Under the pieces are notes generated by a model. The model searched no databases. It saw only the letters and a list, made by a program, of their open reading frames with translations, and was not told where the DNA came from. Below, piece by piece: positions 1-29,590 of a stretch of 29,590 bases of DNA (position 1 is the stretch's first letter; every line of letters starts with the position of its first letter). The DNA lies in the IMG/VR virus record IMGVR_UViG_3300031857_000988, positions 1 to 29,590 of that record, one strand, 5' to 3'. The position numbers were made by a program, and so were the translations under genes. The DNA is from a virus.

Positions 1-99
1 CTTTTGTTGTTGTTCTGTCATTCTAAAAAACATCCATCCATTTTCTTTGTTTCTAATGACCATCCAAAGCATTTTAATAAATAAAAATTTCTGTTTCAT
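1..99 (-). CDS. 5' part of early small protein (complete copy at 29379-29588)
   Basis: This is the amino-terminal portion of the 69-aa protein annotated at 29379-29588, cut by the left end of the contig. The ATG at 99 lies directly after a copy of the junction element at 97-119, like its neighbours. It is not an extra gene; on the circle both copies are the same locus. Confidence 0.9.
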   Translation of the reverse strand, partial: MKQKFLFIKMLWMVIRNKENGWMFFRMTEQQQK

Positions 100-101
100 T
101 C
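1..101. repeat. Terminal direct repeat, left copy (circular closure)
   Basis: These 101 bases are identical to 29490-29590 by direct comparison. An exact repeat at both ends of a contig is the usual mark of an assembled circular or circularly permuted genome. The repeat contains the first 33 codons of one gene, whose complete copy lies at 29379-29588, so the ends join inside a coding sequence. A true short terminal repeat is possible but less likely, because the cut would then fall in the middle of an operon. Confidence 0.9.
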
Positions 102-119
102 TATTCTGATTTAAAGGTT
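97..119 (-). repeat. 23-bp junction element, copy 2 of 7
   Basis: On the minus strand the element reads AACCTTTAAATCAGAATAG followed by AATG, where ATG starts the next gene. Seven copies occur: 29375-29397, 97-119, 308-330, 535-557, 741-763, 964-986 and 1197-1219. Six are identical and the one at 308-330 has diverged at its centre. In this copy it also encodes the end (TFKSE-stop) of the upstream gene. It has no purine-rich Shine-Dalgarno core. Its role is unknown; see findings. Confidence 0.9.
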
Positions 120-310
120 AATTTATTATAATACATCCATTTATTAAAATCTACATATGACAACTTTGCCTCTCTACGAAGTACGCAAAATTGACCGTAT
201 TTTTCAGATATATTTTTCTCCATTTCTTTGGCTTCTATAAAATCTGTTTCCATTAAATAACCATTTTTTTCGTATTTTCTCATCAACCATTCTACTGCTG
301 TCTGATTCAT
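101..310 (-). CDS. Small early protein, TAVEWL family (member 1)
   Basis: A 69-aa protein of unknown function. Its amino end (TAVEWLMRKYEKNGYL) matches those of the genes at 745-966 and 1201-1395, so the three are paralogues. I recall short proteins beginning this way from phages of Bacteroidota, always as hypothetical proteins. It is hydrophilic, with no membrane segment or cysteine motif. It ends in LTFKSE, the last residues being encoded by the junction element. It sits in a chain of genes spaced 1-20 bp apart, so it is certainly co-transcribed as part of the early operon. Small early phage proteins often act on the host, but nothing here shows that directly. Confidence 0.8.
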   Translation of the reverse strand: MNQTAVEWLMRKYEKNGYLMETDFIEAKEMEKNISEKYGQFCVLRREAKLSYVDFNKWMYYNKLTFKSE

Positions 311-330
311 CTTGTCTTAATTTAAAGGTT
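308..330 (-). repeat. 23-bp junction element, diverged copy 3 of 7
   Basis: The left half (AACCTTTAAAT on the minus strand) is intact, while the rest differs from the other six copies. Here the element is read in another frame by the upstream gene at 322-537, which ends Asn-Leu-stop inside it. The next gene's ATG follows at 310, at the same distance as in the other copies. Confidence 0.75.
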
Positions 331-537
331 ATTTATTTCTTGTTTTACTTCATTCCAAAAATCATTACAAGCGTAATAATCTTCTGTAGCTTCCAATATT
401 TTATTAACTGAAGTTAATGCACATTTTTTAACGTGTCCTATAAACATTGGTGGTGAATTAGTTTTTCTCCAATCAATAGATTTTACTATCTCAAAGTATT
501 CATCACATAATTTTTTTGCTTCTTCTTTTGGTGTCAT
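322..537 (-). CDS. Small early protein, PKEEAKKL family (member 1)
   Basis: A 71-aa protein of unknown function, paralogous to the genes at 549-743 and 24932-25150. Shared features are an amino end like MTPKEEAKKLCDEY, a central helix with KKCALTSVNKILEA and a closing VKQEINNL. I recall this arrangement from small hypothetical proteins of Bacteroidota phages, where it is often repeated in one genome. The pattern suggests a compact all-helical protein. It is in the early operon, between a diverged junction element downstream and a perfect one upstream that supplies the start context. Confidence 0.8.
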   Translation of the reverse strand: MTPKEEAKKLCDEYFEIVKSIDWRKTNSPPMFIGHVKKCALTSVNKILEATEDYYACNDFWNEVKQEINNL

Positions 538-557
538 TCTATTCTGATTTAAAGGTT
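535..557 (-). repeat. 23-bp junction element, copy 4 of 7
   Basis: A perfect copy. The upstream gene (549-743) ends Asn-Leu-stop within it, a different reading frame from the TFKSE-stop copies. The ATG of the gene at 322-537 follows directly. Confidence 0.9.
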
Positions 558-743
558 ACTTATTTCTTGTTTAACTTCTTGCCAATAAGAAAACCTATTT
601 GCAAAGTCTGTTTCTATTAGTTCTTCAATTACTTCAGCAACTGCAATTAATGCACATTGTTTGGCTTCATTAATATTTGAATTACCTGTTGAATGTGGTA
701 GAAAATTATCAACCAATTCTTTTGCTTTTTCTTTTGGTGCCAT
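549..743 (-). CDS. Small early protein, PKEEAKKL family (member 2)
   Basis: A 64-aa paralogue of the adjacent 322-537 gene. It starts MAPKEKAKELVDNF, carries KQCALIAVAEVIEE in the middle and ends YWQEVKQEISNL. The two adjacent genes look like a tandem duplication that diverged strongly between conserved ends. Function unknown; an all-helical fold is likely. The start is fixed by the perfect junction element at 741-763. Confidence 0.8.
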   Translation of the reverse strand: MAPKEKAKELVDNFLPHSTGNSNINEAKQCALIAVAEVIEELIETDFANRFSYWQEVKQEISNL

Positions 744-763
744 TCTATTCTGATTTAAAGGTT
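741..763 (-). repeat. 23-bp junction element, copy 5 of 7
   Basis: A perfect copy. It encodes the TFKSE-stop end of the gene at 745-966 and immediately precedes the ATG of the gene at 549-743. Confidence 0.9.
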
Positions 764-966
764 TCGTTGTAGTATTGTTGTGCTGGAATTTCTTTAGTTA
801 CTGTATGTGAAATATCTATACCATTGTCTTTTCCATAACGATAAGAATCCATTATCTGTTCTTCAAACATTTTATTGGCTTGTTCAATAATTTTTTGTTT
901 CATTCCTTCATCTAAGTAATGTCCATTTGTTAGTTTTTCAACCAACCATTCTACTGCTGTTTTCAT
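745..966 (-). CDS. Small early protein, TAVEWL family (member 2)
   Basis: A 73-aa protein starting MKTAVEWLVEKLTNGHYL, paralogous to those at 101-310 and 1201-1395. A helical middle region (IIEQANKMFEEQIMDSYRYG) is followed by a short tail ending ETFKSE. Function unknown. The neighbours on both sides begin at copies of the same junction element, so this gene behaves like one cassette in a series. Confidence 0.8.
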   Translation of the reverse strand: MKTAVEWLVEKLTNGHYLDEGMKQKIIEQANKMFEEQIMDSYRYGKDNGIDISHTVTKEIPAQQYYNETFKSE

Positions 967-986
967 TCTATTCTGATTTAAAGGTT
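964..986 (-). repeat. 23-bp junction element, copy 6 of 7 (fully intergenic)
   Basis: A perfect copy. Unlike the others, the upstream gene (987-1199) stops one base before it, so here the element encodes nothing and is still unchanged. This is the strongest evidence that its DNA or RNA sequence, not an encoded peptide, is conserved. Confidence 0.9.
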
Positions 987-1199
987 TTACATCAATCCAT
1001 ATTTAATACACCTAACCCATGTTTCAATAATTTCATCTTGAATATCTGCATCAATTTTTTTAAATTCGTGTTTTATTCCACGCCTATCTGTTAAATCTCT
1101 TACGATATTAAAAACTGCTCTTAATTCTTTTGTTTCAGGTTGTATACCACGATTTACATAATCGTAATATTTATCAAAGTATTTGCTATCTGCATTCAT
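987..1199 (-). CDS. Hypothetical early protein, 70 aa
   Basis: I do not recognise this protein. It is hydrophilic, mixed in charge, rich in Asp, Lys and Tyr at the amino end (MNADSKYFDKYYDYVNRG), and has a probable helix ending ETWVRCIKYGLM. It lacks the TFKSE or NNL ends of its neighbours because it stops just before the junction element. Its start follows the element copy at 1197-1219. Its place in the operon makes it a real gene; no function can be assigned. Confidence 0.75.
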   Translation of the reverse strand: MNADSKYFDKYYDYVNRGIQPETKELRAVFNIVRDLTDRRGIKHEFKKIDADIQDEIIETWVRCIKYGLM

Positions 1200-1219
1200 T
1201 CTATTCTGATTTAAAGGTT
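1197..1219 (-). repeat. 23-bp junction element, copy 7 of 7
   Basis: A perfect copy that encodes TFKSE-stop of the gene at 1201-1395 and precedes the ATG of the 987-1199 gene. It is the copy nearest the early promoter; the gene before it (start at 1395) has no such element and instead overlaps its neighbour by ATGA. Confidence 0.9.
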
Positions 1220-1395
1220 AACTGTTCATTTTTTCTTTGCCACTCTTTACCATCTCTAAATCCTTTTAGGTATTCTTTAGCTTCTTGTGTTTTTTCCATT
1301 CCTTCGGCTATCTTAACTATATCTTCAGGAACTCCCTCATGGAAATATCCATTGTCATGTAACTCTTGTACCAACCACTCTACTGCTGTTTTCAT
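1201..1395 (-). CDS. Small early protein, TAVEWL family (member 3)
   Basis: A 64-aa protein beginning MKTAVEWLVQELHDNGYF, the third member of the TAVEWL family. A conserved acidic helix (IVKIAEGMEKTQEAKEY) follows, and it ends EQLTFKSE. Function unknown. Its ATG overlaps the stop of the upstream winged-helix gene by four bases (ATGA), which points to translational coupling rather than use of the junction element. Confidence 0.8.
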   Translation of the reverse strand: MKTAVEWLVQELHDNGYFHEGVPEDIVKIAEGMEKTQEAKEYLKGFRDGKEWQRKNEQLTFKSE

Positions 1396-1580
1396 ATTTC
1401 TAATTTATATTTATTATTACTTTTATTTAAGGTATAACCAAGCTGTTTAAACAAATCAAAGTATCTGTACACTGTCCTATCTGACACACTTAAGTATCTT
1501 GATATGGTAGTAATACTCCTGGGTTTATCTTGTAACATCTGCATAAGTCTAATGCACCTGTACATCTTAAGTTGATTCAT
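1392..1580 (-). CDS. Small winged-helix transcriptional regulator
   Basis: A 62-aa protein that is essentially one DNA-binding domain. LMQMLQDKPRSITTISRYLSV is a helix pair, followed by the recognition-helix region SDRTVYRYFDLFKQLGYTL and a short wing (NKSNNKYKLEI). The pattern is that of the HTH_11/DeoR-type winged helix. There is no effector or dimerisation domain, so it may control early phage or host genes by simple DNA binding. It overlaps the next gene by ATGA. Family assignment is from pattern only; it could also be a DNA-bending accessory protein. Confidence 0.65.
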   Translation of the reverse strand: MNQLKMYRCIRLMQMLQDKPRSITTISRYLSVSDRTVYRYFDLFKQLGYTLNKSNNKYKLEI

Positions 1581-1592
1581 ATCCTCTCAATT

Positions 1593-1808
1593 TTAATGAT
1601 TAGTTTCTCCCAAAGGTTGCTCATCCTTCGAGCTTCCCATTCTGAGTCTGCTTGCACAGTCTTTTTTAATATCCTCCAAGCTCCTCCCATGTATCCTCGA
1701 TAGTGTATTGTCCACATTTTTTAATACTCTTAAATATTTATAATATCTGATTTCATCAAAGCTATCCCAATAGCTTATAATTGCTAAATGTATTTTAGGC
1801 TCTCTCAT
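1593..1808 (-). CDS. Hypothetical early protein, 71 aa
   Basis: I do not recognise this protein. It starts MREPKIHLAIISYWDSFDEI and has an aromatic and basic middle (RYYKYLRVLKNV). The segment SLEDIKKDCASRLRMG could be a helix. Its start is two bases after the stop of the tiny membrane peptide at 1810-1908. Tight spacing on both sides makes it a real early gene. No function can be given. Confidence 0.7.
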   Translation of the reverse strand: MREPKIHLAIISYWDSFDEIRYYKYLRVLKNVDNTLSRIHGRSLEDIKKDCASRLRMGSSKDEQPLGETNH

Positions 1809-1809
1809 G

Positions 1810-1908
1810 CTATCCTACTACTCCAATATACATTAACACAAAGGTGATAGCTAATAATGCAGCAGAGAACACTAAAACGTCTCTCACAGCCTTTTGATCT
1901 TCATTCAT
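1810..1908 (-). CDS. Tiny membrane peptide, 32 aa
   Basis: A 32-residue reading frame, MNEDQKAVRDVL then VFSAALLAITFVLMYIGVVG, that fills the only gap between two early genes. The first ten residues are charged and the rest is one hydrophobic membrane span. The ATG is two bases after the upstream stop and the frame ends one base before the next ATG, so its boundaries fit the operon exactly. This fit is the main evidence. Single-span early peptides may act on the host membrane, but that is a guess. Confidence 0.6.
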   Translation of the reverse strand: MNEDQKAVRDVLVFSAALLAITFVLMYIGVVG

Positions 1909-1910
1909 AA

Positions 1911-2255
1911 TTAATAAGTTTTAATGTTAGCTAAATAAGTTTCTAATCTTGCAAGAGCTCTTGATTGAATATTAAGTCTATGCTTATACTTAGGAAGTAA
2001 TTCATAGAACATACCTCTGCTCAAGTTTTTTAAAGTGTCAGATGTTAATCTAATGCGAGTCAACATCCCATCAATCATCCACTCTACATCCTCAATACGT
2101 TCATTCAATAGGTCAGAGTCAATGCAATAACCTTCACCTCTACACTCATCACAGTCATCTGATACGCTGTGAGATGGATGCTCATAAGAGCTACTGATTG
2201 ATACTGACCCTGTGCCCCAACACTTGTCACATTCTTTTAAAAATTGCTTTTTCAT
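1911..2255 (-). CDS. DnaJ-type zinc-finger protein, 114 aa
   Basis: The amino end has two CxxCxGxG-like knuckles, CDKCWGTG (Cys9, Cys12) and CDECRGEG (Cys35, Cys38), the zinc-binding pattern of the DnaJ central domain. They are separated by a Ser/His-rich loop. The rest is a long, probably helical region (LLNERIEDVEWMIDGMLTRI). No J domain is present, so it is not a DnaJ chaperone; a small zinc-dependent nucleic-acid- or protein-binding role is plausible. An upstream ATG at 2303 exists, but that extension runs through the predicted promoter, so I use the ATG at 2255. It is the first gene of the early operon. Confidence 0.7.
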   Translation of the reverse strand: MKKQFLKECDKCWGTGSVSISSSYEHPSHSVSDDCDECRGEGYCIDSDLLNERIEDVEWMIDGMLTRIRLTSDTLKNLSRGMFYELLPKYKHRLNIQSRALARLETYLANIKTY

Positions 2256-2281
2256 ATTTGATTTGTTTATGATTATGGATG

Positions 2282-2312
2282 TAAAGTTAATAAGTTTTTT
2301 CATATATGCAAA
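2282..2312 (-). promoter_or_regulatory. Early promoter, Bacteroidota type (-33 TTTG, -7 TAACTTTA)
   Basis: On the minus strand, TTTG (2312-2309) is followed after 19 bases by TAACTTTA (2289-2282), one mismatch from the Bacteroidota -7 consensus TAnnTTTG. The spacing is in the known range. The segment closely resembles the promoter at 24779-24809, including TATATG just after the -33 box. A second -7-like box, TATTTTTG, lies at 2328-2321 with a possible TTTG 24 bases upstream. Transcription would start near 2275, just ahead of the zinc-finger gene. Confidence 0.65.
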
Positions 2313-2353
2313 TAATTAGACAAAAATAATATTAACATTTAATTGTTAATAAC

Positions 2354-2378
2354 AAAAAAGCCCCCTTTATGGAGGCTT
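2354..2378 (-). terminator. Intrinsic terminator of the virion/lysis operon
   Basis: On the minus strand AAGCCTCC, loop ATAAA and GGGGGCTT form an 8-bp stem with one G-U pair, followed by six T. It lies beyond the last late gene (2502-2771) and just before the early promoter, so it separates the two transcription units. Confidence 0.9.
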
Positions 2379-2501
2379 AGACATGTGACACCATATCACA
2401 TGGGGGAGATAAGACTCACTCTGAGCGGGCAGTTCTAATGGGATGCCGAGTAAGTATATTAGGTTGACTTGGTAACTGATCTAACGGTAAGTATCCAAGT
2501 A
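2379..2501. other. Non-coding segment with two further stem-loops
   Basis: No reading frame of interest is present. CATGTGA (2382-2388) pairs with TCACATG (2396-2402) over a 7-base loop, and ACTTGG (2467-2472) pairs with CCAAGT (2495-2500). Between them is a G/C-richer stretch (AGCGGGCAG, GGGATGCCGAG) unlike the surroundings. It is part of the late transcript ahead of the terminator, so it could be a structured 3' untranslated region or small RNA. I checked for a tRNA and found no anticodon or T arm. Confidence 0.4.
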
Positions 2502-2771
2502 CTATTTTTTCTTAAACCTCTTAACTACAAACTTAGATGCTAAGGTTGCAACAGCTTTAAGGAATTTATTTTCTGCATCTACAGTGACCTTAGTACCTGT
2601 CTCATCTTTTTTTATGTTGACATCTACTTTCTTGCCATCATAGTCAAGCTCATGATTCATACCATCCTTATGGTACTCTATCTCTGCCTTGTTTGTTTTG
2701 ATGATAACATCTGTCTTATCACCTTCAATGTTGACCTGTACTTTTTTAGGTCTGCCTACTTTCTTAGCCAT
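2502..2771 (-). CDS. Small basic protein with AT-hook-like start, 89 aa
   Basis: It starts MAKKVGRPKKVQVNIEG; GRPKK resembles an AT-hook minor-groove DNA-binding motif. The middle alternates charged and beta-prone residues (TDVIIKTNKAEIEYHKDG, GKKVDVNIKKDETG). A basic helix follows, ending FVVKRFKKK. Function unknown; a DNA-associated or virion-packaged role is possible. I use the ATG at 2771, eight bases after the lysin stop, rather than the one at 2816, which would extend the frame into the lysin gene without adding recognisable sequence. It is the last gene of the late operon. Confidence 0.65.
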   Translation of the reverse strand: MAKKVGRPKKVQVNIEGDKTDVIIKTNKAEIEYHKDGMNHELDYDGKKVDVNIKKDETGTKVTVDAENKFLKAVATLASKFVVKRFKKK

Positions 2772-2778
2772 AATATAT

Positions 2779-3153
2779 TTATTTATTCCAACGTGCATGA
2801 GTACCTCTGACATCATAATGAGTCCAGGTGCTATAAGTTCCTATTCCACCTTGTTTCATTCTACCCTCTGAAATCAACTTCTCAATCACTGCTGCCACTT
2901 GCTTAGGTGTGTATCCTTCAATCTTAAAGTCAGCTGCTTGACCTGTGATATGACGTGACTTACTTGCACCTCCTATCTTAGCATTATGCTGAGCTGGTCT
3001 GTAGCCACTTGTTATCTTGATAGGTTTCTTAACCTCATCTCTTAGTACCTGCAAGTTCTTTGCAAGTTCTATAAGGTTTCTTAGTACATCATTAGGCACT
3101 TCAAAGTTGTGCTTATTGAATTCAGATAGACTGAAATTAGTTGTTAGCTTCAT
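2779..3153 (-). CDS. Endolysin, M15-family peptidase
   Basis: A 124-aa zinc peptidase of the M15 (VanY/D-Ala-D-Ala carboxypeptidase-like) superfamily, expected to cut peptidoglycan cross-links at lysis. Visible motifs are ITSGYRPAQHN near residues 47-57, SRHITGQAADF with zinc ligands His68 and Asp75, and WTHYDVRG with His112 as the third ligand and Asp114 beside it. The length matches the single-domain Peptidase_M15_3 form of many phages. There is no signal peptide, so it needs the holin encoded just upstream, whose gene it overlaps by 17 bases. A virion-associated role is unlikely given this lysis context. Confidence 0.9.
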   Translation of the reverse strand: MKLTTNFSLSEFNKHNFEVPNDVLRNLIELAKNLQVLRDEVKKPIKITSGYRPAQHNAKIGGASKSRHITGQAADFKIEGYTPKQVAAVIEKLISEGRMKQGGIGTYSTWTHYDVRGTHARWNK

Positions 3154-3355
3154 GGTTCTCTATTGTTAATTGTGATAGTGTTGCTGCTACTGTTCCTGCT
3201 GTTGCCACATATCCTGCCACAGTTATGACCGCTGCAGGTAGTGTGATTGGAGCTGTAAGGATAACTCCTGCTATAGCACCCACTGTTATGGCTGCCTTCT
3301 GTACTCTCTTCCAAAACTTTGGAGTGGGAGCATTCCATCTTTGTGCTATACTCAT
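3137..3355 (-). CDS. Putative holin, 72 aa
   Basis: A short protein with a basic amino end (NAPTPKFWKRVQKAA), then two hydrophobic segments (ITVGAIAGVILTAPI and PAAVITVAGYVATAGTVAATL) and a short polar tail. This matches small two-span proteins found beside the M15 lysin in Bacteroidota phages, presumed to permeabilise the inner membrane. Overlaps with both neighbours (4 and 17 bases) tie the three lysis genes together. The holin role rests on size, topology and position. Confidence 0.65.
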   Translation of the reverse strand: MSIAQRWNAPTPKFWKRVQKAAITVGAIAGVILTAPITLPAAVITVAGYVATAGTVAATLSQLTIENHEANN

Positions 3356-3639
3356 CTTAAGTTTATTTCTATTAGTTTTTTAACTGATTGAGTGAGCTCA
3401 CTTATCTGCTCAGCAAGGTGCTTAATCTCTAACTGAGTCATTTTCTCAATGGCCTCATATTTGAAGCGTGACTCATTGTCAACAAGCTCAATCTTACCTT
3501 TTAATCTGCCTTGATTCTCAATAATGCTTTTCTGTTCCTTCATAACGTTTCTTAAGTCAGCATGTAAACTCTTTAAAAAATACCCTATCCCTGAGATGAG
3601 TATTGTTATCACTGTAAAAGCTATTTCATTAAATCCCAT
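3352..3639 (-). CDS. Membrane-anchored coiled-coil protein, lysis module
   Basis: A 95-aa protein with an amino-terminal membrane span (IAFTVITILISGIGYFL) followed by a charged heptad-like region to the end (LRNVMKEQKSIIENQGRL, KMTQLEIKHLAEQISELT). The topology fits a pinholin partner, an antiholin or an inner-membrane spanin-like protein. I start at ATG 3639, which shares one base with the upstream stop (TGATG); a GTG three bases earlier is possible. Position between the connector and holin genes supports a lysis role. Confidence 0.6.
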   Translation of the reverse strand: MGFNEIAFTVITILISGIGYFLKSLHADLRNVMKEQKSIIENQGRLKGKIELVDNESRFKYEAIEKMTQLEIKHLAEQISELTQSVKKLIEINLR

Positions 3640-4205
3640 CACAAAATCAATATGCTGTTATTATATCCATTCTCTCTATATCCTCCACAAGGACAGTCAT
3701 ATCTACACACTTCCCCACAGTTACATCCACAGTGATCTATCATAGGTCTTAAGTCAGTGTCCTTGTTAGCCTCTGATGTGAACTCAGGATACAAATCCTT
3801 GTTAGCTATCAAGTAGCGAGTCAGTCGAGTCTCAAAGAATGAGGCCTTCTGTGCATAGTGCTCCATCCCAAAGGCTACCTCTGAACGTGTCACTGAGCTT
3901 GAGAAGTCACCAAATTGAGTCTGAAGTCCTTTATTCTTAAGTTGGTATGTCAATCCAAAGACAGCATCCTCTGCACTCCTCCAAGCTATCACAGGCTGAA
4001 TGTATGCCACAAGTACTTCCTCATCATTAGTCAATGTCTGAGCATTGTACTTAGTGAGCAGGTAGTTATAGAACACAGTGCCAAGGATAGGCATTACTCT
4101 GAGCTGTGCTTGAGTAGCGATATATGGTGTCACATCTGTCACATCAACATTGGCTGTGATAGGTGTGTTAGTCTTTAAGTATGTCTCTGTTATAAAGTAT
4201 ATCAT
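3639..4205 (-). CDS. Head-tail connector-like protein with cysteine-rich tail
   Basis: A 188-aa protein directly downstream of the portal gene (4-bp overlap). The body is helix-rich (TPYIATQAQLRVMPILG, FGMEHYAQKASFFETRL) and resembles head-completion proteins of Bacteroidota phages placed after the portal (DUF6712-like, from memory). The carboxyl end has six cysteines within about 16 residues (HCGCNCGEVCRYDCPCGG), which is unusual for a connector and could bind metal or form disulphides. Function as an adaptor between portal and tail is inferred from position and general pattern. Confidence 0.55.
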   Translation of the reverse strand: MIYFITETYLKTNTPITANVDVTDVTPYIATQAQLRVMPILGTVFYNYLLTKYNAQTLTNDEEVLVAYIQPVIAWRSAEDAVFGLTYQLKNKGLQTQFGDFSSSVTRSEVAFGMEHYAQKASFFETRLTRYLIANKDLYPEFTSEANKDTDLRPMIDHCGCNCGEVCRYDCPCGGYRENGYNNSILIL

Positions 4206-5515
4206 GGTGCTGCAGGTGTTTTAGTTGGTATAACATCACCGCCCTCTATTGGAGGCAGTTGAGCCAGTGCTCTGATTTCATTAGGTGTCATGCTTCCAAG
4301 TACCTTAGTAGCTACCAATGGACTTAATGAGTTCAAAGCATCTGATGTCTTAGAGGTATCACCTTCAAGTTCTATGATGGTCTCATTAATAATCTGAAAG
4401 TTGTTAATTGAGAACTTGCCAGGTATCTTAGCAATGGTCATTATCTCATTAACTATCTCCTCAACTTGTCTCCTCAATGGCATGACTACATTCTTTTCAA
4501 ATACAACATAAGCCTGCTTAATATCACTGCCTGAGCCGAGTGATCCTTGAGTTCTTACTCCCATAAGGATGGGATCTATTGTGTGAGCAAAGCATATCTG
4601 CTCTGTGTTAAGGCTTGATGCCTCTTGAAACAACTTATCATTGCTGTTAGTTGGTAGGCTTTCAATCTTAGGTAACTGATCTTGATTATTAGCAAAGAAT
4701 GCAACAGCCTTACCTGCATTAGCAGCTCCTTTCAACCTATCAATCGTCTGCTTAATCATGTGTTTCTCCTCCTCTGATTGTGGTCTTTTTGGGAACATCA
4801 TAGCAAAGGATGGAAATATTGAGTTTTGAATGTTACTCTTAGCGAAGTATGATAGCTCGCCACTCAAAAATGCAAAATTAAGTGCCGAACTGTACTGCGG
4901 TAATGGATACCACTCCTGGCCTAATGTCATTAACTCATAGCAATATAGTTGCTCAAGGTCAGTATTAGCAGGATGATACTTTTTTATCTCTCTCACATCA
5001 ATGCGAGCTGTCCAATCCTCACAAATAAAGTATGTTTCTTTATCTCTTGAAATCCTAACTCTCTCAGGTGAAATGTTCTCAACTTTATATATCTCTCCTT
5101 TCTTATTGTAGCATAGTTTGAAGTACACTCTATGGTGAACTATCAACTGTTGAGCTATGGCTCTGATTGTTTTACCTAACTTGAGCTTTCTCTCAAAGGT
5201 ATATAACTTGAGCTTATCCTCTTGAGACATTTTCTCAGTCTCAATAGTGTATCCTCCACCTGTTGCTGAGTTAGTCTTAAAGTCAACGATAGCACCATGC
5301 AAAGGTGATGAGTAATATAGTTGATTAAGTAACTCTGGATAGAGATTATCCTGCCCAAATGGAATGTATCCTGCTATCTGATAGCGGCCATTAACATAAG
5401 GGAGTGATAGGTTGGCTCCGCCTACCTTTTGAAATGGAGTAGAGAAGGACTGATATCCCTCCACTACTTCTGTTGCTTGTGGCTTGCTGCCTATAAATCT
5501 GTTATACCATGCCAT
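4202..5515 (-). CDS. Portal protein
   Basis: A 437-aa protein with features of HK97/PBSX-type portals: an amino arm; YYSSPLHGAIVDFKTNSATG near residue 70, typical of the portal wing; the segment VENISPERVRISRD; and a long helical clip/stem ending in VVMPLRRQVEEIVNEI. The portal forms the dodecameric ring through which terminase pumps DNA and to which the tail attaches. Its length fits this family. The position is atypical: it follows the capsid and tail-tube genes instead of the large terminase. Its ATG shares one base with the upstream stop. Confidence 0.85.
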   Translation of the reverse strand: MAWYNRFIGSKPQATEVVEGYQSFSTPFQKVGGANLSLPYVNGRYQIAGYIPFGQDNLYPELLNQLYYSSPLHGAIVDFKTNSATGGGYTIETEKMSQEDKLKLYTFERKLKLGKTIRAIAQQLIVHHRVYFKLCYNKKGEIYKVENISPERVRISRDKETYFICEDWTARIDVREIKKYHPANTDLEQLYCYELMTLGQEWYPLPQYSSALNFAFLSGELSYFAKSNIQNSIFPSFAMMFPKRPQSEEEKHMIKQTIDRLKGAANAGKAVAFFANNQDQLPKIESLPTNSNDKLFQEASSLNTEQICFAHTIDPILMGVRTQGSLGSGSDIKQAYVVFEKNVVMPLRRQVEEIVNEIMTIAKIPGKFSINNFQIINETIIELEGDTSKTSDALNSLSPLVATKVLGSMTPNEIRALAQLPPIEGGDVIPTKTPAAP

Positions 5516-5850
5516 TAGTCATAGATTGAATTAGTTTGTATCCCTGCCACTACCATGCGGCCCTCCTCTATCATAGTCAATCCTGTAGGATCAACTGTTG
5601 GAGTAGGACTTTGATAGACTTTATATCTGTACTGCCCTTTCACAAGCTCTACATCAGTGGGCTCATCGATAGTGAATAGGTTATATCTTGAAGGCCATGA
5701 GGAACTATCAACTCCCTGCCAATAGATAGGGTTAGCTGTAGTGTCAAACTCATCCTCAAATTCAAATAAATAGTAAGGATTGGAGATTGTTGTAACCTCT
5801 GTAAGTGTCAACACAAAGGTGTTAACTGTATCCTTCTCAAGATATATCAT
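5515..5850 (-). CDS. Conserved virion-region protein, 111 aa
   Basis: It starts MIYLEKDTVNTFVLTLTE and looks all-beta (YYLFEFEDEFDT, YRYKVYQSPTPT, EEGRMVVAG). Proteins with this start occur near portal genes in Bacteroidota phages, as I recall, without a firm function; a neck or head-decoration role is possible. An open frame extends six codons further to a TTG at 5868, but the ATG at 5850 lies directly after a perfect TACAATATAGGT start motif, which decides the start. A terminator lies just upstream, so this gene may begin a separate transcript. Confidence 0.7.
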   Translation of the reverse strand: MIYLEKDTVNTFVLTLTEVTTISNPYYLFEFEDEFDTTANPIYWQGVDSSSWPSRYNLFTIDEPTDVELVKGQYRYKVYQSPTPTVDPTGLTMIEEGRMVVAGIQTNSIYD

Positions 5851-5862
5851 ACCTATATTGTA
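5848..5862 (-). promoter_or_regulatory. Start motif TACAATATAGGT-ATG, copy 1 of 5
   Basis: On the minus strand TACAATATAGGT is immediately followed by the ATG of the gene at 5515-5850. Five copies occur (5848-5862, 8448-8462, 12273-12287, 19570-19584, 21641-21655), each ending at a start codon. TACAAT resembles a sigma70-type -10 box and AGG a weak Shine-Dalgarno core. Here the motif lies some 20 bases after a strong terminator, which suggests that transcription restarts at it. Confidence 0.7.
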
Positions 5863-5881
5863 TCTCAAAGAAATAATTATT

Positions 5882-5906
5882 AAAAAAGCCCCACCGAAGT
5901 GAGGCT
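5882..5906 (-). terminator. Intrinsic terminator after the tail-tube gene
   Basis: On the minus strand AGCCTCAC, loop TTCG and GTGGGGCT form an 8-bp stem with one G-U pair and a stable UUCG-type loop, followed by six T. It separates the tail-tube gene from the portal group. Such an internal terminator in the virion block would lower expression of the downstream portal relative to capsid and tube. Confidence 0.9.
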
Positions 5907-5930
5907 CTTAGTTTATAATCTATGGCAAGA

Positions 5931-6458
5931 TTAAAGGAGTCCAGCAATAATAGCAGGGTCAACCTCATATGCCAAAGTAGGGTTCTCCGCTACCAAAGTA
6001 ACGCTGTACTTACTACCATCTGCACGAGCTGTCCCAGATCCTTCACCTGTTGCAGATAACTGCAAGTAAGGGAAGTACCAATATTTTCCATTAGCATCCT
6101 GTACAATACCTGCTAAGTATTGTTGTCCTGCTCCTAATATGTTAATAGCTTTTGACTTGTCCTGGTCTCTTCTGTGGAACATCAAATTTATTGTTGAAGT
6201 TACATAGGTAGAACCATTGATTAAGTCAATAGCTGAGTCCTCAGTGTATGAGGATACGTTTCTTCTGAACTCCAAGTCAATGAATGTATCACCTCCGACT
6301 ATTAAAGGTAAAGCGTCAATAGTCCAATCATTTGGGGCAGCATCTAATGTGATATTAGCCTCATCAATTTGATCTTGTCTATTAACTAAAAATCGGTAGA
6401 TACCTCCAGAGTTGTTGTCGCAGCTTTTTAAAATTGTTTCTAAACTTACACAGCTCAT
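5931..6458 (-). CDS. Probable major tail tube protein
   Basis: A 175-aa, mainly beta protein. The end (SATGEGSGTARADGSKYSVTL, then VAENPTLAYEVD) resembles the carboxyl region of tail-tube proteins in Bacteroidota siphophages, where a Gly/Ser-rich turn precedes a last strand and a closing YEV. The amino region begins MSCVSLETILKSCDNNSGG. It would form the hexameric tube around the tape measure. Terminators on both sides make it a single-gene unit with the capsid gene just upstream, in line with the high output needed from both. Confidence 0.6.
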   Translation of the reverse strand: MSCVSLETILKSCDNNSGGIYRFLVNRQDQIDEANITLDAAPNDWTIDALPLIVGGDTFIDLEFRRNVSSYTEDSAIDLINGSTYVTSTINLMFHRRDQDKSKAINILGAGQQYLAGIVQDANGKYWYFPYLQLSATGEGSGTARADGSKYSVTLVAENPTLAYEVDPAIIAGLL

Positions 6459-6481
6459 TTTAGTTTTTTTTTAATGTTTAA

Positions 6482-6504
6482 AAATAGGGGGCATTTCTAC
6501 CCCC
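6482..6504 (-). terminator. Intrinsic terminator after the major capsid gene
   Basis: On the minus strand GGGGG, an 8-base loop and CCCCC are followed by TATTTTTAA. The stem is short (5 bp) but all G-C. It lies directly after the stop of the capsid gene and probably makes only part of the transcripts end here, leaving some to continue into the tube gene. Confidence 0.75.
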
Positions 6505-6523
6505 GTTATATATAAGGGAGAGA

Positions 6524-7456
6524 TTAGGCAAAACATACGTTATACAAAACAATCTCTGCAGGGTTAACATAATGGAATCCTACTTTCATATTAGCACGAG
6601 TTCTCAAATAAGGCTCAGCAACTGAATCAGATAAGTTAACAGCTTTCAATGCTTTGTCATCACCCTCTGCATCAAATGCATAGATAAGGTTATTTCTCAA
6701 AGTCAACAAGATAGTGTTATCTGGCATACCTTCACAAACAACTACATTGATCCCTAAGAATGTTAAACCTAATGGAGTAGTAACATAAGTCAAAGTGTTA
6801 CCTTGTGCAGCAGCAAGCTCATAAGCATTAGCTACATTAGTAGACACATAAAATCTTAACTCAGTTTTTCTTCTGCTAATAGTTGAAGGAGCAAGAGCAA
6901 GCGTAGCACTCAATTGGTCAAGTACATTTGTTGTATCAATAGCACCTGCATACAATCCATTCACTGCCTCATCTCCACAAAGGCCTACTAAGTAACCATT
7001 ACAAAGTGATAACAATGGATCTAAAGATGTTGTATCACCTTGCCATCTCAACAACTCGATATCTTGACCGATAGTCATTGCCATCTCATTCCAATAGTAT
7101 GACATAAAAGATGCAACAGTGAAATCACCGTTAGATCCTTTTGCCATTTGCAATGCTAAGAATGATTGCTCTAAGTCAAACTGACAAAGTTGAGCCATAG
7201 CTGACAAAGGACATACATCAATATCAACTGCATCTAATGAATCATTAGGAGCGGAGAAGTTACAAGTTGATGCTTGTAAGATGTTACCAAAAGTTACATT
7301 GGCTAACTTAGTTTTAGACTTGATGCCCGGCAAAGAGCGAAAGTTAGATGCAATATCCTCTGATTGAAGATATGCTTTGGAGTAGAACTCCTCAGGGTTG
7401 GCACACAATAATGCGTTAGTCTCAACCTCTAAATTAAATTTTAAATTACGGTTCAT
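6524..7456 (-). CDS. Major capsid protein
   Basis: A 310-aa protein just after the protease-scaffold gene, the usual place for the capsid. Features fit an HK97-type fold without strong sequence identity: an amino arm, a helix with FLALQMAKGSNGDF, a long region with SYYWNEMAMTIGQDIELLRW (spine helix), and a beta-rich carboxyl part with TPLGLTFLGINVVV and VGFHYVNPAEIVLYN. The KAVNLSDSVAEPYLRTRANM segment near the end resembles the P-domain/A-domain return seen in such capsids. The gene is followed by its own terminator, as expected for the most abundant virion product. Confidence 0.8.
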   Translation of the reverse strand: MNRNLKFNLEVETNALLCANPEEFYSKAYLQSEDIASNFRSLPGIKSKTKLANVTFGNILQASTCNFSAPNDSLDAVDIDVCPLSAMAQLCQFDLEQSFLALQMAKGSNGDFTVASFMSYYWNEMAMTIGQDIELLRWQGDTTSLDPLLSLCNGYLVGLCGDEAVNGLYAGAIDTTNVLDQLSATLALAPSTISRRKTELRFYVSTNVANAYELAAAQGNTLTYVTTPLGLTFLGINVVVCEGMPDNTILLTLRNNLIYAFDAEGDDKALKAVNLSDSVAEPYLRTRANMKVGFHYVNPAEIVLYNVCFA

Positions 7457-7457
7457 T

Positions 7458-8450
7458 TTATTTGGTTTTTGAAAATTTTACAAATTCTTTAAATAGCTCT
7501 CTTGAGCTCATCTTTTGGTTCTTAGCCTCAACCTCAATCTCCTCATCTCTTGGAGCTAAGTACTCCTCCATTTGGTTCTTAAGGTCAGCTATGATAGCAA
7601 GTAGTTGATTCACTTGCTCTTCAAGTACAGGTGATACTATAGCAAGTACAGCCTCAGCATCAGTAGTGACATCAACTGCCATCTCAACATCCTCTGCAGC
7701 AGCGTCTGCCTCTTCCTCTTGTACATCCTCTGCAGCCTCATCAACTGTATCTTGAGCTTCCTCCTCAACAGCTGGCTCTTCTGCCATTTTTTCTTCTGCC
7801 ATCTCTTGGGCAGGTGCATCCTTAATCTCGATAACCTCACCGTCTTTAACGACATAGATTTTATCCTCGATCAGATGTTCTCCATCAGGTAACTTCATTG
7901 TATTTTGTTTTAATAATTCCGATAGTTTAAGTCCAAGGAATCCCTCAATAGAGTAACCTACTTGACCTGACTCAACAAGGGTATCATAATACTCCTTATC
8001 AGTCACTTGACTTGTTAGCATTATCGTTCCCTTTGGCACTTCAATACCATAGGTAGTGAATGCCTTATCTTGTTTAGGGCTCTCTACTATCCAAGCCTCA
8101 AGGATGTAGGCAGGAACTTTCTCCTCTGCCTCATGCTCTAAGTTAAAGATATCTTTGTTCTGTAGGTTCTGCATGAACTTAGCATGAATAAACTCAATGA
8201 CCTCCTCTGTGAATAGCACATCATACTCAGTGCCATCCTCATCTCTACGATAGATTGACATTGGTATCATAGCAGGTGCTACAATACGCATCTTAATGTC
8301 ATCAGAGAATGTCATGGGAGTAGCTTGACTGAATGCCATACCTTTAACCTTAATAGCAGGCTTAGAGGTGAAGGCAATCATCTCAATACCTAAGTCCTCT
8401 CCATCGGAGTACTCAGGATCTATTGTTATCTTATAGACAGGTCTATCCAT
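7458..8450 (-). CDS. Prohead protease (XkdF/S78_2-like) fused to scaffold
   Basis: A 330-aa protein. Residues 1-185 resemble the XkdF-type putative phage serine protease (Peptidase_S78_2). IAFTSKPAIKVKGMAF is near the start, FNLEHEAEEKVPAYILEAW contains the candidate catalytic His106, and GYSIEGFLG contains Ser167. Residues about 205-275 are very acidic and Glu/Ala-rich. A coiled coil follows (VNQLLAIIADLKNQMEEYL), then a basic end, the typical make-up of a scaffold that is cleaved out of the prohead. The ATG follows the start motif at 8448-8462. A third catalytic residue was not identified. Confidence 0.75.
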   Translation of the reverse strand: MDRPVYKITIDPEYSDGEDLGIEMIAFTSKPAIKVKGMAFSQATPMTFSDDIKMRIVAPAMIPMSIYRRDEDGTEYDVLFTEEVIEFIHAKFMQNLQNKDIFNLEHEAEEKVPAYILEAWIVESPKQDKAFTTYGIEVPKGTIMLTSQVTDKEYYDTLVESGQVGYSIEGFLGLKLSELLKQNTMKLPDGEHLIEDKIYVVKDGEVIEIKDAPAQEMAEEKMAEEPAVEEEAQDTVDEAAEDVQEEEADAAAEDVEMAVDVTTDAEAVLAIVSPVLEEQVNQLLAIIADLKNQMEEYLAPRDEEIEVEAKNQKMSSRELFKEFVKFSKTK

Positions 8451-8462
8451 GCCTATATTGTA
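8448..8462 (-). promoter_or_regulatory. Start motif TACAATATAGGC-ATG, copy 2 of 5
   Basis: It differs from the other copies only by C in place of T before ATG. It is in the 44-bp space between divergent genes, so it must work as a start signal for the leftward protease-scaffold gene; no leftward gene lies directly upstream to supply read-through except beyond the plus-strand pair. Confidence 0.7.
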
Positions 8463-8470
8463 GAATGTTG

Positions 8471-8478
8471 TATATTTG
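8471..8478 (+). promoter_or_regulatory. -7 box TATATTTG for the plus-strand gene pair
   Basis: TATATTTG matches the Bacteroidota -7 consensus TAnnTTTG exactly and lies 16 bases before the ATG at 8495. No good TTTG is seen at the expected -33 distance (about 8447-8452), so the promoter may be weak or need an activator. It is identical to the -7 box of the replication promoter at 28606-28613. Confidence 0.5.
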
Positions 8479-8494
8479 TTAAAAATTAGAATCT

Positions 8495-9043
8495 ATGGTA
8501 AAAATTTTAGACAAAGAAATTCCTAATCAATTAAAGGAATTAACAGTGCAACAGTTTGAGGATATCACATCCATCCATGCACAACAGGAGTTAGATGCTA
8601 TTGAGAAACACCTTAAAGTGTTTGAGCTATTTGGTATCACTGAGAATGACTTTGAGCATACCACCATTGAGCAGTTCAAGATGTATGTCAAGGAGTTCAA
8701 CAACATCAAAGGTAGACCTAAGCTACAGCCTACCATCGAACTTGATGGATACAAGTGTACTGCCTTCGAAGGTGAGGAGTTCAAGCTATCTGTTAAAGAT
8801 ACTAAGCACATTGAGAAGGTTATGAACTCTAAGCACAAGGGATACATCTCTGAGATGTTAGCCATCCTGTTCAAGAGAGATGACCTTACTAAGGCTGAGC
8901 ACTATGACTCTGCTCACATCAAGCACAAGGCTAAGATGATAAGAGAGCTCAAGGCAGAGTTAGCAGTACCTTACTTAGTAGAGATAGGACAGAAACTGTC
9001 CAAAGAAATCAAACGCAATGAAGCTCCCGAAGTCGTGGAATGA
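8495..9043 (+). CDS. Possible tail assembly chaperone, first gene of a plus-strand pair
   Basis: A 182-aa hydrophilic, helical protein: MVKILDKEIPNQLKELTVQQ, then FEDITSIHAQQELDAI and FELFGITENDF. The next gene opens with the same layout (PKSWNEIDVLQFKEIRELHS, then LSALAGVSSDDL), so the two share an amino-terminal domain. Two overlapping genes with related starts, in the virion block, fit tail assembly chaperones such as lambda G/GT. A frameshift or re-initiation in the 26-bp overlap is possible (GCT CCC GAA lies there). The strand is opposite to all neighbours. Assignment is tentative. Confidence 0.45.
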   Translation: MVKILDKEIPNQLKELTVQQFEDITSIHAQQELDAIEKHLKVFELFGITENDFEHTTIEQFKMYVKEFNNIKGRPKLQPTIELDGYKCTAFEGEEFKLSVKDTKHIEKVMNSKHKGYISEMLAILFKRDDLTKAEHYDSAHIKHKAKMIRELKAELAVPYLVEIGQKLSKEIKRNEAPEVVE

Positions 9044-9752
9044 GATTGATGTCCTGCAGTTTAAAGAGATAAGAGAACTTCACTCCATTGAGGAGGTATT
9101 TGCAAGGGAGATAGAGATACTCTCAGCTCTTGCAGGAGTGAGCTCTGATGATCTTGAGGACTTGGATGTAAGTGAAGTAAGCTCATTACTCAAGGATATA
9201 ACATTCATTAACTCTGAACCATCTAAGAATTATAAGCATGATCTTGATAAGTGGAAGTTTAAACCTCTATCTAAGCTAACCTGTGGTGAGTTCATTGACT
9301 TAGAGTACTTCTTTGCTAATGACTACATCAAGCACCTATGTCATATAGCCTCTATCCTCTACAGGCAACACACTACCAATGAGTGGGGTCAACTAACTTT
9401 TGAGCCTTATGCCTTCAATCCATTTGAGAGATATGACCTGTTTGATGAGTACTGTATCAATGACATCTATGGCATCATACCTGAGTACCTATCATTTAGG
9501 CAGGATTTTATGGATAAGTACTACCTACTCTTTAATGATGATGAGGGATCAGATGATGAGGAAGAGGATAAGCCTAAGACATCAGAGGAAGCTAAGGCTC
9601 AAGCTGAGCAGAAGTCTGCTGTGAAGTGGGGATGGGAGAGACTACTCTACTCCCTTTGTAATGAGGACTTGACTAAGTTCAAGCAGGTTACTGATCTACC
9701 TCTTGTGCTTACCTTTAATATGCTCTCAATGAAAAAGGAGCTTAATCTATAG
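9018..9752 (+). CDS. Possible tail assembly chaperone, second gene of the pair
   Basis: A 244-aa protein whose first 60 residues resemble the start of the preceding gene. The middle is aromatic-rich (FIDLEYFFANDYIKHLCHIA). A very acidic linker (DDEGSDDEEEDKPK) precedes the last domain, KWGWERLLYSLCNEDLTKF and LPLVLTFNMLSMKKEL, a pattern I associate with the second chaperone of Bacteroidota siphophages. It starts inside the first gene in the +1 frame and could also be made as a fusion by frameshifting. It ends overlapping by six bases, tail to tail, with the leftward gene at 9747-10184. Confidence 0.45.
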   Translation: MKLPKSWNEIDVLQFKEIRELHSIEEVFAREIEILSALAGVSSDDLEDLDVSEVSSLLKDITFINSEPSKNYKHDLDKWKFKPLSKLTCGEFIDLEYFFANDYIKHLCHIASILYRQHTTNEWGQLTFEPYAFNPFERYDLFDEYCINDIYGIIPEYLSFRQDFMDKYYLLFNDDEGSDDEEEDKPKTSEEAKAQAEQKSAVKWGWERLLYSLCNEDLTKFKQVTDLPLVLTFNMLSMKKELNL

Positions 9753-10184
9753 CATACCTCTGAATGATAGAGGAGCTGAGAACTCTCCACCAATAGGCTC
9801 AAATGTATAGATGATAGAACGCTTCTCTCCTAAGATATTAGCCACTTCTAAGATAGGATAGCGTTGTGTCATCCATTCAGTATATTGACTATATATCTCT
9901 GCAGTGATACCTTCTGCATCTAATCTCCTTGATAGCTCAGCACAGAAGTCATAAGGTGATATGTAGATAGTTCCATTATTTAGAAACCCAAAGTAATACA
10001 TCGCAATAATTTGTATCTCAAGCTCTCCAAGAGCAGGTATCTTAGCATTGATACGAACTGAGTCATACATAGCTCCTGTATCAATAGCCCCATCCTGAGC
10101 TATTATCTGCTGCAGGATGCGTTGTATCTTACGCCTTGTAGGATACTTGACATTGAATATACCATTATTTGCGTATCTTGCCAT
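9747..10184 (-). CDS. HK97 gp10-like tail completion protein
   Basis: A 145-aa protein. The segment AIDTGAMYDSVRINAKI then AMYYFGFLNNGTI recalls the HK97-gp10 family pattern, in which DTG(A/R)LRxS is followed by a Tyr/Phe-rich strand and xxGT. These proteins cap or join the tail to the head. Its four lysines seen in NVKYP, RRKIQ, NAKIP and GEKRS all use AAG. The gene overlaps the fibre-associated gene upstream by one base. Role inferred from motif and position. Confidence 0.6.
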   Translation of the reverse strand: MARYANNGIFNVKYPTRRKIQRILQQIIAQDGAIDTGAMYDSVRINAKIPALGELEIQIIAMYYFGFLNNGTIYISPYDFCAELSRRLDAEGITAEIYSQYTEWMTQRYPILEVANILGEKRSIIYTFEPIGGEFSAPLSFRGML

Positions 10185-10435
10185 TATTCAAAAGGTGGTG
10201 GTGTTGGCTTCGGCTCATAAGGTATTAAGTCAAGGTCTTTTACCCAAAGATAATCAGGATTTACACATTGCTCCATTTCTTCAACTGAGATAACCCAATT
10301 ATCATTGGCATCTTGAATAGGATTAAAATAAGAGTCAGGTGCATACCATTGACCGATTAATTCGTCTTTTTGTAACTCAGTAAGTAACCCTACATAAGTT
10401 AGTCTTTGTTCTTTTGTTAATTCGTTTAGTTTCAT
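10184..10435 (-). CDS. Small fibre-associated protein, 83 aa
   Basis: A hydrophilic protein beginning MKLNELTKEQRLTYVGLLTE, with a Trp/Tyr-rich centre (LIGQWYAPDSYFNPIQDAND) and a Pro-rich end (YEPKPTPPPFE). I associate short proteins with this WYAPDSYFNPI segment with fibre genes of Bacteroidota phages, where they may be fibre-assembly or tip proteins. Four of its five lysines use AAA, the opposite of its neighbour at 9747-10184. It overlaps the upstream fibre gene by ATGA. Confidence 0.6.
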   Translation of the reverse strand: MKLNELTKEQRLTYVGLLTELQKDELIGQWYAPDSYFNPIQDANDNWVISVEEMEQCVNPDYLWVKDLDLIPYEPKPTPPPFE

Positions 10436-11250
10436 ACGTTTCTATTTAATGCTGTTTGGAATGTAGTTACTCGGTTGTTTAAGTTGGTAACATCAGCATC
10501 TGTTAAACCTGTTCCTATTGAAGCAAAGGCTTGATTTCTTGCTGAATATGCTGTTGGATTTGTAGGTGCTCCATCTCTATTTGTAGCTCCTAAAAATATA
10601 TTCCAATTTGGCAAAGTACCAACAGAGGAAGTTATTGTTGTACCTATTTGAGTAGCATTTTTAAACGCCTTATATGAGTTAGCGGCTGTTCTTGAAATCG
10701 TTAATAATCCTTTTGTTTGTACAGCTAATGTAAATCTTGATGTACTTGAATAACTATCCGCATAGAAATTACCAACATAAGACTGTGCAATAAATAAGTT
10801 ACGCACATCAGTTGCTGCTGTTGCTCCTATATCAATTCCACCTGCGCCATCAGTTCTTGAATAAAAACTTAAATGCGTATCATTAAGCGTTAAAGCTGTT
10901 GTTGGGTTTAAGCCTGTATTACCATATCCATTAACTCCAAATGTAACTCCATTGCTTGAACTTGTAACTCCACCAGCCCAACTAATTTGATATTGTGATG
11001 TATTCTTAAGGTTATAAGAATTACTTGTATTAGTATTACCCACAAACGGATAAACCGCTTTCATCTTAGTCCAAAGACCATCCGCTTTCAAGTCAACTAC
11101 TAAAGTATTAATTGCCGCTTGTTGTGTAGGGTCTGTTATTGCAGCCGCTGTTATGAATGCTTGTGCATCGGGGTCAACTCCACCTCCTGATGCAGTCCTC
11201 GCTAATATTCCATGTGTTGCTAAAAACATACTATTCCCGTAGCCTATCAT
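10432..11250 (-). CDS. Tail tip / receptor-binding protein candidate, 272 aa
   Basis: A Gly/Ser/Thr/Asn-rich beta protein. It has a conserved-looking helical start (DPDAQAFITAAAITDPTQQA, then INTLVVDLKADGLWTKMKAV), a beta region like a lectin/laminin-G jelly roll (NDTHLSFYSRTDGAGG, LPNWNIFLGATNRDG), and a closing helix (GLTDADVTNLNNRVTTFQTA). I recall this three-part layout from fibre-type proteins of Bacteroidota phages and prophages. It is the best candidate in the window for host recognition. ATGA overlaps on both sides place it in a fibre cassette with its neighbours. Confidence 0.6.
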   Translation of the reverse strand: MIGYGNSMFLATHGILARTASGGGVDPDAQAFITAAAITDPTQQAAINTLVVDLKADGLWTKMKAVYPFVGNTNTSNSYNLKNTSQYQISWAGGVTSSSNGVTFGVNGYGNTGLNPTTALTLNDTHLSFYSRTDGAGGIDIGATAATDVRNLFIAQSYVGNFYADSYSSTSRFTLAVQTKGLLTISRTAANSYKAFKNATQIGTTITSSVGTLPNWNIFLGATNRDGAPTNPTAYSARNQAFASIGTGLTDADVTNLNNRVTTFQTALNRNV

Positions 11251-11513
11251 AATACAATAGTAACTGATCCACTTGTTAACTTAACACCACTGAACTTCTG
11301 AGCTGAGGTAGGTCTGATGATAGCACCTGCCTTAACTGCTGTTCCTGTTGCTGCTATATAGCTTGACTTCACATCTGTGCCTGCTATCTTGATAGTGTTG
11401 AACACTGTGTCCTCAAGTACTACAATAGCATCAAAGTTACCTGTAAACTCAGTTGTGTTATTCAAGATATAAGTACCTTGACCTGCTATTAGTATTTCGT
11501 TATCTGTTGCCAT
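11247..11513 (-). CDS. Small beta-rich virion protein, 88 aa
   Basis: Alternating hydrophobic and polar residues throughout (TYILNNTTEFTGNFDAIVVL, IRPTSAQKFSGVKLTSGSV) point to a small beta sandwich. No enzyme motif is present. It is between two fibre genes, so a fibre-associated or decoration role is likely. An ATG at 11513 is 12 bases from the upstream stop. I do not recognise a named family. Confidence 0.6.
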   Translation of the reverse strand: MATDNEILIAGQGTYILNNTTEFTGNFDAIVVLEDTVFNTIKIAGTDVKSSYIAATGTAVKAGAIIRPTSAQKFSGVKLTSGSVTIVL

Positions 11514-11525
11514 TTTATATATTTA

Positions 11526-12275
11526 TTACGTTGTTAAATCTCCTGCTAACACCCACTCATTAGTGTCTATCTTGATAAGAGTAGCCATGCCATACTGAGC
11601 TGCTATCTTAGTCTTACCTCCACTTGACCTAAGGGTCACTCCTGCTGTTGGAGCTATTGTTGTCTGACCTGCACCATACTGAACAACAAGTATCTGAGTC
11701 CCTATTGGGAACGGTACTGATATGTTAGTTGGTATCCTTAAGTCATTAGCTGCTGCATTGTTAGTTCTGATTAACTTATATAAGTCAGTCAAAACTATGT
11801 TATTAAGAGTTGATGTCTTCTCTACTATAGTAACCTCTCTTGGAGCAAGAGTACAGGTCTCATCTGGATAAGTATATACCCTGTCAGCTGTATTGCTTGA
11901 GGTCTTTAATGTAGTATAGTAATCATTATCATTCTTATACTTCAAGTCCCCATTACTGTCAGCATAGAGAGCAGTACTCTGCCCTGATGCTGTTGCATCT
12001 GCAGACTGATGCTTGAGGTGTAGATGTCCATCTCCCCCTGTGCCTTCAATATAGACTGATCTTGCACTGAGCTTGTTAGCATCTAAGTCAACATCTTGAG
12101 TAGCTCCTGTGTAAGGAACATATCCACTAAGACTCCCTAACACTAACTCCTGCCCTGTGATAGAACGTGTCTCATATCCTGAGCCTGTATCAACACTTAC
12201 TTCAAGTAAGTCAGTAGGGTCAAGGTCTGCTCCCTTAGGAGTCATCTGAGATATTTTCTGTCTATTGATAGCCAT
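11526..12275 (-). CDS. Tail fibre-like protein, 249 aa
   Basis: It begins MAINRQKISQMTPKGADLDP, a baseplate-attachment-like start. A shaft-type region follows (YVPYTGATQDVDLDANKLSA, then HLHLKHQSADATASGQ and ALYADSNGDLKYKN), as is common in phage fibres with T5/T7-like shafts. The end is beta-rich (GQTTIAPTAGVTLRSSGGKT). It is probably a trimeric fibre or fibre base. The ATG follows a perfect TACAATATAGGT motif, so the fibre group may be a transcription or translation unit of its own. Confidence 0.7.
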   Translation of the reverse strand: MAINRQKISQMTPKGADLDPTDLLEVSVDTGSGYETRSITGQELVLGSLSGYVPYTGATQDVDLDANKLSARSVYIEGTGGDGHLHLKHQSADATASGQSTALYADSNGDLKYKNDNDYYTTLKTSSNTADRVYTYPDETCTLAPREVTIVEKTSTLNNIVLTDLYKLIRTNNAAANDLRIPTNISVPFPIGTQILVVQYGAGQTTIAPTAGVTLRSSGGKTKIAAQYGMATLIKIDTNEWVLAGDLTT

Positions 12276-12287
12276 ACCTATATTGTA
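12273..12287 (-). promoter_or_regulatory. Start motif TACAATATAGGT-ATG, copy 3 of 5
   Basis: A perfect copy ending at the ATG of the fibre gene at 11526-12275, in the 18-bp gap after the tail terminator-like gene. It marks the first gene of the fibre group. Confidence 0.7.
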
Positions 12288-12293
12288 ATTAAC

Positions 12294-12740
12294 TTATGAT
12301 TCTGTTAGAATAGGCACTTGACAATCTGTCCAATTACTCATATCTACATCCAAGGTCATAACCCACCCTGCTGCATAGTCTAAGACCTGGTTATTCAATG
12401 GCACTATGGCAGGCTGTCCTAATATATCGAAGTCATAATCATCACTAAATGTGAAGTAGTTAACTAAGTCAACAAGTATCTGATGGCAGTCTGATAGTAT
12501 CACAGTGATATTAGCTCTATCCTTCTGAATGATATCCAAGCAAGTGATCTCTAAGCTCATTGTGTTAGTGTTCTCAGTTGCTATGGCTGTGATAGGTGCT
12601 ATGAACACAATAGGATACTTCTCATCCTTTGTGGCAAAGTTAGGCATCTGCTCTGCAAAGTCACTACCTACTTTTTTAACCTGTAGATGTGCGTTATAGA
12701 ATGCCTCTATCTTATTGATTAATGCTTGATAACTTGTCAT
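12294..12740 (-). CDS. Tail terminator-like protein, 148 aa
   Basis: A mixed alpha/beta protein with a helical start (MTSYQALINKIEAFYNAHLQ), a beta sheet (YPIVFIAPITAIATENTNTM and LEITCLDIIQKDRANITVI) and the middle helix CHQILVDLVNYFTF. This order (helix, sheet, helix, sheet) fits tail-terminator/tail-completion proteins, which stop tube growth. Position next to the tape measure agrees. No specific motif proves it. Its start overlaps the tape-measure stop by ATGA. Confidence 0.5.
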   Translation of the reverse strand: MTSYQALINKIEAFYNAHLQVKKVGSDFAEQMPNFATKDEKYPIVFIAPITAIATENTNTMSLEITCLDIIQKDRANITVILSDCHQILVDLVNYFTFSDDYDFDILGQPAIVPLNNQVLDYAAGWVMTLDVDMSNWTDCQVPILTES

Positions 12741-15298
12741 AATTCTGCGTTCTTTTGTATCTTACTTACTTTGTTCTGTACGTTGGTCATCTCAGTCTCA
12801 CTCACTATAGCATTGACAGTGATAGTCTGACTTTGCTGTGCTCCCTCTCCTCCAACATTATTAAGTTGGTTAGCTGCACCAAACAAGCTCACTGATGGAG
12901 TAGCCATTCCACCTGTTGAGGTCTGAGCCTCAAAGCCTCCTGTTGGTATATCAGGAGCAGTAGGGGCAGAGCCACCCCCTTGGAACTGTGCAGAGGCTAT
13001 CTTACCAATGTTCACAGCTGAGGCTATACCTGCTGAGGCAAGAGCAGCTGCCATAGCGAAGCCTCCATCAAATTTAGGATATTGAGCAAGGATTGATGTG
13101 ATAGCCTTAGCTCCATCAATGACTGCCATCCCTAAGTTGAAGGCTTTACTTATAGCGAACTCTTGACGGGCTGCTTTCTCTGCCTCCTTAGTTCCTTCCT
13201 TAAGTTTGTTTTTTCTAAATGCAAAAAATAACTCAGTCAACTGTTGAGTGGCTTGTACTCCCATAGTGGCATACTCAAGCCCTTGAGCTATCTGAGCAGC
13301 CTCTATCTCGTTAATCTTTTGAGCCTTTGTCTCTTCTGCTACAATAGCAGCCTGTCTATACTTCTCTCTAATAGCTTCCTTTTGTGCCTCTGTTAAATCT
13401 GTTGCTGCAAGTTCAGCCGCTTGTTGAGTGTTAAGTACTTCAAGCTGTTTGTTGTATAAGTCATTTGCAGCTGCAATCTTTTGCTCTGCTGTCACAGCCT
13501 CTCTCTCAGCATTGAATTGAGCTTGTGATAGTTGAGTCTCAGCTACAAGTTGAGCAGCTGCTAAAATCTTTTGATTCTTATCAACTTCAATTGCTGTTAT
13601 TTGGTCAGCTACTGCCTTAGTATCTACAACAGCCTGAGCATTAATCTCTTTTATCTGCTCCTCTGTCAGTTTCTTATCTGCTACTTTTATCCTTCTCTCT
13701 TCCTCAATCAATACCTTTTGTAACTCAAGTTTTTTAGTAGCATCCTGCTCCTCAAGTAACATAGTTTTAATTCGAGCCACTGCATTCTGGTCAGCTATCT
13801 GCTGTCTATCTTGCTGCAACTTTTTCTCAGCCTCTACTATCTTAGCAGTCATATCTGATACTGCTGCACCTCTCTCAAGTTCACTCTTAAAGATTTTAGT
13901 CTTTTTAAGATTAAGGCTTTCAATCTCCTTCCTCTCCTCTTTAAGTTGATCTATTCTAAGCTGAGCTAACTCAAACTCAGTAGCACCTGCTGCTCTTGCA
14001 TCATCCTCTGCTTTCTTATGCTTTATCCTCATCTCCTTGAGGTGCTTATCTTGAGCTGACTCTACCTCTTTATTAGTGTTGGTTACACTTGTTGTGGTAG
14101 CCTTAGCCGCTGCTGTATTACCTTTGTTAGTTATCTCTAATCTCTGTCTCTGAAAATCCTGTTGAGTTAGTAATATTAACTTATCAATCTTTGCCATGGT
14201 CTCATTATCACCTAACCTGGCAGCCTCTCTTCTCTGAGCCTGTAGCTTAGCAATAGCTTCCTTCTCTTGGATGTCAAGGATAGCCTTAGACCTTTCAGCT
14301 TCATTCTTAATCTGCTTAGCACTAAGCATAGCAATCTGCTTATCAATATCCTCTGCTAATTTTTTTCTGTTCTTTGCTTGTTGGATAGCTAACTCATTGA
14401 TTCTATTCATAGCCTTCTCCTCATCAGCCTTGAGTTGCATATATCTCTTAGTCTGCTCCTCATCCATGCTACCTAACTCCTCCATAGCAGCAATCTCTGC
14501 TTGATTGTTTTCTGATATTCTCGACAATCTCTCCATCTCCAACTCCTCTGCTGTAGCATATCTGTCTATGGTAACACCTAACTGCTCCTCAATGATACTA
14601 ATCTCCTCATTACTTAAGTCCTTAGTCACATTGAACAGACCTTGCCTTGCTGCCATCTCTGACTCAATAGCTTTAACATTAGACTCTGATGTTGCCTTGA
14701 CTTGCTCCAAGTTCTCTTCTGCAGCAAAGCTACTAAGACCTAATGCATCAGTCAACATCTTGAACCCTTCTATTGTTAATAGTAAAGGAGCAAAGGCTAC
14801 CTTAAGGACATGCTCTAACATACCTATCTTATGTAAGAATATACCAATGGCTACCACTATAGCAGTGATTACAGCCACTAATAAAAAGATAGGGTTAGCA
14901 AGTATCTGCATACCTAATTTAACGAATGCACCCCCCATTGTTTGGATGACACCTGTAAATGCTTTGAATCCCTTGGATATATCTCCAGGATTTATCTTGC
15001 CTATAACATTACTAAACACTTGAGCCTTCTGCTGTGCCTCCTCAAAGTCTAAGCTCAGCAATGAGTCTTTAATACCTCCTAATGAGTTAGTAACCTGCTC
15101 AAATTTAGATCCAGATGAGAACACATTTACTGCATCATTCGCATCATTAATTTTATCTTTTAGCTCCCCTGCTCTTGCTGAGAGTTGTGCTATTTGTTCG
15201 GGGTCAGTGGCATCTGCAATAGCTCCTTTTAATTCTCTAAGCTCTGCCTTGATAGCACCTATCCCCGTTATCTTGAGGGGTATTTCAACTTCATTCAT
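12737..15298 (-). CDS. Tape measure protein
   Basis: An 853-aa protein, the usual long helical tail-length ruler. Parts in order: a coiled amino region (IKAELRELKGAIADATD), a hydrophobic block near residues 130-160 (ANPIFLLVAVITAIVVAIG) probably used in membrane insertion, and a very long Ala/Glu/Lys/Gln-rich coiled coil. A second hydrophobic block (FAMAAALASAGIASAVNIG) and a Gly-rich end follow. At about 0.15 nm per residue it predicts a tail of roughly 125-130 nm, hence a siphovirus. It overlaps neighbours by 8 and 4 bases. Confidence 0.9.
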   Translation of the reverse strand: MNEVEIPLKITGIGAIKAELRELKGAIADATDPEQIAQLSARAGELKDKINDANDAVNVFSSGSKFEQVTNSLGGIKDSLLSLDFEEAQQKAQVFSNVIGKINPGDISKGFKAFTGVIQTMGGAFVKLGMQILANPIFLLVAVITAIVVAIGIFLHKIGMLEHVLKVAFAPLLLTIEGFKMLTDALGLSSFAAEENLEQVKATSESNVKAIESEMAARQGLFNVTKDLSNEEISIIEEQLGVTIDRYATAEELEMERLSRISENNQAEIAAMEELGSMDEEQTKRYMQLKADEEKAMNRINELAIQQAKNRKKLAEDIDKQIAMLSAKQIKNEAERSKAILDIQEKEAIAKLQAQRREAARLGDNETMAKIDKLILLTQQDFQRQRLEITNKGNTAAAKATTTSVTNTNKEVESAQDKHLKEMRIKHKKAEDDARAAGATEFELAQLRIDQLKEERKEIESLNLKKTKIFKSELERGAAVSDMTAKIVEAEKKLQQDRQQIADQNAVARIKTMLLEEQDATKKLELQKVLIEEERRIKVADKKLTEEQIKEINAQAVVDTKAVADQITAIEVDKNQKILAAAQLVAETQLSQAQFNAEREAVTAEQKIAAANDLYNKQLEVLNTQQAAELAATDLTEAQKEAIREKYRQAAIVAEETKAQKINEIEAAQIAQGLEYATMGVQATQQLTELFFAFRKNKLKEGTKEAEKAARQEFAISKAFNLGMAVIDGAKAITSILAQYPKFDGGFAMAAALASAGIASAVNIGKIASAQFQGGGSAPTAPDIPTGGFEAQTSTGGMATPSVSLFGAANQLNNVGGEGAQQSQTITVNAIVSETEMTNVQNKVSKIQKNAEL

Positions 15299-18080
15299 AT
15301 ACTCTAATTTCTATTGATGTGTTCACAAGCATATCATCTGCTCCTGTAAAGTTATCGTATGTTCTTAATTTTATAGTATCATTATCAAATCTCCTAATGT
15401 CTAAGGTAGCAAAATCTCCTGCCCCTGCATTGACATCAGCAGAGCCTGCTACAATCCAAGTCTTATCAGCTAAGAACTGACCTGTCAACACTGCATCATA
15501 TATACCTACTCCCACATAACTAAATACTATATCACCTAATGTGTTCTCAAGTATGGTAGCTGTTGGAGGGTTTATTCCTGTCTGACTAATCAATGCAACA
15601 TACTTCCTATAGTTCACCACAGGAGCACCATTGATGCTGTTGGTCACTGTCAAGTTAGGTACTACCATACCATCCTGCTCAAGAGTCTGACCATCTCCTA
15701 TCACTATTCCCTTAGCTGTTGGATTCACAGCGTTGCCCTTCCCAAAGATGAGGACATCTGATCCTGGCATTACTACGTTGTTAACCTCTGAGCTCTTCTT
15801 ACTTATAGCAGTGTCTGCTACAGCTGTGATAGTATCTCCTATAGGTCTGCCTGCTCCTGTTTGAAACTTAGCTAAGTCAATCTCAGTATCTATGCTTATC
15901 AACTCGACCTTAGTCAAGCTGTTATTGTTAGCATTGTAATCTTGTATCTTGTTAATGTTCCACCATGAGTTGTCAATGTATATCTTATCATTGAGCTTGA
16001 GAGATTGGATATCAACCTCATTCAAGTCAAAGTAAGCTATCAACATCTTACCTACGTTTATCTGATTGACAGTCCTCCTCCAATATAAGTTATAAAGATT
16101 GTTAGCTGTCAGTGATAGTACCTCATAGAAGTAGTAGTCATTGGTGCCAAAGTTAATGTCAAAGGTAGGATATAATGGGTCATTGAAGTGGCCAAGCATA
16201 GGATAGTCAGTCAAGCCTATCTCTCCTGTAGTGCCAAAGTCTATGATGTCAAATGGTTGGCAAGTACCTAAGCCTCCATCATACAAGATACGGATGTTAG
16301 TGTTAGGTGCAGCTCCATTGATGTAAGGAACATAAGCTCCAAATAATGTCTTAGTCACAGGGGTTGGAGAGAACAGTAACTCTTGAGTCTCTACATCCTT
16401 GACATACTCATTGTCAAAGGTGTACTCTATCTGACCGTAAATCTCACCTGTTGCTTGAGTGTATAGTACATTAGGTGTATCCTCATCTGGTGCATAGGTG
16501 AGCTTAAGTTTTTTCTTAGTCACATCAGGAAGGAACATTAACTCTTGAGCCTTATCCTTAGCTAACTTCTGACTCCAATCCTTCTCAGCTCCTGAGTCAT
16601 AGTACTCATCGCGATGTCTTAGGATGAGGTTATAAGGATTATCAATATCCTGCTCAACGTATAAGTTGTACATCTGAAATATTGACTTGACAAAGTCTGA
16701 CTGCTTAATCTCCACAGGTACATAGTCATTCATTACAAGAGTCCCTCCTGTAGTCTGAATGTTGTTGCTTGGCAGGATAACCAAATTGATAGATGATAAG
16801 TCAAGCACTACGTTGACATCCACAGCTGTAAATCCTCCACCTGCTGCTATCCAAAAGTTAGCACCATTACTGTTGACACCATCATAAGTCTGAAGTACCT
16901 CAACACCTATAGACAGCACCTGTACATCTGATACATCTATAGGAACACCTGATGCACTCACTAAGGCAGGGATGCTAAGCTGGTCAGCAAAGGTTAAGAT
17001 AGTAGTGTTGCCTGTTGGTAATGGTGAAGCTGCAGGATATTGCACTGCCACACTTGATCCATAAACCTTGAGGTTACCATAACCTGCAACCATTATCTCA
17101 GCAAATACTCTATACCTGTTCTTAACTGTGTAGCCTGATACTATGTACTCAAGCCCTGCATTACCTCCACTATTATTGTCAAGGATGATGCTGCCTCCTA
17201 TAGCTAACTCATAAGTATAACTCTCACCTGCTAATGGGTTAACGCTAAACGGTGAGCTATACTCTCCATTGGTAGGGTTGAACAAAGATTGTGCATCAAG
17301 CACCTCTGTCCATCCTGAGTCAATATCCTCTTGGAAGGTTGCATTCACTCCTGTTGGCTGTACATAGCTTGTTATCCAAGTGTTAGTAGCTTGGACTGTA
17401 TAGTCTGAATAATCAAAGTTATTAACATCCCCATTATAAGGTATTAATAACTTATCAAAGTGGGCATCTGTTAAGCCTGCCCATGTATATGTAAATCCTG
17501 CTACTGCAAAGATTCTATCAAAGTAAGTCTTAGCATAGATAGCAGGCTTGAACTCATTAGCCTGATAGACATTAGTACCTGTGCAATATGGCATAACATA
17601 CTTATAGCCATCAGTCACTGTGTTGCTAAACGTAGCTGCTATATCAGTTGATGAGAACGTATGATTCAAGTCTGAGAAGTCTAAGTCATCAAGGTTAGCA
17701 TTAGTAATAGCACTAAAGAACTCAGCCCTGCTATCCTTGATGAGTACAGTGTATGTCACATCCTCCTCATAGGCATTAGTATACTGAGCCTTGTTCACAC
17801 TCACTAACTGTAGCAGTGCATCATCTAAGATAGGCACTCCATCCTGTATCACTTGACATCTGGTCAAGGTGTTGATGTTGAAGCTACCTGCTTGGATGTT
17901 CACATCATAGTAGTGACCTAAGAGCTCATGGTTGTTCTTAGTGCCTTCAAGTGTAATAGTTTTAGAGAACGTACCCTTCCTTGAGGATAGGTCTCTCACA
18001 TCTCCAACGTTGAATGTTATCGGGAAGTTAGTCTTCTCTGATACATCTAAGACTCCTGTCTCAAGTACTATCTTAACCAT
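15291..18080 (-). CDS. Large tail protein (tail hub/minor tail), 929 aa
   Basis: The start MVKIVLETGVLDVSEKTNFP and the segment RDLSSRKGTFSKTITLEGTK resemble the hub-like region of tail proteins next to the tape measure. The middle is beta-rich with many Tyr/Asn/Asp. Around residues 470-560 it has a region like phage baseplate hubs (EIKQSDFVKSIFQMYNLYVE). The carboxyl part resembles a fibre or tip domain (TVTNSINGAPVVNYRKYV). It probably forms the tail tip that ejects the tape measure. No peptidase motif was found. It overlaps neighbours by 8 bases on each side. Confidence 0.7.
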   Translation of the reverse strand: MVKIVLETGVLDVSEKTNFPITFNVGDVRDLSSRKGTFSKTITLEGTKNNHELLGHYYDVNIQAGSFNINTLTRCQVIQDGVPILDDALLQLVSVNKAQYTNAYEEDVTYTVLIKDSRAEFFSAITNANLDDLDFSDLNHTFSSTDIAATFSNTVTDGYKYVMPYCTGTNVYQANEFKPAIYAKTYFDRIFAVAGFTYTWAGLTDAHFDKLLIPYNGDVNNFDYSDYTVQATNTWITSYVQPTGVNATFQEDIDSGWTEVLDAQSLFNPTNGEYSSPFSVNPLAGESYTYELAIGGSIILDNNSGGNAGLEYIVSGYTVKNRYRVFAEIMVAGYGNLKVYGSSVAVQYPAASPLPTGNTTILTFADQLSIPALVSASGVPIDVSDVQVLSIGVEVLQTYDGVNSNGANFWIAAGGGFTAVDVNVVLDLSSINLVILPSNNIQTTGGTLVMNDYVPVEIKQSDFVKSIFQMYNLYVEQDIDNPYNLILRHRDEYYDSGAEKDWSQKLAKDKAQELMFLPDVTKKKLKLTYAPDEDTPNVLYTQATGEIYGQIEYTFDNEYVKDVETQELLFSPTPVTKTLFGAYVPYINGAAPNTNIRILYDGGLGTCQPFDIIDFGTTGEIGLTDYPMLGHFNDPLYPTFDINFGTNDYYFYEVLSLTANNLYNLYWRRTVNQINVGKMLIAYFDLNEVDIQSLKLNDKIYIDNSWWNINKIQDYNANNNSLTKVELISIDTEIDLAKFQTGAGRPIGDTITAVADTAISKKSSEVNNVVMPGSDVLIFGKGNAVNPTAKGIVIGDGQTLEQDGMVVPNLTVTNSINGAPVVNYRKYVALISQTGINPPTATILENTLGDIVFSYVGVGIYDAVLTGQFLADKTWIVAGSADVNAGAGDFATLDIRRFDNDTIKLRTYDNFTGADDMLVNTSIEIRVYE

Positions 18081-19572
18081 TGATGATGTCGTTGTTAGAT
18101 AACCTTACTTGTATTGACTGCTTAATCAAGTTCTTATTGCGTTGCTTATACACATCAAAGGATGTATTAAGAACATTACAGCTCACATACTCAGTTGACT
18201 CAGGCACATGTATGATACATCCACTCTCATCATAGAGGTTGAGTAAGTCATCAGTGATACGATACACTACGTTCTTAACATAAGTCTGAGGAGATGTTAA
18301 CAACTGTTGGAAGTAGTTAGCCTCTGCCTCACTCATCCAATTAGTGTTAAGGTCAAATGTCTTAACTACTTGAGTGTTGAAATTAACTTGACCTTGTTCA
18401 TAACTTTTATACTTCCACTGAGATGAGGTTACATATCCTGGGACATCCTTGTTGTAGGTATCTCTCTTGATAGTTCCCTTCTCATAGCTCTTAAGCTGAA
18501 AGGCAAAGCTACTCCATGATCCCATCCTATCTAAGAATAAGATGTGACTCTCTGAGATGAGTACCCTTGTATCTATGTTGATACGGTAACTCACTGACTG
18601 AGCTGCAGGGATAGCACCGTCATAGTATGTTATAGTATACCACTTAGTGTCTTGCTTAACAAGTGGAGCTGTGCCACTCACTAAGGTAAGTGAGCCATAG
18701 TTATTCGGGCCGCATGCTATACCTTTAATCACTTCATTACCTGTAATACTCTTATAGAACACATCCCCATCATCATTAGTGAAGTATATCCTCTCATTAG
18801 TCTGAGTGCCATCATCTCTAAGGTTGAGCCATAAATCCTGCCCAAGTGTACAGGTGAAGGTTAACGGTTGATCAGTTAGCCATTGCTTAGTGACTCCATT
18901 AAGCCTGTAGTCATTAGCATCATAGTAAGGCATATCTAACCAAGGAAGTGCACCATTGAAGACTCCCTTCTGTAGGGTGCTAATCTCATTGAGGTTGATA
19001 TCCTTCCTATTGTCAGCATACTTGATAGTCCCGTTGATGGTCGCATCAGTAACCTCTGACCATAGAGCATTGATAGTGAATGATGTTGTGCCATTGATGG
19101 CTATCACAGTGTGCAGTCCTTCCACTGATGGGTTGGCCACACCTAAGTCTGCTTGTGTTATGTTGAGCTGGTCACCCACAGCAAAGGGGTGAGCAGCTGT
19201 TGGAGTTATCTCGACATTGCCGCTGTCATCTGACAATGATGCTGTATAACTCAACGTGAATATGTACTCCTCTCCTATCTCAACATCATACTTATAGAAT
19301 GAGTTAACTGCATCATAGAAGGTTGTATTTGTTGGATTGAAGTCATAGCTTACCATGTTACTCAAGAGCTTACTCAAGTCTTGCTCCCCATAGCCTGTGC
19401 CATAGGTAGGCAGTGCCTTATAGTATCCTATCCTGTTAGATGTTCCTGATTCAAATACTTCAAAGATATATCGGAAGCCATCCAGGTTCTTATTGGTGGA
19501 GTCTACTATGAACTTACATTCATTGTAAGCTGGAGTGATACCTTGAGGTTCTGCTATGATTGTCATTGCCAT
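18073..19572 (-). CDS. Minor tail / baseplate protein, 499 aa
   Basis: A beta-rich protein: MAMTIIAEPQGITPAYNE, then CKFIVDSTNKNLDGFRYIFE. It contains an insert resembling a small Ig-like or beta-sandwich domain (NVEITPTAAHPFAVGDQLN, HTVIAINGTTSFTINALW) between residues about 110 and 185. The later part is Tyr/Trp-rich (SHILFLDRMGSWSSFAFQLK). I recall proteins with the FLDRxGxW segment between the terminase and tape measure of Bacteroidota phages. It is probably a distal tail component. The ATG follows the start motif at 19570-19584. Confidence 0.6.
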   Translation of the reverse strand: MAMTIIAEPQGITPAYNECKFIVDSTNKNLDGFRYIFEVFESGTSNRIGYYKALPTYGTGYGEQDLSKLLSNMVSYDFNPTNTTFYDAVNSFYKYDVEIGEEYIFTLSYTASLSDDSGNVEITPTAAHPFAVGDQLNITQADLGVANPSVEGLHTVIAINGTTSFTINALWSEVTDATINGTIKYADNRKDINLNEISTLQKGVFNGALPWLDMPYYDANDYRLNGVTKQWLTDQPLTFTCTLGQDLWLNLRDDGTQTNERIYFTNDDGDVFYKSITGNEVIKGIACGPNNYGSLTLVSGTAPLVKQDTKWYTITYYDGAIPAAQSVSYRINIDTRVLISESHILFLDRMGSWSSFAFQLKSYEKGTIKRDTYNKDVPGYVTSSQWKYKSYEQGQVNFNTQVVKTFDLNTNWMSEAEANYFQQLLTSPQTYVKNVVYRITDDLLNLYDESGCIIHVPESTEYVSCNVLNTSFDVYKQRNKNLIKQSIQVRLSNNDIING

Positions 19573-19584
19573 ACCTATATTGTA
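19570..19584 (-). promoter_or_regulatory. Start motif TACAATATAGGT-ATG, copy 4 of 5
   Basis: A perfect copy in the 29-bp gap after the large terminase. It ends at the ATG of the first tail gene, so it marks the entry to the tail block. Confidence 0.7.
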
Positions 19585-19601
19585 TTAAGGTTGGCATCCT
19601 G

Positions 19602-20750
19602 TTAGAAGGATAGATATGAGTCATCTGTATAGTACTCCTCCTTGATGTAAGTGGCAGCATATCGGATGGCATCCATTGCATCATCCCATAACTTGACAGG
19701 CTCATCTGTAATGGTATCTCCTATCTTTTTCCATTTGTAGTTCTCATACTCCTTCTTGAGTTGAGGATGGTCTTCACAGAACACCCCAAAGGTTTTGATG
19801 TTATCTATCCCTTTCTTGACTACCTTGTTAGCGTTCTCAATGTAGTACCCTGCTCTATCTATCTCTGCAATGGTCTCAGGTCTCGAGTAGTCAGCTAAGA
19901 TGTTGATGTGCTTCTCTATGCCTAACTGATCCATCCTTGCTATCAGGTCAGTGGTAGTCAAGTAGCTCTCATAGATGATAGGCTCAATGTATAAGTCCTT
20001 ATCCCTCCAATAGACTCTGACTAAGGCAGTAGGGTGATTGTAACCAAAGTCAAGTCCATAGACATAGTCAGTGAACTTGGAAGGCCTGTGCTTGACAAAT
20101 GTCCAATTAGAGTAGATGTTGCTCTTAGAGATGGCCTTCTCTCCTAATGCATAGATTTGATACTGTGCCTCATCGGTTCGCTTCAAGTCCTCAATCTGTT
20201 TCTTAATAGACTCAGGCAGAAATGGGTTGTCCTTGTAGGTTGACTTGATTAGTATGCTCTCATCTGCAGGTAACTCATACAGCCATGAGTTGCTCTCACT
20301 TGGGTTGTAATCAAAGATTAGCTTACCCTCTGTTCTCATGTTCAACTGAGTGAAGTCATCATAGTATAACTCATTAGCCTCATTGCACCATGCAAGGTCT
20401 CTCTTCCTACCTCTTATCTTTTGCTCATCATCCACTGAAAAGAACTCAACTATAGATCCATTGTCAAATGAATAGATATGCTCACTCTTGTTATGCTTGT
20501 TAACATCGTATATCTCAAGGCTCTTCATGATCTCAAGGAAGTCTCTCATCACTGTGGCTCTGAGTGCAGGGAAGGTCTTACGTATGATACTCACTACCTT
20601 GTTTCTGTTCTGTAGGCAGTAGACTATGACCAACTGACATAGTGAGTAGGTCTTAGAACTCCTTGAGCCACCCTCATTGATTATAAACCTTTGCTCTGAG
20701 TTGAGAGCATTGAAGTTCTTTTCAAATATGACTGTGCTATTAATCTCCAT
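19602..20750 (-). CDS. terL: Terminase large subunit (packaging ATPase-nuclease)
   Basis: A 382-aa protein of the PBSX/Terminase_3 type. The Walker A variant EGGSRSSKT is near residues 26-34. DLAWCNEANEL near 140 supplies the Walker B acid and adjacent Glu. The nuclease acids lie in YGLDFGYNH (about 230-236), ILADYSRPE (about 285) and WDDAMDAIRYA (about 358). It cuts concatemeric DNA and drives it through the portal. Length is slightly short but normal for this group. The small subunit lies upstream across a 72-bp AT-rich gap. Confidence 0.95.
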   Translation of the reverse strand: MEINSTVIFEKNFNALNSEQRFIINEGGSRSSKTYSLCQLVIVYCLQNRNKVVSIIRKTFPALRATVMRDFLEIMKSLEIYDVNKHNKSEHIYSFDNGSIVEFFSVDDEQKIRGRKRDLAWCNEANELYYDDFTQLNMRTEGKLIFDYNPSESNSWLYELPADESILIKSTYKDNPFLPESIKKQIEDLKRTDEAQYQIYALGEKAISKSNIYSNWTFVKHRPSKFTDYVYGLDFGYNHPTALVRVYWRDKDLYIEPIIYESYLTTTDLIARMDQLGIEKHINILADYSRPETIAEIDRAGYYIENANKVVKKGIDNIKTFGVFCEDHPQLKKEYENYKWKKIGDTITDEPVKLWDDAMDAIRYAATYIKEEYYTDDSYLSF

Positions 20751-20775
20751 TTTTTAGGCAATAGTTAAGCTATAA

Positions 20776-20791
20776 CACTATATTTAGTATT
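20776..20791. repeat. 16-bp inverted repeat, left arm
   Basis: CACTATATTTAGTATT here is the exact reverse complement of 21513-21528. The left arm is in the 72-bp gap between the terminase genes, the right arm inside the small membrane gene upstream of the small terminase. The pair therefore brackets the small terminase gene. It is AT-rich, so chance is possible; a packaging or operator site is a guess. Confidence 0.5.
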
Positions 20792-20822
20792 ATGACAATT
20801 AACCTATCTTACTATATATATA

Positions 20823-21242
20823 TTAAGTAGGCTTTATAATATTAACCTTGACCTCATTGATAGCTTGACCTTGAGTGGTCGTATCTACCCTTTCAGTTAG
20901 GTTGTTTAATCTCTGAGTTATGGAGGCATTGTACTGACCTGCCATGCCGCCCTCGATTTGGTCTTGTCTGATTGCTTCCTCTATGCATGTACAGATTGTC
21001 GTATATGCTGAATATCTCCCATCCGTATTAGCGAAGTAATCCTGTACTGAACTCCCTCTTTCAGCCGCAAAACATCTAAAACCTACTTGAGTCAATGGTC
21101 TCTCAAGAGGTACAGGAGTTGCCTCACCTGTTTTAGTTGAAAGTGAGTATTGATACCTTGGGTTTGACTTGCACCAATCTCTGTAGGCTTCAAATAGTTC
21201 CCACATTTTCTCAGGAGTCTCTATGTATTTATGCTTGCCCAT
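20823..21242 (-). CDS. terS: Terminase small subunit
   Basis: A 139-aa protein upstream of the large terminase. It begins MGKHKYIETPEKMWELFEAY then RDWCKSNPR, and has PLTQVGFRCFAAERGSS, a helix-turn-helix-like segment. IEEAIRQDQIEGGMAGQYNA with SITQRLNNLTERVD follows. This is the pattern of P22 gp3-like DNA-packaging proteins of Bacteroidota phages. It recognises the packaging site and recruits the large subunit. It overlaps the upstream gene by 14 bases. Confidence 0.85.
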   Translation of the reverse strand: MGKHKYIETPEKMWELFEAYRDWCKSNPRYQYSLSTKTGEATPVPLERPLTQVGFRCFAAERGSSVQDYFANTDGRYSAYTTICTCIEEAIRQDQIEGGMAGQYNASITQRLNNLTERVDTTTQGQAINEVKVNIIKPT

Positions 21243-21495
21243 CTTGAGCAGGTTTTTTCTTGCGTTTCTTTTTAGGTGCTACCTCTACTGACTCAGCAGG
21301 AATAGGTGGCTCAACTGCCTCATACTTAATCACTGTAGGTACTTCCTCGAATAGGTAAGATAGTCCAATAGATTGGTAGTACTTCACCTTGCTCATGTCA
21401 ATCTTAGCTACCACGATAGAACGCTGTCCTAAGATGCGATCATACACTCTGACAGTTTTGTCAATGTATTCTGTTTTAATTTTAAAGTTGCTCAT
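21229..21495 (-). CDS. Conserved hypothetical protein with basic tail, 88 aa
   Basis: It starts MSNFKIKTEYIDKTVRVYDR and has a short beta/alpha core (IVVAKIDMSKVKYYQSIGL). A Pro/Val/Glu linker follows, then a lysine cluster (PKKKRKKK) near the end. The core looks like a small structured domain and the tail could bind nucleic acid. It overlaps neighbours at both ends (14 bases each) immediately before the small terminase, so a packaging-related role is possible but not shown. Confidence 0.65.
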   Translation of the reverse strand: MSNFKIKTEYIDKTVRVYDRILGQRSIVVAKIDMSKVKYYQSIGLSYLFEEVPTVIKYEAVEPPIPAESVEVAPKKKRKKKPAQDGQA

Positions 21496-21643
21496 ATTCG
21501 TTAATTATTATGAATACTAAATATAGTGCTAAGGTAATGCTTGAGAACTTAAATAGCAAATAGATATTCTCATTCCACAGTGCTATCACTACTCCAAAGG
21601 CCATTATGTAAGTCATTAAGCCTAAAAAATTAGCATTCCTCAT
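21482..21643 (-). CDS. Small two-span membrane protein, 53 aa
   Basis: A 53-residue frame starting MRNANFLGLMTYIMAFGVVI. Two hydrophobic segments (about 6-22 and 36-47, the second SSITLALYLVFIII) flank a short polar loop (WNENIYLLFK). It fills the gap between the sigma-like gene and the 88-aa gene, overlapping each by 14 bases. Its ATG follows a perfect TACAATATAGGT start motif, which is strong support that it is translated. Function unknown; a holin-like or superinfection role is speculative. Confidence 0.7.
   Translation of the reverse strand: MRNANFLGLMTYIMAFGVVIALWNENIYLLFKFSSITLALYLVFIIINEYEQL
21513..21528. repeat. 16-bp inverted repeat, right arm
   Basis: AATACTAAATATAGTG, the exact reverse complement of 20776-20791. 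This arm is within the coding sequence of the 53-aa membrane protein. Confidence 0.5.
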
Positions 21644-22172
21644 ACCTATATTGTATTTGATTTATATTTTCTTTAATTTCTTTAATCAGGAAGTAGGCAG
21701 ATGTGCTGTTGATGTTGAAATACTTAGCGAGTGCAGTCTGAGTTGAGTGCCCTTTGTCATAGTATGCCTCAAACACTATCTTTTTTATTCTATCCTTTTG
21801 TTCTCTTCTGTATATCTCAACAAGTGCCTTCTTAAAGTTATACCTATCCTCAACTGCTATCTTATGCTCAAGGTCACTTGGGTCATCTATGACATCCAAT
21901 GTGTACTCCTGTGACCTGTATAAATCCTGTTTCTTAGTCTTAGAGCCTTGAGTCCAGATAAGGTCACACTTGATGGTGTTGAGAAGGTAGCTCTTAGCCT
22001 TATCCTCTGTCATATCCTGTACGTTGAGCTCTGCACAGTGAAGGTAGGCATTGTTGATGACTGCATCTGCATCTATTGAGCTGGGGATGTTGAGCACATC
22101 TAAGAAGTGGCGAGTGTACTTGAGCACCTCAAGGTAGTTCAAAGAGAGATATCTATCCAAGTGCTCCTTCAT
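21630..22172 (-). CDS. Sigma-factor-like protein, 180 aa
   Basis: The layout resembles a two-domain (ECF-like) RNA polymerase sigma factor. A helical first part (SSIDADAVINNAYLHCAELN, AKSYLLNTIKCDLIWTQG) matches the region 2 pattern. A charged linker follows, then a region 4-like helix-turn-helix (FEAYYDKGHSTQTALAKYF, NINSTSAYFLIKEIKENI). It could direct host polymerase to late phage promoters. A GTG extension to 22220 is possible; I use ATG 22172, which overlaps the previous gene by 20 bases. Similarity is by pattern and could also fit another HTH regulator. Confidence 0.55.
   Translation of the reverse strand: MKEHLDRYLSLNYLEVLKYTRHFLDVLNIPSSIDADAVINNAYLHCAELNVQDMTEDKAKSYLLNTIKCDLIWTQGSKTKKQDLYRSQEYTLDVIDDPSDLEHKIAVEDRYNFKKALVEIYRREQKDRIKKIVFEAYYDKGHSTQTALAKYFNINSTSAYFLIKEIKENINQIQYRYEEC
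21641..21655 (-). promoter_or_regulatory. Start motif TACAATATAGGT-ATG, copy 5 of 5
   Basis: A perfect copy that lies within the last codons of the sigma-like gene and ends at the ATG of the 53-aa membrane protein. Being inside a coding sequence, its retention is notable. It would place the terminase genes directly after such a signal. Confidence 0.7.
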
Positions 22173-22359
22173 ACCATTGAGTGAAATCTTTAAGCCATAC
22201 CTTCCTCCTGACTGATGCACAGAAGTACTCTCTGTCCTTCGTTCCTGTGACTTTGTTCTTAATCTGTTGTAGTTTGATAAGGCTACTCTTAGTCAGTAGC
22301 TTGCTCTCAGGTAGGTTGAGAATAGTATCTATGAGTTGTATATCAGTTTGTTCAAGCAT
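22153..22359 (-). CDS. Conserved hypothetical protein, 68 aa
   Basis: It begins MLEQTDIQLIDTILNLPESK and ends TKDREYFCASVRRKVWLKDF then TQWYEGALG. The basic, aromatic end with CASVRRKVW suggests a small nucleic-acid-binding protein. I recall similar proteins next to sigma-like genes in Bacteroidota phages. An ATG at 22413 would give 18 more residues but a longer overlap (85 bases) with the membrane gene; the ATG at 22359 overlaps by 31. The open frame reaches a TTG at 22464. No function is assigned. Confidence 0.55.
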   Translation of the reverse strand: MLEQTDIQLIDTILNLPESKLLTKSSLIKLQQIKNKVTGTKDREYFCASVRRKVWLKDFTQWYEGALG

Positions 22360-22556
22360 ACAGCGGTGAGTGAGGTTGCACAGGCTATTATAAAGCTCCC
22401 TGAGTAGATCCATGTTGCCCAGAATGACATACACTTCCAACAGCCAAGAGCTGTGTGTAGCCAATCGGGTAGTATGAGCCTGTTGATACGGTCTTGAAGA
22501 GGCTCGAAGCTAACGAACCACCATGATACAACAAGAGGAGCTATGTAGTCTATCAT
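22329..22556 (-). CDS. Small membrane protein with CxxC motif, 75 aa
   Basis: A first hydrophobic stretch (YIAPLVVSWWFVSF) is followed by a polar loop with LPDWLHTALGCWKCMSFW and a second span (IYSGSFIIACATSLTAVCL). The Trp-Cys-x-x-Cys-like centre at the membrane edge resembles small phage membrane proteins sometimes annotated as DUF1360 or holin-like; I cannot confirm that. It is the first gene after the replication-operon terminator, so it starts the middle transcript. No TAnnTTTG box is visible in front of it. Confidence 0.65.
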   Translation of the reverse strand: MIDYIAPLVVSWWFVSFEPLQDRINRLILPDWLHTALGCWKCMSFWATWIYSGSFIIACATSLTAVCLNKLIYNS

Positions 22557-22585
22557 GGGTACTAAGATAAGAATAATTGTTGAAT

Positions 22586-22609
22586 AAAAAAGGGAGCTGT
22601 TAAGCCCCC
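22586..22609 (-). terminator. Intrinsic terminator of the replication operon
   Basis: On the minus strand GGGGGCT, loop TAAC and AGCTCCC form a 7-bp stem with one G-U pair, followed by six T. The TAA in the loop is the stop codon of the last gene, so the terminator is embedded in the gene end. Confidence 0.9.
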
Positions 22610-22821
22610 TTGACTAAGTACTTGAACGCACTATCATAGAATGCACCCTTGACCTCCTTCCCATTCATAAAGCGGTATAGAGTAGCTTTCTCGACGTTCA
22701 TGTCCTCTGCTAAGTGAATAATCTTATAGCGGTTGGATAGCTTATCCTTGAGCTCCCTTCTGAGCCACTCAGTGAATGACTCATCAAGGTTAAGGAATAC
22801 TGTCTTAGAACGGTAAGTCAT
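22600..22821 (-). CDS. Small helix-turn-helix protein, 73 aa
   Basis: It begins MTYRSKTVFLNLDESFTEWL. The segment NRYKIIHLAEDMNVEKATLY then RFMNGKEVKG is a clear Cro/CI-type helix-turn-helix. It may repress the replication operon or help switch to later genes. A longer frame from ATG 22905 overlaps the SSB gene by 101 bases and adds no recognisable sequence, so I use ATG 22821, which overlaps by 17. It is the last gene before the terminator. Confidence 0.65.
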   Translation of the reverse strand: MTYRSKTVFLNLDESFTEWLRRELKDKLSNRYKIIHLAEDMNVEKATLYRFMNGKEVKGAFYDSAFKYLVKGA

Positions 22822-23125
22822 CTGTCTCAGCTTGTGGTTGAACACTTGGAGCTGCTCCTGTAGTCTGCACCTTCCATGCATCAAGAGTGTTGTAGTATCT
22901 ACCATTGAACTCTCTCCCTCTCAGGTTGAATGATACCTCTACCTCTTGACCTGCTCCGATGGAATCTAAGATAGCCATCTTATCGTTGACTGTTTGGAAG
23001 ATGATATCCTGTGGATACTTAGCATCAGGTGTAGTCACTACGAACTCTCTCACTGAGAACTTATCTGAGATTACCTTCACCTCACTGATGAGCTTCACAG
23101 CTCCTTTTAATGTTAATTCTGACAT
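22805..23125 (-). CDS. SSB-like protein (DUF3127)
   Basis: A 106-aa protein of the DUF3127 type common in Bacteroidota. MSELTLKGAVKLISEVKVIS and KFSVREFVVTTPDAKYPQDI, then VEVSFNLRGREFNGRYYNTL, show the strands of an OB fold. The end is a flexible linker with an acidic tip (AETDDLPF), as in bacterial SSB proteins where DDLPF recruits partners. It presumably protects single-stranded DNA in phage replication and recombination. Placement beside the exonuclease and ERF genes agrees. Confidence 0.85.
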   Translation of the reverse strand: MSELTLKGAVKLISEVKVISDKFSVREFVVTTPDAKYPQDIIFQTVNDKMAILDSIGAGQEVEVSFNLRGREFNGRYYNTLDAWKVQTTGAAPSVQPQAETDDLPF

Positions 23126-23147
23126 TGTTTGTATTTTGTTTTGATTG

Positions 23148-23582
23148 TTAATAATTAAATTTTAATAGACCCCATAACAGGCTAAATGTTTTGAGTTGTT
23201 TAGGAGCTTCAACTTTATGTTGTTTCTCAATAAATTCTTTTTCTTTACCTTGAGGCACAACAGCAACTGTCATATTCTTAGAATCTTTGACATAGTGTGG
23301 AGCATTATAAACTTTGTGCTCAGGATATTGAAAATTTATGTATTTATTAAATATATCCTTTGATACTTTATTAATATGTACATTAGATTTACCATTAAAA
23401 ATCACATCTCCTCTTTTAAATATAAGTCCAATTTTTGACCATCTCCAAAATTTATGCTTTTTAGCTATAGCAACAACAGCTTTATCTACAACACCATTAT
23501 CATCTGTAACTTCAAGTAAAATTTTTCTCATCATTTGCCAAGTCATATCATCTTTTAGATGTATTTTTTTGCTTGTTCTCAT
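23148..23582 (-). CDS. Unrecognised basic protein in an AT-rich island, 144 aa
   Basis: I do not recognise this protein. It is basic and Lys-rich (MRTSKKIHLKDDMTWQMMRK), with an aromatic centre (AKKHKFWRWSKIGLIFKRGD) and an end that may be helical (KQLKTFSLLWGLLKFNY). Its DNA is markedly richer in A and T than both neighbours and favours AAA for lysine. This is the profile of a moron-type insertion in the recombination operon. An anti-defence or host-takeover role is possible, but nothing in the sequence shows it. Confidence 0.6.
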   Translation of the reverse strand: MRTSKKIHLKDDMTWQMMRKILLEVTDDNGVVDKAVVAIAKKHKFWRWSKIGLIFKRGDVIFNGKSNVHINKVSKDIFNKYINFQYPEHKVYNAPHYVKDSKNMTVAVVPQGKEKEFIEKQHKVEAPKQLKTFSLLWGLLKFNY

Positions 23583-23583
23583 A

Positions 23584-24204
23584 TTACTTATTATTTAATT
23601 CGTTTATATACTTAGAATAATACTCATTACAGTAGATGAGTCTCTCTCTGATATCCTCCTCCTTCTCCATGTCTCTCTCATAGCTTAGCACAGTCACTCT
23701 ATGACTCATTGGTATGTGGTCAACTCTATGGATGGATAGGTTATCCCACTCAGTGAGTAGCTCATCAGGTGTAGTGTACATGGTATAGACTAACTCGAAA
23801 GCTGGTCTATCATATAACCACATGTAAGCTCTACCCTGCCACTCATAATCTGATGACTCACCCTCTGATGGTGTTGCAGGGAACGTGTCTAATGACCATG
23901 AGCTCTTAATGTCAATGATGAGGTCATCTGTAATGATGTCACAGCATCCACTCATGTAGTCGTTCTCAACTCTAAGGTTGTTCTTAGTGTAGTTAGTGAA
24001 GCGGACGTTGTTGAGTAGGTTGATACCTTCCTGCTCCCACTCAGTGCCCTTGATCATTGGCTTAGTCTTAACCTCTAAGTTATAGCCATAGAAATCCTGC
24101 TTGGCTATCTTACGTATCTCAGACTTAGCAGTCTCTGATAGTACCTCTGACTTGCTACGTGAGTTAGTCATTAGCTTCCCTAATTGTGATGGCCTCCATT
24201 TCAT
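23584..24204 (-). CDS. PD-(D/E)XK exonuclease (YqaJ/lambda-exo-like)
   Basis: A 206-aa nuclease paired with an ERF annealing protein, as in many phage recombination modules. The core is visible: GTEWEQEG with Glu57, SGCCDIITDD with Asp89, and LIIDIKSSW giving Asp98-x-Lys100, the PD-(D/E)XK signature. QGRAYMWLYDRPAFELVY is the helix/strand that follows in YqaJ-type enzymes. It is expected to resect double-strand ends 5' to 3' so that ERF can anneal the exposed strands. It overlaps the ERF gene by ATGA. Confidence 0.85.
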   Translation of the reverse strand: MKWRPSQLGKLMTNSRSKSEVLSETAKSEIRKIAKQDFYGYNLEVKTKPMIKGTEWEQEGINLLNNVRFTNYTKNNLRVENDYMSGCCDIITDDLIIDIKSSWSLDTFPATPSEGESSDYEWQGRAYMWLYDRPAFELVYTMYTTPDELLTEWDNLSIHRVDHIPMSHRVTVLSYERDMEKEEDIRERLIYCNEYYSKYINELNNK

Positions 24205-24758
24205 AGCTGTGCCTCCTGTTCTTTGGTTAGGTTGAACTTAGCCTTGAGCTGCTCAGCTGTGTACTCACCTGCTGCTATCTTAGCAAGAGCACCCTTGAAC
24301 CTCTCATCTGTTAGTGACTCCTTAACAGGCTGCTTAACTGCTTGCTCAGCTGTGTTACCATCATCATCAATAGCCTGTAGGGATAGACTTGACTGCAGGG
24401 TGTATCTCCTGTAGTAGGTCACAGCAGACCCTAACTGCTGAGGTGTTAGATTAGTTGGCAGCTCCATACAAGACTCTATCATAGCACCTGAGTCGATGTC
24501 TATTATCTGAGTGCATACATTATTACCCTGGATTGGTTGTAACAACAGCAGACCGTTCTCTAATAAGATAGGCTCAACAGCATCTATCAATGCATTGATG
24601 TCAGCATAGGCTTTCTTAAAGTGTGGGTTGGTTGCGTTCTTAGTTACCTTACCAATGGCTAACTTAGCCCTGTGTAACTTCTGATGTAGAGTTAGCGTGT
24701 TAGCCAACTCATTGAGCTCCTTGATTTTCTCAGTAGCTGTTTTGATTTCTTTACTCAT
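24201..24758 (-). CDS. erf: ERF-family single-strand annealing protein
   Basis: A 185-aa recombinase of the ERF superfamily. Recognisable segments are NPHFKKAYADINALIDAVEP, ENGLLLLQPIQGN and QQLGSAVTYYRRYTLQSSLS followed by LQAIDDDGN, the ERF core with its conserved TYYRRY. It anneals complementary single strands during phage recombination and concatemer formation. An ATG at 24800 lies within the promoter region, so I use ATG 24758, 21 bases after the -7 box. It ends overlapping its nuclease partner. Confidence 0.92.
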   Translation of the reverse strand: MSKEIKTATEKIKELNELANTLTLHQKLHRAKLAIGKVTKNATNPHFKKAYADINALIDAVEPILLENGLLLLQPIQGNNVCTQIIDIDSGAMIESCMELPTNLTPQQLGSAVTYYRRYTLQSSLSLQAIDDDGNTAEQAVKQPVKESLTDERFKGALAKIAAGEYTAEQLKAKFNLTKEQEAQL

Positions 24759-24778
24759 ATTTAAATTATTAATTTCGT

Positions 24779-24809
24779 CAAAGTTAATATATTTTTGCAT
24801 ATATACAAA
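24779..24809 (-). promoter_or_regulatory. Promoter for the recombination genes (-33 TTTG, -7 TAACTTTG)
   Basis: On the minus strand TTTG (24809-24806), 19 bases and TAACTTTG (24786-24779), an exact match to TAnnTTTG. The layout is nearly the same as at 2282-2312. Transcription would start around 24771, about 13 bases before the ERF ATG, allowing recombination genes to be expressed apart from the primase genes. Confidence 0.75.
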
Positions 24810-24818
24810 ATAAAGTTA

Positions 24819-24935
24819 TTAACAGTTATCTGTTGATTCATTGTTGATACCCTCAACAGGATGCTTATATTTCTTTCTAAGGTGCTTCAGCTTGACTTTG
24901 AACTTAGGCATCTTGAGCTTTATTCTATGTTTCAT
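24819..24935 (-). CDS. Tiny very basic peptide, 38 aa
   Basis: A frame starting MKHRIKLKMPKFKVKLKHLR, then KKYKHPVEGINNESTDNC. The first 25 residues are about half Lys/Arg/His with alternating hydrophobic positions. Its ATG overlaps the upstream stop by ATGA, the same coupling used by its neighbours, which makes translation likely. It could bind nucleic acid or RNA polymerase; no homologue is known to me. Confidence 0.55.
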   Translation of the reverse strand: MKHRIKLKMPKFKVKLKHLRKKYKHPVEGINNESTDNC

Positions 24936-25150
24936 AACTTTTCTATTTCTTCTTTTACTTCAATTAAATACTGATGTGCTAAACTACCTTCATTGATATA
25001 TAAACTATTTCTAAAGTCTAACATTTCTTCAACTGCAATTAAAGATAAATTTTTAGCTATTTTATCCTTTAATAATTCAGAGTCATGTAGTAAAGATATT
25101 TCAGTTCTCATTAACCCAAATATTCTAAATGCTTTCTCCTTCGCTGTCAT
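24932..25150 (-). CDS. PKEEAKKL-family small protein (member 3, in replication operon)
   Basis: A 72-aa diverged relative of the early genes at 322-537 and 549-743. It starts MTAKEKAFRIFGLMRTE, has KNLSLIAVEEMLDF in place of KKCALTSVNKILEA, and ends YLIEVKEEIEKL. It is linked to neighbours by ATGA overlaps at both ends and has no junction element. Its DNA is more AT-rich than the flanking genes, so it may have been copied or moved from the early cassette region. Function unknown. Confidence 0.7.
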   Translation of the reverse strand: MTAKEKAFRIFGLMRTEISLLHDSELLKDKIAKNLSLIAVEEMLDFRNSLYINEGSLAHQYLIEVKEEIEKL

Positions 25151-25623
25151 AACCCTAATACAAATGATTCATACCACTCAACAAAGCTATCAAAGTCTCT
25201 CACTATGATATACACGCCACCTGCTCTCTCAATGGCTGCTTGATACTGTTTCTGAGCTTCACTCTGCTTGTCCTTTTGCTTAATCTCTATCTTAACTGAC
25301 CTTCCTCTAATCGTAGCAGAGATGTCAGCTGTTCCCTTGGTGCTTTGACCAGGAGTCCACTTGCCCGGCAACTGTTTTGTATGTGCCAGGATACCGGAGC
25401 CAACAGGTATCTTAGCTCCTTCCCTGTACTGACCTTGTGAGCTTATTCTCTCAGCTTGACCGCCCATGAACTGTATCCATGCGATGACAGATTTAGTGAG
25501 AGAGTTAGCAGAGTTATCCTTCCAATCAGTCTTAGGGATGTAGCTTGGTGGCATGTTAGGATGCTTAGCTGTGAGTAGCTCCATCTCAAGTGCTTGGAGC
25601 TTGGCTTTGTTTATTTTATTCAT
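25147..25623 (-). CDS. VRR-NUC domain nuclease
   Basis: A 158-aa protein with the VRR-NUC form of the PD-(D/E)XK nuclease core. GTADISATIRG supplies Asp100, VKIEIKQKDKQSEAQKQYQ supplies Glu113-x-Lys115 with the following Gln-rich helix, and the end is AGGVYIIVRDFDSFVEW. Such proteins act as structure-specific endonucleases (Holliday-junction or flap type). In this operon it probably resolves branched replication or recombination DNA before packaging. It overlaps both neighbours. Confidence 0.85.
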   Translation of the reverse strand: MNKINKAKLQALEMELLTAKHPNMPPSYIPKTDWKDNSANSLTKSVIAWIQFMGGQAERISSQGQYREGAKIPVGSGILAHTKQLPGKWTPGQSTKGTADISATIRGRSVKIEIKQKDKQSEAQKQYQAAIERAGGVYIIVRDFDSFVEWYESFVLGL

Positions 25624-25801
25624 GATTATTAAATTTATTAAACTCCTCCTGTGTTACTCTTTTTACATCAAACTGATTTCTATTTGAGGTGCAATTAACT
25701 ACGAAATAATGTCCCTGCTCTTTTAGTTTATCAGTCAAATCAAATAAAATAGTGTTTTGTAGGTCTTCACCTACTGTGATTATAAAGTATTTTTTATTCA
25801 T
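25616..25801 (-). CDS. Hypothetical protein, 61 aa
   Basis: It starts MNKKYFIITVGEDLQNTILF and continues with a probable helix and strand (DLTDKLKEQGHYFVVNCTSN), ending EEFNKFNNHE. It seems to be a small alpha/beta protein without known motif. I choose ATG 25801, one base after the primase-helicase stop (TGATATG); ATG 25819 would add six residues and overlap by 17 bases. The eight-base overlap with the VRR-NUC gene shows it belongs to the operon. Confidence 0.6.
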   Translation of the reverse strand: MNKKYFIITVGEDLQNTILFDLTDKLKEQGHYFVVNCTSNRNQFDVKRVTQEEFNKFNNHE

Positions 25802-25802
25802 A

Positions 25803-28235
25803 TCAAAAAGGTGTTTCATTTAAAGGTGTAACATTATCCCATACATCTGTAGGTTGATTAGGTTTACTATCTGATTCAATCATAAACCATCGAGATCCAT
25901 TTGTATTTCCTTCAGTGTATATCTTACCATAGAACTCACAATATCTTTTAATCCATTGAGTAAATCTTTTTTGTTTAAGCCACTGTTTATAGTCTTTATT
26001 CTCATCAATAAATTTATCAAATACATAGTTTTTACTCAATTGATATCCTTCATTTATGCAATCAGTTTCTTTAATCCATTCAAGAAAATCTAATGAAGTA
26101 TCATTTATTAGTTTTCTATTTTCTAAATTATTGTGATTAAATTCTACAAGTCCATTATCAAGATAATATTGTAAACAGTTAATCATAAAATGGTCAAATC
26201 GAGCCCATTCCTCTGTATCCCAATCATCAAATAACATGTGATTAAAATAATCTAATGGTGAATTATTAGCATTGAAATAAGAGCTCATTTCTACCTCAAA
26301 TTTTCTACGTTCAAATGAGCCTCCTACTCCCTGAATAGTATAGTTAGTTGTTATTATAATCTTAGGAGATTTGGTTACAGGTAACTTTACAGCATCTTGA
26401 CCTTTATATTCTAATGTAATACCTTCTGTTATTAATGAGAATAGATTCTCAAAATTAAAGTTCTTTTTAACATCATCAAACACCAACAATTGAGTATCAA
26501 CTGGAACTGATTGATACGGGAATGACTTACTAAATTCAAATGTTTTACCATCTATTGAGGATACTTTTTTAATATGACTTAATGCATTCCAAAATAATGA
26601 CTTTCCACTTCCTCCATTTGGATTGTCTGAAATAGTCTCATCATTAAAAATAATGGCTTTATTATTTGCAGATGTCTTAAATGAGTGCATTAAATAACCA
26701 ATAACTGATTTTAATGAATTATATCTATTAGTATTTTGTCCAGAGCATAACCAAATAAAAGTCCGATATTCAGACTCATGATGATCAGCATTAATAAAAT
26801 CTCTATCAATAACTTGTTTTTTCCATACAAATCCATTTAGCTCATCATAATCATATATCTCATATTTATTATTATAGACTTTAATTGCATTATTTCTATA
26901 ATAAATCCAAGCATAATCTTTACCATCATCCTCAACAGTAAATTGAGCAGTATCAAGCATTGATAAATAAGCAGGTGTAAATGTCCTTGTTGATGCAGCA
27001 AGTAAGTCATATACATCAAAATTAAGATTATCCATCTGCTGTTTTAGAACATAATCTTTGATGTTATATTCAGATACCTCATCAACAAAATTATCATCTT
27101 TTTTTATGAATGTAAATGTTTTTGAGTTAGCTATTGGATAATGCTTATAAAAAGTGTTGTGTTCTAAATAGAACTTTAACCTGTGAGGTGATATTTTAAG
27201 TTTTCCTTTATCATCAAATGACCAAAATACTTTTAAATCAATTCCTGATTTTGCAGTATCAATCTCTTTTTTTATAGAATCTTTATCTCTATCTGGGAAC
27301 TTTTCAAATATTTCACTATCTGATTTTCCTATTTTAACCATGCCAATTATAGCATCCTTTGACTCTTTATCTTCAAATTTCTGAGTTCCAAAATTTGCTT
27401 TGTTTTTATAGGCACTTTCAATTATTTTTTTTATCTCATTTTCATCAAAATCTTTTTGAGCATTTGGTAATAAATAACTTTCACATGTTAATCTATCAAC
27501 TCCAAAATCATTAAATGCAGCTGCCAGTTTAAAAAATGAGTTATTTCTTTGAGATGCGTTATAATGTTTTTTAAACCATATCATTAACCTATTTGCAATC
27601 TCATCTTGATTCTGTAATGGTATGTTGGTTGTTGTTCCAAGTGTTGAAAAATCTAATTTCTTTTCATCCTCAACAAAATCAGTAAATATTTCTGAGTCAT
27701 AGTTAATATAAATGTCAGGGTCATAAGATTCAAAACATAATCTTGATATATCTTGACCACTTGTATCAATTACATTATCTCCGAACTCATCATTAACCCA
27801 TAAAAAATGCTTATAAATAGCTTTATATCTCTTATTATAATCATCATTATCAACAACAACAGGTATTTTTACCAATGCTTTCAAACCATTACCACTTGGA
27901 CTTATCCAAATAGAAAAAATATAGGTATCTTTTGACAGTTTTTCTTTAAGCAATAGTAACTCATCATAAGTTTTTATCTTATCAAAGTCTACAATTGCTA
28001 ATCCTGAGCCTTGTTTTAATCCATTCTTTGCCCTTCGTGTAAAAGTTCCACAAAAAGTAACTGCAGGTAAATCACCCTTTAACTTTTTTCTTTTTTCCTC
28101 ATCCAGTTCAGCTCTAAGTAATTGAATTTTGTCTTTAACTTCACCAAATTTTATGCGTTCTAAATAGAATAGAACATCTTTTGATCTACCAACTGGGATA
28201 ACTGACTGTTTATCTTTGTAATAATCTACTTTCAT
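25803..28235 (-). CDS. Primase-helicase (BT4734/VirE-type N-domain plus SF3-like helicase)
   Basis: An 810-aa replication protein. Residues about 50-180 match the BT4734-like/VirE_N domain. VTFCGTFTRRAKNGLKQGSG, LAIVDFDKI (hhhDhD-type motif) and SPSGNGLKALVKI suggest a prim-pol-like fold. The carboxyl half is an SF3/D5-like ATPase: Walker A NPNGGSGKS near 536-544, Walker B LLVFDDV near 584-590, sensor KIIITTNYT and the arginine finger FERRKFEVE. It should prime and unwind DNA at the phage origin. It has much lower G+C than the downstream recombination genes. The start overlaps the upstream stop by ATGA. Confidence 0.85.
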   Translation of the reverse strand: MKVDYYKDKQSVIPVGRSKDVLFYLERIKFGEVKDKIQLLRAELDEEKRKKLKGDLPAVTFCGTFTRRAKNGLKQGSGLAIVDFDKIKTYDELLLLKEKLSKDTYIFSIWISPSGNGLKALVKIPVVVDNDDYNKRYKAIYKHFLWVNDEFGDNVIDTSGQDISRLCFESYDPDIYINYDSEIFTDFVEDEKKLDFSTLGTTTNIPLQNQDEIANRLMIWFKKHYNASQRNNSFFKLAAAFNDFGVDRLTCESYLLPNAQKDFDENEIKKIIESAYKNKANFGTQKFEDKESKDAIIGMVKIGKSDSEIFEKFPDRDKDSIKKEIDTAKSGIDLKVFWSFDDKGKLKISPHRLKFYLEHNTFYKHYPIANSKTFTFIKKDDNFVDEVSEYNIKDYVLKQQMDNLNFDVYDLLAASTRTFTPAYLSMLDTAQFTVEDDGKDYAWIYYRNNAIKVYNNKYEIYDYDELNGFVWKKQVIDRDFINADHHESEYRTFIWLCSGQNTNRYNSLKSVIGYLMHSFKTSANNKAIIFNDETISDNPNGGSGKSLFWNALSHIKKVSSIDGKTFEFSKSFPYQSVPVDTQLLVFDDVKKNFNFENLFSLITEGITLEYKGQDAVKLPVTKSPKIIITTNYTIQGVGGSFERRKFEVEMSSYFNANNSPLDYFNHMLFDDWDTEEWARFDHFMINCLQYYLDNGLVEFNHNNLENRKLINDTSLDFLEWIKETDCINEGYQLSKNYVFDKFIDENKDYKQWLKQKRFTQWIKRYCEFYGKIYTEGNTNGSRWFMIESDSKPNQPTDVWDNVTPLNETPF

Positions 28236-28495
28236 ATCTGTTTTTCAGTTATGGTTATTACAAAATGCTCAATGTTATATTCTCTCAAATATTCCCATGC
28301 ATTAGTTAAATGTGATTTTTCTTGTTCTGTTGGAGTTTCATACCAATAAACAGATAAAGTACCTTTATGGTCATGGAGTTTAAAAATTTTTTTGTAATAT
28401 TCCTCATATTTAGGAAATTCAAGCATTTTTTTAAGGAGTTGCAACCTGTCATCATTGTAATCCGTTCCCGAACCACACGTTCTTACTATTATCAT
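28232..28495 (-). CDS. Hypothetical first protein of the replication operon, 87 aa
   Basis: It starts MIIVRTCGSGTDYNDDRLQL and has a charged helical centre (FPKYEEYYKKIFKLHDHKG). A closing part may be alpha/beta (GTLSVYWYETPTEQEK, EYNIEHFVITITEKQI). I do not recognise it. Being the first gene after the structured leader and coupled to the primase-helicase by ATGA, it could be a replication accessory or regulator. No DNA-binding motif is obvious. Confidence 0.65.
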   Translation of the reverse strand: MIIVRTCGSGTDYNDDRLQLLKKMLEFPKYEEYYKKIFKLHDHKGTLSVYWYETPTEQEKSHLTNAWEYLREYNIEHFVITITEKQI

Positions 28496-28510
28496 AAGCT
28501 TTTTTTAAAT

Positions 28511-28600
28511 AAAAAACCTCTTAAATCCTTTGGGCTCTCACATCCAAATTCATTAAGAGGTCTTAATAACTTCTTTAGTTCTATATCGTGAGAGCGAACC
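28511..28600 (-). ncRNA. Leader RNA with terminator-like, pseudoknot-capable fold
   Basis: On the minus strand the order is GCTCTCAC (28595-28588), ACCTCTTAA (28561-28553), GTGAGAGC (28541-28534), TTAAGAGGT (28524-28516), with T6 at 28516-28511. The first pairs with the third (8 bp) and the second with the fourth (9 bp), so the two stems interleave: they can form an H-type pseudoknot or compete. The second stem plus T-run is a terminator. The promoter at 28606-28639 would start the RNA just upstream and the next ATG is at 28495. It could be an attenuator or a free small RNA of about 90 nt. Confidence 0.6.
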
Positions 28601-28605
28601 GTTCA

Positions 28606-28639
28606 CAAATATAAATATTATTTCAATACAAAATGCAAA
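28606..28639 (-). promoter_or_regulatory. Replication operon promoter (-33 TTTG, -7 TATATTTG)
   Basis: On the minus strand TTTG (28639-28636), 22 bases and TATATTTG (28613-28606), an exact match to TAnnTTTG at accepted spacing. Transcription would start near 28600 and give a leader of about 105 bases before the ATG at 28495. GTGTACT sites lie just upstream. Confidence 0.75.
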
Positions 28640-28658
28640 TAAATAAATTATTTTAAAT

Positions 28659-28856
28659 GTGTACTAAAAACATGCTTAAAAGTGTACTGTATAAATAATT
28701 AAAAATCAATAAGTTAAAATCAATAGTACACATAGTACACTTTTTTTAGCGTTTTTTAGGGGGTGTGGTATTTTAAAAATAAATTTAAAAATAATAAATA
28801 AATATTATAAATTGAAAAATACATACTATATAGGAGGATTAAATGTGTACTGTACT
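28659..28856. other. GTGTACT repeat cluster with AT-rich DNA; candidate origin or operator
   Basis: The heptamer GTGTACT occurs at 28659-28665, 28682-28688 and 28845-28851, and inverted (AGTACAC) at 28725-28731 and 28734-28740. AAATGTGTACT is an 11-base direct repeat (28655, 28841), and the last copy is extended to GTGTACTGTACT. Between 28741 and 28830 the DNA is almost only A/T apart from one GGGGGTGTGG stretch. Iterons beside AT-rich DNA, between the DnaA-like gene and the primase operon, fit a replication origin; an operator array is the alternative. Confidence 0.5.
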
Positions 28857-28862
28857 GCTAAC

Positions 28863-28895
28863 AAAAAACCCCCTAAGCTCATTCGCAAAGGGGGT
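28863..28895 (-). terminator. Intrinsic terminator of the early operon
   Basis: On the minus strand ACCCCCT, a 14-base loop and AGGGGGT form a 7-bp stem followed by six T. It lies 40 bases beyond the stop of the DnaA-like gene and ends the early transcript before the repeat cluster. Confidence 0.85.
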
Positions 28896-28935
28896 CTTAA
28901 GAGTATTAATCTAAAAAATCAAATATGAGTAATGG

Positions 28936-29292
28936 TCAAATATATAAATTATTCTTTATCCTGAATTTGATTTTCTTTAACCTTTCTAAACTATAACAGT
29001 TCATAACATCCTCAACAAGGTTATGTTCTGTTGGCTCTGATTCAAAGAGTAATCTTAGTTCATCAACAAAGTCCAGATACATTTTATCCTTTGTAGCCAT
29101 CAAATCTCTATGAGTCTTTATCCCATGCATTATGCTGGCATGATCTCTTTTAAAGATAGCAGCTATCTCATAGAATGTCAATCCTTCATTTCTTAGTAGG
29201 TTATAAAGATAGAATCTCTTGTATGAGAAGTGTCTATATCTGTGCCTTGTTGTGAGGTTGTTCTCATCAATGTATTTTAATATCTCAGTCAT
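28936..29292 (-). CDS. Stand-alone DnaA domain IV-like DNA-binding protein
   Basis: A 118-aa protein. Residues about 22-65 (YKRFYLYNLLRNEGLTFYEI, AAIFKRDHASIMHGIKTHRD) match the carboxyl-terminal DNA-binding domain of DnaA; RDHASIMHGIKTH corresponds to the DnaA signature helix (RDHSTVxHA). The ATPase domains are absent, since full DnaA has about 450 residues. It may bind the phage origin region next to it, or compete with host DnaA. The remaining 50 residues have no recognised motif. It is the last gene of the early operon and overlaps the tiny peptide gene by eight bases. Confidence 0.8.
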   Translation of the reverse strand: MTEILKYIDENNLTTRHRYRHFSYKRFYLYNLLRNEGLTFYEIAAIFKRDHASIMHGIKTHRDLMATKDKMYLDFVDELRLLFESEPTEHNLVEDVMNCYSLERLKKIKFRIKNNLYI

Positions 29293-29377
29293 TTTTATAT
29301 TTTTTAATTAAACCTATTGCTATACTTACCATCCCCACTGTGAATAGTAGCAGTGCCATTTTTGCTTCTTCTGCCAT
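29285..29377 (-). CDS. Tiny membrane peptide, 30 aa
   Basis: A frame reading MAEEAKMALLLFTVGMVSIA then IGLIKKYKND. One hydrophobic span (residues 8-23) is flanked by charged ends. The ATG comes directly after a perfect junction element and the frame overlaps the DnaA-like start by eight bases, filling the gap exactly. This makes it a likely real gene despite its size. It parallels the 32-aa peptide at 1810-1908 in size and topology. Confidence 0.65.
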   Translation of the reverse strand: MAEEAKMALLLFTVGMVSIAIGLIKKYKND

Positions 29378-29397
29378 TCTATTCTGATTTAAAGGTT
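29375..29397 (-). repeat. 23-bp junction element, copy 1 of 7
   Basis: A perfect copy. It encodes the TFKSE-stop end of the gene at 29379-29588 and precedes the ATG of the 30-aa peptide. On the circle it is the most downstream copy of the series. Confidence 0.9.
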
Positions 29398-29588
29398 TCT
29401 AATCTGTTTACTATTTTTTCAACAACTTTTTTATCCATTCCAACATATCTAAATGTAATGTCAACATCTTGAACATCATTTAAAAAGTCCTTTTGTTGTT
29501 GTTCTGTCATTCTAAAAAACATCCATCCATTTTCTTTGTTTCTAATGACCATCCAAAGCATTTTAATAAATAAAAATTTCTGTTTCAT
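29379..29588 (-). CDS. Small early protein, 69 aa (spans the contig junction)
   Basis: It starts MKQKFLFIKMLWMVIRNKEN and has GWMFFRMTEQQQKDFLNDVQ and FRYVGMDKKVVEKIVNRL, ending ETFKSE. The amino end is hydrophobic but interrupted by Lys, so a membrane span is doubtful. I do not recognise it; only the tail encoded by the junction element is shared with the TAVEWL proteins. Its first 33 codons are duplicated at 1-99 by the terminal repeat. The ATG follows a junction element (97-119 in circular terms). Confidence 0.75.
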   Translation of the reverse strand: MKQKFLFIKMLWMVIRNKENGWMFFRMTEQQQKDFLNDVQDVDITFRYVGMDKKVVEKIVNRLETFKSE

Positions 29589-29590
29589 TC
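29490..29590. repeat. Terminal direct repeat, right copy (circular closure)
   Basis: Identical to 1-101. Joining the ends here keeps the early operon continuous: the gene at 101-310 is followed by the one at 29379-29588 at the usual 1-bp spacing. After closure the genome is 29,489 bp. Confidence 0.9.

Follow-up and report, generated by a model that had tools for sequence, protein, structure and literature searches.

A putative attenuator RNA with a variable, matched loop-loop pair precedes the replication operon in a family of uncultured phages with Bacteroidota-type promoters

Several described systems control replication genes, or other phage genes, through RNAs made from an operon leader. 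In the case of P4 CI RNA and its seqA, seqB and seqC segments, complementary segments within the leader of the replication operon are associated with premature termination before the replication genes (PMC4825925). IsrK of Gifsy-1 is made in two forms, a short RNA ended by termination and an mRNA that arises by read-through, of which the former acts in trans on the latter (PMC4825925). In the I-complex plasmids, loop-loop pairing involving RNAI/SLI and the repZ pseudoknot sets the expression of the replication gene, and a single change in a loop alters compatibility (PMC10724649).

The locus compared here with these systems lies in the 29.6-kb virus record IMGVR_UViG_3300031857_000988; the window analysed is this whole stretch of 29,590 nucleotides. 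The record encodes a terminase, a portal protein, an Erf-like annealing protein and a BT4734/PriCT-type primase-helicase. A related terminase is encoded by more than 598 contigs. As the primase has its relatives in phages of Flavobacteriia and Bacteroidia, and considering the promoter type described below, the host is probably a member of the Bacteroidota. The tyrosine integrase family PF00589 was absent from the nine records checked, and no prophage or lysogeny gene was found. The order of elements, all on the minus strand, is a Bac_DnaA_C-like gene with its terminator, then a short-repeat array, the leader under study and the replication operon. The first gene of the operon (28232-28495), which starts 16 nt past the U-run of the leader, encodes a conserved 87-aa protein; the primase/helicase (25803-28235; BT4734-like N-terminal domain, PriCT_1 and DUF5906) is encoded on the same strand. 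The gene upstream of the leader has a separate intrinsic terminator (28863-28900, minus strand) which displays compensatory changes in the relative L003, and which would insulate the replication operon against transcription from upstream, so that read-through of the leader terminator would be the main route of entry into the operon.

Several other features of this neighbourhood were observed. The DnaA-like gene encodes a 118-aa protein (28936-29292, minus strand) with a DnaA C-terminal HTH-like domain that scores below the Pfam cut-off; it is kept beside the leader in sister phages and is a candidate binder of the repeat array. The latter is a cluster of AGTACAC/GTGTACT repeats (28640-28860), with six AGTACA sites within 200 bp, located between the terminator of the DnaA-like gene and the leader promoter. 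In sister phages the same place is occupied by unrelated repeat arrays (TTTACAGT, GTGACAACT, AGGTACTT and GGGGCAGAT); these arrays, which likewise differ among phages, are possibly iterons or operators. At the other end of the record, a 130-aa protein (1911-2303, minus strand) that weakly resembles a zinc-finger Q-like antitermination protein and the DnaJ central domain is a candidate late regulator.

The first-pass annotation of this DNA, made from the single sequence, had placed a consensus promoter directly before the leader. Such a promoter is present on the minus strand, which reads TTTG-N22-TATATTTG-TGAAC before entering hairpin 1. Promoters of Bacteroidota follow the consensus TTTG-N19-23-TAnnTTTG; here the -33 element TTTG (28636-28639) lies 22 nt ahead of the -7 element TATATTTG (28606-28613), and the RNA is predicted to start at about 28599-28601. 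The spacing between the end of TAnnTTTG and hairpin 1 is 5-6 nt in 26 of 30 distinct relatives, for which the chance expectation is approximately 0.5%. A sigma-70 promoter scan misses the leader promoter; the sigma-70 model is inapplicable to these hosts.

The predicted leader RNA is approximately 90 nt long (28511-28600, minus strand) and matches covariance model R1 with 108 bits. It opens with hairpin 1, of the layout GGUUC[GCUCUCAC GAUAUA]GAACU: the 5' arm of stem P1, GGUUC (28596-28600), whose outer pair is GC, GU or AU among relatives, is followed by X, GCUCUCAC (28588-28595), in the loop, and by the 3' arm GAACU (28577-28581). A 15-nt linker, AAAGAAGUUAUUAAG (28562-28576; family consensus in the alignments AAAGGARUUAUU), leads to the terminator hairpin, the layout of which is ACCUCUUAA UGAA UUUGG[AU GUGAGAGC]CCAAA GGAU UUAAGAGGU, followed by the U-run. 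In this hairpin the outer stem P2a (ACCUCUUAA, 28553-28561; UUAAGAGGU, 28516-28524) and the inner stem P2b (UUUGG, 28544-28548; CCAAA, 28529-28533) are separated by an internal loop, in which UGAA (28549-28552; invariant in alignment A2, described below) faces GGAU (28525-28528). X', GUGAGAGC (28534-28541), is situated inside the 10-nt apical loop, and a U6 tract (28511-28516), also kept as a U-run in relatives, ends the element. A G+C-containing stem directly followed by a U-run, here U6, is what defines an intrinsic terminator. The predicted minimum free energy, taken alone, is only modestly better than that of shuffled sequences (z -1.99). A short peptide encoded in the hairpin (ATGAA...) was considered and rejected, as neither its start nor its frame is conserved; because of this variation UGAA is taken as an internal-loop motif.

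The 9-bp stem of the first reading (ACCUCUUAA/UUUAAGAGGU), with T6 at 28516-28511 within some 90 bases of the promoter, is therefore as proposed, and so is its interleaved 8-bp pairing between GCUCUCAC (28595-28588) and GUGAGAGC (28541-28534) in the order X, A, X', A'. Its two stems are present; it had overlooked the hairpin that carries X (GGUUC...GAACU) and the apical loop, closed by UUUGG/CCAAA, that carries X'. X and X' are exact complements over 8 bp, both in hairpin loops of one RNA. The predicted X/X' pairing is a loop-loop (kissing) interaction compatible with the persistence of both hairpins, and the suggested pseudoknot, in this loop-loop form, is strongly supported by covariation and by constant placement. 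The idea that the upstream segment might disturb folding of the terminator is not supported: in every relative X and X' are in loops and the hairpins and the kissing pair can coexist. Competition between X/X' and the terminator was rejected because both arms sit in loops.

Like P4 CI, and like the c4 RNA of P1/P7, the leader is predicted to give a short RNA from a phage replication-operon leader with complementary segments within one leader. Unlike P4 CI, a processed RNA of a temperate satellite phage that pairs with two distant sites, both segments here are loops of one compact RNA: X' sits in the terminator loop, lysogeny genes were not found, and there is no match to the C4 family of Rfam. 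P4-type complementarity engages both an upstream and a downstream site, whereas only X and X' were detected in the leader of this record. The predicted pair of products, one short and terminated and the other an mRNA made by read-through, is shared with IsrK; the latter, however, activates translation of a small ORF, has no described kissing pair with matched variation, and is unrelated in sequence and host. The loop-loop pairing resembles that of the plasmid copy-control kissing RNAs (I-complex, ColE1 RNAI/II, CopA/CopT). In these, the partner of the sense leader is an antisense RNA encoded on the other strand; in the present leader, a single strand and one predicted transcript carry both X and X'. 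By the tests made, the leader appears to be a member of none of these systems. By analogy, it would function most like the replication-leader control of P4 and like IsrK, with loop-loop recognition as in the I-complex plasmids.

To find relatives, a search pattern was used that fixed only the frame of hairpin 1, with N at all positions of X. At least about 30 contigs with the full layout were present among its 93 matches. Additional members were drawn from phages with a similar terminase and by one further pattern, and six genuine members with a loop longer by one base were recovered by a pattern with one additional N. In total, the leaders found comprise 30 distinct sequences and 14 versions of X, from at least about 40 virus contigs, all of them uncultured; the search patterns were exact and contig counts are lower bounds. 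A covariance model without the kissing pair gave true members E values of 1e-21 to 1e-4, and all others 0.27 or higher. Neither the record, nor four relatives, nor the sister types described below had a gathering-threshold match among the 4227 families of Rfam 15, which include the C4 antisense RNA; the best sub-threshold score was 21 bits, where 80 are required. No DNA similar to the leader RNA or to the sister RNA was found in cultured phages, none of the matches from a looser pattern scan of genome contigs had the X/X' and terminator layout, and the leader RNA was not found in 396 Flavobacteriales genomes (a set without a positive control). No description was found in the open-access literature, which is weak evidence of novelty since most subscription papers lie outside it. 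The leader apparently represents an undescribed family of structured RNAs for phage replication control.

The first-pass annotation had named covariation in related phages as one check of its proposal. A2 is an alignment of eight sequences that align well, and it covers the kissing pair; 99.1% of its cells are paired and two-sided changes occur in 14 of 27 pairs, and neither value was attained in any of 500 shuffles. The covariation score was 0.443, compared to 0.150 in shuffled alignments, and was likewise reached by none of the 500; slid structures also fell far below it. Kissing column 7-66 of A2 occurs as GC, AU, CG and UA. A 37-row model alignment (A3) scored 0.512 versus 0.148 when shuffled, again reached by 0 of 500 shuffles, and with the two hairpins alone it displayed two-sided changes in 15 of 19 pairs. 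Among members chosen without any X/X' requirement, a fully Watson-Crick 8-bp X/X' was found in all 20 distinct sequences. It is in register in 18; in L008 and L103 the arms (CAUCCACU/AGUGGAUG) are displaced by two bases. Compensatory changes above those of shuffled controls, the mark of a structured RNA, are thus present, the complementarity of the X/X' arms is kept, and the leader structure, kissing pair included, is well supported by covariation. As to chance, a sequence-blind descriptor (K=7: a hairpin whose loop matches a terminator loop over 7 nt) found 16 matches in 3.04 Mb of block-shuffled sequence, approximately 5 per Mb, and therefore a single 30-kb window could carry such a motif by luck. 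In 27 sister records (0.76 Mb) it found 11 matches, all of them the leader element before the replication operon. The element is judged real because of covariation and conserved position, and not on a single sequence.

Only a comparison of relatives reveals that X/X' varies from phage to phage and stays matched. In ten close leaders that share the scaffold GAAUUUGG...CCAAAGGA, the mean pairwise differences in X and X' were 0.26 per site, compared to 0.07 in P1, 0.07 in P2a and 0.00 in P2b; X/X' thus change approximately 3.5 times faster than P2a, the outer stem of the terminator, and always jointly. The linker differs by 0.38 per site, a value inflated by an indel. X/X' is thus not alone in changing fast, but no other paired part does so; as the unpaired linker varies as much as X, part of the X/X' variability may be due to relaxed constraint. 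X matches its own X' over 7-10 nt and the loops of other phages over a mean of 3.6 nt. No G-U or mismatch intermediates were seen in X/X', compared to 60 G-U among 497 pairs in hairpin 2. In 12 phage genomes, neither X nor X' had a systematic second site outside the leader. Among leaders of the record's type (type A), X' matched the start-codon region above chance only in L103; the only other third copy at the start codon, a partial X, was found in type C, one of the sister RNAs. As type A leaders other than that of L103 have no third copy of X or X' at the start codon, and the genomes have no systematic copy elsewhere, nothing forces action in trans; the partners of X are limited to the RNA itself or to another copy of it.

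In diverse phages the leader directly precedes the first gene of the early/replication operon, with 2-23 nt between the U-run and the first ATG. The genes that follow it vary: the 87-aa protein, a 316-aa protein and then the primase, the primase itself, DUF6291, DUF6378, GIY-YIG and others. One leader may precede different genes, as in L010 compared to L015 and in L008 compared to L103. In L008 (4300-4560), an L103-type leader is joined exactly at the ATG to an 87-aa gene nearly identical to that of the record; judging from the sequences compared, this joint is a product of recombination in which the whole leader cassette was exchanged up to the ATG.

In sister phages with a 92-97% identical terminase that do not have this RNA, an unrelated terminator RNA occupies the same site. 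One of these, type B, is represented by 49 distinct sequences among at least 93 contig stretches, and has the layout GGGGUUGUCGGAGGCAUCCACNUAAAAGG[variable loop]CCUUUCCCC-U-run. It forms a three-way-junction terminator that does not vary, capped by an apical loop that does, and precedes the primase in L374, L377, L351, L352 and at least about 90 other contigs. Its loop exists in 11 versions. Each has 6-9 nt of complementarity to the stretch immediately past the U-run, compared to an average fit of 4.5 nt to the tails of other phages, and usually also matches a second, shorter copy beside the start codon of the replication gene. The type B RNA, too, is apparently undescribed. In types C and D (L364, L376 and L375) the kissing terminator layout recurs with unrelated sequence; in type D it is formed by the hexaloop-hexaloop pair GGGCAG/CUGCCC. 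It is mainly because of these parallels that X/X' is read as a specificity tag and not as mere architecture.

The reading we rate highest, to which we give an even chance, is that the leader is a promoter-proximal attenuator of the replication operon whose product of approximately 90 nt recognises its own kind. RNA polymerase would start at about 28600 and make hairpin 1 first, exposing X; the terminator hairpin would follow, its apical loop presenting X', and most transcripts would end at U6, releasing a compact RNA of about 90 nt. Only read-through transcripts would reach the 87-aa gene and the primase/helicase. X and X' would form an 8-bp kissing helix stacked between the two hairpins. Within one transcript the kissing would clamp the terminator; between transcripts, the released RNA would engage a leader still being made from the same phage genome. 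As a matched specificity tag, X/X' would allow a leader of its own kind to be recognised and those of other phages to be ignored, and the outcome would be dosage-dependent control of the replication genes, with mutual interference between like phages only. RNA start, termination and read-through as the control point are predicted from the layout of the locus, and recognition of the tag in trans is our inference.

An attenuator had been proposed at the outset. The part of this claim that stands is the layout, with promoter, terminator and then an ATG 16 nt further in an order shared with relatives; regulated read-through is what this layout suggests, attenuation being its natural consequence because approximately 16 nt separate the end of the U-run from the first gene and the gene upstream is closed by a terminator of its own. 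The original choice between an attenuator and an independent small RNA need not be made, as the terminated product of the former would itself be a stable RNA of about 90 nt.

The closest contender, less probable in our estimate, is an attenuator that acts in cis only: kissing within the transcript would set the efficiency of the terminator or the stability of the RNA, and variation in X/X' would be neutral compensatory drift; in one variant, a protein or ligand acting on the conserved UUAUA/AAAGGA parts would switch the kissing pair. The geometry of intramolecular kissing fits every member, the genome has no third X copy and other single-stranded parts are equally variable, all of which would agree with such drift. 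We nevertheless prefer the self-recognising attenuator, since P2a and P2b of the same hairpin are nearly constant in the close set while X/X' change jointly and lack the intermediates tolerated in hairpin 2, and since a variable loop with a matching target is also present in the sister RNA.

An improbable scenario is that of a stand-alone small RNA, targeting other RNAs of the phage or of the host, with low constitutive read-through into the replication genes. Its own promoter, compact fold and strong terminator would suit such a role, but the element always stands directly before the operon start, which leaves no space for a further promoter, no repeated partner of X exists elsewhere in the 12 phage genomes, and X, with its 14 versions, varies more than a target in the host would tolerate. 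Less probable still is antitermination in cis. The put RNA of HK022 is a promoter-proximal two-hairpin phage RNA, a description that also fits the leader, whose structure of two adjacent hairpins begins at the first transcribed bases; the nascent RNA would then bind RNA polymerase and aid read-through of its own and later terminators. The put elements, however, are not known to have an internal U-tract terminator or a kissing pair, whereas the leader itself bears a canonical terminator of this kind, and Rfam revealed no sequence likeness. Chance, i.e., a plain terminator with an accidental complementary octamer, is compatible with the motif rate in block-shuffled sequence and is refuted by covariation in 30 distinct sequences, the fixed promoter offset and the fixed genomic place.

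Taken together, these results describe an RNA family that is widespread among uncultured aquatic phages that use promoters of the Bacteroidota type, and that stands at the switch into replication. In it, a variable tag with matched arms pairs the terminator loop with a loop further upstream. It is solely analogy that would point to a role in immunity as in temperate phages. We tentatively propose that a family of lytic Bacteroidota phages controls replication by self-recognising RNAs, that lineage-specific loop pairs throttle identical co-infecting genomes and not relatives, and that cassettes of new specificity, built on several unrelated scaffolds, are exchanged at one site. If true, this exchange would resemble that of immunity regions and of plasmid incompatibility loci. 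The presence of a second, unrelated variable-loop RNA at the same site suggests that RNA specificity, and not only that of repressor proteins, may be under diversifying selection in phages. The matched X/X' pairs provide ready-made orthogonal attenuators for testing, and a direct route to asking whether phages interfere with each other via RNA.
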